Shown: positions 1 through 64,000, counted from the stretch's first letter. The stretch: DNA of 64,000 nt from Paracholeplasma manati (GCF_025742995.1 NZ_JAOVQM010000002.1:372001-436000); one strand, 5' to 3'. A program made the numbers and translations. The notes: generated by a model from the letters alone, not told the origin.

Positions 1-654
1 TACCCGTTTACAAAGTCCATTAATAAGAAACTACGTATAAAAAGAATTGGATTGTTGGATAAATCAGCTCGACAAAGGTATATATCTAATAGACTTTTCA
101 TTTCGTTTATTGGAGTCTCATATTGGGTTTTATTTTTTCTATGCCTTATTAGTATGATTCTCCTTGAGAAAACGATTGAACCCATGATGGGAAAAACGCT
201 TAATATGATTTTGAATATATTAATCAGTCTTGTAATGCCTTTATTGATACTAATCTATCCATATATCAAATTAGAAAAAAAGTATCCGAGACAGTTTTTA
301 GAACCTATACCGAGAGAGCTCATTTCTTCAGTTAACATTAAGCTATTTCAATATTATAAAATTCCAGAAAACTATTTGGTCACGAAGTGCTATGATTGTT
401 CAAATCCGCAATTGATTGATAAGGACGTACTATTGTTCTTTCATAATGAGAAACTAAGAATGGTTAACGATTTTACATCAACAATTAAGGATTTTGGATG
501 TTATGAAATGGATCTTAATGAGTTGGACTTGTCTTATGGAACGAATGATTGTATTATTACAACTGAAATCAGACTAAGAAAGTTTAGTTGCTCATTAGGA
601 AAAAGAGCGAAATCATTCATTTCAAGAAGAGGTATTTCTAATAAAAACAAGTAA
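1..654 (+). CDS. Membrane protein of unknown function, 5' end outside the window
   Basis: The frame is open from base 1, and no Shine-Dalgarno sequence precedes the first in-window start (TTG at 52), so the gene probably begins upstream. Counting from that TTG there are two hydrophobic segments, about residues 16-38 and 53-73. A lysine-rich turn and a soluble tail of about 120 residues follow, ending in a basic stretch. I do not recognise a family. The layout suggests a small inner-membrane protein with a cytoplasmic C-terminal domain. It is about 50 bases upstream of the acetyltransferase gene and could share its transcript. Confidence 0.6.
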   Translation, partial: YPFTKSINKKLRIKRIGLLDKSARQRYISNRLFISFIGVSYWVLFFLCLISMILLEKTIEPMMGKTLNMILNILISLVMPLLILIYPYIKLEKKYPRQFLEPIPRELISSVNIKLFQYYKIPENYLVTKCYDCSNPQLIDKDVLLFFHNEKLRMVNDFTSTIKDFGCYEMDLNELDLSYGTNDCIITTEIRLRKFSCSLGKRAKSFISRRGISNKNK

Positions 655-707
655 ATATACTTAACGAAAATGTTGATTGTCTAAGATGTATTGATTGAGG
701 TATTGAG

Positions 708-1151
708 ATGGAATTCAATCGTAATTTTGAAACAATTATCGGAGAAACACTGACACTAAAACTGATTGAAACCTGTGATGGCGATGATCAAGTTATCCCA
801 TTTTATTATTATGCTATTTATCTAAACTCGATATCCAGCACGATTGGTAAGATTAGTATTCGCATTGGACACAACGAACATGCCTATATTAATGGGAATA
901 TAGGTTACGAAATTGATGAATCTTTTCGTGGAAACGGTTATGCTAAAATGGCTGTTATGATGACTTACCCTATCGCTAGGTATCATGGTATGACACATCT
1001 GATTATTTCTTGTGATGAGGATAATGATGCCTCTAAGCGTGTAATTAACAAACTTGGTGGTGTTTATTTAGAGACAATTTTTCCACCTAAAAGCTACGTG
1101 TTTTATTATGAGGGTATATCCAAGCAGAGTATTTATCGAATGGATATTTAG
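708..1151 (+). CDS. GNAT-family N-acetyltransferase
   Basis: A 147-residue protein with the GNAT fold. The acetyl-CoA pyrophosphate-binding loop is visible as RGNGYA near residue 78, after the strand IGYEIDESF. A RimJ/RimL-like motif follows (CDEDNDASKRVINKLGG), in which conserved Asn/Ser residues contact CoA. The ATG has a GAGG Shine-Dalgarno seven bases upstream. GNAT enzymes transfer acetyl from acetyl-CoA to an amine; the substrate cannot be read from sequence. The family call is secure, the specific role unknown. Confidence 0.85.
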   Translation: MEFNRNFETIIGETLTLKLIETCDGDDQVIPFYYYAIYLNSISSTIGKISIRIGHNEHAYINGNIGYEIDESFRGNGYAKMAVMMTYPIARYHGMTHLIISCDEDNDASKRVINKLGGVYLETIFPPKSYVFYYEGISKQSIYRMDI

Positions 1152-1193
1152 TTTATGTGAAGTGGTAGTTTTTTCAGAAAGGGTAATTTTAAC

Positions 1194-1221
1194 TTGACAA
1201 AACATAAAATCAATTTATGAA
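1194..1221 (+). promoter_or_regulatory. Probable sigma-A promoter of the TspO-like gene
   Basis: A consensus TTGACA (1194-1199) is separated by 16 bases from TATGAA (1216-1221). The spacing is acceptable and it lies about 30 bases before the ATG at 1254. Confidence 0.5.
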
Positions 1222-1253
1222 TCGTCGTAAAAAATCGTAAAGGATGGATCTAA

Positions 1254-2018
1254 ATGACAAAAGTCTATTTATTTAAAGCGTTGGTGGTTTTGTTTTATGT
1301 ATTCGTTCTGGTCTTTAACTATCTCGCTAATATCTTACCTTTAAACAATCGAACAACTGGCGCAATATCGGATGCTTACCCATCCTATTTCACACCAGCA
1401 GGGTTTACTTTTTCAATTTGGGGTATCATATATCTTTTAATTGGAGTATTTGTCTTTCGATTGGTAACTTCTAACCCAAACCAATACTTTTCAAATCACT
1501 CTGTTTTATTTCACATGCTATTTTGGACAACCTGTGTACTCAACATTTCATGGTTATTCGCGTGGCATTATGACAAGATTGGATTATCTTTACTCATCAT
1601 GTCTGTATTTTTGATTACATTGTTGTTCATCGTGTTTTATGTGAAAGATTTGCCCTATTTTACGAATATTACATTCAGTGTATATGCAGGTTGGATAGCG
1701 ATTGCTTTTATCGCGAATGTCACCATTTATTTGGTCAAATTAGATCTGCCAATATTTCAAAATCATGAGATATCTTGGTATATTCTTGTGATGATTATTG
1801 GGGTGATCATAGGCTTATTGACGATGCTGATGACCAAAAACCTAGTATTTGTGGCGGTATTTATTTGGGCTTATTTTGGTATTTATATGAAACACTTTCA
1901 ACAAATGGGTACTTATTTACCGCGAACCTATAACCTTTTCAATCTCAGCTTACTGATGATTTTGATGATTGGATGGTTGGTTATCTGGATAACTAACCAC
2001 TATCGAGTACTCAATTAA
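1254..2018 (+). CDS. TspO/MBR-like tryptophan-rich membrane protein
   Basis: A 254-residue integral membrane protein with about seven hydrophobic segments. The N-terminal region has the signature NYLANILPLNNRTTG followed by FTPAGFTFSIWGIIYLL. This is typical of bacterial proteins annotated as tryptophan-rich sensory/TspO-MBR related, whose ligands are often tetrapyrroles or unknown. AAAGGA lies upstream of the ATG. It appears monocistronic, with a promoter at 1194 and a strong terminator at 2040. The extra C-terminal helices make it longer than classic TspO (about 160 residues), so a divergent subfamily is likely. Confidence 0.7.
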   Translation: MTKVYLFKALVVLFYVFVLVFNYLANILPLNNRTTGAISDAYPSYFTPAGFTFSIWGIIYLLIGVFVFRLVTSNPNQYFSNHSVLFHMLFWTTCVLNISWLFAWHYDKIGLSLLIMSVFLITLLFIVFYVKDLPYFTNITFSVYAGWIAIAFIANVTIYLVKLDLPIFQNHEISWYILVMIIGVIIGLLTMLMTKNLVFVAVFIWAYFGIYMKHFQQMGTYLPRTYNLFNLSLLMILMIGWLVIWITNHYRVLN

Positions 2019-2039
2019 TTCGTTTATACTTTAGACACG

Positions 2040-2064
2040 AACCATCCTATGGGGTGGTTTTTTT
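2040..2064 (+). terminator. Intrinsic terminator
   Basis: Stem AACCATCC / GGGTGGTT with a short loop, followed by a run of T. It sits 22 bases after the TspO-like stop codon. Confidence 0.85.
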
Positions 2065-2151
2065 CTTGTGACAATGTGGTGACATTTTCATAAATATATT
2101 TAATTCATCAAAGATATATGTTAAAGTAACGTTGAAAGGATGTGTCTTCTG

Positions 2152-2664
2152 ATGAAAAAAATGTGGTTATTGTTGGTTATATTGTTCATCACAATCTCAT
2201 TTAGTTCAAGTACGAAAGCGATGGAAGCACCCTATCTTGATGCGTTCCATAATTATGAAGCTTTTCTCAATGGGGTGGATTATTATATTGGTGAAGAAAA
2301 TATTTATTTTACGAGCACCGAAGTGGATTTAGGAGACGATTACTATGTCAGTTATGTCATTGAACACGACATTCGTAATCGAAAGTCCTATGAATCGGAT
2401 GGTAGACCATACTTCATTTATCAGAGTAAAGATTCCACACTTAATTATCATTTTGAAATCCATTTAAGGTTAAAAGAGGGCCAAGAAGTGATGTCATTTG
2501 TGAACATTTCATCCGATGGCTTCGACATAAATGTATCAGGGACTCGTAATAGTTTTATCCTCATACGTCGACTCAATGATCAGGAAATTCCAAGTAGTGA
2601 AATCAACCGTATTGTGTCACTCATATGTGCTTTATACAATAAAACATGGGAGATGCCATCATGA
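2152..2664 (+). CDS. Secreted protein of unknown function
   Basis: 170 residues starting MKKMW, then a hydrophobic core and a polar region (SSSTKA), a typical Sec signal peptide probably cleaved near residue 23. I chose the ATG at 2152 because AGGA at 2137-2140 would overlap the alternative ATG at 2140. The mature part is acidic and beta-rich with no cysteine framework and no family I recognise. It overlaps the next lipoprotein gene by four bases (ATGA), so the two are translationally coupled. The pair may act together at the cell surface; that is inference from coupling and export signals. Confidence 0.65.
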   Translation: MKKMWLLLVILFITISFSSSTKAMEAPYLDAFHNYEAFLNGVDYYIGEENIYFTSTEVDLGDDYYVSYVIEHDIRNRKSYESDGRPYFIYQSKDSTLNYHFEIHLRLKEGQEVMSFVNISSDGFDINVSGTRNSFILIRRLNDQEIPSSEINRIVSLICALYNKTWEMPS

Positions 2665-3218
2665 GAAAACTAATCTTTTTATCATTTATCGTTTTGGTCA
2701 GTTTAAACAGCTGTTTTGGTTTTTATAGGAATACGTATACCTATTCAGAGAGTTATTGTTCACTAGATGACTTCTATAGTGTATTAGAGAATGACGAAGC
2801 AATCGTTATTTTGGATTTCACACTCCATCCAGGTGAAACATTAGACTATCCAGCAACCATTCGTTTTCATACGGATAATGATGTTGTTTATGAATATCTA
2901 TATTCAATCAAACATAGTGGCTTATCGTATCATACGACATTCAGTTTACAAAGAGAAGAATCGAGAAGTTCCGGCGGACAATTATTTAAAGGTGATGACA
3001 TCGATGAAGAAATCAATCATGAGGATTTAATCATCAGAACACAATTAACCCCTGCTGGTAAATTTGGGGCACCGCTTCAATTTGTCCTCAATTTTTATTT
3101 TGAAGCTAAGGGCATCGGATACTACGGTGAGATAAGACATGTGAATGAAATCTCAGAAAACTTTGACAAACAAGTGTTTATCGATTATATTATTGAATTG
3201 TATGAACAACACGTATAG
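2661..3218 (+). CDS. Putative lipoprotein of unknown function
   Basis: 185 residues. The start is the ATG that overlaps the previous stop; GGGAG lies eight bases upstream. The N-terminus MRKLIFLSFIVLVSLNSC resembles a lipoprotein signal with the acceptor cysteine at residue 18, although SLNSC is a loose lipobox. The mature domain is mixed acidic and aromatic. Its final helix (FIDYIIELYEQ) is similar in placement to the C-terminal helix of the upstream gene product, so the two could be distant duplicates. No function assigned. Confidence 0.6.
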   Translation: MRKLIFLSFIVLVSLNSCFGFYRNTYTYSESYCSLDDFYSVLENDEAIVILDFTLHPGETLDYPATIRFHTDNDVVYEYLYSIKHSGLSYHTTFSLQREESRSSGGQLFKGDDIDEEINHEDLIIRTQLTPAGKFGAPLQFVLNFYFEAKGIGYYGEIRHVNEISENFDKQVFIDYIIELYEQHV

Positions 3219-3235
3219 TCGTTTTTGGGAGAAAT

Positions 3236-4177
3236 ATGAACAATCCGTATTTAAATCACGTTTCTAAAACACTAAAAGAAGAGTTTAATGTCGATGTCGT
3301 TGAAGACATTCTTTTGGTGCGCAAAGACCGCGTAATTTTGTATGGGGAAAGTAATTTATCTGAAGATAATATTTTATATGTCATCACGGGTACCTTACAA
3401 TTGATTGGACTCGCAGAAGCGTCATCCATCCAACTAACGGATTTACTAAAACGTTTTGAATATAACAATGCATACGCCGATGTGGCAGGAAAAACGGATT
3501 ATTATGGTTATGTCTATGGTGAATTGTTCAGTATAAGACCACAAACCAGTGTAACTTTCCCAATTCTAGCAGAACAACAACGCGTTTGGATTACGGTTTC
3601 GCGATTTGTGGTGGATGCAAATCCGGCACTATCAGCCTATTTCATCACCAATGTCAGTGATGTCATGGATGCGGAAGAACAAAACTATGCGAAATCGCAT
3701 CGTGATTCCTTAACAGGTTTATTCAATAAATACACCCTCGATTTTCATTATGGAAAACGATACAAAAATGAGAACTTTCATGTGATGTATCTCGATATCG
3801 ACAACTTCAAAGAAGTCAATGATCACGATGGACACGTCGCTGGTGATCAATGCCTCATCGCCTTCAGCAATATCCTGAAAAGTTACTCAAACGATCATAA
3901 ACATTTCTACCGTAATGGTGGCGATGAATTTGTGGGACTGTTATTTGATACAGAAGACCATGTGAGAGAAATGGCAGAAGGTATTTTAAGCCAAGTCCGA
4001 CAAATCCAGTCGCCGATTTCAAACACACGAATGACTGTATCGATGGGTATCGTTCAAGCGGATATGCGTCAAGATGTCATTCGAAAAGCCGATATGTTGT
4101 TGTATAAAGCAAAACGTATGGGCAAGAATCAATATATTTATGAAATTGAAAAAACTAGACAACATGAAGAGGCCTAA
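3236..4177 (+). CDS. GGDEF-domain diguanylate cyclase
   Basis: 313 residues. The C-terminal half (about residue 155 on) is a GGDEF domain: RDSLTGLFNK at its start, the metal-binding YLDIDNFKEVND strand, and the signature NGGDEF near residue 227. The catalytic residues look intact, so it should condense two GTP to c-di-GMP. The RxxD product-inhibition site normally found just before GGDEF is absent (the preceding residues read NDHKHFYR). The N-terminal 150 residues are a soluble sensor-like region of no recognised family, and there are no membrane segments. GGGAGA precedes the ATG. It lies 17 bases after the lipoprotein gene and is probably cotranscribed with it. Confidence 0.88.
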   Translation: MNNPYLNHVSKTLKEEFNVDVVEDILLVRKDRVILYGESNLSEDNILYVITGTLQLIGLAEASSIQLTDLLKRFEYNNAYADVAGKTDYYGYVYGELFSIRPQTSVTFPILAEQQRVWITVSRFVVDANPALSAYFITNVSDVMDAEEQNYAKSHRDSLTGLFNKYTLDFHYGKRYKNENFHVMYLDIDNFKEVNDHDGHVAGDQCLIAFSNILKSYSNDHKHFYRNGGDEFVGLLFDTEDHVREMAEGILSQVRQIQSPISNTRMTVSMGIVQADMRQDVIRKADMLLYKAKRMGKNQYIYEIEKTRQHEEA

Positions 4178-4192
4178 ATAGCCTCTTTTTTA
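4168..4192 (+). terminator. Intrinsic terminator overlapping the cyclase stop codon
   Basis: GAGGC / GCCTC stem with the TAA stop in the loop, followed by seven T. Confidence 0.85.
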
Positions 4193-4238
4193 GTATAAAT
4201 ATGGTGACTATTTAGAATTATTTTCATTAGTTTTGAAG

Positions 4239-4267
4239 TTGAAATAGAAATCGATTATCATTACTAT
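4239..4267 (+). promoter_or_regulatory. Promoter with Fur-family-like half site, zinc transporter gene
   Basis: TTGAAA (4239-4244) and TACTAT (4262-4267) have 17-base spacing. The decamer GATTATCATT (4253-4262) lies between the -35 and -10 and recurs in the perfect palindrome just after the gene (5084-5102). That position suits repression by a Fur/Zur-type regulator. Confidence 0.45.
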
Positions 4268-4298
4268 ATAAAATAATTACAAATAAGGAGTTTATACT

Positions 4299-5087
4299 AT
4301 GACCATATTACAAGCATTTTTACTAACCCTATTTGCAGGGTTATCTACCGGTATTGGATCGCTACTAGCGTTTAATAAAAGAGCTGCTTCAAAGACATTC
4401 TTATCCTTCGCTTTGGGTTTATCTGCTGGGGTGATGATTTATGTTTCATTTGTCGAGATATTTGTTAAAGCGAAAGACGCACTCATTTTAGATTTCGGTG
4501 TTAAAAACGGTTATATCTTAACCACGCTATCGTTTTTTGCAGGTGTATTCTTGATTGGATTGATCGACAAATTGGTACCTGATAAAGAAAACCCACATGA
4601 AATTAGAGATGTGAGTGAAATGAAAGCGAAAGACCATAAATTATTAAGAATGGGATTATTTTCTGCCCTAGCCATCGCGATACACAATTTTCCTGAAGGC
4701 TTAGCGACGTTCATCGCTGCGCTTCAAAACCCAACCTTGGGGATCGGGATTGCTGTAGCGATTGCCATCCACAATGTACCTGAAGGCATCGCTGTAGCCG
4801 TACCTATTTATCAAGCAACTGGTTCACGAAAGAAAGCATTTTTATACTCTTTCGCATCCGGGTTGTCCGAACCGATAGGGGCTTTATTGGGCTATTTCCT
4901 GCTCAGTGCATTCTTGACGGATGCGATGTTTGGATTCGTCTTTGGTTTGGTGGCAGGGATCATGGTTTATATATCACTCGATGAGTTATTACCAACCGCT
5001 GAAAAATACGGGAAACACCACATCGCCATTTATGGATTGATCACTGGGATGGCCATCATGGCTCTCAGTTTGGTGTTGTTTGTTTAA
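4299..5087 (+). CDS. zupT: ZIP-family metal transporter, ZupT type
   Basis: 262 residues with about eight transmembrane segments. The two ZIP signature helices are present: HNFPEGLATF near residue 130 and HNVPEGIAVAV near residue 156. They supply the His/Asn/Glu ligands of the binuclear metal site. The family imports Zn2+ and often Fe2+ or Mn2+ down the gradient without ATP. A histidine/acid-containing loop (residues 88-112, including PHEIRDVSE) connects helices 3 and 4. AAGGAG precedes the ATG. Flanking palindromic metalloregulator-type sites suggest metal-dependent control. Confidence 0.88.
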   Translation: MTILQAFLLTLFAGLSTGIGSLLAFNKRAASKTFLSFALGLSAGVMIYVSFVEIFVKAKDALILDFGVKNGYILTTLSFFAGVFLIGLIDKLVPDKENPHEIRDVSEMKAKDHKLLRMGLFSALAIAIHNFPEGLATFIAALQNPTLGIGIAVAIAIHNVPEGIAVAVPIYQATGSRKKAFLYSFASGLSEPIGALLGYFLLSAFLTDAMFGFVFGLVAGIMVYISLDELLPTAEKYGKHHIAIYGLITGMAIMALSLVLFV

Positions 5088-5102
5088 ATGATTATCATTT
5101 AA
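5084..5102. promoter_or_regulatory. Perfect 19-bp palindrome resembling a Fur-family operator
   Basis: TTAAATGATTATCATTTAA is a perfect inverted repeat around a single central base. Its core is a 7-1-7 arrangement like the B. subtilis Fur/Zur/PerR boxes. It overlaps the zupT stop codon and lies about 150 bases before the promoter at 5233, so the gene it would control is uncertain. Confidence 0.5.
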
Positions 5103-5232
5103 GGCGAAGTTATTAGACTTCCTTTTATTATGCCAAAATGACGCATATTTATGGGTAAATGTGTGTTTATCTATTCGGATTATGGGGTTATGGACTAAAT
5201 TTATGAATTATTAAGGAATTATTAACATCGAT

Positions 5233-5262
5233 TTGACGGTTATTTTTGAAAGATGGTATAAT
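5233..5262 (+). promoter_or_regulatory. Strong promoter of the surface-protein operon
   Basis: TTGACG (5233-5238) and a consensus TATAAT (5257-5262) with 18-base spacing, ending 53 bases before the first ATG. No further convincing promoter was seen in the short gaps down to 15491, so one polycistronic transcript of about 10 kb is likely. Confidence 0.8.
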
Positions 5263-5315
5263 TTAAACATCGAAAAGCCCCTTAACATAGTTAAGTGAAA
5301 GAGAGGAGAAACCAC

Positions 5316-5960
5316 ATGAACCACAAATCCATGAGTGTAACCATCATCATGTTCATTTTGTCGCTACTGGTTTTTTCTGCATCCTCTTTCGCATGGTTCG
5401 CATTATCTGATACTTCAAGGGTCAATGAGTTTGTGGTCCCAGTGAATAATTATGAAGCTGAGATTGTATTCCAAGTGCGTAAAAATGGTGGGTCATATTC
5501 AACCATCACCACAGAAGCAGAAATGACTGCCTTCTTGAACAATAGCTTACCAGGGGATTTATTTGATTTTATCGTAACCATCGAAAATCTTTCGACATCC
5601 TCAGTGGTTGCGAGCATATACTTCAATGACGTTACTAGTGATAACCCCAATGCGGGTTATGACATGCGCAATGTTTTTTATATCGTCGACGGAGAAGTGA
5701 GTGTAAACGCATCAGTGAATAATCTGCCACTCAATTCAACCACACCTCTTACATTTGAAGGACAAACTTTTTCCAACTATCGTTTGAATAACTTGATTGA
5801 TGCATCACAAGATATCACCATTATCACCAACGTTAATATCCCAATCAGTCAAATTGTCTTCATAGAATTTTCCATTCAAATGGATCCAAATACCAGTAAA
5901 CAAGAATACCAAGCAGGCATCATGCGCATCGCTTCATTGCTTGCAGTATTCGATGCCTAG
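5316..5960 (+). CDS. Secreted TasA/camelysin-like protein, first in operon
   Basis: 214 residues. The N-terminus has a hydrophobic core and then ASSFAWFALSDTS, resembling SipW-dependent signal peptides, which typically end in a (T/S)-x-A-(W/Y)-F motif. The mature part is beta-rich. It contains LPGDLFDFIVTIENLS near residue 72, the kind of strand described for TasA/camelysin jelly-roll subunits. I used the ATG at 5316 because GGAGAA lies just upstream; a GTG at 5295 precedes that site. It lacks the tryptophan-containing C-terminal tail of later operon members. Probable extracellular fibre or matrix component; that role is inference. Confidence 0.7.
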   Translation: MNHKSMSVTIIMFILSLLVFSASSFAWFALSDTSRVNEFVVPVNNYEAEIVFQVRKNGGSYSTITTEAEMTAFLNNSLPGDLFDFIVTIENLSTSSVVASIYFNDVTSDNPNAGYDMRNVFYIVDGEVSVNASVNNLPLNSTTPLTFEGQTFSNYRLNNLIDASQDITIITNVNIPISQIVFIEFSIQMDPNTSKQEYQAGIMRIASLLAVFDA

Positions 5961-5972
5961 GAGGGAACACAT

Positions 5973-6554
5973 ATGAACAAAAGACTCTTAGGTTTGACCA
6001 TCAGTATGGTCTTAACATTGATTTTATTAGCAACCACGGTATATGCCTATTATTTTGATCGTAAAGAAACCGGCAGTATCGATTTAACCTTAGGAGAAGT
6101 CTCCTTCACTTGGGACGGTGCGTTTGTGACCGATTTCGTGATGCCAGCACAAGAACTGGTTGAAACCCCATTTTCATTAAACAATGCTTCATCGGTCGAC
6201 ACAGAACTTCGATTCAGTGTCACCGCATCTACTTCATTATTGGGTACTGTGAATTTAGAAGACATTTTTACAGTGTATGAATTTAATAGTGACTGGGTGT
6301 TGGAAACGGATGGTTATTATTACTACCGTGGTTCCAATACAGATTCGATTTCAGAACCTGGCAAATACAAGATTCCGACATCGGTTCTAAACATTCCAGT
6401 GTTATTGTCCCTTAAACTCGATGGCTATGTGATTCGTAATGAACACATCGGTCAAACCGTTTCATTGACATTAACGTTTCAAGCCAAACAAGGTCCTTTC
6501 ATCGATTGGGCTACCTTAGGGTCAACCAATTACGACTTTTCTACTGGACAATAA
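5973..6554 (+). CDS. Secreted TasA/camelysin-like protein, second in operon
   Basis: 193 residues starting MNKRLLGL, a hydrophobic core, then TVYAYYFDRKETGSIDLTLG. This is close to the SipW-cognate signal pattern (A-Y-F-x-D followed by a short strand). FVMPAQELVETPFSLNNAS near residue 50 matches the place where TasA-like proteins have their first interaction strand. The C-terminus extends past the last strand into a tail beginning GPFIDWATLG, which resembles the tails of the fourth and fifth genes. AGGAGGG overlaps the upstream stop codon, giving strong translation 12 bases after the previous gene. Confidence 0.72.
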   Translation: MNKRLLGLTISMVLTLILLATTVYAYYFDRKETGSIDLTLGEVSFTWDGAFVTDFVMPAQELVETPFSLNNASSVDTELRFSVTASTSLLGTVNLEDIFTVYEFNSDWVLETDGYYYYRGSNTDSISEPGKYKIPTSVLNIPVLLSLKLDGYVIRNEHIGQTVSLTLTFQAKQGPFIDWATLGSTNYDFSTGQ

Positions 6555-6578
6555 CGTCCATTAACAGGAGGTGACACC

Positions 6579-7148
6579 ATGAAAAAATTAAGATTGATTG
6601 AAAGTATCGTGATTTTTGTCATGGTGCTCGCATTGCTCACCACTGGCATTTTCGCTTGGATCATCGCGAGATTCCAATCCGAACCCGTGGTGTTTACCAG
6701 TGGTGCCATCACGGTGGACGCGGCACTATATTCAGCCAATGACGCCAATTACGATGGTGTATTGGATGGTGGGTATACTGAAATTACCGCTGCTGGGATT
6801 GATTTTACGAACTTAATGCCTGGCCAAGTCTATACCTTTAGATTGATTATTGATAACACAGGTACAGCCGATGGTCATTTAGACCTCACGGTGAAAGACA
6901 TATTACCAACCGATAATGCATTATTCAATTTATTGACCATTGATTTTGTGCATCCGACGACATCGGTCAATACAAGTCTTGACTTGAATTCAACCGATGT
7001 GATCCTCTTTAGCAATTATGTTTTACCTTTTGAAGGGTCCTTGACGTTTGATTTCACGATTCAAATTGAACCTACCATCAACAACACCCTACATAGCGAG
7101 TCGATTACCATTGGGTATTTTGAAGTCCGCTTGGATCAAATCCCATAA
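6579..7148 (+). CDS. Secreted TasA/camelysin-like protein, third in operon
   Basis: 189 residues with a signal region (MKKLRLIES, a hydrophobic core, GIFAWIIARF), followed by a strand (FTSGAITVDAAL). It then has LMPGQVYTFRLIIDNTGTA near residue 83, the clearest TasA/camelysin-like segment of the four: a proline-glycine turn followed by an alternating strand ending in NTG. The protein ends soon after the last strand with no tryptophan tail. A perfect AGGAGGTGA precedes the ATG, suggesting high expression. Predicted exported fibre-type subunit. Confidence 0.75.
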   Translation: MKKLRLIESIVIFVMVLALLTTGIFAWIIARFQSEPVVFTSGAITVDAALYSANDANYDGVLDGGYTEITAAGIDFTNLMPGQVYTFRLIIDNTGTADGHLDLTVKDILPTDNALFNLLTIDFVHPTTSVNTSLDLNSTDVILFSNYVLPFEGSLTFDFTIQIEPTINNTLHSESITIGYFEVRLDQIP

Positions 7149-7165
7149 ACTTAAAGGAGGTTAAC

Positions 7166-7879
7166 ATGAAGACAAAAAATTTAACTAAAATGATCATCAC
7201 GTTCGTCTTGTTGGCCTCGTTAGCCGTGGTCTCGATTGCAGGATGGCTAACAAACACAAATACGTCTAATCCGGTGGTTACTGTCGGTGAAGTCAGTGTT
7301 CAAATTGAAGCGTATTTTGAATATTACGATGAATTTGACGTTTTACAAACAAAAACCACCGATATTGAATATGAATATACCGTGGATGGTCAAGGCACAT
7401 TTACCAAGTTTGGCATTTATCGTGTCAATTTGTCGAATCCAGATGACCCACAATTCATCAAGAACTTAAGAGTTAACATCGATGTATTAAGCAATGTCGA
7501 ATCTTATATGAGAATTGGGGTTTATGAACAATTGACCCTCTCCTATATTTCTGGTGGTAAGAGTTATGAGGTTGCGATTACACAACCGACCAAAATGCCA
7601 TTCAATTATATGGATACCAACGATATGGTTAACCCATATTTCTATGATAATCGCGATAACGATGGCTTTTTCTATTACACCAACACAGTCAAGAGAAATC
7701 CAGATACGACCCCTCAAGAAATCACATTCGTAGCGGATTTTGGTAGTACACCATTCAACCTTTATGATGCAAGCTACAGTTTACAGTTGGGATTCATCAT
7801 TGAAGCAGTTCAATCCATAGAAGGACCAGTCATCAACTGGGGCTTGCCAAATAGACCTTGGGACGACGGAGCGTGGTAA
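7166..7879 (+). CDS. Secreted TasA-like protein, fourth in operon
   Basis: 237 residues. The N-terminus has a hydrophobic core, then SIAGWLTNTNTSNPVVTVGEV, again a SipW-like signal followed by a valine-rich strand. The body is larger and more acidic and aromatic than its three neighbours, with a Tyr/Asp/Asn-rich segment at residues 150-175. The C-terminus carries EGPVINWGLPNRPWDDGAW, a tryptophan-containing tail comparable to those of the second and fifth genes. AAAGGAGG precedes the ATG. It ends one base before the giant gene, so the two are closely coupled. Confidence 0.7.
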   Translation: MKTKNLTKMIITFVLLASLAVVSIAGWLTNTNTSNPVVTVGEVSVQIEAYFEYYDEFDVLQTKTTDIEYEYTVDGQGTFTKFGIYRVNLSNPDDPQFIKNLRVNIDVLSNVESYMRIGVYEQLTLSYISGGKSYEVAITQPTKMPFNYMDTNDMVNPYFYDNRDNDGFFYYTNTVKRNPDTTPQEITFVADFGSTPFNLYDASYSLQLGFIIEAVQSIEGPVINWGLPNRPWDDGAW

Positions 7880-7880
7880 T

Positions 7881-10800
7881 ATGATTAAAAATATCAGTAA
7901 AAAAATCATCATCACTGCCATCATGTCTGTGTTTATCCTCGCAGTCTTTTTTGAGATTGCGAAAAGAGTCCCTATAACACCAGGCACAGATGGTCAAGTA
8001 CAAACATCCGTATTCAATAACGGATTTTTCGATACGAACTTGAGTAAGGCCAACAAAGCAGAACCGATGGTGACCTTTAGTGAAGTCCAAACCATCATCG
8101 TTACACATATGAATCAAACCTTCGCAACACCAGATGCTAGAGATACCTCGATGCAAGCGGCACTCGCAACCTTAATTGGCACCAAACGCATCGCGATTGA
8201 AACCGCCGATGATTTATATAATTTCTCAACCTCAGTATCTTATAACTGGGTCAATACAGCGAATTATGCCAACTATTTCTACTATAAAACTGTCAGTTAT
8301 TTACTTGATCAAGATTATGCATTGGTTTCTGATATTGACTATAGTGACATGCGTGCGAAAACATTCAATCCCATCGGTATCGATTTAGATTTACCAATCG
8401 ACTACGATCCAAATACACCGGGCGACCAAGACCCGATTTTCCCGTTTACTGGCAGTTTTGATGGTCAAGGATTTAGAATTTCAAACTTATATGTTTCTGG
8501 GTATAGCTACATCACAGTGGATTATTCATTCGATGGCACTGAACAAAATAGCCAGATTTTTTCATTGATACAAAGTTATTCGATGTTCGCTTTAATTGGC
8601 GAAACGGGTGTGGTTAAAAACCTTACCGTTAGAAATCCTAACTATGAATTATTGGATGCGCCAGAAGGGTTAACCAAAGCAGCCATGTTTGTAGGTACCA
8701 ATCACGGTACCATTTATAACGTTTCAGTCATCGATACCAAAACCAACGCACTTGGGGAATCGATTGCTGGGATCCGTTTTAATGTTCTTTTCGTTCAATC
8801 CGGTACAACATTTACAGCGGCAGGATTTGCACATACGAACTCAACCACAGGGAAGATTTATAATTCCTTCTTTGTGAGTGATAAAGTCATGTCGGACGGT
8901 TCACGTTCTAGATTCAATATTAGACCATTTGTCTATAACAATAGTGGCACCATCAGTGGTGTCGCTTATGACCAATTGGTTATCCCAAATGTGGATTCAA
9001 CCACACTCCCACAAAGCTTTCCAAATTACACCCAAGCACAATTTAGAAGTGGTACGGCTTCAGGCAGTCCGATTTCAATCAACAATACCAACTTACAAAG
9101 CTTATTTGGTGAAACCAGACAATGGAATTTCTATGTCCAAGATGGCTTCCCAATCATGTTTAAACTCAATTACGTTTCTGGCGCATTTGAACTTGCTAAT
9201 GAAATGGATTTAATCGCTTTTAATAAGCTTATAAACTACAATACCCCTTATAATGGGGTTACTTATGATTCACATAACTATCGACTTGTCGATGATATTG
9301 ATATGAAAAATATCAAAGGCTATGTCACACCAACCAAAGAGTTTAAAGGCACATTTAGTGGCGGTACCAGTGAGTTTTCAAGCTCAAGTACAAATACCAA
9401 TAAATACATCTATAATATGACCATCAATAAACCAGTGGTCATCGGTAATAACTATTACATGGGTTTATTGAGCGCATCCTCTGGTACGGTTAAGAACATC
9501 AACCTATTAAATAACCAAATGATCCTAACTTCTACGGGAGACAATTACGGTAAATCCTTCTATGTCGGTTCAATTGCCGGTTTATCTACAGGTACCATTC
9601 GCAATGTTGTGAGTGATACAGACATTGATTTGGGTGAAGATGCCATCGGTAGAAGTTACGTCGGTGGGATTGCTGGTATGGCCTATGGATCTGTTACATA
9701 CGTGGCAAATCTAGGTGCAATCAATGGCAATGCCCATGATTTCAATAATTTAACCATCAATGGTTTATTCTCAATTGGTGGAATTGTTGGATCCACGAAC
9801 TCAACCACGTTGGTATTGACCAACAGCATAAACACAGGGGAAATCCGCGGAGTCGGTCTAGCTAGCGGTAGCCAATTTAATGTTGCAGCCGGCAGTTCAA
9901 TCCAAAATCGCGTCGGAGGTATCATTGGTGAAGTTAATAACATTTCAGGTACCAACCATTCATTCTACTATGTAACCAATGAAGGTAAAGTTGCAGCCAA
10001 TGACTTTACTGGAAAATCAGGTGGTACGGTACAAAACTTTATTGGTGGTATTTTTGGTGAAGTCCAAGGGTTGGCTTTCCAAATCACCAACGCTACAAAT
10101 CCAATTACCTTTAGAAATGGCCGTTGGCAAAATACAGGCATCATTGAAGCCAACCACATCAATACATTCACAACCACCAATAGTGCAGGGATTGGGGTTG
10201 TTTCAACGACCACAACCAAAGCAGAATTTACTTATATGACCAACAGTGGTGGGTTTAATTTCCCTAATTTGAACTATCAAAACCACAATACATATATATT
10301 TTATTCCGCAACCATATTGGATAATTCCACAGGTGGTGTGAAACTATCGAGAGCCTATAATACAGCGGATTTCACATTCGGACCAAGTTATTTTAACAAT
10401 ACATCCGGTATATCGGTATCCACCATTCGAATTGCACCATTCTTTGTTTCTAAAAATAGTGTAGACAAAGATCTATTATTCGTTGAAAATCAAGGTGAAA
10501 TCCTCGTCGGTAGCATTTCAGCAACCACATCCAATGTGGCTGTTGAACTCGAAGTAGCTGGTATTACCTTGTCTAATAACGTTTATTACAACAACGTCAT
10601 TAATAGCGGTGATATTCGTTTATTGAGACTAAACCAATCCAGTGAAGTATGGGTATCTGGTATTTCTAAACGCGTATCCTATAATACAACTTTAAATGAT
10701 GAGTACACGATGAAAAACTCTATCAATAAAGGTACCATTATCACAGCATTGATAACAGGTAACACGACCGTTACAGGTAGCAGTGCTAGCGGTGTTTACA

Positions 10801-13800
10801 GCAGCACCATGACCAGTAGAAATGTCTATGTTGGAGGATTGGTCAATGTCAACTCTGGGGAAATGACCAACGTCTTTAACTCGGGTACATTGTCATCTAC
10901 CGATATTAACAGCACAGGATTACAACACATCACAGGGACAGCCAATTTATTTGCTGGTGGTGTCGCAACATTTAACTATAACTTAATTCAAGACGCAGCC
11001 AATACAGGTGTTTTGAACTTCACCAATACAACATCAACAGCAACTGCAGTTGCGTTGGTTGCCGGAACCACCGACTTGTTCGGGGGGATGGTTTATGCCT
11101 ATAATGCCGGCTTTGTCTTAGGTGGTGTCGTCGCCGCATTCGGTGATGACGCAGCGAATATTCTTTCCGGTCATGGCCAAAATACAGGCATGATTGCGAA
11201 ACTCATTGACTCCGCTAACAATGGTGATGTATATGGTAAAGCACCTGAATATGTTCGTTCTGGTGGTGTTTTAGGTATTGGTTTAGGAACAGAAGTCACA
11301 GCAGGCTCAGATAACGCAACCAGTACCAATGGTGTCATCCGCAAATTCGCAACGAATACCACAGGTCCTGATGACCCGGTTGCAAATTCCATCCTATCGA
11401 ATGGATTAAACTTCGGTGATATTTACGCCTTTACTGGTGTTAGAGCAGCCTATACAACCACCAATGAACGTTTAGGTATCTATGGTTCCGCTGGTGGGGT
11501 TATCGCGTATGGTCTATGTAAGATGACGCGTATGTTAAACCACGGGAAGATTGCATCAAATGATGTCGCCGGTGGCATCATTGGGGCAACCTACATTTTC
11601 GGTAAAGCCGATGGTAATGGTGCGATGCCAGTTACTTATGTCGATATCGATACAGCCGTTCACTATGGTCAAGTCGAAGCCTTCATTCAAACACAATATG
11701 CAAACGCAACATTTGAAACCAGAGACTCATCCACTTTATATTACACAGGTTCTGCAAGAACTTCATTCTTATTTGGAACATACTCATCCATTACCATAGG
11801 TGCAAAACCTGGTTATGGCGGTATTTTCGGCCGTTTCCAACGTGGTGCTTATGGGGTCATGACCTCCAGTACTTTCAAAAACATTTTAAATATGGACGCC
11901 AATATCGATATGGTTGGACGTGCCGACCAAACATCGGTTGGTAGTTTCTTCTTTTATCGATTTGGTCAAGATGGTGTTGAAGATACATTCTATTCAGCAA
12001 GAACTGGGGATACTTCTACGGCCGTGATTGTTGGTTTTAATGAAGTCGTAAGAACGTATAATTATTTAACCAACATTACTGCGACCTTCTATTTCAGACG
12101 TGAATTGATTCTACCTCAAAATGAATATATTTATTTGGTCGTAAGAATTGCGGGTAGTGGTAGAGGTAACTATACCACAGACACAGCACGTGTAATTGGT
12201 GAATACTTACCATTATCCAATAATTCATATACAGATTTTCAATACAATCACTTGTTTACCAATAAGGTGACAGGTGCAACAACCAACATTACAACAACAA
12301 CCAGTTTTCCAACCATCATGACCTCAACCAGTAATACCTTAAGAGAGAACTATCAAGATTTTGGTTTTACAGAACAAGACATGATTAATCTTTTTGCTGG
12401 AACGACATCCACAAATATCACACGCTCTATTGTTAGAAATACACCATTCTCCATTACGGTACGTACTGGGGGTGCACAAAGTGCATATAACTTCCCTAAA
12501 GTTCAAGATCTAACTGTGGGGGATTCGGGGTATGATCCGTCGAAATTATACATTTTTGACCCTTCATTCCCACTCATGAATCCATCTCAATCGGACTTCA
12601 TTTACAGAGTAACCAAAGAAGTCCTCGCAGATCGATTTAGATTGGCTGCAGATCCATTGTTTAAAAATGGTATGTATGTTCTCGCATCTTCTAAAGGACG
12701 AGAAGCTGGTGCTGTTCTACCTGCTAACCTATCCATCAATAATTTCTATGGTTTAAAAGAACCAGATACACCAGTGTACTATAATTTAGATAGCATTTCT
12801 GCCAGTAATCTGAATGTACCTTCTGTACAAGACTTACCATCAGACCCACTCTACCTATCTTATAGTTCCATGTTCCAAGTGCGTAAGAGCGATAAGTCCT
12901 TGGTTCTACCAAAACAAGATGAACCAACCATTGGGGATTTGGTTTTATATGACCCAAATGGTATTAGTCCAACCCTTGAAGGCGGCACCATCGATAATAC
13001 AGCGAAGACGATCACATTCAATGTTTCGCAATCCGCTTTCCCAAGCAGTACTGTCACCTATGAAGCCCTTGAAGCAACCCTATCGGAAAACGCGGTTATC
13101 GCGGTATCTGGCATTACATCTGTGACCCATGCGGGTTTTAAAACGGCTTATAATGCCAGAACTTCAAACATTCTAGATGGGGCTTACAAGTTCAGTTATA
13201 CAGGTACGTTTGACGCATTCAATAAAGTACAATTCACGATGACTGTGTACTCTGAAGTCGCTGCCGATGACCCAAATCTCGTCACGATTTATAAGACGGA
13301 TTATACGGTAACCATCAATCGAATTGCACAAAACTTAAATGTTACATTAAATCAAATCCTGATGAATTCGACGAATGTCACACCGTTACCTTCGTTGGTT
13401 GGTTCTACCTATACGGTTTCACCATCCTTCCCATTGTCACCGAGTGGTACGATTACCGTTCGATTCATTGATAACAACACCCAATTACCATTAGGTCACA
13501 ATTTGACCATTCACCGTTTGACTAAAGATGGCGATACGGTAGATTCAGCGTATTACACACTCAATTTGACCCCGAAGGCTTCCAATAATATCTTTGGGTT
13601 CGAAATGACTTTAAGCGATGAATTGGAAAGTGGCGTCTATCGAATCGTGTTCAGTTATTACAATAGCTCAACACAGTTCAATTTGGATTTCACCAAACAA
13701 GCGTCATCCAACCGTTTGATTACGAGTGTCTCCTATAGCACATATAGTGCCGATGCATTAGGCGGACTCACATTCACACCAACAGGGACAAACTTCACCA

Positions 13801-15491
13801 CATTCCTTGAATTTGGTGAAATACTTGAAGGTGTGTTGTTGAATTCGAACCGTACCATGACAGTAACGCCGGTCACCAATGGCTCTAGTTTGAACTATAT
13901 CAATACCTTAGAATCCGTTGAGTTATCACTCGATGGCAATACGTTGATGATTCTAACCATTTCACCTTTCGCATCCATCACGAACGCGACTGTAAGATAC
14001 GAGTATGGTGGCGATGGCCGAAAGAGTTATATTTTCAATTACACCATCTTGAATGAGTTGAGTCAGTCCACGGTGATTACACATACCGTCACTGAAAGAG
14101 AATTGGCCGACTTCATCGTTTACAAAAATGGTAACCAACAATTCGCTTATCCAGTCGAAGTGACGAGAGAAGCATTATCGACCAATATTCAAATTGACTT
14201 TAGGTTGTTAGATGTTCAGTTATATCACGATATCACCACCGTTATTACCGATTTGAATGGTGTGTTCGTACCTACGACAGATGAAATTGAATTCTTCATT
14301 GACGATGCTTACGCGATGGATATCACATTTGAACTCGAAGTAGGTGAAAAGACTTACGCATTTACATTGAGTCGTGAAGGTGGTGTCACTTATGATTTAG
14401 GCAGTGTCGTGATTCGAAAGAATTTAGGTGTCAGTGCTTACCTCAACGATATCCGCTTCCAAATCAACAGTGAAATTACCTTGAAATACCCTGAAATATA
14501 CCAAATCAATTCGGATGGCAGTACAGTTACACCAGCCGTTTATGATCCGCGTGTCTTCTTTGACGGCATCGATTACGATGACGCGGACACCAATGGCGTT
14601 CAGTACTTTAGAATCAATGGTGAAGTTTCCGATATCGACTTATCCAGTTATTATCCAGACTTTACATTGCCGATTGGCGCGGTAATTCAACGTCAAGTTG
14701 GTCCAAACAGTTGGTCAAATGACTTAGCAGGTAACTTTACAAGTGAAATTGAAGATGTTAATACCGTGGTTAGATATCGTATATTATCAGAACAAACCAA
14801 CGCGAACAACCCAGGTGTATTGACCGATATTGTCGATTCTACCATCGTTTATTACGATTTAACCGTCATCGATATCTTGTATAATCTAACCATTCGTTTC
14901 ACATTGTTCTACCGCTTTGAAAATGGCACCATCGTACCGGCAGGGGACCCAACCTCACCAATCAACAGCAGTGTCATCTTAATCATCGTTAAAAACTATG
15001 AAACCGATGAATCCTTTACCCCATCCATCACGATTGACCCAGTCACTGGCAGAATCATTTATCCGTATGAGGGTGAAATCTTTGGATATACGGCAGGGGT
15101 CAGAAATCAATCCACCCTATTTTATTATCCATTACCAGCCAACATCACCGATTACTTGTATACCTTTGGTAAGAATAAGACCGGTGTCTATAACTTCTCG
15201 ATTGTGAGCCCTAAATATACTGGGGTTACGACTGGAAACTTGGTCAATGGCTTACGTTATGATTACAATATATACTTGCGTACGGGTGTGACCGGCACAG
15301 GTACTTACCCTTGGAATGATGACGATTATAAATTACCTGAATTCGATACCAATGGTGAAATCATTGGTAAATATTACTATGTATTAGGTACCAACCGACA
15401 AATCATCCGCGAATTCGCGATTGTCATTGAAGAATCCACATTGGGTAGCCAATGGGGCTTGTACGATGACTACACCAGTTGGGACAATTAA
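7881..15491 (+). CDS. Giant secreted GLUG/beta-helix surface protein
   Basis: 2536 residues, the largest gene here. An N-terminal hydrophobic segment (residues 8-26) looks like an export signal or anchor. Two similar entry domains start near residues 102 and 437. Each has a LV(S/D)DID strand, an FxGTFSGG or FTGSFDGQ turn, and a GxVKN(L/I) motif, as in GLUG-type beta-helix proteins. Repetitive Asn/Thr/Gly-rich coils with GGIVG or GGIIG turns continue to about residue 1350. The second half is Ig- or cadherin-like, beta-rich and acidic. There is no LPXTG motif and no C-terminal membrane helix; it ends in a Trp-containing tail. Only a weak GGAG precedes the ATG. Likely adhesin or matrix scaffold working with the four small secreted proteins. 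Confidence 0.8.
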   Translation: MIKNISKKIIITAIMSVFILAVFFEIAKRVPITPGTDGQVQTSVFNNGFFDTNLSKANKAEPMVTFSEVQTIIVTHMNQTFATPDARDTSMQAALATLIGTKRIAIETADDLYNFSTSVSYNWVNTANYANYFYYKTVSYLLDQDYALVSDIDYSDMRAKTFNPIGIDLDLPIDYDPNTPGDQDPIFPFTGSFDGQGFRISNLYVSGYSYITVDYSFDGTEQNSQIFSLIQSYSMFALIGETGVVKNLTVRNPNYELLDAPEGLTKAAMFVGTNHGTIYNVSVIDTKTNALGESIAGIRFNVLFVQSGTTFTAAGFAHTNSTTGKIYNSFFVSDKVMSDGSRSRFNIRPFVYNNSGTISGVAYDQLVIPNVDSTTLPQSFPNYTQAQFRSGTASGSPISINNTNLQSLFGETRQWNFYVQDGFPIMFKLNYVSGAFELANEMDLIAFNKLINYNTPYNGVTYDSHNYRLVDDIDMKNIKGYVTPTKEFKGTFSGGTSEFSSSSTNTNKYIYNMTINKPVVIGNNYYMGLLSASSGTVKNINLLNNQMILTSTGDNYGKSFYVGSIAGLSTGTIRNVVSDTDIDLGEDAIGRSYVGGIAGMAYGSVTYVANLGAINGNAHDFNNLTINGLFSIGGIVGSTNSTTLVLTNSINTGEIRGVGLASGSQFNVAAGSSIQNRVGGIIGEVNNISGTNHSFYYVTNEGKVAANDFTGKSGGTVQNFIGGIFGEVQGLAFQITNATNPITFRNGRWQNTGIIEANHINTFTTTNSAGIGVVSTTTTKAEFTYMTNSGGFNFPNLNYQNHNTYIFYSATILDNSTGGVKLSRAYNTADFTFGPSYFNNTSGISVSTIRIAPFFVSKNSVDKDLLFVENQGEILVGSISATTSNVAVELEVAGITLSNNVYYNNVINSGDIRLLRLNQSSEVWVSGISKRVSYNTTLNDEYTMKNSINKGTIITALITGNTTVTGSSASGVYSSTMTSRNVYVGGLVNVNSGEMTNVFNSGTLSSTDINSTGLQHITGTANLFAGGVATFNYNLIQDAANTGVLNFTNTTSTATAVALVAGTTDLFGGMVYAYNAGFVLGGVVAAFGDDAANILSGHGQNTGMIAKLIDSANNGDVYGKAPEYVRSGGVLGIGLGTEVTAGSDNATSTNGVIRKFATNTTGPDDPVANSILSNGLNFGDIYAFTGVRAAYTTTNERLGIYGSAGGVIAYGLCKMTRMLNHGKIASNDVAGGIIGATYIFGKADGNGAMPVTYVDIDTAVHYGQVEAFIQTQYANATFETRDSSTLYYTGSARTSFLFGTYSSITIGAKPGYGGIFGRFQRGAYGVMTSSTFKNILNMDANIDMVGRADQTSVGSFFFYRFGQDGVEDTFYSARTGDTSTAVIVGFNEVVRTYNYLTNITATFYFRRELILPQNEYIYLVVRIAGSGRGNYTTDTARVIGEYLPLSNNSYTDFQYNHLFTNKVTGATTNITTTTSFPTIMTSTSNTLRENYQDFGFTEQDMINLFAGTTSTNITRSIVRNTPFSITVRTGGAQSAYNFPKVQDLTVGDSGYDPSKLYIFDPSFPLMNPSQSDFIYRVTKEVLADRFRLAADPLFKNGMYVLASSKGREAGAVLPANLSINNFYGLKEPDTPVYYNLDSISASNLNVPSVQDLPSDPLYLSYSSMFQVRKSDKSLVLPKQDEPTIGDLVLYDPNGISPTLEGGTIDNTAKTITFNVSQSAFPSSTVTYEALEATLSENAVIAVSGITSVTHAGFKTAYNARTSNILDGAYKFSYTGTFDAFNKVQFTMTVYSEVAADDPNLVTIYKTDYTVTINRIAQNLNVTLNQILMNSTNVTPLPSLVGSTYTVSPSFPLSPSGTITVRFIDNNTQLPLGHNLTIHRLTKDGDTVDSAYYTLNLTPKASNNIFGFEMTLSDELESGVYRIVFSYYNSSTQFNLDFTKQASSNRLITSVSYSTYSADALGGLTFTPTGTNFTTFLEFGEILEGVLLNSNRTMTVTPVTNGSSLNYINTLESVELSLDGNTLMILTISPFASITNATVRYEYGGDGRKSYIFNYTILNELSQSTVITHTVTERELADFIVYKNGNQQFAYPVEVTREALSTNIQIDFRLLDVQLYHDITTVITDLNGVFVPTTDEIEFFIDDAYAMDITFELEVGEKTYAFTLSREGGVTYDLGSVVIRKNLGVSAYLNDIRFQINSEITLKYPEIYQINSDGSTVTPAVYDPRVFFDGIDYDDADTNGVQYFRINGEVSDIDLSSYYPDFTLPIGAVIQRQVGPNSWSNDLAGNFTSEIEDVNTVVRYRILSEQTNANNPGVLTDIVDSTIVYYDLTVIDILYNLTIRFTLFYRFENGTIVPAGDPTSPINSSVILIIVKNYETDESFTPSITIDPVTGRIIYPYEGEIFGYTAGVRNQSTLFYYPLPANITDYLYTFGKNKTGVYNFSIVSPKYTGVTTGNLVNGLRYDYNIYLRTGVTGTGTYPWNDDDYKLPEFDTNGEIIGKYYYVLGTNRQIIREFAIVIEESTLGSQWGLYDDYTSWDN

Positions 15492-15500
15492 AGTGTTTAA

Positions 15501-15533
15501 AGGCATACTTTGAAAAAAGTGTGTCTTTTTTTT
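15501..15533 (+). terminator. Operon-end intrinsic terminator
   Basis: Ten-base stem AGGCATACTT / AAGTGTGTCT (two G-U pairs) followed by eight T, just after the giant gene. Confidence 0.85.
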
Positions 15534-15542
15534 GAATACCGC

Positions 15543-15573
15543 TTGACACGATATACTATGTAATGTATAGTAT
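15543..15573 (+). promoter_or_regulatory. padR promoter with overlapping palindromic operator
   Basis: TTGACA (15543-15548) and TATAGT (15566-15571) with 17-base spacing. An imperfect 10-1-10 palindrome occupies 15553-15573 (outer arms ATACTAT and ATAGTAT match exactly) and covers the -10. This is the usual arrangement for PadR autorepression. Confidence 0.7.
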
Positions 15574-15592
15574 TGTGTGAGGGGAGGTATTA

Positions 15593-15898
15593 ATGATGGA
15601 TCCGCAATTGAAAAAAGGCTTTCTTGAGATACTCGTTTTAGCATCCTTAAAGGAAGAACCATCTTATGGGTATAAAATCATCCAGGATGTGTCTTCAATC
15701 ATCGATATCTCTGAATCGACATTATACCCCATATTGAAACGACTTGAACAACAAGCATTCGTGAAGACTTATACAGAACAACACCAATCTCGATTGAGAA
15801 AGTATTACATGATTACCACTTTAGGTAAGCATGAGATTGAAAAAGCACGGGCAGATTTTAGTGAGATATCCAAAATTTACCGCTATATTTTGAGGTGA
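15593..15898 (+). CDS. padR: PadR-family transcriptional regulator
   Basis: 101 residues, a short PadR-type winged-helix repressor (PadR-s2 length). LKKGFLEILVLASLKEEPSYGYKI at the start and ISESTLYPILKRLEQQ in the recognition-helix region are diagnostic. YMITTLGKHEIE forms the wing. GGGGAGG supports either this ATG or the next one three bases later. It is the first gene of a padR-DUF1700-DUF4097 operon, an arrangement common in Bacillota envelope-stress loci. Its promoter holds a palindrome that is probably its own operator. Confidence 0.9.
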   Translation: MMDPQLKKGFLEILVLASLKEEPSYGYKIIQDVSSIIDISESTLYPILKRLEQQAFVKTYTEQHQSRLRKYYMITTLGKHEIEKARADFSEISKIYRYILR

Positions 15899-15901
15899 CC
15901 T

Positions 15902-16444
15902 ATGACAAAACTTGAATTTTTACAACAATTAAAAACGGGTTTATCTGCTTATAGCGATCAAGCAGAAATTCTCAACTATTATGAGGAATTGATCGATGAC
16001 GCGGTTTCAAATGGCGAGGTTGAATCCGAATTCATTCATAAACTCGGCAGTATCGAACAAATCATCCGTACATTGAAAAAAGACGCAAATTTCAAACTGA
16101 AGGTGAAAAACCGTGAGAACTATATGCTGCGTGAAGTGATTTCACAAGCATCTAAAGGTATCGCATTATTCTTTACCATCATTGGTGTCATCGTCTTAGG
16201 TAGCATCAGCATTTCATTCATTTCGAGTGGTGGCGTATCCTTCATCACTTACCTCGTATTTTTACTAACGAAGGATGTATCTAGAGTTGAAGTACTCATC
16301 TATTATGTGAGTTCGATGGTTCTGGGTATTGGATTGGTGATGGTGGGTGTAGTCATCATTACCACACTCATTAAAAAAACAAAAATTTGGCTAGACAAAG
16401 CCATTGTTAAAATTGATCATATCATCAAAAGGAGACAAAAATGA
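15902..16444 (+). CDS. DUF1700 (HAAS-domain) membrane protein
   Basis: 180 residues. Residues 1-60 form the helical HAAS/DUF1700 domain (MTKLEFLQQLKTGLS, then the acidic EILNYYEELIDDA motif). Two or three transmembrane helices follow, about residues 83-105 and 125-160, then a basic cytoplasmic tail. The family is consistently encoded between PadR regulators and DUF4097 proteins and is thought to work in envelope stress sensing. It starts three bases after padR with GAGGTGA spanning the junction, and overlaps the next gene by four bases (ATGA). Confidence 0.85.
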   Translation: MTKLEFLQQLKTGLSAYSDQAEILNYYEELIDDAVSNGEVESEFIHKLGSIEQIIRTLKKDANFKLKVKNRENYMLREVISQASKGIALFFTIIGVIVLGSISISFISSGGVSFITYLVFLLTKDVSRVEVLIYYVSSMVLGIGLVMVGVVIITTLIKKTKIWLDKAIVKIDHIIKRRQK

Positions 16445-17322
16445 AAACCTTATTAAAAGTTGGTATCATTTTCATCATCATCGGTGCGATATCCGTAACG
16501 GTATTCGGATTGATGGCACAACCCTATCTAGAAGAACAAATGGAATATACAGATCAAGCGTTTGATTATGAAGGTAGTCTATTCAGTCGAATTGATTTAT
16601 CTTTTTACAACAACCCAGTGGTCATCAAACCAAGCACGGATGATCAAATCCATATTCGATTTAAAACAGATCAATACGAAGAAATCACTTTGACAGAAGA
16701 CAATCAAATTCTATCGATTGTGGTGACGAGTGATTGGTGGGATCAGTTTAGAAACCCACTACATTGGTTTAACTTTGGGAATATCATGGTCAATCGAACC
16801 GTCACGGTCGAACTACCAAGCATTCTGTACCATTTAAGCGTAAGAACGTCTAATGGTGCGATTTCACTCGATGATTTATCGTTAGAAAGTGTGATTTTAC
16901 GCACATCCAATGGTAGAGTGAGTATTGAAAATGTCAGTATTCCAACCGTAACCATGTCATCGTCTAATGGCAAACTTTATTTGAAGGATGTCGTATCCAC
17001 AACAGTGGATTTAGACACCTCCAATGGTGAAATCGAACTCATCAATGTTGAAGCCTATTCAATTGACGCGGAAACATCCAATGGTCCGATCAATGCGAGT
17101 AGGATTGATGTAGAAGACTTTAGGGTCAGTACGTCAAATGGGGCGATTGAACTATCGATTCAAGGCATCTTTGAAGACTATAAAGTGAAAACAAAAACAT
17201 CGAACGGTACCGTTAAAATCGATGGTAGTACTTATGGTAATGATACATATCATACAACCAAAGTACCGTATGTAGAAGCCATCACCTCTAACGGGAACAT
17301 TCAAATCCACTTTGAAGACTAG
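16441..17322 (+). CDS. DUF4097 beta-solenoid envelope protein
   Basis: 293 residues. An N-terminal transmembrane segment (residues 5-27) is followed by an exported beta-rich domain. Eight (T/S)SNG turns occur, and the first six are spaced exactly 19 residues apart, which points to a regular beta-solenoid with one turn per rung. This matches the DUF4097/LiaX-like family associated with antimicrobial-peptide and envelope-stress responses. The repeats begin near residue 138. The gene is coupled to DUF1700 by an ATGA overlap and ends in a terminator that includes its stop codon. Confidence 0.85.
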   Translation: MKTLLKVGIIFIIIGAISVTVFGLMAQPYLEEQMEYTDQAFDYEGSLFSRIDLSFYNNPVVIKPSTDDQIHIRFKTDQYEEITLTEDNQILSIVVTSDWWDQFRNPLHWFNFGNIMVNRTVTVELPSILYHLSVRTSNGAISLDDLSLESVILRTSNGRVSIENVSIPTVTMSSSNGKLYLKDVVSTTVDLDTSNGEIELINVEAYSIDAETSNGPINASRIDVEDFRVSTSNGAIELSIQGIFEDYKVKTKTSNGTVKIDGSTYGNDTYHTTKVPYVEAITSNGNIQIHFED

Positions 17323-17343
17323 CATCCGCTGGTCTTTATTTTT
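17316..17343 (+). terminator. Intrinsic terminator containing the DUF4097 stop
   Basis: AGACTAGC / GCTGGTCT stem, ATCC loop, then TTATTTTT. The TAG stop lies in the left arm. A TATAAT (17346-17351) that probably serves ogt follows directly. Confidence 0.8.
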
Positions 17344-17371
17344 GGTATAATGGGTTTATGAGGTGATTCTA

Positions 17372-17827
17372 TTGGATAAAATTGTCGTTAATACAGCGTT
17401 TGGACATGTGAAAATTGAAGCTGAGCATCAATCGATTCGAAGATTGGATTTAACCAATGAACCACTAGTATCATCGGATTGTCCGGTTTTAAACCGTGCA
17501 GCCAATCAAATCCGTCGTTATTTTGATGGTGAATCCATCAACTTTGATTTGCCATTAAATCCCATAGGTACGACATTTCAGTGCGCTGTGTGGCATGCGC
17601 TGACTGAGATTCCTTATGGCGAAACCAGGAGTTATCAAGACATTGCGAGAGCGATTGGGAATGTTAAAGCAGTTAGAGCTGTGGGTGGGGCTGTCAATAA
17701 GAACCCCATCATGATTGTGATTCCCTGTCATCGTGTGATTGGGAAAGATGGTTCTTTGGTTGGCTTTTATGGCGGATTAGAACTTAAACAACGCTTGTTG
17801 AACCTTGAAAAGGGGATTGCATCATGA
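17372..17827 (+). CDS. ogt: Methylated-DNA-protein cysteine methyltransferase
   Basis: 151 residues. The active-site motif is IPCHRVIG near residue 123, where the cysteine irreversibly accepts the alkyl group from O6-alkylguanine. The DNA-binding helix-turn-helix with arginine finger (SYQDIARAIGNVKAVRAVG) and the FQCAVWHAL segment are intact. I chose the TTG at 17372 because AGGTG lies seven bases upstream, whereas the in-frame GTG at 17363 overlaps that site. It overlaps the glycosylase gene by four bases, forming a two-gene alkylation-repair operon. Confidence 0.92.
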   Translation: MDKIVVNTAFGHVKIEAEHQSIRRLDLTNEPLVSSDCPVLNRAANQIRRYFDGESINFDLPLNPIGTTFQCAVWHALTEIPYGETRSYQDIARAIGNVKAVRAVGGAVNKNPIMIVIPCHRVIGKDGSLVGFYGGLELKQRLLNLEKGIAS

Positions 17828-18444
17828 GTGTATTTGAATACGATGTAGAAGCCCTAGAGTATTTGAAGAAGAAAGATAAAAAACTCGCTCAGATTATCGA
17901 TCAAATCGGTCCAATCCAACGTGGCATCAACCCCGATTTGTTTGAATCTTTAGTCAGCTCAATTGTCGCTCAGCAAATATCTGGTAAAGCATTTGAAACG
18001 GTATATGCCAGACTCAAACAAAAAACCGATATCACACCCCAAGGCATATTAAATCTCACCACGGAAGACATTCAAACCTGTGGTATGAGCCTCAAAAAAG
18101 TGGGTTATATTCAAGGCGCAGCTGCGTATTTCAGCCAAACCGATATCGATGTTTTAAGACATATGACTGATGAGGCTTTAATCAATCACCTGATTGAACT
18201 CAAAGGCATAGGTAGGTGGACCGCAGAGATGTTGTTGATCTTTTCACTCAACCGGATGAACATTCTTTCAAAGAAAGACTTGGCCATTCGTCGAGGCATC
18301 AGCATGCTTTACCACCACCCTCAAATTACCGATGCGTTACTCGAAAAATACCACAAACGATATAGTCCATACGCCAGTGTCGCATCCCTATATTTATGGG
18401 AAATCTCGAGCGGACGCTATGGTCACGTCGATCATCAAAAATAA
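17824..18444 (+). CDS. DNA-3-methyladenine glycosylase, AlkA-like HhH-GPD
   Basis: 206 residues. The helix-hairpin-helix is seen at LIELKGIGRWTAEMLL (residue 124 on), and the catalytic aspartate follows in SKKDLAIRRG. SSIVAQQISGKAFETVY is the typical N-terminal substrate-pocket helix. The enzyme excises alkylated purines such as 3-methyladenine to start base-excision repair. It is shorter than E. coli AlkA because the N-terminal TBP-like domain is absent, as in the MAG1/AfAlkA type. ATGA overlap with ogt supports a shared alkylation-repair role. Confidence 0.9.
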   Translation: MSVFEYDVEALEYLKKKDKKLAQIIDQIGPIQRGINPDLFESLVSSIVAQQISGKAFETVYARLKQKTDITPQGILNLTTEDIQTCGMSLKKVGYIQGAAAYFSQTDIDVLRHMTDEALINHLIELKGIGRWTAEMLLIFSLNRMNILSKKDLAIRRGISMLYHHPQITDALLEKYHKRYSPYASVASLYLWEISSGRYGHVDHQK

Positions 18445-18450
18445 TGCATA

Positions 18451-18478
18451 AAAATCACCTGAAAATGGTGATTTTTTC
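18451..18478 (+). terminator. Intrinsic terminator
   Basis: AAATCACC / GGTGATTT stem, seven-base loop and T run, shortly after the glycosylase stop. Confidence 0.85.
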
Positions 18479-18545
18479 GTTAAATTCCGTAAAAACGGAT
18501 GAAAATCCCTTGGCTAAAACATCGGTGAATTTGACTGAAAAACCG

Positions 18546-18568
18546 TTGTTTAGTTTCATTTTAAACAA
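18546..18568. repeat. Inverted repeat upstream of the Y-family polymerase
   Basis: TTGTTTA (18546-18552) and TAAACAA (18562-18568) are exact inverse copies with a nine-base spacer, 35 bases before the -10 TATAAT at 18603-18608. Possible operator. It does not match the Bacillota LexA box (CGAAC-N4-GTTCG). Confidence 0.35.
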
Positions 18569-18633
18569 GGTATTTTCATCTTTTTTACATCCAAAGGATT
18601 GATATAATAGTGACACAAAAGGGAGGTGAGCCT

Positions 18634-19905
18634 ATGGAAGAGTATCGATTACACAAACAGATTTTATGCATCGACTTGAAAAGTTTTTACGCGTCGGTTG
18701 AGTGCAGTTTGAGGGGCCTTGATCCATTCAAGACACCATTGGTGGTCGCGGACAAATCCAGAGGTAAAGGCGCCATCACCTTAGCGGTCACCCCATTTTT
18801 GAAAAAGTTGGGCATCCCTAGCCGCTGTCGTATTTATGACATCCCTGAAAATTTGCGAGATAAAATCATTTTTGCGAGACCACAAATGAAAACCTATATG
18901 GAATATTCAATGAAAATTGTCGAGATTTATCTATCATTCATCTCTGAGGAAGATTTGTATGTGTATTCCGTCGATGAAGCTTTTTTAGATGTCACCACTT
19001 ACTTGAATTTCTATCAAATGACGGATGTTGAACTCGCAAAGAAAATCGTGGATAAAATCCAAACGGAATTGCATTTGCCATCGAGTTGTGGGGTAGGACC
19101 TAACATGATTATGGCGAAAATGGCACTTGATATCGACTCTAAAAAAGCCAAAGATTCGATTGCGAAATGGACCTACGAAGACATTCCAACCAAACTATGG
19201 CCGGTCAAACCCATCTCTGAAATGTGGGGGATTGGACGCCGCATGGAACACCATTTAAACCTTTTAGGTTTAGAGACCATTGGAGACATCGCGAGGTACG
19301 ATAAAAATCTACTTAAACGGAAATTTGGCGTTTTGGGTGAAGAATTGTGGTACCACACCCATGGTATTGACATGAGTATCCTTCAAGACAAAAATAAATT
19401 GCGTGCCCAAAACAAGAGTTATGGACACTCTCAAATTCTATTTAGAAATTATTACGCACCAGAAATCTATACCATCATCTTAGAAATGGCAGATGAAGTG
19501 ACCAGACGACTGCGTATTGGCAGAAAGAAATGTCGTGTCATTCACTTTGGGGCTGGGTATTCGAAAGACAACCATGGTGGGTTACACAAACAAGTGACCC
19601 TTGAACGACCAACCTCAAGTTTCAAATTGATTTACGATACGTGTGTCGATATTTTCAATGAGCAATACGATGGTAGTCCTGTAAGATCGATTGGTATCTC
19701 ACTGGGCGGTTTGACCGAATCAGAAACCCATCAGTTTAGTCTATTTGAAGACCTTGAACGCGATGAACATGAGTATCAGTTATTGGCATCCGTGGATGAA
19801 ATCAAATACCGCTATGGCAAAAATGCAGTGAACCGAGGTTCATCACTCAATAAAGAATCGACAATTCGTGACCGAAATACGTTTGTTGGAGGTCATCATG
19901 AGTAA
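18634..19905 (+). CDS. Y-family translesion DNA polymerase, UvrX/DinB type
   Basis: 423 residues. Palm-domain catalytic motifs are intact: CIDLKSFYASVEC (first Asp, near residue 12) and YSVDEAFLDVT (Ser-x-Asp-Glu, near residue 110). An HhH region includes WGIGRRMEHHLN. The Lys/Arg pattern and the YGHSQ region match the UvrX/UmuC-like Bacillus subgroup rather than canonical DinB. I used the ATG at 18634 because GGGAGG ends about six bases upstream; the GTG at 18610 precedes that site. It overlaps the yolD gene by eight bases. It copies past damaged template without proofreading. Confidence 0.9.
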   Translation: MEEYRLHKQILCIDLKSFYASVECSLRGLDPFKTPLVVADKSRGKGAITLAVTPFLKKLGIPSRCRIYDIPENLRDKIIFARPQMKTYMEYSMKIVEIYLSFISEEDLYVYSVDEAFLDVTTYLNFYQMTDVELAKKIVDKIQTELHLPSSCGVGPNMIMAKMALDIDSKKAKDSIAKWTYEDIPTKLWPVKPISEMWGIGRRMEHHLNLLGLETIGDIARYDKNLLKRKFGVLGEELWYHTHGIDMSILQDKNKLRAQNKSYGHSQILFRNYYAPEIYTIILEMADEVTRRLRIGRKKCRVIHFGAGYSKDNHGGLHKQVTLERPTSSFKLIYDTCVDIFNEQYDGSPVRSIGISLGGLTESETHQFSLFEDLERDEHEYQLLASVDEIKYRYGKNAVNRGSSLNKESTIRDRNTFVGGHHE

Positions 19906-20233
19906 ATATGTTGATCGGGGTATCATCAAATGGTCACCGTTTGATGGGTTGGCAGGGTTCAATGATATGTTCACAGAACTCAGAAATCGTTTGACACGCA
20001 TGGATAAGCCGATTTTGTTGGATGACCGCTTGGAAGAACTGGATTTGGCCCTCCAAAACGCATCCGAAAACAACCAGCAAGTGCTCATCGAATATTACTA
20101 CGATGGGCATGTGAGATACACGGAAGGCACCATACTTAAAATTGATCGCATTCATCACCGTATTTTGATGGATACGAAACAAACACTTGGGATTGAAGAT
20201 ATCTTAAATATCCATGAAATACAGGCTGAATGA
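19898..20233 (+). CDS. yolD: YolD-like protein
   Basis: 111 residues. DRGIIKWSPFDGLAGFNDM at residues 5-23 is the YolD-family opening motif, and LDDRLEELDLALQNA plus the beta segment YDGHVRYTEGTILKID fit the family core. The ATG at 19898 has GGAGG five bases upstream and lies inside the polymerase gene. YolD proteins are small partners encoded with UvrX-type Y-family polymerases, as in the SP-beta prophage, and are thought to be accessory factors in translesion synthesis. The stop codon sits in the terminator hairpin. Confidence 0.88.
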   Translation: MSKYVDRGIIKWSPFDGLAGFNDMFTELRNRLTRMDKPILLDDRLEELDLALQNASENNQQVLIEYYYDGHVRYTEGTILKIDRIHHRILMDTKQTLGIEDILNIHEIQAE

Positions 20234-20250
20234 GCCTGTATTTATTTTTT
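20219..20250 (+). terminator. Intrinsic terminator overlapping yolD stop
   Basis: Perfect nine-base stem ATACAGGCT / AGCCTGTAT, five-base loop, T-rich tail. The left arm encodes the last residues of YolD. Confidence 0.9.
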
Positions 20251-20254
20251 CAGG

Positions 20255-20283
20255 TTTACAATTTGAGCGAATAAGCGTATAAT
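20255..20283 (+). promoter_or_regulatory. pheA promoter
   Basis: TTTACA (20255-20260) and TATAAT (20278-20283) with 17-base spacing. Confidence 0.75.
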
Positions 20284-20309
20284 TACACTTAAATATTTAG
20301 AGGTAATTT

Positions 20310-21134
20310 ATGAAAAAAATCGCTATGCTTGGACCTAAAAACACCTATTCAGAGGTGGCTGCGAAGGTCTATCAAAATCATACAAAAACAACCTATACAT
20401 TCAGCTATCAAAAGCGTATTGCTGATGTGTTTGAAGCGATGAACACTGATACAATTGGAATCATCCCCATTGAAAATACACTAGAGGGCTATGTTCAACA
20501 GCATTTGGATTATTTGTTAGAGTATCCCACGTATACAATCACTCAAGAACTGAGACTCGATGTCGCTTTTACTTGTATTAGTCATGTACCACTAGCATCC
20601 ATTGAAACGCTATATGTACAATACGCTACCAAAAATCAATGTCAAAAATTTATTGCAAAACTCGATGGCGTGAATCTCGTCGTGACAGATAGTAACTCGC
20701 AGTCATATGAGGCATATTTAAAAGATTATAGTAGTGCAGTAATCATTCCAAACCATATCTATGAAGAAGGAATGGCACCATATGACTATGTAAATATCAC
20801 CGATGAGTCTCATAACCAGACACGGTTTTGGATCATTGAATCTAAAGAACGATTAGACGCAACGTATGAAGATTACAAAATGGCTATGGTCTTCACGCCA
20901 AGGGTGGACAGACCAGGGCTATTGTTATCCATCGTTGAAGCGTTCGCAAAAGCCGAAATCAACCTCATTTCAATCATGTCTAGACCAACCAAAAAAGCGA
21001 TGGGGACGTATCATTTCTTCATTGAATTGGAATGTAAGTTGTCACAAGTCTCTCAAATTAAAACGATTTTAAAAACATTATCAACAGCGATGGATGTCAG
21101 GTTATTGGGGATATTCCCAGACTTGTCAGCTTAA
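20310..21134 (+). CDS. pheA: Prephenate dehydratase with ACT domain
   Basis: 274 residues. The N-terminus MKKIAMLGPKNTYSEVAA is the PDT opening, and IIPIENTLEGYVQQHLDYL contains the conserved substrate-site Glu-Asn. The C-terminal ACT domain (residues 190-270; DRPGLLLSIVEAFAKAEINL, then SRPTKKAMGTYHFFIELE) normally binds phenylalanine for feedback inhibition. It converts prephenate to phenylpyruvate. The motif TRFWII replaces the usual TRFxVI, which is conservative. No other aromatic-pathway genes are in the window. AGAGGTAA precedes the ATG. Confidence 0.9.
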   Translation: MKKIAMLGPKNTYSEVAAKVYQNHTKTTYTFSYQKRIADVFEAMNTDTIGIIPIENTLEGYVQQHLDYLLEYPTYTITQELRLDVAFTCISHVPLASIETLYVQYATKNQCQKFIAKLDGVNLVVTDSNSQSYEAYLKDYSSAVIIPNHIYEEGMAPYDYVNITDESHNQTRFWIIESKERLDATYEDYKMAMVFTPRVDRPGLLLSIVEAFAKAEINLISIMSRPTKKAMGTYHFFIELECKLSQVSQIKTILKTLSTAMDVRLLGIFPDLSA

Positions 21135-21163
21135 ACAGGATTGATGTTAGGATAGGTGATAAG

Positions 21164-22402
21164 ATGATAACAGCGATTTTATTAGGGGCGGGTAACCGAG
21201 GTGAACACGCCTATGGACCGTACGCGTTGCAGCATCCAGATGAGATTCAATTTGTTGGTGTAGCAGATGCCAATGTGGTGCGTTTAAACTCTTTTTCTAA
21301 GAAGCACAACATTCCTCAAAATCGACAATATACAGATTACAAAGATATACTCAATGAACCAAAAATGGCCGATGTTTGCTTCATATGTCTTCAAGATCGC
21401 ATGCATTATGAACCAGCACTCAAAGCCATTGAACTTGGGTATGATCTATTCTTAGAAAAACCGATGGCTGTTAGCGCAACTGAAGTCATTGAGATTTTTA
21501 ATCATGCACAAAAATACAAGAAAAATGTCATGGTCGGTCATGTGTTAAGATATACCGACTTTTTCAACGCAATCAAACAAATCATTGTGTCTGGTGAAAT
21601 TGGTGAAGTTGTCACGATACAACACAATGAAAATGTATCTTATTGGCACCAAGCACACAGTTATGTTCGTGGCAATTGGCGAAATGTTGAGACAGCGTCA
21701 CCTATGATTCTAGCGAAATCATGTCACGATATGGATATCCTTTCTTGGTTGATTCAATCGAAACCTACCAAAGTCGCTTCATTTGGAAGTTTAAGTCATT
21801 TTAAAGCTTCAACCATGAACGACGTACCGAAACGTTGTATGGATGGCTGTCCACACCAGGAAACCTGTCCATATTTCGCACCCAAGGTCTATTTGAATGC
21901 ACCGGATTGGATGAAATTGCCTGTTTCAGATGATATATCCGATTCAGCGATATTAGAAGCACTCAAAACGGGTCCTTATGGCCGTTGTGTGTACCGCTGT
22001 GATAACGATGTGGTCGATCACCAAGTGGTATCGATTGAATTTGAAAATCAAGCAACCGCTAGTTTTACGATGACCGCATTTACCCATGAAAATACCAGAA
22101 CCATCAAAGTGATGGGGACCAAAGGGGAAATCCGTGGCCACATGGATAAAAATACCTTAGAGGTATATACGTTTGGCAACGAACGACCAAAACGCATCGA
22201 TCTCAATCATAGTCAATATGGTCATGGCGGTGGAGACCAAGGCATTATGGCAGCGTTTGTTCAACTCATAAATCAAAAGAAATTTGATTTACCAAGCCTT
22301 GAAATTTCGACACAAGCCCATTTGTTGGCATTTATGGCTGAAACCGCTCGATTAGAAGGGCGTGTTGTAAAATTCGACGAATTTACGAAGGTCAAACCAT
22401 GA
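21164..22402 (+). CDS. Gfo/Idh/MocA-family NAD(P)-dependent oxidoreductase
   Basis: 412 residues. The Rossmann motif LLGAGNRG is at residues 6-13. FLEKPMAVSA contains the conserved Glu-Lys-Pro of the catalytic site. The C-terminal half is the alpha/beta substrate domain. A cysteine-rich insert (CMDGC, ETCPYF, and later GRCVYRCDNDVVDHQV) is typical of one long clade whose sugar or polyol substrate is usually unknown. AGGTGAT precedes the ATG. It overlaps the downstream acetyltransferase gene by four bases, so the two likely act together, perhaps on an aminosugar or similar substrate (inference). Confidence 0.85.
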   Translation: MITAILLGAGNRGEHAYGPYALQHPDEIQFVGVADANVVRLNSFSKKHNIPQNRQYTDYKDILNEPKMADVCFICLQDRMHYEPALKAIELGYDLFLEKPMAVSATEVIEIFNHAQKYKKNVMVGHVLRYTDFFNAIKQIIVSGEIGEVVTIQHNENVSYWHQAHSYVRGNWRNVETASPMILAKSCHDMDILSWLIQSKPTKVASFGSLSHFKASTMNDVPKRCMDGCPHQETCPYFAPKVYLNAPDWMKLPVSDDISDSAILEALKTGPYGRCVYRCDNDVVDHQVVSIEFENQATASFTMTAFTHENTRTIKVMGTKGEIRGHMDKNTLEVYTFGNERPKRIDLNHSQYGHGGGDQGIMAAFVQLINQKKFDLPSLEISTQAHLLAFMAETARLEGRVVKFDEFTKVKP

Positions 22403-23478
22403 TTCTTTTTCAAACTGCCAACAAAAAGACACGCTTAAGCGCTATCGAATTATCGATTAGAACCTTCAAAGCCAATATGGGAGAACAGTTTACCCTGTTG
22501 TTTAGCCATCATAATCGTAAACACATGTTTTTAGCACTAGACGGCCAAAAAGTGGTTTCGATGGTCAATTATTATCCGTCGCGAATTACACTGAATGGCA
22601 TTCAATTCAATGTCGCATCGATAGGGTCGGTTTGTACAGATACGGCGTATCGTGGACAAAACCTCGCTTCAAAATTATTGATAAATGCAGAACAAGCCAT
22701 GATTCAATCATCCATCGATTTTACCATCATTTCGGGTTCTGGTGGGATTTATGAAAGATTTGGTGCACGTGATGTGGGATACAATCATGAGTATTTGATA
22801 CCAATTGAACAATTTCCAAAAGATGAGAAGATGCATATTAGAGTTTATCAAGACAGCGATTTTGAAGATATCTACGCGTTTTATCAAAACGAAAGTCATC
22901 GATATCTACGAACCAAAGCAGAATTCAAACAATTATTAAAATCACAAACTGTCGCAGATACTTATTGTACCTACCCTGTAGTCGTGATAGAAAAAGAACG
23001 ACGTATTGTCGGATATGTTATTTTAAATCACTATGAAGATGCGAAAGATTTGTGGGTTAAAGAATTTGCTGGAAATAGGAGGACTTTTTACAATGCCATA
23101 CAGGCGTTGTTAACCTTTTTCAAAAAGACAGAAATCCATTTGGTGGTATCTGCCATCGATCCTTTAAATGAGTTATTTAGCACAAAACCTCATAAAATCA
23201 TTACTCAAGAAGCCAGTATTAAAATCATCCATAGGACTGACTTCGTGTCAAAAATTAACCACTATTTTTCAAAACAAAAAGCAGACTATGAATTGTCTAT
23301 TTCAGGTGCTTTTTATGTGTTGAAAGGTCAACAAAAAAGACATCAATTGAACGATGATGAATTGTTATTACTCATTTTTAGTGGTCAGAACAGTAGTGAA
23401 ATATGGCATAAACAGGAGATTCAATCGATGGGTTTTCCACTCCCATTACCGTGGTCTCATAATTTAAACTATCAATAA
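22399..23478 (+). CDS. Eis-like GNAT acetyltransferase
   Basis: 359 residues. The N-terminal GNAT domain has SIGSVCTDTAYRGQNLASKLL (acetyl-CoA loop, near residue 75-95) and the following IISGSGGIYERFGA, characteristic of Eis/enhanced-intracellular-survival-like enzymes. A second divergent GNAT-like domain occupies roughly residues 145-270. The C-terminal region resembles the SCP2-like fold of the family. Substrate unknown; relatives acetylate aminoglycosides or lysines. It begins with an ATGA overlap with the oxidoreductase gene. Confidence 0.8.
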   Translation: MILFQTANKKTRLSAIELSIRTFKANMGEQFTLLFSHHNRKHMFLALDGQKVVSMVNYYPSRITLNGIQFNVASIGSVCTDTAYRGQNLASKLLINAEQAMIQSSIDFTIISGSGGIYERFGARDVGYNHEYLIPIEQFPKDEKMHIRVYQDSDFEDIYAFYQNESHRYLRTKAEFKQLLKSQTVADTYCTYPVVVIEKERRIVGYVILNHYEDAKDLWVKEFAGNRRTFYNAIQALLTFFKKTEIHLVVSAIDPLNELFSTKPHKIITQEASIKIIHRTDFVSKINHYFSKQKADYELSISGAFYVLKGQQKRHQLNDDELLLLIFSGQNSSEIWHKQEIQSMGFPLPLPWSHNLNYQ

Positions 23479-23502
23479 AAACTATATACTATGTATATAA
23501 AT

Positions 23503-23550
23503 TTCAAATATTTGAATAAAAAACATATAATAACATCTAAAACAAGATGT
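23503..23550. repeat. AT-rich intergenic spacer with two small inverted repeats
   Basis: The gap between convergent genes (23479-23614) holds a perfect palindrome TTCAAATATTTGAA (23503-23516) and a hairpin ACATCT/AGATGT (23533-23550). The hairpin may act as a weak terminator for the plus-strand gene, although its T run is displaced. Confidence 0.35.
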
Positions 23551-23581
23551 AAATACATATTTTTCTAATACTTTAGTTTTT

Positions 23582-23608
23582 AAAAAAAGGGCTGTCAACG
23601 ACAGCTCT
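23582..23608 (-). terminator. Terminator of the lemA-TPM operon
   Basis: On the minus strand, GAGCTGTC / GACAGCCC with a GTT loop and one mismatch, then seven T. Confidence 0.8.
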
Positions 23609-23614
23609 TTATTG

Positions 23615-24394
23615 TTATATACCTCGACCACCACTGCCACCACCACCGCCACGGATTTTGATGACTGTGAATCCACCACCGAATCCCAATAAAACGACGA
23701 TGAGTGCGATACCCCAACCTGACCCTATGTTCAAGCCATTGATGGAAAGAATACTGAGTATCAAACCTAAGATGTCGGTTGAACCAGTATCTTCATGGAC
23801 ATAAGGTGCATCCATCATATCATCATAAAATTCATCCATATCATAAGGTAGTGGTTCTTCACCATAAACTTTATCATACAGTAAATTGAGTAGCTCATAT
23901 TGGAATTGCATCAATTTCATATCGATGATGCCATAATGAATATCTGCGTAAAAATAATTCTCACGCATCATATTCATTTCAGTCGGGGTCAAATATTCTT
24001 CTAAACCATAACCAGGTTCCATTTGAACTTCAAGGATATCTTGATAAGTGATCCCGTCATCAACGTACTCATTGACGAATATCAGCACCAAAAGGCCCAT
24101 GTCGGTGTCTTTATTACCAGGTGCCCACTGTTCAAATATTTCTACACGGTCATAATCTGCAATCTCACTCACATCCTGTACTAAGAAAGTTGCGTACACA
24201 ATTTGAATGTCACCATATTCTTCATATAGATAACGATTTTGGGCCGTAATCAGCCGTTCTGTGTATTGCATGAGTGATTCTGCGTAATCATTGACATAGT
24301 AACGAAACGTTGGATCTGGGTATTTGTTTTGCTTACAGGAAACAAGCAGAAGACTGAAAGCGGAAATGAATAGCCATTTCCAAAGGCGTTTCAT
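23615..24394 (-). CDS. TPM-domain lipoprotein (YgcG-like)
   Basis: 259 residues. The signal sequence MKRLWKWLFISAFSLLLVSC ends in a lipobox with the acceptor cysteine at residue 20. The TPM domain follows: YVNDYAESL, an IQIVYATFLVQDV strand, and VEIFEQWAPGNKDTDMGLLVLIFVNE, where Asp residues bind metal in related proteins. A late transmembrane helix (about residues 215-245) and a glycine-rich end (GGGGGSGGRGI) are typical of the family. It starts two bases after lemA, the usual LemA/TPM pairing at the membrane. Molecular function of the pair is unsettled. Confidence 0.85.
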   Translation of the reverse strand: MKRLWKWLFISAFSLLLVSCKQNKYPDPTFRYYVNDYAESLMQYTERLITAQNRYLYEEYGDIQIVYATFLVQDVSEIADYDRVEIFEQWAPGNKDTDMGLLVLIFVNEYVDDGITYQDILEVQMEPGYGLEEYLTPTEMNMMRENYFYADIHYGIIDMKLMQFQYELLNLLYDKVYGEEPLPYDMDEFYDDMMDAPYVHEDTGSTDILGLILSILSINGLNIGSGWGIALIVVLLGFGGGFTVIKIRGGGGGSGGRGI

Positions 24395-24396
24395 CC

Positions 24397-24987
24397 CTAA
24401 TCACCAAAATTGATGTCTGGTACTTCACCGGCACCATCATTGATTTTCCAATAGGTTTTGCTGGTATCAAAATTAAACATTTGAACAAATAAAACCCTTG
24501 GGAATTGACGGGCCGAACGGTTATAAGTTTCAACCGATTCGTTGTATCTTAAACGCGCGGTACTCAATGCGGATTCCATGGAACTGATTTCAATCATTAA
24601 ACTGATATATACTTGATTCGATTTGATTTCCGGGTTGTCTTCGACGATTGCTAATAAAGCGTTGATGGCTTCAACTTGTAAAGCGTCGGCTTCAGCCATG
24701 CCATCCGGATCACCTGCGAGTTTCGCAGCAGCGTAGGATGTACGCGCTTCAGTAATCATGGTGAAAATCGATTGTTCAACCGCTGTGTATCCTTCGACGA
24801 CGTCGACCAGTTGATCAATCTTGTCTGTTCTTTCTTGTAGTCTATTATCGATTTGTGCCATACGTCCATTGATAGATTCATCTAAATCAACCAAACGGTT
24901 GTAGCCAACCATAAGTGTGATTCCTGTGATAACGATGAGTAAGCTAATGAAACCTGCCAACCCTAAAATAATGCCTTTTGAACCCAT
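24397..24987 (-). CDS. lemA: LemA-family membrane protein
   Basis: 196 residues. One N-terminal transmembrane segment (residues 6-28) is followed by YNRLVDLDESINGRMAQIDNRLQERTDKIDQLV, the family signature, and then a long alpha-helical bundle. ARLRYNESVETYNRSARQFP near residue 150 is also diagnostic. LemA proteins face outward and are commonly encoded with TPM-domain proteins, as here. The minus-strand GGGAGGGA lies just upstream of the ATG, and a near-consensus promoter is at 25024-25052. Confidence 0.92.
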   Translation of the reverse strand: MGSKGIILGLAGFISLLIVITGITLMVGYNRLVDLDESINGRMAQIDNRLQERTDKIDQLVDVVEGYTAVEQSIFTMITEARTSYAAAKLAGDPDGMAEADALQVEAINALLAIVEDNPEIKSNQVYISLMIEISSMESALSTARLRYNESVETYNRSARQFPRVLFVQMFNFDTSKTYWKINDGAGEVPDINFGD

Positions 24988-25023
24988 AGATTATCCCTCC
25001 CACGTGATAACAAATTTTTATAC

Positions 25024-25052
25024 ATTATACATCGACTTTTTCACTTTATCAA
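25024..25052 (-). promoter_or_regulatory. lemA promoter
   Basis: Minus-strand TTGATA and TATAAT separated by 17 bases, about 40 bases before the lemA start. Confidence 0.8.
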
Positions 25053-25113
25053 ACGATTGGTCACAGATATTGAGAATATTATTAAAAAAATATTAAAATC
25101 GCGTCTAAATAAC

Positions 25114-25141
25114 AAAAAAATAGCCTTTTTAGGGGCTATTT
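25114..25141 (-). terminator. Terminator of the GH13 gene
   Basis: Minus-strand AATAGCC / GGCTATT stem followed by seven T. The TAG stop lies in the left arm. Confidence 0.85.
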
Positions 25142-27220
25142 TGATTTGTTTTTTTGTAATACCAAGATTTTAACTTCACCAGCACCCATGAAGAAATATG
25201 GGTTTTGGTTTTCATCGAATTCATAGAACATTCTAGGGCCGGATTCATGCATCGCATACAAGATACGACCTTCATTCTGATTTAAATCGAAACGCTTGCG
25301 AATCGGTCTTAAATCAATCTTCACGTGTTGTGCATCAAATGGATTGGCATTACCTACGATGATGAGTACTTCATCTTTCGCTTCGTAAGCAAATCCCACT
25401 GGATTATACCCTTCTAGGAAGCTGATCGGGATGTAGTTTTTCTTATCGGTGATGACATTGATGTATTTCTTACGAATCGGTTTAACTCTTGCAAGATTAT
25501 CTGGAATGTCGTTATGCATGTGATTTAAATAATGTAACGCAAACTTATCGAACAACGCTAACTTCATGTAGAATGGGTCATCAGCTGGTAACATATAGAG
25601 TTCGTTCGGTCGTGGGTCAATCCCTGTATTCATCGGTTGACGTTCATAAACTTCTTGACCAGAGTTGATGAATGGTACACCATTTGGCATAAACATATTC
25701 ATGACAGTTAAGAACTTGGATAGGTTTTGTCCCCCATCACGTGCGGCTAATCTAGGGGTATCGTGGGTTTCACCACAGGCAAATACGGCACAATCTAAAT
25801 CCACACTCTTATAATAGAAGTGATGGAGTTTACCTTCCCAAATATGAGGTTGCATCGAGAAACCATTACCGATGATCATGTTGTAACCCAAACCTCTCGC
25901 AAACTTCGCGTTGTCGACATTGAGTTCTTCAGCAATAAATGCGAAATCAGGATCCACTTCACGCGCGGTTTTAATGATTTGGTTGACCAATTCCTTAGGT
26001 AATGCATGTCCCATATCGATTCTCGCACCATCAATACCATAGGTTTTTTGATAGTGAGGGATGATGTTGGCTAAGGTATCCCACAACTCTTTGTTGGGCT
26101 TATGTCCAGGGTATAAATTGGATTTGATGGTATCAAACAAAATGTAAGGCGCGACATTCTTATCTTCTAAGAATTTAGAGGTTTCAATTGGATGGTCAAG
26201 ATACATTCTAAAGAACGTCACATCGGTCCAAGGTGGTTGAATATCATTGATATGATCAGAGAACGCTGGGGCGATGGTCAATCCAAAGTGTTTGTCTACC
26301 AATTCAAGGATAGAACCACCTTTTCTTGCGTATTCTTTCTTGAGTTTAGCCCAAAGTTCCTTGTTTTGAGTCTTTGGATCAAATTGGAAACGACGGATGT
26401 GTTCTAAGACTTTCTTACTCTTATACACCGTCGGCATATATTTCATGGTAGGTGATACAGTTCGATCATTGATTTCATCCACATATGGTGGGTTATATAC
26501 CGCTAAATCCGAGGATTTAATCCAGTAGAACCAATCTGGATGATCAATAATGAGGTCACTTTCGGTGGCGTTGGTTCTTGGAATGATATCAATCATCACA
26601 CGCATACCCAATGTATGAGCGGCTTCAACCAAGGCTTGGAATTGGTCATCGAGTGATAAGGCTTCACCAACCATAGGGTCGGCTAAACTAGGGTCTAATT
26701 CAAAGAAGTTTGATACACCATAAGGTGAACCCAATTCACCTTTTTTGTTTTTCAATGAGAATTTGGAAATCGGTAATAAGTAGATGGCATCGACACCCAT
26801 TTTATCGAGTAATGGGAGTAGGGCTAACGTCTTGATGAATGTACCGGTTTCTTTTAAATGGTAAATATTGTTTTCATCGACATAACCGTTACGGTCATGG
26901 TCCCATGTGGTGGACGTACGAATCATCATGGAATAGACGGTGGATTTTAAAATCCAGTCACCACCCATATGCTTTTTCGCAATCTTCGCTTCTTTGAGTT
27001 GAGACAAAGAGGCTACTTCATGGCTTTCATAGTGTTTTAATAAGACTTGGTCGATTAGATCCACCAAAAAATCATAGGGGTTCACCAAGTGTTCCCCGTT
27101 ATTCAAAATCGATAATGACGAATGACCAAACAAATTAAACATTTCAGGTATTGCATAATTGAGTGGATAGTTTGGTTTATTGGCCACTAACGCTTCGCGT
27201 AGTTTTAATAGTTTTGACAT
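25136..27220 (-). CDS. GH13-family alpha-amylase-type glycosidase
   Basis: 694 residues, no export signal, so cytoplasmic. GH13 barrel signatures appear in order: VDAIYLLPIS near residue 140, RVMIDIIPRTN near 213, DGARIDMGHALP near 397 (nucleophile Asp), IAEELN near 429 (acid/base Glu), and GETHDTPRLA near 482 in place of the usual NHD. The C-terminal 110 residues form a beta domain. It probably cleaves or rearranges alpha-glucans or maltodextrins; the exact specificity is unclear because the family has many activities and the long N-terminal segment (residues 1-90) is unusual. It is monocistronic. Confidence 0.82.
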   Translation of the reverse strand: MSKLLKLREALVANKPNYPLNYAIPEMFNLFGHSSLSILNNGEHLVNPYDFLVDLIDQVLLKHYESHEVASLSQLKEAKIAKKHMGGDWILKSTVYSMMIRTSTTWDHDRNGYVDENNIYHLKETGTFIKTLALLPLLDKMGVDAIYLLPISKFSLKNKKGELGSPYGVSNFFELDPSLADPMVGEALSLDDQFQALVEAAHTLGMRVMIDIIPRTNATESDLIIDHPDWFYWIKSSDLAVYNPPYVDEINDRTVSPTMKYMPTVYKSKKVLEHIRRFQFDPKTQNKELWAKLKKEYARKGGSILELVDKHFGLTIAPAFSDHINDIQPPWTDVTFFRMYLDHPIETSKFLEDKNVAPYILFDTIKSNLYPGHKPNKELWDTLANIIPHYQKTYGIDGARIDMGHALPKELVNQIIKTAREVDPDFAFIAEELNVDNAKFARGLGYNMIIGNGFSMQPHIWEGKLHHFYYKSVDLDCAVFACGETHDTPRLAARDGGQNLSKFLTVMNMFMPNGVPFINSGQEVYERQPMNTGIDPRPNELYMLPADDPFYMKLALFDKFALHYLNHMHNDIPDNLARVKPIRKKYINVITDKKNYIPISFLEGYNPVGFAYEAKDEVLIIVGNANPFDAQHVKIDLRPIRKRFDLNQNEGRILYAMHESGPRMFYEFDENQNPYFFMGAGEVKILVLQKNKSK

Positions 27221-27246
27221 ATAGTATCCTCACTTTACCATACTTC

Positions 27247-27256
27247 ATTATAGCAT
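27247..27256 (-). promoter_or_regulatory. Extended -10 of the GH13 gene
   Basis: Minus-strand TGCTATAAT (TG-N-TATAAT), about 30 bases before the start codon. The -35 is weak. Confidence 0.55.
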
Positions 27257-27319
27257 GGCTCATTTACATTTAACATTGTTAAGGCGAAAAGAAGAAAGCG
27301 TTTACACATAGAAAGCATC

Positions 27320-27341
27320 AAAAAAGATGGCGAACCATCTC
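27320..27341 (-). terminator. gpmI terminator with UUCG tetraloop
   Basis: Minus-strand AGATGG-TTCG-CCATCT followed by six T. UUCG is an unusually stable loop. Confidence 0.9.
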
Positions 27342-27342
27342 T

Positions 27343-28878
27343 TTATTTAATGATTAAGGATTTTCCAGTCATTTCGGCTGGTTGTTCAACCCCAAGTAAG
27401 TCTAACATGGTTGGTGCGACATCACACAATGCGCCACCATCACGTAGTTTTAAACCTTTCTTAGTAACAACCACCGGGACTAGGTTAGTGGTATGTGCAG
27501 TATGAGGTTTACCAAACTCATCGCGCATTTTTTCAGCGTTACCATGGTCTGCTAAGACGATGGCTGTACCACCGATTTGTTCAATGGCTTTCATGACTTT
27601 GCCTAAGCATTCATCGACCGCTTCAACCGCTTTTGTGGTGGCTTCAATCGATCCGGTATGACCAACCATATCTGGGTTTGCGAAGTTCAACACCATGGTG
27701 TCATAGTTGTTAGTCAATAACGCTTCAACGACTTTATCGGTGAGTTCATAAGCGCTCATTTCCGGTTTTAAATCGTAGGTTGGTACTTTTGGAGAAGGTA
27801 CTAAAATACGGGTTGCACCTTTAAGTTCATAATCCGCTCCACCATCGAAGAAGAAGGTGACATGGGCATACTTTTCAGTTTCTGCGGCTCTGATTTGATT
27901 GAGACCTGCATTCGCGATGACTTGACCATAAATATTTTTTAAGTCATTGAGTTCAAATGCGATTGGACCTTTCACAGTATATGCATAATGCATCATTGAA
28001 ACAAAAAATAAGTTGTGTGGGATATGGGATGCATCAAAGGTTGCTTTACCTTCAGCGTAGTATTTGGATACTTCACTTGGGTTAGAAAAAGCGGTTGCGA
28101 TACGAATCGCTCTATCTGGACGGAAGTTTGCGAAAATGATTGCGTCATTGTCTTCAATTAAGCCTTTTTTATTGACGATGAATGGGACAACAAATTCATC
28201 AGTAACGCCATTCGCGTAAGATTCTTCAATACCACAAATTGGGCAGTCTTTTTCTTCGCCTTTACCTAGGGTCATCGCGTCAACTGATTTTTGTAAACGA
28301 TCCCAGTTGTTGTCGCGGTCCATTGCGTAATAACGGCCATGAACGGTCGCGATACGTGCACCAGCTTCAATCAATTCTTTGACATAACCTAAACCGGATG
28401 TTTGAGGGGTATCTCTACCATCTAAGAACGCATGGTAATAGGTTTTTTGTTCTAATCCATGGGTTTTCGCAAGATCCATCAAAGCGATGATGTGTTTTGA
28501 AGATGCGTGGACACCACCATCACCAGCTAATCCGAAAATATGTAATTTAGAGTTGAATTTTTTCACATGTGCAATCGCGTCTAAAAACGCTTGGTTTTGG
28601 AAAAAGGAACCATCTTTGATTGCGACATTGACACGTGTTAAGGATTGATAAACAACACGTCCAGCCCCTAAGTTCAAATGACCAACTTCACTGTTACCCA
28701 TTTGACCTTCAGGTAAGCCAACGGCTTCCTCAGAAGCTTGAAGTTTGCTATTTGGATAGTTGGCTAAAAGACCATCCAATGTGGGTTTTTTCGCAAGTGT
28801 CACTGAATTCGAATCACTCGCAGGTGCTAACCCTTGACCATCTAAAATAATTAATCCGACAAATTTTTTTGTACTCAT
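27343..28878 (-). CDS. gpmI: 2,3-bisphosphoglycerate-independent phosphoglycerate mutase
   Basis: 511 residues, normal family length. The catalytic serine is in GNSEVGHLNLGAGR near residue 62. Metal-site motifs include LIILDGQG at the start, ADHGNAEKM, and KPHTAHTTNLVP near the C-terminus. The enzyme interconverts 3- and 2-phosphoglycerate using two Mn2+ ions and feeds enolase, which is encoded about 3.4 kb away on the other strand. Monocistronic, with its own terminator. Identification is secure. Confidence 0.97.
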   Translation of the reverse strand: MSTKKFVGLIILDGQGLAPASDSNSVTLAKKPTLDGLLANYPNSKLQASEEAVGLPEGQMGNSEVGHLNLGAGRVVYQSLTRVNVAIKDGSFFQNQAFLDAIAHVKKFNSKLHIFGLAGDGGVHASSKHIIALMDLAKTHGLEQKTYYHAFLDGRDTPQTSGLGYVKELIEAGARIATVHGRYYAMDRDNNWDRLQKSVDAMTLGKGEEKDCPICGIEESYANGVTDEFVVPFIVNKKGLIEDNDAIIFANFRPDRAIRIATAFSNPSEVSKYYAEGKATFDASHIPHNLFFVSMMHYAYTVKGPIAFELNDLKNIYGQVIANAGLNQIRAAETEKYAHVTFFFDGGADYELKGATRILVPSPKVPTYDLKPEMSAYELTDKVVEALLTNNYDTMVLNFANPDMVGHTGSIEATTKAVEAVDECLGKVMKAIEQIGGTAIVLADHGNAEKMRDEFGKPHTAHTTNLVPVVVTKKGLKLRDGGALCDVAPTMLDLLGVEQPAEMTGKSLIIK

Positions 28879-29058
28879 GAATATGCCTCATTTCTATTTT
28901 TACCAATGTTATTATATAACAATGGCCATCAAAATAGAAATTGAAAGTGTTTACCGATAGAAAAATGTGAAAAACACATCGATATAAGCGTTCTAATATG
29001 AATCTTCGAATAGGTATAAAAATAATTGGAATAAACTATTTATGTAATCATTCAAGTG

Positions 29059-29067
29059 TGTTATAAT
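29059..29067 (+). promoter_or_regulatory. Extended -10 promoter of the DUF3137 pair
   Basis: TGTTATAAT (TG-N-TATAAT) 25 bases upstream of the ATG. The -35 is weak. The 213-base divergent spacer between gpmI and this gene shows nothing else I can support. Confidence 0.6.
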
Positions 29068-29091
29068 TTGCATCATAAAGGATGTTGAACT

Positions 29092-29919
29092 ATGACCATT
29101 GAACAGTTTGTCCAAAAACAAATAAAGTACCAAACCATTCGCCGTATCGCGGTGATTGTCGCTGTCTTATCACCATTGGGTTTTTTTGCAGGCATTTGGT
29201 GGCTTTCTATCCTAATTGTTGTATTAATCATTGCTTGTATTGGTGTATACATGAATTTACAAGAACGCTATACCCAATTGGCATTATCCTTTAAAAAAGA
29301 TCACCTTAAACAAGCGATTGAATCCCGTTATCCAAATGTTCGATTTGATATGAATAAAGGCTTTTTGCCCATCGATGTTTATGGGTCTAAGTTGATTGAA
29401 CGTGGCGATATTTTCAAAAGTGAAGACATGCTTCAAGGCAAGATCGGAACTACCCGGTTTAGAACCGCTGATGTGAAGATTCAATTTGAACGTTTGGGCC
29501 GTAACGGTCGTCAAATCATCACCCGTTTTAGTGGAAAATATTATGAGATAGAGTTACCATTTATTATCAATAAACCAGTTTATATCGTGAACAACGGGGC
29601 AGAAAAGTTTGGTATTAAATTGGGCTTACCAAGGGTAGATTTTGAATACATTGACTTTAACAATGAAGTCGATGTGTATGCTTCTGATACCGAGGCTGCA
29701 TTTAAATTACTTAAACCAAAAGCAATGGAAAGCATCTTAAAATTACGACAAAAATATGGATCTGTGGCTTTCGCATTTTTCAATAAAACCATGGTGGTAG
29801 CGATGGAAGGTCGCAATAGCTTTGAATTCTATATTCACCGAAAAATTGACAAACACTTTTTAGAAACCATCGAACAGGAGATTCAAACATTAATTGATTT
29901 ATCGACTTCAGTGAAATAG
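29092..29919 (+). CDS. DUF3137 membrane protein, first of tandem pair
   Basis: 275 residues. Two adjacent transmembrane helices occupy residues 17-53, then a conserved cytoplasmic domain. Motifs such as DIFKSEDMLQGKIGTTRFRTADV and FSGKYYEIELP are shared with the next gene and with the DUF3137 (galanin-like) family. The final segment is an acidic helix. Function unknown. It lies 12 bases before a clear paralogue, indicating local duplication within one operon. Confidence 0.75.
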   Translation: MTIEQFVQKQIKYQTIRRIAVIVAVLSPLGFFAGIWWLSILIVVLIIACIGVYMNLQERYTQLALSFKKDHLKQAIESRYPNVRFDMNKGFLPIDVYGSKLIERGDIFKSEDMLQGKIGTTRFRTADVKIQFERLGRNGRQIITRFSGKYYEIELPFIINKPVYIVNNGAEKFGIKLGLPRVDFEYIDFNNEVDVYASDTEAAFKLLKPKAMESILKLRQKYGSVAFAFFNKTMVVAMEGRNSFEFYIHRKIDKHFLETIEQEIQTLIDLSTSVK

Positions 29920-29931
29920 GGGGATGATTAT

Positions 29932-30756
29932 ATGAACGCACACGGATATGAAACCAAGAAAAGCCTCTATGAAAGCCTAACTGTATTGGGTTTTGTTTTG
30001 GTTGCTTTCGGATTCATCTTATTTACCGCCCAACCAGTCATTGGTTTTATGTTGTTTATCGGTGGTGGCATTCTTTCGGTTGCTATGAGTACAGCATTTA
30101 AAAAACTCTCGACACAGTTTAAATATGAATATGTCAAAAAAAGCATCGAAGAGCTCTATCCAACCACAGAATTCAATCCACAAAAGGGATTTTCCAAAGA
30201 AGAAGTCTATGATACCTTGGTTTTAAATAAAGAAGACCGATTTGCGAGTGAAGACATGATTGAAGGTACACTATTCAACAGACGTTTTAGATGTGCTGAT
30301 TTACATCTACAAGATGTTAGAAGTAATGGTAAGTCTACGACAGTGGTCACTGTATTCAGAGGTCGTTTTTATGAAATTGAATTTGATAAAATACTATCAA
30401 CGCCGGTTTATATTGTTGCCAACCAAGGGATGTTTACTCGATTTACCGGATTTGAAAAGATGGAAATGGAATATGTCGCGTTTAACCAAGCCTTCGATGT
30501 GTTTGGACAAGATGCATTACAAACCTTTCGTTTAATCAAACCAAGGTTTATGGAACATGTGATGTCTTTAAAGAATCGATATAAAGGAATTCAGTTTGGT
30601 TTTATTGGCAATAAATTATATGTCGCGATTAAAAACGGGGTAGACACCTTTGATTTAAAGATGTTTAAACCGATTGATTATAGTTATTTGAACGAAATCA
30701 AAACCGAATTTGAAGACATCAAAATCATGATTGAAACGCTTACAAGTGAATTGTAA
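29932..30756 (+). CDS. DUF3137 membrane protein, second of tandem pair
   Basis: 274 residues, aligned end to end with the preceding protein: two N-terminal helices (residues 18-54), then YPTTEFNPQKGFSKEEVYD, DRFASEDMIEGTLFNRRFRCADL and FRGRFYEIEFD at matching positions. Identity is moderate by eye, so the duplication is not recent. GGGGGATGA lies before the ATG. Function unknown; the pair may form a heteromeric membrane complex (inference). Confidence 0.75.
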   Translation: MNAHGYETKKSLYESLTVLGFVLVAFGFILFTAQPVIGFMLFIGGGILSVAMSTAFKKLSTQFKYEYVKKSIEELYPTTEFNPQKGFSKEEVYDTLVLNKEDRFASEDMIEGTLFNRRFRCADLHLQDVRSNGKSTTVVTVFRGRFYEIEFDKILSTPVYIVANQGMFTRFTGFEKMEMEYVAFNQAFDVFGQDALQTFRLIKPRFMEHVMSLKNRYKGIQFGFIGNKLYVAIKNGVDTFDLKMFKPIDYSYLNEIKTEFEDIKIMIETLTSEL

Positions 30757-30785
30757 TTGACTAATGATTATAAATTTTCTATAAT
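30757..30785 (+). promoter_or_regulatory. Promoter of the FMN riboswitch transcript
   Basis: TTGACT (30757-30762) and TATAAT (30780-30785) with 17-base spacing. It starts one base after the upstream stop codon and lies just before the riboswitch. Confidence 0.85.
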
Positions 30786-30798
30786 GTAGCTGAGTTAA

Positions 30799-30908
30799 TA
30801 CTTCGGGGCAAGGTGAAATTCCTTGATCGGCGGTAAAGTCCGCGAACCTTTGGGTTGAACTGGTGCAATTCCAGTACCGACAGTATAGTCTGGATGGGAG
30901 AAGAAAGA
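30799..30908 (+). promoter_or_regulatory. FMN riboswitch (RFN element)
   Basis: The conserved RFN blocks are visible in order: CTTCGGGGCAAGGTGAAATT, ATCGGCGGTAAAGTCCGCGA, GAACTGGTGCAATTCCAGT, ACCGACAGTATAGTCTGGAT and GGGAGAAGAAAG. It binds FMN and, in this position, should promote formation of the downstream terminator. It precedes the riboflavin transporter gene, so high FMN is expected to shut off uptake. Confidence 0.96.
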
Positions 30909-30928
30909 GGTTTTTTAGCCTGTTTTTT

Positions 30929-30957
30929 GCCGTCACCCTGGAGTGGCGGCATTTTTG
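30929..30957 (+). terminator. Riboswitch expression-platform terminator
   Basis: GCCGTCAC / GTGGCGGC stem, six-base loop and a T run, between the RFN aptamer and ribU. Confidence 0.88.
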
Positions 30958-30973
30958 TTCATAGGAGGATAAT

Positions 30974-31672
30974 ATGAGAACAAATTACAGATTAAAAAAA
31001 CTCATTTTTATTGCTTCGCTTGCAGCCATTTCAGTCGTTTTCGGTTTAATCGAGATTCCACTCGGTTTACCGTGGCTTAAACTGGATGTAAGCGAAATCG
31101 CGATTTTAGTCGCGGCAGTCGTGATTGGGTACAAAGGCGCATTTGGATTGGTCATCCTTAGAGGATTATTCAGACAAGCGTTCCAAGGCCAATTATTTAT
31201 GCCAACCGAATTGGTTGGCGAAGCCATCGCAATGGTTGCGAGTACGGTATTGTTGTTAACCTATTATGGGTTGTCCAAAGCCATTAAAACCTACCGTAAA
31301 CCGTTGATTTCTGAAGCAGTTGTTGAACCACAAGCTGTTTCATCTTTAGAGATTTTAGTCATCATCGGTGGTTTAACATTCTCTCTAACCGTGGTTATGA
31401 TTACCTTAAATATTTTCGTGTTAACACCAATCTATTTAAGTACTTATGATGCGGTGTTCCAATTCTTCGAGTTTGAAACATTCCATTTTACAGCATTCAC
31501 GTTGTTAAATGATCCGGGTATGGCAAATATATTCGGTGCAGATTTATCGAGTTGGAACCTATATGTTACATATATCGTGGTAAATTATACGTTGTTGAAT
31601 CTTGCCAAAGGATTCATCACAAGTATGTTATTTTTGCCAATTAAATCGACATTGGAGAAAGTTGAGTTATAA
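30974..31672 (+). CDS. ribU: Riboflavin ECF transporter substrate-binding subunit RibU
   Basis: 232 residues and about six transmembrane helices. The N-terminal AAISVVFGLIEIPLGLPWLKLDVSEI and later FRQAFQGQL segments match ECF S-components of the RibU type. The FMN riboswitch directly upstream supports riboflavin specificity. S-components capture vitamin and work with a shared energising module (EcfA, EcfA' and EcfT), which is not encoded in this window. GGAGGAT precedes the ATG. It is the only visible vitamin B2 gene here, consistent with scavenging. Confidence 0.92.
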   Translation: MRTNYRLKKLIFIASLAAISVVFGLIEIPLGLPWLKLDVSEIAILVAAVVIGYKGAFGLVILRGLFRQAFQGQLFMPTELVGEAIAMVASTVLLLTYYGLSKAIKTYRKPLISEAVVEPQAVSSLEILVIIGGLTFSLTVVMITLNIFVLTPIYLSTYDAVFQFFEFETFHFTAFTLLNDPGMANIFGADLSSWNLYVTYIVVNYTLLNLAKGFITSMLFLPIKSTLEKVEL

Positions 31673-31695
31673 TAGAAGTCGAAAAGAGGTGAGCT

Positions 31696-32190
31696 ATGAA
31701 GCACTTATTATATGAATTGAAACAGCCATTTCTTAAATCCGATATGAGACGATTTTTGTTTGAAGGATTTCTTGCAAGCATTGTCTTTGGTGGATTTATT
31801 GGCGCTTTTGAATTCATTTTAGCGAATTTTTTTAACCCTATTTTCGCTATTATAGCATTCCTAATTTTATTTTATTTTTTGGCAGATCGGTTGTATCGCA
31901 GTTTTAGTCAATATCATATCTGGTATTCCATTCTCGCTGTGTTCTTCCTATTGTTTAGCGAGTATATTATGGGATTAACATCGTACTTATTGTTTGAACA
32001 AATTATTTCTGGCAATGCATTAAACCTATTTAGTGATTTTTGGTCAGCAGTACTGGTACTGAATCCACTGCTCTACTTTCAATTTTTATGGTTTTGGATA
32101 TTGGATTTTGAAGTCATCATTAATAATCTGTTACAACTCCTATTTACCATTTATTTCAGCTACTTAATCTATCAAAGGATGAAACGCTGA
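31696..32190 (+). CDS. Integral membrane protein of unknown function
   Basis: 164 residues, four or five hydrophobic helices (about residues 25-47, 49-65, 75-100, 116-135 and 138-158). The protein is rich in Phe, Leu and Tyr, with a short basic N-terminus and tail. No family recognised. GAGGTG precedes the ATG and the gap after ribU is only 23 bases, so it is probably cotranscribed under the FMN riboswitch. That makes a role related to riboflavin uptake possible but unproven. Confidence 0.6.
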   Translation: MKHLLYELKQPFLKSDMRRFLFEGFLASIVFGGFIGAFEFILANFFNPIFAIIAFLILFYFLADRLYRSFSQYHIWYSILAVFFLLFSEYIMGLTSYLLFEQIISGNALNLFSDFWSAVLVLNPLLYFQFLWFWILDFEVIINNLLQLLFTIYFSYLIYQRMKR

Positions 32191-32230
32191 TTCGAAACCG
32201 CTTTTATTGGGTTCACACTTTATTTTAACT

Positions 32231-32247
32231 ACCCCTTAGGGTATAAT
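32231..32247 (+). promoter_or_regulatory. eno promoter region with small palindrome
   Basis: TATAAT at 32242-32247. The sequence TACCC-CTTA-GGGTA overlaps its 5' side. The -35 is poorly conserved. A similar palindrome abuts the rnr -10. Confidence 0.55.
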
Positions 32248-32263
32248 ACTTACGGAATATTGA

Positions 32264-33586
<1,323 letters not shown>

Positions 33587-33589
33587 TTT

Positions 33590-33625
33590 AAAAAAAATGC
33601 CCAGCGAAAGCTGAGCATTTTTTTT
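33590..33625. terminator. Bidirectional terminator between eno and a minus-strand lipoprotein gene
   Basis: ATGCCCAGC-GAAA-GCTGAGCAT, flanked by A8 on the left and T8 on the right, so it works on both strands. GNRA loop; one mismatch in the stem. Confidence 0.88.
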
Positions 33626-34640
33626 AGGTGTTTTGTGAATATTTTTTGATGAGATTGTCTTCTATATAATAATAACCAAATGAATCTTCATGAACATAAA
33701 CACTTAATACGACGTGATTAGAATTTTTTTCGACACGATTTGTTATCAACATTTCGTTAAAAATATAAAAATGAGATGAAGTTTCTATAACGTAGTAAGG
33801 ATGTTTTGGATGATGTTTGATGAATGCACCTTCAAGATCAAATTTGGGTGATTTCGTTAAATCCCAATAAATATATTGGTATGTCTCATCCCTGTGTAAA
33901 GATAAGATGGTTTTTGTGTCATTGATTTCTTTTGCAAAAACAACGTCATCATCGATTTGAGTGGCTGTATAAACCACCATACCGTTTTCAAAATGAATGA
34001 TGATTTGATATAACATTTGTGCATGTCTGGCGGTGACACGATATATGGTATCCTCACTATGAATGGTGTACCACTGATATAGATCTGGGCGAATTTTTGT
34101 TTGTTTTTGAGGTGTTGTTGCATGTATATCCATAATGTCATAATCGACATAAGGTCCTTCTTTAAATCCGGTTCTACTTGAATTGAATGGGCATGGATTG
34201 CCTGTACCAAAACAGGCATCCTGGACAGAGACATTGAAACCATCAACGAAACCATTGTAAAGGTCCATAGCATAATAATGTCCAGTGATGCTCACCCGCT
34301 TGGTTGCGCTATATTGACTTATTTCACCATCAACGCGCAAGTACACCTGGGGATTTTGATCCGGATCCATGTAAAAATGCAAAATTTTAATCTCATTTTC
34401 ATAATTTGGTAGTGCATAAGTTCGATAAACTTCAAATATTTCACCATTAAGTTTTAATGCCAATAAAATCGTTTGGTTGTTTTGTTCAGCCAACATTAGG
34501 GTATAAATATCATCATCTACAACTTCATATAGTGGTTCTTCATCATATGAATTCGAGATTAAAGTATAGGTTACCTCTTTTTGACAACCAGCCAATAAAA
34601 ATATGAACATTATTTGGAATAATAAGAATGCTTTTTTCAT
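33624..34640 (-). CDS. Lipoprotein of unknown function
   Basis: 338 residues starting MKKAFLLFQIMFIFLLAGC, a clear lipobox with acceptor cysteine at residue 19. The ATG at 34640 is supported by GAAGGTG seven bases upstream; the frame's first start is a GTG inside that site. The mature domain is beta-rich with many aromatic and acidic residues and a possible disulfide region (DACFGTGNPCPFNSS near residue 140). It may be a beta-propeller or similar, but I recognise no family. It is monocistronic and shares a bidirectional terminator with eno. Confidence 0.65.
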   Translation of the reverse strand: MKKAFLLFQIMFIFLLAGCQKEVTYTLISNSYDEEPLYEVVDDDIYTLMLAEQNNQTILLALKLNGEIFEVYRTYALPNYENEIKILHFYMDPDQNPQVYLRVDGEISQYSATKRVSITGHYYAMDLYNGFVDGFNVSVQDACFGTGNPCPFNSSRTGFKEGPYVDYDIMDIHATTPQKQTKIRPDLYQWYTIHSEDTIYRVTARHAQMLYQIIIHFENGMVVYTATQIDDDVVFAKEINDTKTILSLHRDETYQYIYWDLTKSPKFDLEGAFIKHHPKHPYYVIETSSHFYIFNEMLITNRVEKNSNHVVLSVYVHEDSFGYYYIEDNLIKKYSQNT

Positions 34641-34772
34641 ATAAAACACCTTCTTTATTAGAATGATTTTATCACTTACTTAAATAAAAGTCATTTCATT
34701 TTTTTATTTTTTTGAAATTTTATTAGTTACTTATATTTACACGCATTTTTCGGATTTGTGAATGTATGTTCT

Positions 34773-34789
34773 ATACCTTATGGTATAAT
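34773..34789 (+). promoter_or_regulatory. rnr promoter with palindrome overlapping the -10
   Basis: TATAAT at 34784-34789 is preceded by and overlaps the perfect inverted repeat TATACC-TTAT-GGTATA. The -35 is not consensus. The rest of the 170-base divergent gap holds only AT-rich sequence. Confidence 0.55.
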
Positions 34790-34810
34790 ATTTAAGAAGT
34801 TGGTGAACCC

Positions 34811-36874
34811 ATGAAACTAATCACACTGTTTAAAGATGGCGCTACGCATACATTTGAGTCGCTCCAAGAAATCACCCATCTAGATGCCATCACTTTATCG
34901 GGAAAACTCGATGAATTGTTGAATCAAAAGAGGGTAACCAAAAAAGATACACTATATACGTTAAAATCGAGTTATGCCATTGGCTTATTAGATATCAAAA
35001 ATCAAGGTTTTGGTTTTTTACTTCAACCGGAAGATGATTTATATATATACGAAGAAGACATGGGTTTCGCGCTTGATGGCGATTTGGTTTTGGTCCATGT
35101 AGGTGCTAGAAACAAGGTGGTTGATGTCTTAGAACACAACACCACAGAACTCGTCGTCCATGTAAAAAAAATGAACACACAATATGTGTTTTTACCAATT
35201 AAACCACTCAGATTGACGATTCAAGTGGAATCCAAACAACCTTTTTTAGGTGGTGAAGTTTTACTGATTGGTTTGGAAAAATACGAAGGTAAAACGGTAT
35301 TTGGAACGATTAAGAAGACCTTAGGGTTTGAAACCGACCCAGGTATGGATATCCTTGAATTGGTCTATCAAGCCAACTGGCCTTATGAGTTTTCTAAGGA
35401 AGCTTTGAATGAGGCGGAAACCATTGAATCCGTGGACATCGCCCAAAGAAGAGAAGTTAAAGATGAACTCATCGTGACCATTGATGGTACCGATGCGAAA
35501 GATTTAGATGACGCAGTCGCCTTGAAAAAAGTCGATAATCACTATGTTTTATCGGTGCATATCGCAGATGTCTCTGCCTATGTTCAACCGAATTCGTTTT
35601 TGGACAAAGACGCTTTAGATCGAACCACTTCAGTTTATTTGGCTGACCGCGTGATACCGATGTTACCACGCAAACTATCCAATGATTTATGTAGTTTAAA
35701 TGCAGGGACTCGAAAGAAATGTTTATCTGTCACCATGACGCTTGACTTAGATGCGAACGTGATTGACCATAAGATTGAACAAACCTGGATTTCAGTAGAT
35801 AAACGACTCAATTACGATGAAGTCAACTTGTTCCTCGATGGTGAAACTTCACTTTATACACCACAAATCGAACTGATGATCATTCAAATGGCCGAATTGT
35901 CGTCTATTTTAGAAGAAAAACGACGTGAACGCGGGGCTTTAGAATTTAAATCCCTTGAATTTAAATATGAAACAGATGATTTAGGTAATATTATTGATAT
36001 TCATCCGTATGTGACCGGTAGGGGTCAAAAATTGATTGAATCCTTCATGGTTCTAGCCAATGAAACCGTATCGATGCATTTATCATCGATGGAACTACCA
36101 TGTATCTACCGTGTCCATGACAAACCAACTGAAGAAAAATTGATCAATGTGATGAATATGGTCAAAGAGATGGGCATCAAAATCCCAAAACTGCACCACA
36201 TTACCCCAAGAACCCTTCAAAATATCATTGATAAACTTGAAGGTCATCCGCTTGAAATCGTCTTTCACACGATGTTTTTAAGAGCGATGCAAAAAGCGGA
36301 ATACAGTGGTAAAAACATCGGTCACTATGGGTTGGCTTCGAAGTTCTATTCACACTTCACCTCACCCATCAGACGTTATCCGGATTTGTTATTACACAGA
36401 CTCATTCGTGCGTTTTTGATTGAAACCGATCAATTTGAGGCCAATTATAAATACTATGAATCGGTCATCGAAACGATTGCAGAAAAGTGCTCGGTCATGG
36501 AACGCAAAGCCGATGAACTCGAACGCGAAACCGATAAGTTAAAGACCACACAATTTATGGCAAATAAGAAGAACCAAGTCTTTGATGCCATCATATCGAA
36601 CATCACCAAAGCGGGGATTTTCGTCCGTCTAGAAAACGGCATTGAAGGTTTAGCACCCATCCGCTTAATGAAGGACTACTATTATTTTGATGATATTCGT
36701 CTCACCCTAAAAGGCAAAAACAACAAACAAGAGTTCGCGATTGGCAAACCCATCCGCGTTAAACTGATCGATTGTGACATTGTCTTAAGACAGTTGACGT
36801 TTACCGTATTTGAGGAAAAGAAAAATGACACAAAAGAATTCCATCGTCACCCAAAACAAAAAGGCAAGGCATGA
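34811..36874 (+). CDS. rnr: Ribonuclease R
   Basis: 687 residues, a little shorter than B. subtilis RNase R (about 780). An N-terminal winged-helix and two cold-shock-type OB domains occupy roughly residues 1-200. The RNB catalytic domain has DGTDAKDLDDAVAL near 224, the Asp cluster that holds Mg2+, and MLPRKLSNDLCSLN near 280. A C-terminal S1 domain (KNQVFDAIISNITKAGIFV) follows near 588. The enzyme is a 3'-5' processive exoribonuclease. It overlaps smpB by 50 bases, the conserved rnr-smpB pairing that joins stalled-mRNA decay to trans-translation. Confidence 0.95.
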   Translation: MKLITLFKDGATHTFESLQEITHLDAITLSGKLDELLNQKRVTKKDTLYTLKSSYAIGLLDIKNQGFGFLLQPEDDLYIYEEDMGFALDGDLVLVHVGARNKVVDVLEHNTTELVVHVKKMNTQYVFLPIKPLRLTIQVESKQPFLGGEVLLIGLEKYEGKTVFGTIKKTLGFETDPGMDILELVYQANWPYEFSKEALNEAETIESVDIAQRREVKDELIVTIDGTDAKDLDDAVALKKVDNHYVLSVHIADVSAYVQPNSFLDKDALDRTTSVYLADRVIPMLPRKLSNDLCSLNAGTRKKCLSVTMTLDLDANVIDHKIEQTWISVDKRLNYDEVNLFLDGETSLYTPQIELMIIQMAELSSILEEKRRERGALEFKSLEFKYETDDLGNIIDIHPYVTGRGQKLIESFMVLANETVSMHLSSMELPCIYRVHDKPTEEKLINVMNMVKEMGIKIPKLHHITPRTLQNIIDKLEGHPLEIVFHTMFLRAMQKAEYSGKNIGHYGLASKFYSHFTSPIRRYPDLLLHRLIRAFLIETDQFEANYKYYESVIETIAEKCSVMERKADELERETDKLKTTQFMANKKNQVFDAIISNITKAGIFVRLENGIEGLAPIRLMKDYYYFDDIRLTLKGKNNKQEFAIGKPIRVKLIDCDIVLRQLTFTVFEEKKNDTKEFHRHPKQKGKA

Positions 36875-37295
36875 TTATTTCATCGAACAATCGTATGAAG
36901 CAGGGATCAACCTGAAAGGAACCGAAGTCAAATCCATCCGTGAAGGCAAAGTTTCTGTCAATGATGCGTATGTTCAAATCAAGCATGGAGAAATATTCAT
37001 CATCAATATGCACGTTTCCCCCTATACCAACGGAAACTTGTTTAACCATGAGGAAACCAGAACCAGAAAACTCCTCATGCACAAAAAAGAGATTATAAAA
37101 ATTGAAGCGAAGATCAAAGAAGATGGCTATACAGTGATCCCTTTAAAAGTCTATTTTGTTGAAGGCTTGGTCAAGGTAGAAATCGCGATTGCGAAAGGTA
37201 AGAAACTATTCGATAAACGCGAATCCTTAAAAGAAGAAGATGCGAAACAGCATATGAGAAAAACATTAAAGGAGGCTTTCCGACGTGAAAGTTAA
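36825..37295 (+). CDS. smpB: tmRNA-binding protein SmpB
   Basis: 156 residues. TQNKKARHDYFIEQSYEAGINLKGTEVKSIREGKV is the SmpB core, and KLFDKRESLKEEDAKQHMRKTLK the basic C-terminal tail that enters the decoding site. Start is the ATG at 36825: GAGG at 36811-36814 sits 10 bases before it and overlaps the alternative TTG at 36810. The gene begins inside rnr in another frame. SmpB delivers tmRNA to stalled ribosomes; the tmRNA gene itself was not seen in this window. Confidence 0.95.
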   Translation: MTQKNSIVTQNKKARHDYFIEQSYEAGINLKGTEVKSIREGKVSVNDAYVQIKHGEIFIINMHVSPYTNGNLFNHEETRTRKLLMHKKEIIKIEAKIKEDGYTVIPLKVYFVEGLVKVEIAIAKGKKLFDKRESLKEEDAKQHMRKTLKEAFRRES

Positions 37296-38274
37296 AGTTG
37301 GATTAATGTTGGGCGGTGGCGGTGCCAAGGGTGGTTATCAACTCGGTGTCATCCGCGCCTTACAAGAAGCCAATTTAATCGACAAAATCGATTGCATCGC
37401 TGGCACCTCAATCGGTGCGATCAATGCGCTTTTACTCATGTCTTTAAATGATTCTAATAAAATGAGTGAGATTTGGAATTTGGCACAGGCCAAAAATCCA
37501 ATCAAACAAAAATTATTTAGAATCAACCAAGACAAAGAAGGTCTATACAGTTTAGAAGTATTACGCGAGATTTTTGACAAGTATATCGACATTAAAAAAG
37601 TCAAAAACTCAAAAATAGATACATTTGTTGTGGCGTCTAAAATCATTGACACCAAGAAGATTGCTTCCCAAATTCGCACTGGCAACCATGAAAAGACAGT
37701 CTTCCACATAAATAAGATGGAAAACCCGTTTGACGCGGTTATCGCCTCAGCATCCATTCCATTGTTTTTTGGTACAACGTATATCGATGACCAAGCCTAT
37801 GTCGATGGCGGACTGGTGGATAACAACCCATTAGACATCCTCATCGAACAAGGATGTAATGTCATCTTAAGCGTGCCATTAGACCACGGTTTTAACTACA
37901 ATGCTTACGCTAATCATAAAATTTTATTCATCAATCTAACAGACTTCAATGTCTTCAGTGCGTTACCACTCATCGATGCGTATGACATCATTAGATTCAC
38001 CGATGAATCGATTGAAGAACGACGTAACTATGGGTATTTGGTCGCGACTGAAATCGTGCAAAAATTGCGCGAGACCAACATCTTAAAACGTGGTGTTTTA
38101 GGGTTGAATGAAAATTTTGTCAAAGTGGATAAATTCACTTATATTGAAGCTCCAAAAGAAACCTATGAACGTGTCAAAACGTTACGTAAAGAACGTAGAA
38201 TATCCAATAAAGAAGCCCAAAAGCGCTTATCAATCAAAGAGAAGATTGAACAAGCTTTATCTCGAGGTAAGTAA
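37285..38274 (+). CDS. Patatin-like phospholipase (RssA type)
   Basis: 329 residues, GTG start with AAAGGAGG upstream, overlapping smpB by 11 bases. The oxyanion loop GGGGAKGGYQLG is near residue 10. The nucleophile motif is GTSIGA near residue 46, with serine as nucleophile. The catalytic aspartate is in DGGLVDNNP near residue 174. Together these form the patatin Ser-Asp dyad. Predicted cytoplasmic or membrane-associated lipid acyl hydrolase. It directly precedes a PAP2 phosphatase gene, suggesting membrane-lipid turnover. A basic C-terminal helix may aid membrane contact. Confidence 0.88.
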   Translation: MKVKVGLMLGGGGAKGGYQLGVIRALQEANLIDKIDCIAGTSIGAINALLLMSLNDSNKMSEIWNLAQAKNPIKQKLFRINQDKEGLYSLEVLREIFDKYIDIKKVKNSKIDTFVVASKIIDTKKIASQIRTGNHEKTVFHINKMENPFDAVIASASIPLFFGTTYIDDQAYVDGGLVDNNPLDILIEQGCNVILSVPLDHGFNYNAYANHKILFINLTDFNVFSALPLIDAYDIIRFTDESIEERRNYGYLVATEIVQKLRETNILKRGVLGLNENFVKVDKFTYIEAPKETYERVKTLRKERRISNKEAQKRLSIKEKIEQALSRGK

Positions 38275-39144
38275 ATGCAAATCATAGACTTTTTACAATC
38301 ATTTTCAAACCCAGTATTGGACTGGGTTATGCGCATCATCACCGAATTTGGTGACCAATACTTTTTCATCCTCTTAGGGGCTATTTTGTATTGGACTGTG
38401 GATAAAAAATTCGCTTTCAAATTGATGGTCGCTTATTTGGGTTCTGCCTTCATCAACGGGGGATTAAAAGCCCTAACGAATAAACCTAGACCTTATCAAG
38501 AAGGTGCAAGAGCAATCCTTCAAGAAACCGATGGTTCATCGATGCCAAGTGGCCATGCACAAGCTGCAGGCTCATTGGCGATCAACTTATGGAATGAATA
38601 CTACTATGCTAAATGGGTACGTGGATTGATGATCGCGATGATCATCTTAGTCCCACTTTCACGCATGTACTTAGGTCAGCACTACTTAGAAGATGTGCTG
38701 GTAGGCTTGGTTTTAGGCTTGATTCTAGGCTCGACATTCATGTTTTTACTTGGGGTCGGTAATTTTGACCGTGAACATATTAGAGCACTTTATCCAGTAC
38801 CAGTCTTGATCATACTGATGGCTTTCTTTCATCAAGAACCTTTATTTGTCGCCGGCGGTGCTTATATTGGTTTAGCCGTTGGTTATTTCATTGAAAAAAA
38901 ATATGTCAAATACAAAGTTGCTGCACCCATTTTTATCCAAATCACGAAAGTCATCATGGGTCTAGCGATTGCGTTGGCCCTTAAAGAAGGTTTAAAACTG
39001 GTATTTCCGTACAGCGCATCTGTTGATATCAATCCAACCTTCATGGATTTGGTGTTTGATTTCATACGTTACTTCATCATCGGTATTTGGGCAAGCTTAG
39101 GGATGATGTGGGTATCTAAGAAACTGTTTAAGAGAACCAAATGA
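38275..39144 (+). CDS. PAP2-family membrane phosphatase
   Basis: 289 residues with about eight transmembrane helices. The three phosphatase signature segments are present: KALTNKPRP near residue 62, PSGHAQAAGS near 87, and SRMYLGQHYLEDVLVG near 125. The His and Arg of these motifs form the active site. It likely dephosphorylates phosphatidic acid, phosphatidylglycerol phosphate or an isoprenoid pyrophosphate. The start abuts the patatin stop codon. It overlaps the CotH lipoprotein gene by four bases (ATGA). Confidence 0.87.
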   Translation: MQIIDFLQSFSNPVLDWVMRIITEFGDQYFFILLGAILYWTVDKKFAFKLMVAYLGSAFINGGLKALTNKPRPYQEGARAILQETDGSSMPSGHAQAAGSLAINLWNEYYYAKWVRGLMIAMIILVPLSRMYLGQHYLEDVLVGLVLGLILGSTFMFLLGVGNFDREHIRALYPVPVLIILMAFFHQEPLFVAGGAYIGLAVGYFIEKKYVKYKVAAPIFIQITKVIMGLAIALALKEGLKLVFPYSASVDINPTFMDLVFDFIRYFIIGIWASLGMMWVSKKLFKRTK

Positions 39145-40577
39145 AAAAACTATTTTTAGGCTTTATCTTATTAAGTTTAATGGCTTTAACAGCTTGTGAA
39201 ACGCCCATCAATCCAAACCCTGAACCCACACCTGAACCTGAAGTAAATGCCGATTATGAACGACTCTTTGATGATAACAACGAAAAATCCTTTACCTTAG
39301 AAGTGACCAGTACTGAATTCTATAAATTAGACCAATATATGGTTGAGTATCGAAATCAATTTGGTGATTTAAAAACCGATGCGGTGGTTCAAGGTAATTT
39401 AATCTATCGCGATGAACTTGGTGAACTTGAAGTCGAAAATGTCGCTTGGCGTACCAGAGGGAATACCTCTAGAACCCGAATGATCGATAACGACGGGAAT
39501 TTAAGACCAGTATCCTATAAAGTCTATTTTGATAAACCACTCTATACTGAAAAAGACTCTGTCGAAGAAAAAGCCATCAAAGACCGCCGTGTCTTTGATA
39601 TGACAGAACTCAACTTTAAATTCAATCGGAACTATGATTCGACGTACATTAGCGAAAAGTTTTCTTACGATTTATTCAACGCGTTTGATGTGTTTGCACC
39701 GCGAATAACACATGCGAAAATGTACCTAAAACTGGGCAATACAACGCACTTTTTAGGGATTTATAATATCATTGAGTCTATCGATCAATCGTTTTTGACC
39801 AAACGTTTTCCGAATCAAGACCAAGGCAATCTCTATAAAGTCTTGTGGCAACAATTTGGACCAGCTAGCCTTGAATTGGGCTATGACCCAAGGGCGATTG
39901 GTATCAAAGATGAAGACAATCATTACTTCCCAACCTACGATTTAAAGACCAATAAAAAAGCGTTTGATACGTCTGATATTGTCACCTTTATTCAAATGAT
40001 CAATACCTTAGACAGTAACTACTTCAAGACCTACATCGAAGCGAACTTCGATGTCGATCGTTTGTTAAGACTCCTTGCTGTAGGTGTCATGCTGGGCAAT
40101 CCAGATGATTACCGCGCGATGGGTAACAATTATTATTTATACAAAAATGATGTCACTGGTAAATGGACCATGATCCCTTATGACTACGACCACGGTTTGG
40201 GTCAAGGTTGGGATGGTGCCCCAGTGTTCACGAATTATTCCATCGGGATGGATATTTATGCTTGGGGTAACCTAAACACGGTACTTTATGGTCGGGAAAT
40301 CACCCATCCACTCACAGATAAATTATTATCTATACCTGAATATCAATTACGATATGAATCCTATTTGAAAGCATTGGTCGAAGGTGATTATTTCAATCAG
40401 GAAAACTTTTTATATGCATACCTTTCGGTAAAGACATTGTATGAGAATGACCAACCAAATGCTTTATGGGGCCCTGCTTTTGATTTACGCAACATCGAAT
40501 GGTACATTGACGGCAAAACCGAAGATATCATAGAACAATTGTCGTATTACGAAAACAACCCGAATCAACGTCCATAA
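39141..40577 (+). CDS. CotH-kinase-like lipoprotein
   Basis: 478 residues. The lipoprotein signal MKKLFLGFILLSLMALTAC ends in a lipobox, followed by a Pro/Glu-rich linker. The CotH domain begins near residue 50: VAWRTRGNTSRTR is the typical start, then SYKVYFDKP, a LNFKFNRNYDSTYISEK segment and TGKWTMIPYDYDHGLGQGW near 345 with the metal-binding Asp residues of the atypical kinase fold. Surface-anchored CotH proteins may phosphorylate extracellular proteins; spore-coat relatives do. It ends an rnr-smpB-patatin-PAP2-cotH transcript. Confidence 0.82.
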   Translation: MKKLFLGFILLSLMALTACETPINPNPEPTPEPEVNADYERLFDDNNEKSFTLEVTSTEFYKLDQYMVEYRNQFGDLKTDAVVQGNLIYRDELGELEVENVAWRTRGNTSRTRMIDNDGNLRPVSYKVYFDKPLYTEKDSVEEKAIKDRRVFDMTELNFKFNRNYDSTYISEKFSYDLFNAFDVFAPRITHAKMYLKLGNTTHFLGIYNIIESIDQSFLTKRFPNQDQGNLYKVLWQQFGPASLELGYDPRAIGIKDEDNHYFPTYDLKTNKKAFDTSDIVTFIQMINTLDSNYFKTYIEANFDVDRLLRLLAVGVMLGNPDDYRAMGNNYYLYKNDVTGKWTMIPYDYDHGLGQGWDGAPVFTNYSIGMDIYAWGNLNTVLYGREITHPLTDKLLSIPEYQLRYESYLKALVEGDYFNQENFLYAYLSVKTLYENDQPNALWGPAFDLRNIEWYIDGKTEDIIEQLSYYENNPNQRP

Positions 40578-40591
40578 ACGATGGATTATAC

Positions 40592-40619
40592 TTGTAAAAG
40601 TATGATTTTATGATAAAAT
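40592..40619 (+). promoter_or_regulatory. alaS promoter
   Basis: TTGTAA (40592-40597) and extended -10 TGATAAAAT (40611-40619) with 16-base spacing, just before the T-box leader. A perfect repeat ATACTT-GTAA-AAGTAT (40588-40603) covers the -35. Confidence 0.65.
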
Positions 40620-40621
40620 AG

Positions 40622-40828
40622 CAATAGAGCGAAGAACAAGACAAGTAATGAAGACCAAAAGATAGAGAGATCAGTTAGGTGAAAGTGATCACGGTTTGAA
40701 TGAAGCTACTTGGGAGCAATGGTACACTGGCCTTAACAGTACAATGAAGGGCTAATCCAATGGGTTAGAACTAAGGTGGTACCGCGATTAACATCGTCCT
40801 TAGAATGCAAATTCTATGGACTTTTTTT
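40622..40828 (+). promoter_or_regulatory. Alanine T-box riboswitch
   Basis: The antiterminator bulge sequence AAGGTGGTACCGCG lies at 40773-40786. It is followed by a terminator stem GTCCTTAGAA / TTCTATGGAC (40796-40821) and seven T. A GCT triplet (40705-40707) in the context GAAGCTAC is the likely alanine specifier, pairing with the uncharged tRNA-Ala anticodon. Uncharged tRNA would allow readthrough into alaS. Confidence 0.93.
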
Positions 40829-40842
40829 ATGGAGGATAAGAC

Positions 40843-43446
40843 ATGAGATACATGACCGCAGACGAAATTAGACAAACCTGGCTACGATTTTTTGAATCGA
40901 AAGGCCACAAAATTGAACCATCCGCATCCCTCGTTCCAATGGGTGATAAAACCCTTTTATGGATCAATGCAGGGGTCGCACCACTGAAAAAATACTTTGA
41001 TGGGTCAGCGATGCCACCAAACCCACGTTTAACCAATATCCAAAAGTGTATTCGTACCAACGATATTGATAACGTCGGTAGAACCGCTAGACACCACACT
41101 TTTTTTGAAATGCTTGGCAACTTCTCGATTGGGGATTACTTTAAACCAGAAGCGATTGAATTTGGTTTTGAACTTTTAACCAGCGATCGTTATTTTGGAT
41201 TTCCAATTGAAAAACTCTATATGACTTATTATCCAGATGACTTTGTTGCGAGAGACAAATGGATTTCTTTAGGCGTCGACCCATCTCATCTCATTCCACT
41301 CGAATCCAATTTCTGGGAAATTGGTGAAGGTCCTTCCGGTCCAGATACAGAAATCTATTTTGATAGAGGCGAACAATACGATCAACGCGGGTCCGAATTG
41401 ATTGCGAACGACATTGAAAATGAACGTTATATTGAGATTTGGAACATCGTGTTCTCGCAATACAATGCGAAACCGGGGACCCCTAGAAAAGATTATAAAG
41501 AATTACCCAATAAAAACATCGATACCGGTGCCGGTTTAGAACGTTTTGCTTGTGTTATTCAAGGCACCAAGACCAATTTTGAAACCGACTTATTCATGCC
41601 AATCATTAAACATACCGAACAATTATCCGGTGTCATCTACACAGGTCAAATGGCCTTTAAAGTCATCGCTGACCATGTAAAAACCTTGTCGATGGCCATC
41701 GCCGATGGGGCGATTCTATCGAATGAAGGTAGAGGCTATGTTTTAAGAAGATTGTTAAGACGTGCGACCAAATACGGTAAGAAACTTGGCTTGCAAGAAG
41801 CCTTCTTACACCTCTTAGTCGATGATGTCATCGGCATCATGGGTCACTTTTATCCAAATGTTAAAGACAACGAAAAAATGGTTAAACGCGTCATTTTAGC
41901 CGAAGAAAATAAATTCCTTGAAACGCTCGCTTCCGGTGAAAAACACCTGTTAGAAGCGCTTGAAGGCGTCTCTGAACTCAAAAAGGAAGACGCATTCAAA
42001 CTATATGATACCTATGGATTCCCGATTGAACTTACTCTCGAATTATCCGAAGAATTGGGCAAAACGGTAGACCTTGAAGGCTTTAAAGCGTTAATGGAAA
42101 GACAAAAAGAACTCTCAAGAGCGAACCGAAACGCTGAAAATTCGATGAAATCTCAAGAAGCAGCGTTCTTATCCTTTAAAACACCAAGCGTATTCATCGG
42201 ATACGATACATTATCCTCACGTAGTGAAGTCATCAAATCCTTTGAACAAGGCATCGTATTAGACAAAACCCCATTCTACGCGACCATGGGGGGACAGGTT
42301 GCTGACAGAGGTACCATCAATGGGTATCCAGTCAAAGACGTGGTTAAATTACCGAATGGTCAAACCTTGCATGTGATGGATGAAACCTTTGATGAAGGCG
42401 AAATGGTCGTTTGTGAAGTCGATCAAGACTATCGCACACGCATCATTAAGAACCACTCGGCAGCGCACTTATTCCACAAAGCATTAAAAGTCACTTTAGG
42501 TAATCACTCGAACCAACAAGGGTCTCAAGTCAGTGAAGCAACCATGCGTTTTGACTTTAACAACTACGAAGCATTAACTGTTGAAGAATTGCTCAAAATT
42601 GAAGCCATCGTCAACGAAGCCATCTTAAGAGATTATCCAGTCGATACCATCGAAATGCCTTTAGAAGAAGCCAAAGCGATGGGTGCGATGGCACTATTTG
42701 GTGAGAAATATCACGATGTCGTCAGAGTCGTCAATATCGGAAACTATTCGATCGAACTTTGTGGGGGCACCCATGTGAAACGCACCAGTGATATTGAGCG
42801 TTTCGCGATTACCTCCTATGAATCGATTGGTTCAGGGATTTACCGTGTCGAAGCCGTGACTGGTAAATCACTAGAACACGATATGGTGTATGCTTTAAGA
42901 CCCTTTGAAGCCGAAATCGATACCCTCAAACAAAAAGAAGAACGATTGGTTTCTGAAATGAAGCAAATCGATAGCCGATTTAGAGTCGATTCCCCGAGCA
43001 GAAGCCGTTTGATTGGGTCTTATAACGACATCATCGCTTTAAGAAAGTATATTGAAAACTTAAAAGAACACAACAAACAACTCGAAAAGAATTTGTTGCA
43101 ACTCAAACAAAAACAAGCCCTTACCAACCTCGATCAATATATTGAAAATGACAGTCCTTACCAAGTCATCATCGAAAAGAATTTGGATAAAGACATTCAG
43201 AAGCAACTCGTCGACGCAATCTATGATAAAATAAAAGCGGAAGTGGTGTGCCTCATCAATGAAACCGATGAAAAACTCCTATTCTTATGTAAAACAAGAT
43301 CCATGGATGCGAAAGCCATGATTCAAAAAGCAGCACAAGTTTCGAATGGTTCTGGTGGTGGAAAACCCGATTTCGCTCAAGGTGGTACTGCAGACAAATC
43401 CAAACTATCTGAAATTGTCCAATCGTTCAAGGAGTGGTTTAAGTGA
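40843..43446 (+). CDS. alaS: Alanine-tRNA ligase
   Basis: 867 residues, full length. The catalytic core is residues 1-240 (RFFESKGHKIEPSASLVP, RHHTFFEMLGNFSIGDYF). The tRNA-recognition helical region follows. The editing site has HSAAHLFHKAL near 537 and CGGTHVKRT near 640, zinc ligands that clear mischarged Ser/Gly. The C-Ala domain is at the end (SNGSGGGKPDFAQGG). Regulated by the upstream T-box. GGAGG lies seven bases before the ATG. It overlaps ruvX by four bases, as the first gene of the alaS-ruvX-yrzB-trmR-trhP operon. Confidence 0.98.
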   Translation: MRYMTADEIRQTWLRFFESKGHKIEPSASLVPMGDKTLLWINAGVAPLKKYFDGSAMPPNPRLTNIQKCIRTNDIDNVGRTARHHTFFEMLGNFSIGDYFKPEAIEFGFELLTSDRYFGFPIEKLYMTYYPDDFVARDKWISLGVDPSHLIPLESNFWEIGEGPSGPDTEIYFDRGEQYDQRGSELIANDIENERYIEIWNIVFSQYNAKPGTPRKDYKELPNKNIDTGAGLERFACVIQGTKTNFETDLFMPIIKHTEQLSGVIYTGQMAFKVIADHVKTLSMAIADGAILSNEGRGYVLRRLLRRATKYGKKLGLQEAFLHLLVDDVIGIMGHFYPNVKDNEKMVKRVILAEENKFLETLASGEKHLLEALEGVSELKKEDAFKLYDTYGFPIELTLELSEELGKTVDLEGFKALMERQKELSRANRNAENSMKSQEAAFLSFKTPSVFIGYDTLSSRSEVIKSFEQGIVLDKTPFYATMGGQVADRGTINGYPVKDVVKLPNGQTLHVMDETFDEGEMVVCEVDQDYRTRIIKNHSAAHLFHKALKVTLGNHSNQQGSQVSEATMRFDFNNYEALTVEELLKIEAIVNEAILRDYPVDTIEMPLEEAKAMGAMALFGEKYHDVVRVVNIGNYSIELCGGTHVKRTSDIERFAITSYESIGSGIYRVEAVTGKSLEHDMVYALRPFEAEIDTLKQKEERLVSEMKQIDSRFRVDSPSRSRLIGSYNDIIALRKYIENLKEHNKQLEKNLLQLKQKQALTNLDQYIENDSPYQVIIEKNLDKDIQKQLVDAIYDKIKAEVVCLINETDEKLLFLCKTRSMDAKAMIQKAAQVSNGSGGGKPDFAQGGTADKSKLSEIVQSFKEWFK

Positions 43447-43859
43447 TTTATATTGGCCTAGATTTAGGGGAGAAAACCTTAGGGATTGCGAGAAGTGATT
43501 CAGGGATTTTTTCAACCCCAGTCGGGACCTATCGTTTTTACGAAAACCATTATGAGGATGCAGCAAATCACATTTCAAAGTACATCCTAGAAGAAATGGT
43601 GGATGTGGTTGTGTTAGGATATCCTAAGCACATGAACGATGACATTGGCATTCGTGCCCAAGTGAGTGAATCGTTCAAGGCGATGATTGAATCGAAGACC
43701 AAAGCCAAAGTGGTTTTGTGGGACGAACGACTATCGACCTATGAAGCATTGAGTTTGATGACCGAAATGGGCATCAAAAAAGACAAACAAAGACAAAAGA
43801 AAGATGAATTAGCAGCACTCATCATTCTCCAAAGTTATTTAAATCGAAAAGGAGATTAA
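43443..43859 (+). CDS. ruvX: Putative Holliday junction resolvase / pre-16S rRNA nuclease RuvX (YqgF)
   Basis: 138 residues, GTG start overlapping the alaS stop (GTGA). RNase-H-like fold signatures: IGLDLGEKTLGIARSD with the first metal-binding Asp at residue 5, VVVLGYPKHMN, and WDERLSTYEA near 96. The Asp near the C-terminus lies in KKDELAALIIL. Family members process pre-16S rRNA 5' ends or resolve recombination intermediates; which activity applies here is not decidable from sequence. Position between alaS and yrzB matches B. subtilis yrrK. Confidence 0.93.
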   Translation: MIYIGLDLGEKTLGIARSDSGIFSTPVGTYRFYENHYEDAANHISKYILEEMVDVVVLGYPKHMNDDIGIRAQVSESFKAMIESKTKAKVVLWDERLSTYEALSLMTEMGIKKDKQRQKKDELAALIILQSYLNRKGD

Positions 43860-43862
43860 CCC

Positions 43863-44156
43863 ATGGATGATAACAAACTCACCATCATATATGATGGCGA
43901 AGAAGTAATGGCCGATATTTTATTTACCCATTACTCCGAACAAACAGAAAAAAATTACGTAGTATTTCAATTTTCCGACCGCGATGAAGTCAGCGCGGCT
44001 GTATTCGTTGAGACCGAGAATGGCGAAGGCTATTTCGAGGATGTGCAAACCGACGAAGAATGGGAAATGCTTGATGAGTTATTACAAAACTACTTAGGTG
44101 ATGACCAGGATGACGAAGATGCACAAGACGACGAGGACGAATCTGACGAAGATTAA
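43863..44156 (+). CDS. yrzB: DUF1292 protein (YrzB-like)
   Basis: 97 residues, strongly acidic. The DUF1292 core FQFSDRDEVSAAVFVETENGEGYFEDVQTDEEWEMLDE is preceded by LTIIYDGEEVMADILF. The last 20 residues are almost all Asp/Glu. AAAGGAG lies 3-10 bases upstream of the ATG. The position after ruvX is conserved with B. subtilis. Function unknown. The acidic tail is encoded by sequence that overlaps the start region of trmR in another frame. Confidence 0.88.
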   Translation: MDDNKLTIIYDGEEVMADILFTHYSEQTEKNYVVFQFSDRDEVSAAVFVETENGEGYFEDVQTDEEWEMLDELLQNYLGDDQDDEDAQDDEDESDED

Positions 44157-44721
44157 TGAACTCAAACTAAAAGCCCAATCGTTAAAAGTACCAATCCTAT
44201 CTGATGATGGGCTTTTATTTTTGGTAGAAACCCTTCAAAAATACAATGTACAATCTGTTTTAGAAATTGGGTCTGCTGTGGGCTATAGTGCCATTGCGAT
44301 GGCAACCCATACTGGCGCACATGTGACCACCATCGAACGCGAAGTGGATTTACATGCCTTTGCCGTTAAAAACGTGGCATCATTTGGATTAGAACATCAA
44401 ATCACCCTCATCCTTGGGGATGCATTGGAGGTTGAATTGAACCCTCATAGCCGATTTGATGCGATATTCATTGACGCTGCCAAAGCCCAATATGAGAAGT
44501 TTTTTACCAAGTATGAACCGTATTTATCCGATAAGGGCATCATCATTACCGACAACTTGAATTTTCACCATGTTGACATAGAAACGGTATCCCGTGGGAC
44601 GAAAAATCTCGTGAAACGCCTAGAAGCATTTAAACAGTTTTTAAAAGAACACCCAGAATATGACAGTGAATTGTTCGATATCGGTGACGGTATGAGCATT
44701 TCGAAAAGGAACCGCCCATGA
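44119..44721 (+). CDS. trmR: tRNA 5-hydroxyuridine methyltransferase TrmR (YrrM-like)
   Basis: About 200 residues. The class I SAM fold shows VLEIGSAVGYSAIAMA (SAM loop), VTTIEREVDLHAFAVKN and FDAIFIDAAKAQYEKFF, then IITDNLNFHHV. Adjacent trhP1 and trhP2 genes support TrmR, which forms 5-methoxyuridine at position 34. The start is uncertain: GTG 44098, ATG 44101, 44110 and 44119 are possible but none has a convincing Shine-Dalgarno, and the first 15 residues overlap the YrzB acidic tail out of frame. In walled Bacillota mltG lies here, and its absence explains the tight join. Confidence 0.85.
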   Translation: MHKTTRTNLTKINELKLKAQSLKVPILSDDGLLFLVETLQKYNVQSVLEIGSAVGYSAIAMATHTGAHVTTIEREVDLHAFAVKNVASFGLEHQITLILGDALEVELNPHSRFDAIFIDAAKAQYEKFFTKYEPYLSDKGIIITDNLNFHHVDIETVSRGTKNLVKRLEAFKQFLKEHPEYDSELFDIGDGMSISKRNRP

Positions 44722-45608
44722 AAAAGTTAGTGACATTATTTGAAATTGAATCCATACCTAAACTAGCACCCCATGTAAATGGTTTTATCCTTGGACAAAA
44801 TGGGGTATCCACACGATTGACTCGCAGTTTTTCGACTGAAGAAATCATTCAAGCTTCAAGTATCATGAAATCACTCGGCAAATCGTGTTTCATCATCATG
44901 AACCGTATCTTACACGATCAAGATGACCATCGATATGAAGCATTCATCCAATCGGTTGATAGCGACGCCATCACAGGGTACATTGTGGGAGATATCGGTG
45001 TACTATCCATTGGAAAGCAACTAAATATCTCACACAAAATGATTTATAACCCTGAAACCCTAATTACAAACGTGTTTGACGCTCATTTCTACCATTCATT
45101 GGGCATCCAAGGGGTTTATTTGGCCAAAGAAATCACCATCGATGATATGGTTAATATTGGTCAAAATAGACCGTATGCATTATTCGCTTATGGCCATGGT
45201 TATTTGAATATGTTTTATTCAAAACGCCAATTGATTGAAGCCTATTTTGAAAATAAAGACATGGATAACCCTTACCATGATCAACGAAATCTATCGGTAG
45301 TAGAGGAAAAAAGACCTGAATTTAAATACCCTATTTTAGAAGATGAAGCAGGCACACACGTGTTTAGAAACCATGTTTTTTCAAGTCTAAATCATTTAAA
45401 GACACTCGAACAAGCCATCGATTATTTGGTATTTGATACCATTTTTCATAATGACCAATATGCATTAGACGTGCTAAAGATATATGAATCTGGTGTGGCA
45501 TTATCAGATCCATCGGTTCAAGATATCCAAAAACACTACCATGAGGTTTGGGATGAAGGATTCTTCTTCAAGAAGACTGTCTACAAACCGAAGAAGGTGG
45601 AATTATGA
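44718..45608 (+). CDS. trhP1: U32-family tRNA hydroxylation protein TrhP1 (YrrN-like)
   Basis: 296 residues. A U32-related barrel with LVTLFEIESIPKLAPHVNGFILG, ITGYIVGDIGVLSIGK and KMIYNPETLITN, typical of the shorter partner YrrN. It lacks the cysteine cluster of TrhP2. With TrhP2 it works in prephenate-dependent 5-hydroxylation of U34 in tRNA, the step before TrmR methylation; a pheA-linked prephenate route is present elsewhere in the window. It overlaps trmR by four bases and trhP2 by four bases, so the three are translationally coupled. Confidence 0.85.
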   Translation: MKKLVTLFEIESIPKLAPHVNGFILGQNGVSTRLTRSFSTEEIIQASSIMKSLGKSCFIIMNRILHDQDDHRYEAFIQSVDSDAITGYIVGDIGVLSIGKQLNISHKMIYNPETLITNVFDAHFYHSLGIQGVYLAKEITIDDMVNIGQNRPYALFAYGHGYLNMFYSKRQLIEAYFENKDMDNPYHDQRNLSVVEEKRPEFKYPILEDEAGTHVFRNHVFSSLNHLKTLEQAIDYLVFDTIFHNDQYALDVLKIYESGVALSDPSVQDIQKHYHEVWDEGFFFKKTVYKPKKVEL

Positions 45609-46801
45609 CCGAATTACTCGCCCCAGCTGGGGATTTAGAAAAATTAAAGATTGCGATCCTGTATGGCGCAGATGCTGTATTCATCGGTGGGATGGAATTC
45701 AGCTTAAGAGCCAGAGCTTCTAACTTCACCTTGGATAACATCAAAGAAGGGGCTGACTTTTGTCATGCCCATGGCAAAAAGCTCTACGTGACCACCAACA
45801 TCATCCCTCATAATGACAATATGGATGCGTTGATTGAATACCTTAAAGGATTAGAACAAGCAGGGGTAGACGCCATCATCGCAGCTTCACCTTACATCGT
45901 CGAGACTGCGAAGAAACACACCAACATACCCGTTCATATCTCCACTCAACAATCGGTGGTGAATGGCCACGCAGTGCGATTTTGGAAAGATTTAGGCGCA
46001 GAGCGTGTGGTCCTTGGTAGAGAACTTAACATCGATGAAATCTCAAACATCACGGCAAATGCTGGGGTTGAAATTGAAGTATTTATCCATGGTGGTATGT
46101 GTGCATCTTATTCAGGACGTTGTACCTTATCGAACAATATGACTGACCGTGACGCGAATCGTGGTGGGTGTGCCCACAGCTGTCGTTGGAACTATGATTT
46201 GTATTCAGATGAAACCTTGATTTCAGATGAAAAAATGCCGTTTTCAATGAGTTCAAAAGACTTACAAACCCTCGCATTTATCCCAAAATTGATCGACGCG
46301 AATGTATCGTCATTGAAGATTGAAGGCCGCATGAAATCGATCCATTACATCGCGACCGTGGTGAGAAGTTACCGTTTGTTAATGGATGAGTACTTATCCA
46401 CTGGAAAAGTCAAAGATATATCGATCTATGAAAAAGAAATTCGTAAAGCTGAAAATCGTCTAACGTCCTTTGGCTTCCTGGGTGGGATGCCAAAAGCAGA
46501 ACAACAACTCTATAATTTGAGAAGCGAAGAACCGACCAAAGAATTCCTAGGGTTGGTCGTCGATTATGACCATGAAACACAAATCGCGACCATTGAACAG
46601 CGCAATCATTTCACACCTGGTGAACTGGTTGAAATGGTCGGACCACGTTATCAACACACCTTTACTATGGGTGAAATTAGGGATTCTAATGGCAATCTCC
46701 TAGACGCAGCGAGACACCCGAAACAAATCCTCAAAATACATATCCCGTTTGAAGTCAAACCGTATGACATGCTTCGAAAGGTTTTAGTGGATGAAAATTG
46801 A
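45605..46801 (+). CDS. trhP2: U32-family tRNA hydroxylation protein TrhP2 (YrrO-like)
   Basis: 398 residues. The U32 signature ELLAPAGDLEKLKIAILYGADAVFIGG opens the protein. Four conserved cysteines lie at residues 168-200 (GGMCASYSGRC, then RGGCAHSCRW), which bind an iron-sulfur cluster in homologues. The C-terminal domain is a small beta barrel. It acts with TrhP1 in 5-hydroxyuridine formation. It overlaps the downstream metallopeptidase gene by 11 bases. The conserved neighbour order trmR-trhP1-trhP2 matches B. subtilis yrrM-yrrN-yrrO. Confidence 0.92.
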   Translation: MTELLAPAGDLEKLKIAILYGADAVFIGGMEFSLRARASNFTLDNIKEGADFCHAHGKKLYVTTNIIPHNDNMDALIEYLKGLEQAGVDAIIAASPYIVETAKKHTNIPVHISTQQSVVNGHAVRFWKDLGAERVVLGRELNIDEISNITANAGVEIEVFIHGGMCASYSGRCTLSNNMTDRDANRGGCAHSCRWNYDLYSDETLISDEKMPFSMSSKDLQTLAFIPKLIDANVSSLKIEGRMKSIHYIATVVRSYRLLMDEYLSTGKVKDISIYEKEIRKAENRLTSFGFLGGMPKAEQQLYNLRSEEPTKEFLGLVVDYDHETQIATIEQRNHFTPGELVEMVGPRYQHTFTMGEIRDSNGNLLDAARHPKQILKIHIPFEVKPYDMLRKVLVDEN

Positions 46802-47444
46802 GAAATCGGGTAAAACGCTCGAATACGTCGTCATTCATAAAGCCATTAAGCATGCGTATTTTAGGGTAAAGGACCGTCAAATTGTCGTGACCAAAGGGCC
46901 AAGAATCCCCCTACAAGTGATTGAAAAACGGTTATGGGATAACTTTGATCAGTTTCATGAATTGACCCAAAAACAAACCAAAACCTATGATGAATTGTCT
47001 TTATTTGGTAAAAGTTACCCGCTAAAAATCATCATCGGTGCACCTTTTGCTTATGAGATTTCAACTACGATTACCCTACATTTGATGAAAGAATCGGATA
47101 TTGAAAAAGCCATTCAAACGCTTTATGGGTATGAACTAAAAAAAGCCCTTGATGGCTTAACACCGTGGTTGATAGATGCATTAAAGCCATTTCATTTACA
47201 CCCACTACCGACCAAGATTAAATATTTAAAATCCAAGTTTGGTAGTTGTCATACCCGAAAAAAAGAAATCACGATGAATGCTTATCTCGCCAAACTTGAT
47301 TTGATCTATACCAAATACGTTTTGTTACACGAATATGCCCATCTGTTGGTGCCCAACCACCAAAAACCGTTTTATGATGTGTTAGATTTGATGATGCCAG
47401 GGCATCGTGCAATTCAAAAAGCACTCAGAAAACACCATATATAA
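46791..47444 (+). CDS. YgjP-like zinc metallopeptidase-fold protein
   Basis: 217 residues. The zinc motif HEYAHLLVPNHQKPFY near residue 180 provides two histidines and a downstream His. The SKFGSCHTRKKEITMN segment is the other diagnostic block of the DUF45/YgjP family (WLYxxFxSxWGxC-like). Related YgjP proteins are soluble and have been linked to nucleotide-phosphate hydrolysis, so proteolysis should not be assumed. The N-terminal 90 residues are a beta-rich domain. It lies where udk sits in B. subtilis, between trhP2 and greA. Confidence 0.82.
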   Translation: MKIEKSGKTLEYVVIHKAIKHAYFRVKDRQIVVTKGPRIPLQVIEKRLWDNFDQFHELTQKQTKTYDELSLFGKSYPLKIIIGAPFAYEISTTITLHLMKESDIEKAIQTLYGYELKKALDGLTPWLIDALKPFHLHPLPTKIKYLKSKFGSCHTRKKEITMNAYLAKLDLIYTKYVLLHEYAHLLVPNHQKPFYDVLDLMMPGHRAIQKALRKHHI

Positions 47445-47448
47445 CTAT

Positions 47449-47474
47449 CTAATTTTAAAAAATTAGTGTATAAT
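47449..47474 (+). promoter_or_regulatory. greA promoter region with palindrome
   Basis: TATAAT at 47469-47474. The perfect inverted repeat CTAATTTT-AA-AAAATTAG (47449-47466) lies directly upstream where the -35 would be. It could be an operator or a weak terminator remnant. Confidence 0.5.
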
Positions 47475-47503
47475 TAGAGAATGTAAAAACAAGGAGTGAT
47501 TTT

Positions 47504-47980
47504 ATGGCAAAAAATAAACAGGTTTTTGAACTCACACAAGAAGGGGTAGACCAACTCAGAAGTGAACTATCCTACTTAAAAGATGTCAAAAGACCAGAAA
47601 ACGTCATCGCTTTACAAGAAGCACGTGCTCAAGGCGACTTATCCGAAAACGCCGATTACGATGCAGCGAGAGACGAACAAGCAAGAATTGAAGCACGCAT
47701 CAAAGAAATCGAAAATATTCTTGAAAACTTCAAGCTCATTAGAGCATCCAACGATAACAAAGTAACCACAGGTAAAACCGTCGTATTACATTTCGTCGAA
47801 AAGAACAAGACTGCTGAGTATCAATTGGTCGGTACGATTGAAGCGAACCCAATGCTCAATAAAATTTCTACCGATTCACCAGTGGGTAAAGCCATCCAAG
47901 GTACCACTGAAGGCGACACCGTCGAAGTTCATTTAGAAACCGGCAAAACTTTCCACATTCAAATCGTTGAAGTTAAATAA
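47504..47980 (+). CDS. greA: Transcription elongation factor GreA
   Basis: 158 residues. FELTQEGVDQLRSELSYLKDVKRPENVIALQEARAQGDLSENADYDAARDEQARIEARI is the coiled-coil with the acidic tip (DLSENADYDAA), which reaches the RNA polymerase active site and stimulates cleavage of backtracked RNA. The C-terminal FKBP-like domain (residues 80-158) includes GTIEANPMLNKISTDSPVGKAIQG. AAGGAGTGAT precedes the ATG. It has its own promoter and is followed by the yqeG block. Confidence 0.96.
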   Translation: MAKNKQVFELTQEGVDQLRSELSYLKDVKRPENVIALQEARAQGDLSENADYDAARDEQARIEARIKEIENILENFKLIRASNDNKVTTGKTVVLHFVEKNKTAEYQLVGTIEANPMLNKISTDSPVGKAIQGTTEGDTVEVHLETGKTFHIQIVEVK

Positions 47981-47981
47981 T

Positions 47982-48542
47982 ATGAAGCAAGGGAAATATC
48001 TGAAATTTATCCCAAGCGAATATCAAAAATCGGTGAAAAACATCGATTTTTTACACTTATATCACGCTGGTTTTCGCACTTTATTCATCGATATTGATAA
48101 TACTTTGGTATCTTATAAAGAACACCATTTAACCGATGATTTAAAAGGCTTTTTAGATGGCATTCAAGCCATCGGTTTTCAATTGGTCTTAATTTCAAAC
48201 AACAAACAACCAAGGGTAGAAACCTTTGTGGGTAACCATGATTACCCTTATATCTTCAATGCACGAAAACCGTTAAAAAGAGGGTTTAAAAAAGGCATGC
48301 ATTTGGTGAACGAATTAGACCCGAAAAAAGTGGTCCACGTGGGAGACCAAGTGATGACCGATGTTTTAGGGGGCAATCGTATGGGATTCTATACCATATT
48401 GGTGAGCGCCATTGAACGAAAATCCGATATTTTACCTACCAGAATCAACCGTAAGATGGAAGCATTCTTCATTAAGAAAGTGAAGAAACACCAAAAAGCA
48501 CTCTATGAAAGCAGGTTACGTCCCTATGTTGAAACGTTGTAG
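47982..48542 (+). CDS. yqeG: HAD-family phosphatase YqeG
   Basis: 186 residues. The HAD nucleophile motif FIDIDNTLVSY is near residue 30. The second motif is VLISNNKQPR, and the lysine is in KPLKRGF. VVHVGDQVMTDVLGGNRMG provides the final acidic pair. YqeG proteins are phosphatidylglycerophosphatase-like phosphatases (PGP to PG in related Gep4). I used the ATG two bases after the greA stop; the TTG at 47967 lies inside greA and no strong ribosome site is visible. This opens the yqeG-to-rpsT block conserved with B. subtilis. Confidence 0.9.
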   Translation: MKQGKYLKFIPSEYQKSVKNIDFLHLYHAGFRTLFIDIDNTLVSYKEHHLTDDLKGFLDGIQAIGFQLVLISNNKQPRVETFVGNHDYPYIFNARKPLKRGFKKGMHLVNELDPKKVVHVGDQVMTDVLGGNRMGFYTILVSAIERKSDILPTRINRKMEAFFIKKVKKHQKALYESRLRPYVETL

Positions 48543-49572
48543 TGGTTGTGGCGTGGTTTTACAGGATGCCAACGAAACCAAACCTGGGTATGTGAAGGAT
48601 TTAAACCATGATTTGTGTTTGGATTGTTTCAATCTAAAACACTACTCTAAAGTGAATTCCGTAACCATCCATACAGGTGACATGCCACAAATCAAAGAAG
48701 AGGCACTGATTGTTTATGTATTATCAGTGAATCATTTAAACTTAAGATTAAAATACCGATTGGACCGTCATTTTCCCAATTCACCAGTGATTTTGGTCAT
48801 CAATCACATCGATACGTTAGAACCCTCTGTGAACCTAAACCGCATGATTGAGCGTATTCGTCAAGAAGCCAATAAACTCCAAATGAAATTTGTCGATGTT
48901 GTGCCGGTATCGGCATTACAAGATAAATATGTCGATGTCTTGATGGCATCGATTGAACACCACCAAAAGCAACGCAATGTCTATTTGGTCGGATTTCAAA
49001 ATAGTGGGAAATCGCTCTTATTCAAACGCATTGCGAGTCACTTAAACATCGAAACAACCGTGTTATCGGGTAAAAAGCCTGGTTTAACACTCGCTGATTT
49101 TGAAATTCCATTCAATCAGAATAAATTGGTCGATACCCCGGGGATTTATTTGCCAGGGTCTATCGCTTCATTTTTACCTTATGACTCGTATAAGGACTTG
49201 ATTATTGAAACCCGTGTCAAACCAAAAATCTATCAACTCAATGAACAACAAAGCTTGTTTTTTGGCGGGATATTCGCGGTGTCTTATTTAGACGGCGGAT
49301 TCAAAGGCATCGCGTGTTATGCATCACCTGCCATGCAAATCCATCGTACCAAATATGACCCAACGTATGAAAAGTTTAATCAGTTACAAACAACGATGAA
49401 ACACACTATAATAGGAGTGAACTTCATCAAACAAACGTATCGCTTACAACCAAATTTGGCTTATGAACTCGCCATCTCGGATGTCGCGATGATTCACATC
49501 AAAGGCAAGGCGACGATTGAAGTTTATCTGCCAGAAACCATGAGGGTTACGCTAGAGGAGGCACTCTATTGA
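48526..49572 (+). CDS. yqeH: Ribosome biogenesis GTPase YqeH
   Basis: 348 residues. The N-terminal zinc finger has CSGCGVVLQ and CLDCFNLKHY near residues 5-48. The circularly permuted GTPase follows with NHIDTLE (G4), VPVSALQ (G5), FQNSGKSLL (P-loop) and DTPGIY (G3). It supports 30S subunit assembly. The ATG at 48526 gives the canonical short N-terminus; an upstream ATG at 48505 is possible. Neither has a strong Shine-Dalgarno, which suggests translational coupling to yqeG, with which it overlaps. Confidence 0.92.
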   Translation: MLKRCSGCGVVLQDANETKPGYVKDLNHDLCLDCFNLKHYSKVNSVTIHTGDMPQIKEEALIVYVLSVNHLNLRLKYRLDRHFPNSPVILVINHIDTLEPSVNLNRMIERIRQEANKLQMKFVDVVPVSALQDKYVDVLMASIEHHQKQRNVYLVGFQNSGKSLLFKRIASHLNIETTVLSGKKPGLTLADFEIPFNQNKLVDTPGIYLPGSIASFLPYDSYKDLIIETRVKPKIYQLNEQQSLFFGGIFAVSYLDGGFKGIACYASPAMQIHRTKYDPTYEKFNQLQTTMKHTIIGVNFIKQTYRLQPNLAYELAISDVAMIHIKGKATIEVYLPETMRVTLEEALY

Positions 49573-50132
49573 GCTTAATCGCTTTGGTTCAAGAAAAATT
49601 AAAGCACCATCCCAACCGGTTTAATCACATTTTAGGGGTGAAAGAACGCGCCCTTGAGTTACAAAAAATTTATGGGGGCAACGCAGCCGCAATTGAAACG
49701 GCAGCCATCCTACATGATTTATTCAAGTACGATAGTATCACTGAACAAACCCAATGGATTAAAGATGACAATGAAGTCATCAAATACCAATCGGTACCGG
49801 TAGCCTACCACGCGATAGCAGCGGCTTATTATGCCAAAGATGTTCTCAACATCGATGACCCCATCGTCTTTGAAGCCATTTATTATCATATTTGGGGTAA
49901 GGTGGGCATGAGGCTAGAAACCATGATCATCTGTGTCGCGGATTTTTGTGAAAAAAACCGTACATTTCATGGGGCTAAAACCGTGTACGAACTCTCGAAA
50001 AAGGACCTTCAACAAGCCTTCATATTGAGTTTAGAATACACCATTGAATATTTAAACGAGGGTGGATTGACCCCGTTTTACGAACAATTAGATGTTTTAA
50101 AATACTATAAGGAGACACCATGGAATTATTAG
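49569..50132 (+). CDS. yqeK: HD-domain hydrolase YqeK
   Basis: 187 residues, TTG start overlapping the yqeH stop, with GAGGAGG upstream. HD-domain residues are visible as RFNHILGVKERALEL, AAILHDLFKY (the His-Asp motif), VAYHAIAA and YYHIWGK. YqeK proteins hydrolyse diadenosine tetraphosphate symmetrically. In B. subtilis aroE, yqeI and nadD sit between yqeH and yqeK; all three are absent here. CVADFCEKNRTF is the conserved late motif. Confidence 0.9.
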   Translation: MSLIALVQEKLKHHPNRFNHILGVKERALELQKIYGGNAAAIETAAILHDLFKYDSITEQTQWIKDDNEVIKYQSVPVAYHAIAAAYYAKDVLNIDDPIVFEAIYYHIWGKVGMRLETMIICVADFCEKNRTFHGAKTVYELSKKDLQQAFILSLEYTIEYLNEGGLTPFYEQLDVLKYYKETPWNY

Positions 50133-50443
50133 AAAAAATCATTAAAACGATCGACATCGTTAAAGTCACAGATGTTAAAGTTTACGATATGGAAAAGAGT
50201 TCACCATTCTTTGATTATGTCGTTTTAGCAACCGCGAATGAACGCCAATCCAACGCGTTGATTCAATATTTGAAAGAATCGGTTGGTACCGAACAAATCC
50301 GCGGATTTGAAGGCAAAACAGGCGGATGGCTATTGGTCGATATGGGTGAGGTTATACTACACTTATTTTCCAAAGAAATGCGCGACTATTATGGTTTCGA
50401 TAAACGCTTAATGGGACTTAAATTAGTCGATATCAAAGCGTAA
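50120..50443 (+). CDS. rsfS: Ribosome silencing factor RsfS
   Basis: 107 residues. The family core KVTDVKVYDMEKSSPFFDYVVLATANERQSNAL is followed by RGFEGKTGGWLLVDMGEVILHLFSKEMRDYYGFDKRL, with the conserved Trp and Arg-Glu features. RsfS binds ribosomal protein L14 and blocks 50S/30S joining when nutrients are low. AAGGAG precedes the ATG. It overlaps yqeK by 13 bases. Secure by sequence and synteny. Confidence 0.95.
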   Translation: MELLEKIIKTIDIVKVTDVKVYDMEKSSPFFDYVVLATANERQSNALIQYLKESVGTEQIRGFEGKTGGWLLVDMGEVILHLFSKEMRDYYGFDKRLMGLKLVDIKA

Positions 50444-50445
50444 TC

Positions 50446-51090
50446 ATGTCATTTCAAGATTTATATGTCCAATTGATTGAGGACATCGATTATGATCCCA
50501 TCATCGAGTGGATTAAACCACATTTGAAACCATCTCAACGCATCCTTGATGCAGGGTGTGGTTCCGGTGTAATTTTAGTACCCCTCACAAAAGCAGGGTA
50601 TGATGTGGTTGGTGTCGATATCGATACTAAGATGTTGTCTTATGCCCAACAAGCTTTATTTGAAGCTGCCTTACCTGTGCAATTATATGAACACGACTTG
50701 AGAACCCCACTCTCACAAACGTTTGATGTGATATTATTGTTTAATGACGTGGTCAATTACTTTAAAGGGGTAAAAACAGTCTTCAAAACGCTTAAAAAAG
50801 CGCTCAATCCAAATGGGTTCATCCTGATGGATTTTTATAAAGAAGACTATTTATCGGTTATGTATTGGTATGAAGAAGCGGAAACATCCCCGATTCACTA
50901 TCGATGGACTTCACGCGTTAAAGGGGTTTGTTTAACCCACACAATCACAAACTATAAAGATACGTATGAGGTTAAACAATATGTATATCCAGTCGATTAT
51001 TATCGAACTGTCTTAGAATCTTTGGGTCTAACGGTTGTCATTACTGAGGGACCAGATGAACGAAAACATTACTTGAAAGCGAGCTTGTAG
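50446..51090 (+). CDS. yqeM: SAM-dependent methyltransferase YqeM
   Basis: 214 residues. Class I methyltransferase motifs: ILDAGCGSGVILVPLTKAGYDVVGVDID near residue 32, then YEHDLRTPL and FDVILLFNDVVNYF. The position between rsfS and comEA matches B. subtilis yqeM. The substrate is unknown. It starts two bases after rsfS and lacks an obvious strong ribosome site, suggesting coupling. The stop codon is within a terminator hairpin. Confidence 0.88.
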   Translation: MSFQDLYVQLIEDIDYDPIIEWIKPHLKPSQRILDAGCGSGVILVPLTKAGYDVVGVDIDTKMLSYAQQALFEAALPVQLYEHDLRTPLSQTFDVILLFNDVVNYFKGVKTVFKTLKKALNPNGFILMDFYKEDYLSVMYWYEEAETSPIHYRWTSRVKGVCLTHTITNYKDTYEVKQYVYPVDYYRTVLESLGLTVVITEGPDERKHYLKASL

Positions 51091-51101
51091 CTCGTTTTTT
51101 C
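51079..51101 (+). terminator. Intrinsic terminator including the yqeM stop
   Basis: CGAGCT-TGT-AGCTCG followed by six T. It separates the yqe genes from the com genes. Confidence 0.85.
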
Positions 51102-51145
51102 TTTTATTCAGGGGTTGTTTTGTATATATTATATGAGGTGAAATC

Positions 51146-51640
51146 ATGAAAAAAATCATACCATTGGTCTTGATCATTTTAATCATTGCAGGCTTGTTGA
51201 TTGTACCTAGAATACAAAGCGTTGAAAAAGCAGAACCGGTCACGAAACCCACGCTCATTAAAGTAGAAATCCGTGGGGCTGTGAAGATGCCTGGGGTATA
51301 TGAAGTGGTTTCAGGGACAACCCTAGAAACCCTCATTGCTTTCGCGATGGGCACGGATGTATCCGCAGATCTGCGTCAAATCAATTTAACGGCACCCTTG
51401 ATGGATGGTGTAAAGTATGTTATCCCAACCAATACAGAAGAAACCACAGATAAAATCAATATCAATCAAGCTACCCTAGAAATGCTGATAACACTGCCAG
51501 GGATTGGTAAAGTAACCGCACAACGCATCCTGGATTTCAGAGCGAAAGAAGGGCCTTTTATGCGGATTGAAGACATTCAATTGGTATCAGGCATTGGGGC
51601 TCAAACCTATGAAAATATTCAAGCGTTTATTACCATCTAG
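51146..51640 (+). CDS. comEA: Competence DNA-binding protein ComEA
   Basis: 164 residues. One N-terminal transmembrane helix (residues 4-21) is followed by an SLBB-like domain (KVEIRGAVKMPGVYEVVSGTTLETLI). The C-terminal tandem helix-hairpin-helix is ININQATLEMLITLPGIGKVTAQRILDFRAKEGPF. It binds incoming double-stranded DNA outside the membrane and passes it to ComEC. GAGGTGA precedes the ATG. It overlaps comEC by 32 bases. Confidence 0.95.
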   Translation: MKKIIPLVLIILIIAGLLIVPRIQSVEKAEPVTKPTLIKVEIRGAVKMPGVYEVVSGTTLETLIAFAMGTDVSADLRQINLTAPLMDGVKYVIPTNTEETTDKININQATLEMLITLPGIGKVTAQRILDFRAKEGPFMRIEDIQLVSGIGAQTYENIQAFITI

Positions 51641-53699
51641 TCACATCCATTTATACGCGATAGGGCTAGGTTTGGCGTGGTTAGCCTACAGGCATTGGTG
51701 GGCTTGGATACCCCTTTTACTGTACGCTTATTGGATGAGAAAACAACGCATTTCAAAAAGCATTTGGGTGATGATGATTTTGTTTTATGGGTGGACTTGG
51801 TATGTTTTCGAACAACCGATACCAACCCCAAACCCTCAGGGCATCATCGTCCAACAAGAAGATGTGAAAGCAGGGTATCGATACACCGTTCAATATGGGC
51901 TTTACCGCTATCATTTATATACACCTGAAGTGCTCAATATTGGATCCATCATCAGCGTTGAAGGTGATTTTAAAACATTTGAAACAGATCGTTTTGAAGG
52001 GGCATTTTCCCCAAAAGATTATTATCGCTCTAAATGGGTTACGCATGTGATTTATCAACCCAAAATTATCCAACAACATCAGATCTGGATACCCCATCAA
52101 ATCCATCAAGATTTAAAACAACATATTGGACAATTACCGACATATACACAAGTGTTTGTCAGTAGTTTGGTTTTGGGTATTTTTGAATCGGATATGAAGG
52201 CGCGTATCTCAAAGATTGGTATTACACATTTATTCGTCCTATCGGGTTTACATGTGACGGTATTGATGGGGATTCTAAATCGATGTTTATGGTTTTTGCC
52301 AAAGAAGATTAAATTGGGTTTAGAAACGGTTCTGTTATTCACTTATTTATGGGTGACACTCTTCCCCATATCATTGATACGTGCTGTGATTCAAACCCTA
52401 TTATTTGAGTGGTTAAATCACGACAAAATCCGTTATACAAGGTTAGATGCATTTTCGTTCACCTGGGTGCTGATGCTAATCATCAACCCTTACTATTTAA
52501 GCAATACCAGTTTTCAACTGACATTTTTGGTCAGTTTTCTATTCATCATTAGCAACTTTAAAACCGACGCCTTAGGCATGATGGTATCGACATTCTCAGC
52601 CCAAACGTTGGTGTTACCGATTACCAGCAAAATAACCAATCAAGTATATCCTTTGGCCTTTTTGGTTGCGCCATGGTTTATACCAGTGTTTAGTTATGTG
52701 CTATTACCTTTATCGTGGTTAGCGCTTTGGGATAAACTAGGGATGATTCTAAACCCTGTGTTTGAGTTGGTTTTAAACACCATAGGGTTTTTAGAAGCAG
52801 GGGCTTTTTATTTTACAATACCTGTTTTGAGTGGGATTTTCGCCCTCTTTTATTGGATTTTATGGGGGATGGCTTCTATTGGTCCCTACAAGATTAAAAA
52901 AGCGTATCGAATGACTTATGTGGTTCTATTTTTGGTATTGATTCCGCAGTTAAAGTACCTTAATCCTATCGGAAAGGTGACCTTTCTTTCCGTTGGACAA
53001 GGTGACACCACCATCATTGAAAGACCTTTCCGTCAATGTACGGTTGTGATCGATGCGTTCGGTGATGTGATGGATTATTTGTATTTACAGCACATCCAAA
53101 CCATCGACTATTTAATCATCACACATGGGGATTTTGATCATCATAGAGAAACTGAACCTATTCTGAATTCATTTCAAGTCAAACAATTGGTTTTATCCAA
53201 ATACGATGAAGGCGATTTTGAAGCATCGATGCGAAAGTATCATCCTTTGTACGTGAAACAAGGCGATAAACTGCCCTGTGGTGACATCGAACTAAACATT
53301 TTATCACCCATTCATAAAAGCAATGATGACAATGAAAATTCAATTGTTATTCAAACCAAAATTCGAGATACAACCTATTTATTTATGGGTGATTTGGGTG
53401 TATCCGGAGAAACAACATTGGTGAATCAAAATCAAGAATTGAGTAGTGATATTTTAAAAGTCGGACACCACGGGTCAATCACATCCTCCCACATATCGTT
53501 TTTGACCCGTGTGAATCCCAAAATCGCGATTATTTCAGCGGGGGTGGATAATCATTTTGGTCATCCCCATCCTGCCGTAGTTGACCGTTTGAAACAACGA
53601 GGTATAGATGTCTATCAAACCAATGTCGTTCAAACCATCACCTTCATCGATTTACCGTTTTATAAACGACATATCATTTTAGTGCACAAAAAGGGGTAA
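51609..53699 (+). CDS. comEC: DNA uptake channel ComEC/Rec2
   Basis: About 696 residues. The N-terminal DUF4131-type OB domain and several transmembrane helices surround the competence core (ITHLFVLSGLHVTVLMGILNR and SLIRAVIQTLLF). The C-terminal metallo-beta-lactamase-like domain begins near residue 455 (VTFLSVGQGDTTII), with THGDFDHH near 504 and VGHHGSITSSH near 620. It forms the channel that brings single-stranded DNA into the cell. The start at 51609 is chosen inside comEA; a TTG at 51567 is less likely. Motifs look intact. Confidence 0.94.
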   Translation: MKIFKRLLPSSHIHLYAIGLGLAWLAYRHWWAWIPLLLYAYWMRKQRISKSIWVMMILFYGWTWYVFEQPIPTPNPQGIIVQQEDVKAGYRYTVQYGLYRYHLYTPEVLNIGSIISVEGDFKTFETDRFEGAFSPKDYYRSKWVTHVIYQPKIIQQHQIWIPHQIHQDLKQHIGQLPTYTQVFVSSLVLGIFESDMKARISKIGITHLFVLSGLHVTVLMGILNRCLWFLPKKIKLGLETVLLFTYLWVTLFPISLIRAVIQTLLFEWLNHDKIRYTRLDAFSFTWVLMLIINPYYLSNTSFQLTFLVSFLFIISNFKTDALGMMVSTFSAQTLVLPITSKITNQVYPLAFLVAPWFIPVFSYVLLPLSWLALWDKLGMILNPVFELVLNTIGFLEAGAFYFTIPVLSGIFALFYWILWGMASIGPYKIKKAYRMTYVVLFLVLIPQLKYLNPIGKVTFLSVGQGDTTIIERPFRQCTVVIDAFGDVMDYLYLQHIQTIDYLIITHGDFDHHRETEPILNSFQVKQLVLSKYDEGDFEASMRKYHPLYVKQGDKLPCGDIELNILSPIHKSNDDNENSIVIQTKIRDTTYLFMGDLGVSGETTLVNQNQELSSDILKVGHHGSITSSHISFLTRVNPKIAIISAGVDNHFGHPHPAVVDRLKQRGIDVYQTNVVQTITFIDLPFYKRHIILVHKKG

Positions 53700-53706
53700 A
53701 ATATAG

Positions 53707-53712
53707 TATAAT
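53707..53712 (+). promoter_or_regulatory. Possible -10 for holA
   Basis: TATAAT at 53707-53712, 26 bases before the ATG. No good -35 at normal spacing, so weak. Confidence 0.35.
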
Positions 53713-53737
53713 ATTCATTAAGAAAGAGGGAGATTTC

Positions 53738-54688
53738 ATGCCTGATTTAATGTATCTTTTTATCGGTAATGACCCATTTTTAGTTGAAAATGCAGTGGAA
53801 CAATTGGTCAAGAAATTGAATGTAGATCCATTCAACGTCTTAACCTATGATTTAGAAGAACATGGTCTCGATGAATTACTCCAAGAAATGAACACCATTT
53901 CTTTTTTCGCCGATAAAAAAATCATCAAAGTGAAAAATCCGTGGGTATTTTATGACGAACGTGCTGATGATTATCTACCAGACTTCATCAAATATTTCCA
54001 CAACCCCAATGAAGATACTACCCTCATCTTTTTACTTGAACGGGGCATGGATGCGAGCCTAGCAGCTTCAAAAGAAGCGAAAAAATACGTGCGCATTGAA
54101 ACTGTCGCAGATATGGCAAAAGAAGATTTCAAACCTTATGTTAAAAAAGCGTTTGAATCGTTAAAGTACACCATTGAAGACTTGGCGGTCGATGAACTGT
54201 TAGAAAGAACGAATTTCGATATTTCAATGCTCAATAATGAGATTGCAAAACTCAAATTATTCGCATTTGATGATAAACGTATCACGTTAAAAGACATCAA
54301 ACAATTGGTTGCGAGAAACTTAGAAGAAAATATCTTTGAATTAACCAATGCAGTACTAGCGAAAAATAAAAAGCGCATTTTGGAAGTTTATTATGATTTG
54401 TTGGAAAAAAACGAAGACCCTATTCGCATCATTTTCAACATCGCTTCTAAACTCAAAGAAACCATTCAAACCAAACAGTTGTTAGAAAAAGGATACAACC
54501 AAGAAGCGATTGCATCCTATTTCAACGTCAAATCCAGCAAAGCTTACTACATGGTGAAGAATGCACAGCAGATTTCAAAACAAAATTTAGAGTCATTATA
54601 TGAAAAATTGTCCAACCTCGACTTTGACATCAAGTCAGGTCGCATGGACAAAAAGTTAGGCTTAGAATTATTCTTATTGGAGGTTTAA
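53738..54688 (+). CDS. holA: DNA polymerase III delta subunit HolA
   Basis: 316 residues. MYLFIGNDPFLVENAVEQLVKKL opens the degenerate AAA+ fold. The central TISFFADKKIIKVKNPW segment and C-terminal helical collar (KNAQQISKQNLESLYEKLSNLDFDIKSGRMDKKLGLELFLLEV) are diagnostic. The P-loop is not functional in this family. It opens the sliding clamp for loading. AAAGAGGGAGA precedes the ATG. Position before rpsT is conserved with B. subtilis; the following exonuclease gene is inserted. Confidence 0.94.
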   Translation: MPDLMYLFIGNDPFLVENAVEQLVKKLNVDPFNVLTYDLEEHGLDELLQEMNTISFFADKKIIKVKNPWVFYDERADDYLPDFIKYFHNPNEDTTLIFLLERGMDASLAASKEAKKYVRIETVADMAKEDFKPYVKKAFESLKYTIEDLAVDELLERTNFDISMLNNEIAKLKLFAFDDKRITLKDIKQLVARNLEENIFELTNAVLAKNKKRILEVYYDLLEKNEDPIRIIFNIASKLKETIQTKQLLEKGYNQEAIASYFNVKSSKAYYMVKNAQQISKQNLESLYEKLSNLDFDIKSGRMDKKLGLELFLLEV

Positions 54689-54689
54689 T

Positions 54690-55358
54690 ATGTTGGTAGA
54701 AAAATATGAGCACATCCTGGTCTTCGATTTTGAAACCACAGGTTTATCTCCGAAAACCGATAATGTCATCGAAATTGGGGCGGTCTTGTTAAAACGGGAC
54801 CCCATTTTAATGCAATACCGTGCCGAACAAGAGTTATCTGTTTTGATTCGTCAAGATCGACCTTTGCCAGCCAAAATCATTGAAATCACCCACATTACCG
54901 ATGAAATGTTGTTGCGTGATGGCATCGAAGAAGCAGATGCTTTCAATCAACTCAAATCAATGATTCGTCCAAATACGCTCCTAGTCGCCTATAACATCGC
55001 ATTTGATTATGGGTTTTTAAAAGCACTCTATCGTAAACATGTAGATTCATTCTATGAAATAGAGGAAGACTTATTAGACGTGATGGCCATCTATCGCGAT
55101 CGTCATCCATTCCCACACCGTTTGGATAATGTCGTAATCACCTATCAAATTGATCATAAAAATACCCACCGCGCGATCGACGATGTGAAAGCAACCCTCA
55201 AAGGATTAACAGCGATGATCAAGGAACGCGATACGGTGGATAAATATATCAACGTGATTGGATACAATCCAAAATACCCACCGACATATCCACTCAATAA
55301 AAATGTTCGAATGGTCCCACAATATGGGAACCGCTTAGAGATTGAGAAGCTAAAATAA
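54690..55358 (+). CDS. DEDDh 3'-5' exonuclease, DnaQ/PolC-epsilon-like
   Basis: 222 residues. Exo motifs are intact: ILVFDFETTGLSPKTDNVIEIGAVLL (Exo I), VAYNIAFDYGFLKALYR (Exo II) and HRAIDDVKATLKGL (Exo IIIh, residues 168-181). The enzyme removes 3' nucleotides from DNA or RNA. The gene begins one base after holA with GGAGG upstream, so it may serve replication proofreading or repair. The last 35 residues form a short tail. A specific name is not justified. Confidence 0.87.
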   Translation: MLVEKYEHILVFDFETTGLSPKTDNVIEIGAVLLKRDPILMQYRAEQELSVLIRQDRPLPAKIIEITHITDEMLLRDGIEEADAFNQLKSMIRPNTLLVAYNIAFDYGFLKALYRKHVDSFYEIEEDLLDVMAIYRDRHPFPHRLDNVVITYQIDHKNTHRAIDDVKATLKGLTAMIKERDTVDKYINVIGYNPKYPPTYPLNKNVRMVPQYGNRLEIEKLK

Positions 55359-55381
55359 AAAAAAACACATCCGAGATGTGC
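55357..55381 (-). terminator. rpsT terminator
   Basis: CACATC-CGA-GATGTG followed on the minus strand by nine T, immediately after the S20 stop. Confidence 0.85.
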
Positions 55382-55645
55382 TTATTGTAGTTTGTTAACT
55401 AATAGTGCAAGTTGAGATTTGTGGTTGGCAACAAAGTTTTTGTGGAAAATACCTTTGGCTTGTCCCTTATCCAATTTCTTATTTGCAAAAGATAGATTGA
55501 CTAATGCCTTTTCCTTATCTCCAGCAGCTACTGCTTTCTCTACTGCTTTGATAGCGGTTTTGGTAGAAGATTTGAATGATGCATTGATTAATCTGCGCTT
55601 TTCGTTTGTCTTGATACGTTTGATTTGTTGTTTGATGTTAGCCAT
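55382..55645 (-). CDS. rpsT: 30S ribosomal protein S20
   Basis: 87 residues, typical length. MANIKQQIKRIKTNEKRRLINASFKSSTKTAIK is the S20 opening. The rest is an amphipathic, lysine-rich helix bundle ending HKSQLALLVNKL. The start at 55645 has a perfect GGAGGTGAC seven bases upstream. It is transcribed opposite to its neighbours, as in B. subtilis where rpsT also faces holA. Promoter at 55675-55703. Confidence 0.97.
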   Translation of the reverse strand: MANIKQQIKRIKTNEKRRLINASFKSSTKTAIKAVEKAVAAGDKEKALVNLSFANKKLDKGQAKGIFHKNFVANHKSQLALLVNKLQ

Positions 55646-55674
55646 AATGTCACCTCCCGTGATAAGCAACTCAA

Positions 55675-55703
55675 ATTATACCAAATGGCATTTTAAAAAG
55701 CAA
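55675..55703 (-). promoter_or_regulatory. rpsT promoter
   Basis: Minus-strand TTGCTT and TATAAT with 17-base spacing, about 30 bases before the start codon. Confidence 0.75.
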
Positions 55704-55752
55704 CTATTAAAGGAAAAATATGTTAAAATAAGTTGAAAGAGAGAGATGATGG

Positions 55753-56322
55753 ATGACATTGCCAAATAAACTCACTTTAAGCCGTTTCGTAGCGATTCCG
55801 GTGATGGTGATTATTAGTTTTTTAGAACCGCTTAGAAGCGTGGATAATGTGCTTTTCGGATTGGATTTTGCACAGTTATTCTTCGCGATTTTATTTGTAT
55901 TAGCCAGTTTTACAGATTTCCTCGATGGGTACCTTGCGAGAAAATATAACCAAGTGACCACCTTTGGTAAATTTACCGATCCAATCGCGGATAAATTACT
56001 AGTCCTAACTGCGTTTTTATACCTTCAATCGATGGGTGATCGTGTACTTTGGTGGATGACTTTAATTGTAGTTGCGAGAGAATTCATCGTAACAGGGGTA
56101 CGCTTATTGGCAGTTGAAAAAGGGAAAGTCATCGCAGCCAGCCCATTTGGTAAACTCAAAATGGTCTCAACTGTGGTAGCACTCGTGGTATTATTATTCA
56201 ATGATTTTGGATTACCAACGGTGATTGGAGACGTCTTGTTGTGGTTAGCGCTCCTATTTACAGTATTATCAGGTGCGGACTATTTTTGGAAGAACCGCCA
56301 CTTGGTATTTGAATCGATTTAA
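55753..56322 (+). CDS. pgsA: CDP-diacylglycerol-glycerol-3-phosphate 3-phosphatidyltransferase
   Basis: 189 residues with about four to five transmembrane helices. The CDP-alcohol phosphatidyltransferase motif DFLDGYLARKYNQVTTFGKFTDPIADKL is near residue 56 (D-G-x2-A-R-x8-G-x3-D-x3-D). It makes phosphatidylglycerophosphate, the precursor of phosphatidylglycerol. The N-terminus NKLTLSRFVAIPVMV is typical. GAGATGATGG lies upstream. It is followed directly by recA; cinA, which usually intervenes in B. subtilis, is missing. Confidence 0.94.
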   Translation: MTLPNKLTLSRFVAIPVMVIISFLEPLRSVDNVLFGLDFAQLFFAILFVLASFTDFLDGYLARKYNQVTTFGKFTDPIADKLLVLTAFLYLQSMGDRVLWWMTLIVVAREFIVTGVRLLAVEKGKVIAASPFGKLKMVSTVVALVVLLFNDFGLPTVIGDVLLWLALLFTVLSGADYFWKNRHLVFESI

Positions 56323-56376
56323 AAAAAGAAAAATGCAACCATCCCGTTGTATATATAGATTATAGGAGGCCAAATA

Positions 56377-57366
56377 ATGGACGTTAAAAAACAAGAAGCA
56401 TTGCTCAATGCGATGAAGCAAATAGAAAAACAATACGGTAAAGGCGCTGTCATGAAATTGGGCGATGAAGCCGATCGTCATGTCGAATCATCCCCATCGG
56501 GGTCGATTGCGTTAGACGTTGCTTTAGGCATTGGCGGTTACCCAAAGGGTAGAATCATCGAAATTTATGGACCAGAATCATCTGGTAAGACCACATTCGC
56601 GTTAACAGCGATTGCAGAAGTACAAAGACAAGGTGGCTTCGCTGCGTTTATCGATGCGGAACATGCCTTAGACCCACAATACGCAAAAGCGTTGGGTGTC
56701 GATGTCGATAACTTGATTCTTTCACAACCAGATACGGGTGAACAAGCGTTAGAAATTGCTGAAGCATTGATTCGTAGTGGTGCGATTGGCATCGTGGTTG
56801 TAGACTCGGTTGCGGCACTCGTTCCTGAAGCCGAAATCAATGGCGACATGGGGGATTCCCATGTGGGCTTACAAGCGCGTTTGATGAGCCAAGCGATGAG
56901 AAAATTGTCTGGGATCATCAACAAGACCAATACCATCGCGATTTTCATTAACCAAATTCGTGAAAAAGTCGGTGTTATGTTCGGCAACCCTGAAACCACA
57001 TCCGGTGGTAGAGCACTCAAATTCTATGCATCGGTTAGACTTGAAGTTAGGAGAAGCGAACAAATTAAAGCAGGAAACGACGTGGTTGGGAATAAAGTCA
57101 ACATTAAAGTCGTTAAGAATAAGGTTGCGCCACCATTTAAACAAGCCAGCGTGGATATTGTTTATGGCAAAGGTGTATCCAAAATGGGCGAACTCGTCGA
57201 TTTAGCTGTTGAACTCGAAATCATCAAGAAATCTGGCGCATGGTATGCCTATGAAGGTGAAAAAATCGGACAAGGTAGAGAAAATGCCAAAGACTATTTA
57301 GAAACCCATGCTGATATGGCGAAAGACATTGAAGTCAAAGTCAGACAAGCTTATCAATTAACCTAA
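56377..57366 (+). CDS. recA: Recombinase RecA
   Basis: 329 residues, slightly short because of a reduced C-terminal tail. The Walker A is GPESSGKTT near residue 65, Walker [10 protein letters not shown] near 138, and the L2 loop region [22 protein letters not shown] near 190. Self-assembly residues [26 protein letters not shown] are at the N-terminus. It catalyses strand exchange and repair and would receive DNA imported by ComEA/ComEC. GGAGG precedes the ATG. The terminator follows directly. Confidence 0.98.
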
Positions 57367-57401
57367 AAAAATAGACGCTAGCGTTGGCTAGCGTCTTTTT
57401 T
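57366..57401. terminator. Bidirectional terminator after recA
   Basis: Perfect ten-base stem AGACGCTAGC / GCTAGCGTCT, flanked by A7 on the left and T6 on the right, between convergent genes. Confidence 0.92.
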
Positions 57402-57987
57402 ATGCTGGAATGATTTGTGTGCCGTCTTTAATCAAATCGATTGGTAGGCGGACATAGATGGTTCTTGCGAAAGCTTCACCCATAATGGTTTCTTCATAAG
57501 TGATTTTCGCATATAAATAAGGACCCGATGCTTGAACAAATGGCAGTACATTTTGTTCCATATCATAATTAAAATTCAGTTGAACAGATCGAGCTGTACT
57601 TAAAGTGACGGATTGCTCTGTCGAAACTTCAGTGTATTTTGCCCAGCGGGTTGCTAATTGAAATTGGATGCGAATATTGTTAATTGGGTTAATACCCGTT
57701 TCACGTGTGAGTGTATATTCTATCTTGTAATAACCACCAAGGTTATCCTCGTTTGGAAGACGAACTTGAGCAATTTTATAGTCAAGGCTGAACACGGGTA
57801 AATCATTTAAACTAACCACATCAGCTTGCTTGTCTTCAAATAGTACAGGTTTGCTGTCAACATACTTTTGAATATAAATACTCGGTATAAATACCATTGG
57901 TAAGACGATAAAGAATAAAACCGCAAAAATCGCTAAACGGTGTTGATAAATCCAAGCCCATTTACTGATTTTTTTAACTTTTCTCAT
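57400..57987 (-). CDS. Membrane-anchored protein of unknown function
   Basis: 195 residues. The N-terminus is MRKVKKISKWAWIYQHRL, then a single transmembrane helix (about residues 18-40), then an exported beta-rich domain (residues 45-195) with no recognised family. The start at 57987 has GAGGGA five bases upstream; earlier in-frame starts lack a ribosome site. A minus-strand TATAAT lies at 58013-58018. It sits between recA and rny, where B. subtilis has the penicillin-binding-protein gene pbpX, but shares no PBP motifs. Confidence 0.65.
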   Translation of the reverse strand: MRKVKKISKWAWIYQHRLAIFAVLFFIVLPMVFIPSIYIQKYVDSKPVLFEDKQADVVSLNDLPVFSLDYKIAQVRLPNEDNLGGYYKIEYTLTRETGINPINNIRIQFQLATRWAKYTEVSTEQSVTLSTARSVQLNFNYDMEQNVLPFVQASGPYLYAKITYEETIMGEAFARTIYVRLPIDLIKDGTQIIPA

Positions 57988-58057
57988 AAAATCCCTCATT
58001 TCACGTAACCTTATTATACTACACGCCATTATAAAAAAAAAGTCAGAATGTAATGCG

Positions 58058-58086
58058 TTGACTAAAAGTCATTTCTCCTATATAAT
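58058..58086 (+). promoter_or_regulatory. rny promoter
   Basis: TTGACT (58058-58063) and TATAAT (58081-58086), 17-base spacing, giving a leader of about 115 bases that shows no clear structured element. Confidence 0.85.
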
Positions 58087-58210
58087 TAAATAGTAGTATG
58101 CAGGAATAAAACCTTAAATAAAAGTATATCAATTTTGATAATGTTGTTTAATATATTTAACGCTCATGTAATGAAAAAGTAACAAATCAAAACAAATGGA
58201 GGAATGAACG

Positions 58211-59773
58211 ATGGAACATGTAGTATGGTCAATCGTCTCCATTTTGCTACTCGCTTTAGGCTTGGTTGGAGGCTTTATTTTCCGTGTGAAACAACACGAA
58301 AAGAGCTTACAAAATAGCCGTGAACAAGCAAAGAAAATTGTTGAAGAGGGCACTAAAGAAGCCGAAAAACTCAAAAAGGAAGCCATTCTAGAAGCACGTC
58401 AAAATATTTTTGATCAAAAACGTGAATTCGAACGTGATATGAAGGAACGTAAACAAGTCGTTCTCGATTTGGAAACCAAAATATCACAACGCGATGAAAT
58501 GCTAAACAGAAGAGCAGCCAATTTGGACAAAAGAGAAGAATTTCTTGGACAAAAAGAAATCAAGCTGGACGAAAAGAAACAAGAACTTGAACAATTGAAT
58601 GGCAAAGTGGAAGACATTTTGAAACAACAAGAAGCGAAATTAATGGAGATTTCAGGTATTTCCACAGAACAGGCACAAGCGATCATCATGGATCGTGTAA
58701 GACAAAACATGTCTGAGGAAATTTCAAATTACATTAAAGAAGAAGAAGAAAAAGCAAAATCAGAAGTAGATCAACGAGCGAAGAATCTATTGACTCTGGC
58801 AATTCAAAAATATGCCAGTGAAACAACAAGCGAAAGAACGGTATCAGTTGTATCCCTTCCAACCGATGAAATGAAGGGTAGAATCATTGGACGCGAAGGA
58901 CGTAATATTCGCACCATTGAGGCATTAACCGGTGTTGACCTCATCATTGACGACACACCTGAAGCAGTCGTATTATCCGGATTTGATCCGATCAGAAGAG
59001 AAGTTGCAAAACGTGCATTAACCGCCTTAGTTGAAGATGGTCGTATCCACCCGGGTCGCATCGAAGAAGTCGTGGATAGAGCACAACAAGAAGTCGATAT
59101 GTTCATCCGTGAAGCGGGTGAAAATGCCGTATTCCAAACAGGTATTGGTAAACTCCATCCGGACTTAGTGAAACTATTGGGCCGCATGAGTTTTAGAACA
59201 TCCTATGGACAAAACGTCCTTAAACACTCGATTGAAACAGCATTTTTAGCGGGTAAATTAGCCGCTGAAATCGGTGAAAATGAAGTGCTTGCAAAACGTG
59301 CAGGTCTACTCCATGATATCGGTAAAGCCGTTGACCACGAAGTCGAAGGTTCACACGTTGAAATCGGTGTTCAAATCGTATCCAAGTACCATGAACCAAA
59401 AGAAGTTATTGACGCGATTGCATCACACCATGGCGACAAAGAACCACAATCCATCATCGCAGTGTTGGTAGCAGCCGCTGACGCACTTTCTGCAGCAAGA
59501 CCAGGCGCACGTAGTGAATCAATTGATAACTACATCAAGCGTCTTGAACAATTAGAATCCATTTCTAACAAAGTTGCAGGGGTTGAACGTTCGTTTGCGA
59601 TTCAAGCCGGTCGTGAAATTAGAGTCATCGTTAAACCCGATGAAGTGGATGATTTATCCACATTTAAAGTTGCTCGTGAAATCAAAGAACAAATTGAAGC
59701 AAACCTTCAATATCCAGGTACCATCAAAGTTACCGTTGTTAGAGAAACACGCGCTACAGATATTGCAAAATAA
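58211..59773 (+). CDS. rny: Ribonuclease Y
   Basis: 520 residues, full length. The N-terminal transmembrane helix is residues 4-24, then a long charged coiled coil to about residue 150. A KH domain has [30 protein letters not shown] near 220. The HD domain has [17 protein letters not shown] near 370 and ASHHGDKEP near 400. It starts decay of most mRNAs by endonuclease cleavage at the membrane. GGAGGAA precedes the ATG. The gene pairs with ymdB, and ymcA (an RNase Y specificity factor in B. subtilis) is also in the window. Confidence 0.97.
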
Positions 59774-59793
59774 AAGGGGCTTGTCCCCTTTTT
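59772..59793 (+). terminator. Hairpin with T run between rny and ymdB
   Basis: AAAAGGGG-CTTG-TCCCCTTTTT. It would terminate or attenuate before the closely spaced ymdB gene. Confidence 0.75.
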
Positions 59794-59812
59794 CTTTTAA
59801 AGAAGGTGTATG

Positions 59813-60568
59813 ATGAGAATTTTATTCATTGGTGACATTTACGGTGAACCGGGTAGAAGGATTTTAATGGACAATTTAGACCAATTAAAGTCCGATTATA
59901 AACCCAACATCATTATTGTCAATGCTGAAAATAGCGCGAACAATGGTCGTGGCATTACCCAGCGTTTTTACAAAGAATTGATGGCTGCAGGTGTCCATTG
60001 TGTGACCATGGGCAACCACGTGTGGGGTCAAAATGACCTCGTTGAATACATCGACGATTCGCACATTGTTCGCCCCCTCAATTTTCCTAAAGCACCGGGT
60101 AAAGGGTATGATATCATCAAATACAACCAACAAACGGTTTTGGTGATCAATGCTTTGGGTAGAACATTTATGAATGCCAACTTGGAATCCCCATTTTTCG
60201 AAATTGACAAAGTATTAGAAAGCGAAAAAGCCGATTTTACGTTTGTGGATTTTCACGCAGAAGCAACCTCTGAAAAAGTGGCTTTAGGTCATTATTTAGA
60301 TGGCCGTGTGGACGCTGTTGTGGGGACACACACCCATATTCCAACCGCCGATAATCGAGTTTTGCCAAAAGGTACCTTGTACATCACCGACGTGGGTATG
60401 ACTGGACCACTGGATGGTATCATCGGGGTCGATCGTGACATCGTGGTCAACCGATTTTTATATGGATATTCGCCTGCCAATGTGGTTGCGAATACCAAGA
60501 ATCAATTGAACGCCGTTATCATGGACCTCAAAAAGAAAACCATCGAACGTATTCATATTGAAGATTAA
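59813..60568 (+). CDS. ymdB: Metallophosphoesterase YmdB (TIGR00282 family)
   Basis: 251 residues. The metal-site motifs are RILFIGDIYGEPGRR, NAENSANNGRGIT, TMGNHVWGQ and DFHAEATSEK, with GTHTHIPTAD near the C-terminus. The enzyme is a calcineurin-like phosphodiesterase of cyclic nucleotides. B. subtilis YmdB influences biofilm and motility decisions, and RNase Y is its usual neighbour. The ATG at 59813 is chosen over 59810 because AGAAGG is better spaced. It ends at a strong terminator. Confidence 0.94.
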   Translation: MRILFIGDIYGEPGRRILMDNLDQLKSDYKPNIIIVNAENSANNGRGITQRFYKELMAAGVHCVTMGNHVWGQNDLVEYIDDSHIVRPLNFPKAPGKGYDIIKYNQQTVLVINALGRTFMNANLESPFFEIDKVLESEKADFTFVDFHAEATSEKVALGHYLDGRVDAVVGTHTHIPTADNRVLPKGTLYITDVGMTGPLDGIIGVDRDIVVNRFLYGYSPANVVANTKNQLNAVIMDLKKKTIERIHIED

Positions 60569-60590
60569 GCACACCTTAGGGTGTGTTTTT
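60569..60590 (+). terminator. Intrinsic terminator
   Basis: CACACC-TTAG-GGTGTG followed by five T, immediately after the ymdB stop. Confidence 0.88.
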
Positions 60591-60688
60591 ATTTTTTTTC
60601 TGGAATAGGTGTGATATTTAGATGCCTAAAACACCCTTTCAATTGAAATGAACAGGGTAAACGTGTATACTAATCCTAGGTGATTATA

Positions 60689-62125
60689 GTGATAGATATC
60701 GACAAATATTTCAAACCTAATTTAAAACAAGCGCGTAAACGTACCCAAGCGGATACTGAATATAAGGATTTTCAATTGGACGAACGCCTACAAAAATTTG
60801 GCGTTGGAAAATTTTACAAAATACAAACATATGGCTGTCAAGGCAATGAAGCCGATGGGGAAACCATGGGCGGGATTTTGCGTGACATGGGTTATCAACC
60901 GACCGAAGATGAAGCACAAGCCGACATTATTTTAATCAACACGTGCGCCATTCGTGAAAATGCGGAGAACCGAATTTGGGGCGAACTGGGACGAATGAAA
61001 CCTTTGAAACGCAGAAATCCGGATTTATTGTTGGGTCTCTGTGGGTGCATGGCTCAAGAAGAGAATGTCGTTAACCGCGTCTTAGAAAAATACCAACACG
61101 TGGATTTAATCTTTGGTACACACAACATCCATTTATTACCTCAATACATCGAAACCGCTCACTTTAATAAAGAACGCGTCATCGAAGTTTTCTCAGAAGA
61201 GGGCAATATCGTTGAAAATCTACCAAAAGCCAGACAAAACCCTTACAAAGCATGGGTCAATATTATGTTTGGTTGTGATGAATTTTGTACGTATTGTATT
61301 GTACCTTATACCCGTGGTAAAGAACGTTCCAGGTCCAAAGAAGACATTATAGAAGAAGTCAAAGAACTCAAAGCATTGGGCTACCAAGAAGTCACATTAT
61401 TGGGTCAAAATGTCAATGCGTATGGTAAGGATTTTAAAGATCAAGATTACACCTTTGGCGATTTATTGATGGATTTGGATAAAATAGGTATTCCAAGAAT
61501 TCGTTTTACCACAAGTCATCCACACGATTTAGATGATAAAACCATCGAAGCATTTAGAAGTTGTCCATCGGTGATGCCGCATCTCCATCTTCCCGTACAA
61601 TCGGGTAGTAATGCCGTACTCAAGAAAATGAATCGCCATTACACAAGAGAACTCTATGTGGATGTGATTCGTAAACTACGTGAAGCGAAACCAGACATCG
61701 CACTGACAACCGATATCATTGTCGCGTTCCCTACCGAAACAGAAGCCGATTTCCAAATGACATTAGATTTGGTAAAAGAAATCGACTTTGAAGGGGCTTA
61801 TACATTTATATTTTCCAAGCGCGCGGGTACACCTGCGTACAGCTTCGAGGATAATATTCCAGAATCAGAGAAGAAAGAACGCTTAAAACGCTTGATCAAA
61901 TTGGTCAATGACGGTTATCTCAGAGCGAGCCAAAAATATATGAATCAAGTTGTCGAAGTCCTCGTTGAAGGGGTTTCTAAACAAGATGAACGTACCCTAG
62001 CGGGGTATTCAGAACACAATAAATTGGTCAACTTTAAAGGGGACAAATCGCTCATCGGTAAGATTGTCAAAGTCAAAATTACCCAACCTAGAACGTGGTT
62101 TTTAATCGGTGAAGCTTGTGAGTAA
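60689..62125 (+). CDS. miaB: tRNA-2-methylthio-N6-dimethylallyladenosine synthase MiaB
   Basis: 478 residues. The N-terminal methylthiotransferase cluster cysteines are in YGCQGNEADGE near residue 50, TCAIRENAENR near 84 and GLCGCMAQEE near 117. The radical-SAM triad is CDEFCTYCIVPY near 196, and the TRAM domain lies at the end (ERTLAGYSEHNKL onward). YGCQGN replaces the common YGCQMN. It adds the 2-methylthio group at A37 of tRNAs reading UNN. Start is the GTG at 60689, five bases after AGGTGAT; the GTG at 60680 overlaps that site. It overlaps ymcA by eight bases. Confidence 0.94.
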   Translation: MIDIDKYFKPNLKQARKRTQADTEYKDFQLDERLQKFGVGKFYKIQTYGCQGNEADGETMGGILRDMGYQPTEDEAQADIILINTCAIRENAENRIWGELGRMKPLKRRNPDLLLGLCGCMAQEENVVNRVLEKYQHVDLIFGTHNIHLLPQYIETAHFNKERVIEVFSEEGNIVENLPKARQNPYKAWVNIMFGCDEFCTYCIVPYTRGKERSRSKEDIIEEVKELKALGYQEVTLLGQNVNAYGKDFKDQDYTFGDLLMDLDKIGIPRIRFTTSHPHDLDDKTIEAFRSCPSVMPHLHLPVQSGSNAVLKKMNRHYTRELYVDVIRKLREAKPDIALTTDIIVAFPTETEADFQMTLDLVKEIDFEGAYTFIFSKRAGTPAYSFEDNIPESEKKERLKRLIKLVNDGYLRASQKYMNQVVEVLVEGVSKQDERTLAGYSEHNKLVNFKGDKSLIGKIVKVKITQPRTWFLIGEACE

Positions 62126-62471
62126 GCAAGACGAACTCATTGAAATGATTCAATCTTTAGACATCTTAAAGAGTTATCAAAAGTTTGAACACATCATCAA
62201 TAATGACAAAGAATTGAAGCGTCGATTTGCAGAAATGAAGGCGATTCAAAAACAATTGGTGAATGCGAAAACAATTCAAAAACCGAAGGCTTTAAATCAA
62301 TTTCAAACCCAGTATGATGAGATTCGAAATTCGATTGAAAATGACCCAATGATTGAGATGTATTTAGACCTCCAACAAGAGTTAAATGATTTATTAATAG
62401 AGATTAAAGAAATCATCGAAAATGAAATAAACAGCACCTTAACTAAATATCAATTTGAGAGTGGGAAATAG
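62118..62471 (+). CDS. ymcA: YlbF/YmcA-family regulator (RicA-like)
   Basis: 117 residues, almost entirely alpha-helical and charged. ILKSYQKFEHIINNDKELKRRFAEMKAIQKQLVNAKTI is the family core. The GTG at 62118 is supported by GGTGA just upstream. In B. subtilis YmcA forms a complex with YlbF and YaaT that directs RNase Y cleavage and competence and sporulation decisions. The miaB-ymcA order is conserved. YlbF and YaaT are not in this window. Confidence 0.85.
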   Translation: MSKQDELIEMIQSLDILKSYQKFEHIINNDKELKRRFAEMKAIQKQLVNAKTIQKPKALNQFQTQYDEIRNSIENDPMIEMYLDLQQELNDLLIEIKEIIENEINSTLTKYQFESGK

Positions 62472-62501
62472 CCGTAATAACGGACCATCCCACTTTTTTT
62501 T
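62460..62501 (+). terminator. Intrinsic terminator
   Basis: AGTGGGA / TCCCACT arms enclosing a smaller hairpin CCGT-AATA-ACGG, followed by eight T, at the ymcA stop. Confidence 0.8.
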
Positions 62502-62516
62502 GGCTGGGTGTCACAC

Positions 62517-62545
62517 TTGTAAAAATTATAATTATGAGGTATGAT
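62517..62545 (+). promoter_or_regulatory. Promoter of the terminal gene
   Basis: TTGTAA (62517-62522) and TATGAT (62540-62545) with 17-base spacing, about 30 bases before the ATG. Confidence 0.6.
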
Positions 62546-62576
62546 ATTAGTAGCAAACACAATTGGGGGGAATATT

Positions 62577-64000
62577 ATGGCAATTCTAACGATGTTTAGC
62601 GAAGTTAAAATTGGGGACAAAAAAGTCAAAATCGAAGATTTGGTCGGAACACTGATTTTTTATCCAGCAGATAAAGTTGTCCGCTTTTTCGAGTTGATTG
62701 GGTTAACTGTACCACGTAAGCTTAGAATGGCTTCACTTAGACGTGAATTAGATCCATTTGTTACCAGCAAGAAAATTGTCCAACAAACCTTGTCAGACGA
62801 AGTGAATTATCGTCTTTCTTGGTATGACCATTTCAGCGAATCTCAATTGGTGAACTTAGTACCACAATTTAAAGATGCCGAATTAGACCGTAAATCCAGA
62901 GAAACCTTGTGGGTCAATTTGTTATCTTATCTATTCGACAAACAAGTGCCTGAAGGTGAATTGATGGGGTTTGTTAAAGCCGCCAAAGAACATCAAAAAG
63001 GTGCCGTCCTTGAAGATTTCGTCGCTTATAATGATAAATTGAATTCCATCTTTTTTGACGAACTCAATCAAATCGATGGCTTAACACCTGAAGTATTTAG
63101 ACCAGTATTATTCAAGAGTTCGACCTTGGTTGAACTTAGAGAAATCGGTAAAAAATTTGGTGTAGATGTCCCACGTCGTTTGAAAAAGAGTGAACTTGTA
63201 GACATCATTGTCAGAGAATTGAAAAACCAAGACAAATATACCAAAGAATTAGAAGACAAAGTAAACGGATTGGCAGTCATTCAACTCCAACGTTTCGCCA
63301 TTGAATATAACATCAAAGCTTCCATTGAACTCAAAAAAGAAGAAATCATTGAGTATATCCTTGCCAATGCTTCTGAAACCAAGGAAAAATATTACGTGCC
63401 ATCCACCCCAGGTGTTTATGAAGAAATCAAACCATCTGCACGTGTTTATGTGGATGAAGAACCTGAAGTGAAAGTAGCTGTAGAACCAGAACCGGTCATT
63501 GAAAAAGTAGTCGAATCCGAACCAATGGTTTCGATTTTACCAGTCGATGAAGAGGTTGAAGCACTCAAACCAGAACCTAAACCAGAACCAGTAGTGGCCG
63601 CTGAACCTGTGATTGAAGAAAAACAAACAGAACCAAAACCGGAACCTAAAGTGGTTGAAAAGCAACCAGAACCTAGACCTTATGAACCACGTCAAGCCTA
63701 TTATTATGGTGAACCACCTAGAGTAGAAACCGTAAAAGAAACGGTTGTTGTAGAATCCATTCCGAAAGAAGCTTTGGATGGCATTATCGCTGAACTTCGT
63801 GCCTTACGTATGGATTTGAATCAATATCACCAAGCGATGTTGGATAAAGCGTATGAAAAAGCACATAGACCAATTCTAACCCCAACCTTCATGATGGGTT
63901 ATGAAACCACCCTTTCTGCTAAAGAATGGGATAAAGTTGAAAAGGCAGAAGCAAAACAAATTGAAGAAATGAATACGGTCAAGACCGAACTCACCGCTTC
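62577..64000 (+). CDS. Large Pro/Glu-rich protein of unknown function, 3' end outside the window
   Basis: At least 474 residues and open at the window edge. The ATG has GGGGGG six bases upstream. Residues 1-160 are a conserved-looking alpha/beta region with no recognised family. Two short SAP/Rho-N-like helix pairs follow near residues 180-210 (LREIGKKFGVDVPRRLKKSELVDIIV) and 235-265 (FAIEYNIKASIELKKEEIIEYIL). Residues 280-385 are a low-complexity Pro-Glu-Lys linker (PEPKPEPV-type repeats). A helical region begins near 400. There is no signal peptide, so it is probably cytoplasmic. Function unknown. Confidence 0.75.
   Translation, partial: MAILTMFSEVKIGDKKVKIEDLVGTLIFYPADKVVRFFELIGLTVPRKLRMASLRRELDPFVTSKKIVQQTLSDEVNYRLSWYDHFSESQLVNLVPQFKDAELDRKSRETLWVNLLSYLFDKQVPEGELMGFVKAAKEHQKGAVLEDFVAYNDKLNSIFFDELNQIDGLTPEVFRPVLFKSSTLVELREIGKKFGVDVPRRLKKSELVDIIVRELKNQDKYTKELEDKVNGLAVIQLQRFAIEYNIKASIELKKEEIIEYILANASETKEKYYVPSTPGVYEEIKPSARVYVDEEPEVKVAVEPEPVIEKVVESEPMVSILPVDEEVEALKPEPKPEPVVAAEPVIEEKQTEPKPEPKVVEKQPEPRPYEPRQAYYYGEPPRVETVKETVVVESIPKEALDGIIAELRALRMDLNQYHQAMLDKAYEKAHRPILTPTFMMGYETTLSAKEWDKVEKAEAKQIEEMNTVKTELTA

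Follow-up and report, generated by a model that had tools for sequence, protein, structure and literature searches.

A five-gene operon of exported proteins in Paracholeplasma manati, the probable structural module of a SipW-dependent system for surface assembly under c-di-GMP control

McrBC is an anti-phage system, and CoCoNuT is predicted to be one as well. Another McrBC-derived class, CoCoPALM, is known in outline only: it combines an McrB-like GTPase, bearing a transmembrane and coiled-coil FtsB-like N-terminus, with a coiled-coil DUF2357 partner and linked signal peptidases (Bell et al. 2024, eLife 13:RP94800, PMC11090510). The class is given a few sentences in that paper and deferred to a later one, and the main text mentions for it neither a secreted cargo nor a giant protein, and neither a c-di-GMP riboswitch nor GGDEF-EAL genes (PMC11090510).

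The operon described here may provide this class with a concrete, testable cargo and mode of regulation. It lies in a window of 64,000 nucleotides from Paracholeplasma manati (C2:372001-436000 of a 1.87 Mb genome, G000, that is 99% complete), the term window being used for that whole stretch. The nearest named relatives are the metagenome-assembled genomes Acholeplasmataceae bacterium UBA6235, in which the giant protein is 98% identical, and UBA6150. We consider it probable that the operon supplies the structural ("cargo") module for a CoCoPALM-type system, McrBC-derived and linked to signal peptidases, that assembles surface structures, is controlled by c-di-GMP and depends on SipW.

The operon and its exported products

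Five open reading frames follow one another on the same strand (Table 1), separated by 12, 24, 17 and 1 nt. The initial annotation had described a strong promoter, gaps of 1-25 bases and no internal terminator, and all three points hold: none of the intergenic gaps contains a terminator-like hairpin, one lies behind the giant gene, and the promoter shares the best score of the promoter scan. Promoter-like sites are not in excess in the region (46 in total against 50 by chance), so the weight for this promoter comes from conservation, its -10 element GATGGTATAATT being kept ahead of the operon in five genomes of the genus. The g1 frame is open from a GTG at 5295, but the ATG at 5316, which sits behind AGAGGAGA, is most likely the start.

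The operon is real by evolutionary measures as well. Gene order and strand are kept within the genus in UBA6150, UBA6235, G005, G007 and G008, and purifying selection acts on each of the five genes, with dN/dS against UBA6150 of 0.037 (g1), 0.057 (g2), 0.063 (g3), 0.062 (g4) and 0.080 (giant), values that are rough estimates only since dS exceeds 1.6.

Table 1. Positions of the operon features, counted from the first letter of the window
Feature	Position	Strand	Description
Promoter	5233..5262	+	TTGACG, 18 nt, TATAAT, extended -10 (TG); 11/12 matches
g1	5316..5960	+	214 aa, exported, signal peptide ends SFAWF; probable remote relative of g3
g2	5973..6554	+	193 aa, exported, signal peptide ends VYAYYF; probable remote camelysin/TasA relative
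g3	6579..7148	+	189 aa, exported, signal peptide ends IFAWII; probable remote camelysin/TasA relative
g4	7166..7879	+	237 aa, exported, signal peptide ends IAGWL; C-terminal conserved W-G and P-W motifs
Giant (g5)	7881..15491	+	2536 aa, N-terminal hydrophobic helix, GLUG-like repeats, one Cys
Terminator-like hairpin (intrinsic type)	15499..15528	+	13-bp, T run; 3' of giant, ends operon

Each of the four small proteins begins with basic residues and a single hydrophobic helix, which ends AWF in g1, AYYF in g2, AWII in g3 and AGWL in g4; the "AWF or AYF" endings first assigned to them are only loosely right. No window protein was listed at E<=1 against the SipW-signal model TIGR04088 (cut-off 19 bits), and the g4 orthologue of G001 is borderline, at 20.2 bits in the genome search and 16.8 in the protein scan. 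Secretion through a SipW pathway is supported by two SipW-type peptidases encoded elsewhere in the genome and by the neighbourhood of substrates and peptidases in other genera.

None of g1-g4 exceeds a curated cut-off in Pfam or NCBIfam. The camelysin/TasA family PF12389 (cut-off 22.5 bits) reaches 17.6 bits with g2 and matches no other window protein; among the orthologues, only the g2 of the remote genome G222 passes (26.9 bits). Mature sequences, with signal peptides cut, were also compared profile against profile with a camelysin/TasA set built from PF12389 matches in other genomes, giving 88% for g2 (157 columns), 87% for g3 (71 columns), 50% for g1 and 3% for g4. In the same kind of comparison g1 matched g3 at 96% over 162 columns, and control profiles (SipW, pC) stayed below about 2% with all four proteins. 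These values make g2 and g3 probable distant members of the camelysin/TasA superfamily, to which g1 is linked through g3. What survives of the TasA/camelysin likeness first put forward is this remote kinship, which falls short of the Peptidase_M73 cut-off and was not detected for g4.

Orthologues of g1 are 26-88% identical, and PDB sequence searches with the g1-g4 profiles returned noise only. The predicted structure of g3 is all-beta after a helix, at a pLDDT of 55.6 and from an alignment of three close sequences only; this low-confidence model matched no PDB structure at E<=0.001. A C-terminal tag shared by g4 and the giant, seen by eye in W-G motifs, was dropped at a profile probability of 1-2%.

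Orthologues of the giant are 29-98% identical, and no paralogue was found in its own genome. Its N-terminal helix does not end in an A-W/Y/F-type motif. The GLUG model PF07581 (cut-off 20.5 bits) is passed by the orthologues in G034 (22.7), G007 (21.7), G222 (23.5) and also G037, but not by the window protein, which has no Pfam match over cut-off. For this reason the beta-helix fold is one that we infer as plausible. Residues 100-720 were modelled at a pLDDT of 29.8, again from an alignment of three close sequences only. We propose that the giant is a cell-surface scaffold or adhesin.

The core locus and its linkage to the cargo

A second locus of the same genome, on contig C3 (L006 9612-17666), encodes SipWb, a DUF2357 protein, an AAA protein, SipWa, pA, pB and pC, and has a c-di-GMP-I riboswitch and a GGDEF-EAL gene ahead of it. 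Both peptidases adjoin the ATPase/DUF2357 pair and exceed the TIGR02228 cut-off (52.0 and 61.5 bits against 51.85), and 10 homologues from four genomes share an invariant Ser-Met and an invariant His; by these marks they classify as SipW-type (ER-type) enzymes, predicted to use Ser/His in place of Ser/Lys. Residues 198-368 of the AAA protein match the McrB structures 6hz4, 6ut6 and 7vsr in a PDB profile search (E 0.004-0.009). The NCBIfam McrB match is weak, at 17.7 bits, and the motif TANKDDST, which fits both NxD and NxxD, aligns without gaps to McrB NTADRS. As read from the sequence, the N-terminus of the AAA protein has a hydrophobic segment and, behind it, a charged stretch resembling a coiled coil, with no FtsB/DivIC match in Pfam. 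Its partner reaches 43.7 bits with PF09823 (cut-off 23.3), and the C-terminal half appears coiled-coil-like from sequence reading only. The proteins pA and pB are homologues of one another (100%, profile-profile), their signals in G001 ending AWF and AWI, respectively, and pC is a membrane protein. In its McrB-like AAA+ domain, DUF2357 partner and adjoining signal peptidases the core matches the description of CoCoPALM cited above.

An ATPase descended from McrB (6hz4, E 0.004) and a partner with DUF2357 would also suit a locus for defence against phage, with the exported proteins serving as a protective coat or as effectors. This we regard as highly improbable, for no nuclease domain was detected on the DUF2357 (McrC-like) protein, the ATPase is membrane-anchored, and the regular company of SipW, exported proteins, GGDEF-EAL genes and riboswitches is better suited to the control of a sessile or matrix state.

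The relation between the two loci emerges from other genomes. In G001, a member of another genus, pC, pB, pA, SipWa, AAA, DUF2357 and SipWb lie directly 5' of the module on the same strand (L019), and this seven-gene core itself follows the end of an EAL-type gene. An identical or very similar arrangement recurs in G016, G023, G037, G100, G034 and G058 and, from another family, in G222, and similar contiguous layouts extend to further families of the class (G420, G332, G262, G265, G347). Losses and substitutions among g1-g4 are seen in the contiguous loci of relatives, and a third SipW-like gene lies inside the cargo in G016, G023, G222, G420 and G332. Because g1-g4 and the giant stand in most relatives directly behind the ATPase, the peptidases and the riboswitch, the operon seems to provide the building blocks, one half of a larger machine. 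The initial annotation was right that there is a five-gene operon, and the gene order is conserved within the genus and, together with the core, in other genera; what it covered is one half of the system, the core with its peptidases, McrB/McrC-like pair, major exported proteins, riboswitch and GGDEF-EAL gene lying elsewhere.

A profile search of 160 genomes of the order found the AAA protein in 97 and the giant in 60. The giant lies 2.3-5.9 kb downstream of AAA on the same strand in 39 of the 53 giant hits tabulated (28 genomes); one more is elsewhere on the AAA contig, and the contigs of the remaining 13 lack AAA. Across the class, the giant was detected in 51 of 395 genomes, from seven families, and AAA (E<=1e-90) in 124 of 395. 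The core is present with no giant detected in family f3 and in G014 and G021; its existence therefore does not depend on the giant.

Among the 13 giants with no AAA on the contig, those of G000, G005, G006, G007 and G008 are genuine splits within longer contigs; G004, of the same species, has short contigs, and the others are mostly on short or truncated ones. These splits, at least five in the genus of the window, together with the separate location, the operon's own sigma-70 promoter and the lack of a riboswitch there, are what would be expected of a stand-alone adhesin operon, independent of the C3 core and processed by a general signal peptidase. We think this unlikely: every split genome retains a C3-type core or at least the ATPase, the signal peptides are of SipW type, and, because the contiguous state is widespread in order and class, the separation in the window's genus looks derived.

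Predicted control by c-di-GMP, and the cell envelope

In the leader of the C3 core, a 13-bp terminator hairpin comes after a c-di-GMP-I aptamer (RF01051, 67.2 bits), and the 5' arm of this hairpin, AGCCAGTTGTCA, overlaps the 3' strand of the aptamer. Formation of the aptamer should exclude the terminator, and the riboswitch is therefore predicted from its anatomy to be ON with c-di-GMP. Aptamers of this class occur, singly or in multiples, in 20 of the 21 pC (core) leaders scanned, the exception being the first of two loci in L084; there are four in tandem in G037 and three in G034. Eight loci (L088, L094, L095, L096, L132, L143, L144 and L150) have an extra aptamer directly 5' of the cargo, and GGDEF and EAL domains were confirmed in genes neighbouring the core in L006, L088, L099, L100 and L131. 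No riboswitch was found in the cargo leaders scanned from the window's genus, where the halves are also apart, so the case for coupling there rests on the relatives.

The predicted direction of the switch, which suggests sessile life, speaks against a reading in which the giant would instead be a device for motility, predation or contact, grappling or gliding with the ATPase as its motor, rather than a static matrix component or adhesin. The size of the giant, its GLUG-like repeats and the membrane ATPase are compatible with such a device, as would be a likeness of the g3 profile to the Aureispira grappling hook protein; that match is non-significant, at noise level (E 0.013), and we hold the device to be very improbable.

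If the operon is instead the structural module of the assembly system, higher c-di-GMP would prevent the terminator and switch on the core, beta-sandwich subunits would be set free by SipW cleavage at the A-W/Y/F signals, and the McrB/McrC-like complex would gate or drive assembly at the membrane. The subunits may then polymerise or form a base, with the giant repeat protein displayed as a tether or adhesin, and the outcome for the cell would be attachment or a matrix layer. That the system forms a fibre or tether at all is a step that we infer.

The PF00905 transpeptidase is absent from P. manati (99% complete genome), from its order-mates G001, G003, G005, G008, G016, G034 and G037, and from G262, G265 and G282 of other families, and it is present in G222, G332, G420 and G214. 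The first three of these carriers have the system with the giant, and G214 has the giant. By its gene content the host classifies as wall-less, and, because more distant relatives that bear the transpeptidase carry the system too, the simplest reading is that the system probably predates wall loss. The earlier idea of a surface system for a wall-less cell fits the host but not the distribution, which is not special to wall-less cells.

A broader reading, to which we would give slightly less than an even chance, is that a membrane ATPase derived from McrBC moved from nucleic-acid defence to become an engine switched by c-di-GMP. Together with dedicated peptidases of the SipW type it would assemble a surface filament or tether out of TasA-like subunits and the giant, and this system, older than wall loss, would have been kept by the wall-less Acholeplasmatales as a layer for anchoring or as a matrix. 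This would tie a relative of a restriction enzyme to the making of surface structures controlled by c-di-GMP, and the locus would show what a wall-less bacterium keeps for attachment. Since the locus occurs in relatives with and without penicillin-binding transpeptidases, surface assembly can be compared before and after wall loss.

Comparison with known systems

Among the open-access journal papers searched, we found none on the cargo or the giant, none on the link to the riboswitch, none joining SipW with McrB, c-di-GMP and a pilus, and none on an Acholeplasma c-di-GMP riboswitch. The nearest matrix operons are tapA-sipW-tasA of Bacillus and sipW-tasA-calY of B. cereus, which share with the present system a SipW-type peptidase, A-W/Y/F signals and a remote camelysin/TasA kinship. 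They have neither an McrB/McrC pair nor a giant repeat protein, and we know of no riboswitch for either; the window operon, for its part, differs from the tapA-sipW-tasA type in having no sipW of its own and in proteins that stay under the family cut-offs.

The giant resembles GLUG-repeat surface proteins (PF07581) in being very large, exported and repetitive, with orthologues that pass the Pfam cut-off, but unlike lone GLUG adhesins it is part of an assembly locus, and the window protein itself is under that cut-off. Adhesion genes controlled by c-di-GMP-I (GEMM-I) riboswitches likewise have an aptamer and terminator 5' of surface genes, though not the tandem arrays of up to four aptamers found here (G037). 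The likeness to CoCoPALM, as outlined in the main text of that paper (PMC11090510), lies in the McrB-like AAA+ protein, the DUF2357 partner and the adjoining signal peptidases of the core; the difference lies in the cargo, the giant, the riboswitch and the GGDEF-EAL genes found here, and in the detachment of the cargo from the core in the genus of the window.

Genes and RNA elements around the operon

The operon of four small exported proteins and a giant with GLUG-like repeats has neighbours on both sides that recur in relatives. In G007 and G008, too, homologues of the upstream GGDEF protein are encoded close to the operon, and the three downstream genes, which have a promoter-like site of their own, are kept in the close relative UBA6150 and in G008.

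Features of the window and of related loci
Feature	Location	Remark
GGDEF protein	window 3236-4177	two genes upstream of operon
PadR regulator, HAAS-domain membrane protein, DUF4097 (LiaG-like) protein	window 15593-17322	immediately downstream of operon
FMN riboswitch	window 30795-30909	
T-box leader	window 40623-40804	
c-di-GMP-I riboswitch	G000:C12:8483-8557	P. manati, L135
Four tandem c-di-GMP-I aptamers	G037:C2, L084:17426-17877	precede one pC gene
Three tandem c-di-GMP-I aptamers	G034, L132:18481-18807	
Camelysin-model cluster	G016:C1:484312-485112	apart from giant system

The L135 riboswitch, seen within a 3-kb locus, is the sole further one of the c-di-GMP-I class detected in the P. manati genome; tandem arrays occur in two relatives.

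A second AAA/DUF2357 locus

An additional AAA/DUF2357 locus whose layout differs from that of the core is present in G003, G005 and G008 (L089, L091, L092). Its gene order is an ORF of more than 2000 aa (a lower bound, as the ORF runs past the examined stretch), a membrane protein of about 455 aa, then AAA and DUF2357; no SipW gene adjoins it in any of the three. GLUG proteins of 5600-6260 aa share its contig in G008 (C38) and lie elsewhere in G005 (C3).

Core and cargo in relatives

Core and cargo are still contiguous in the congener G003 (L088, on contig C1), where two riboswitches stand ahead of the cargo and the giant is divergent, comprising a 550-aa ORF followed by one of more than 1449 aa. 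G016 has both the giant system and a separate cluster of proteins above the camelysin model threshold. In family f3 (L097, L098), a riboswitch-bearing core locus is found with several AWF/AWY-type proteins and no giant near the core, and thus the core can occur alongside different cargo. L102 resembles these two loci.
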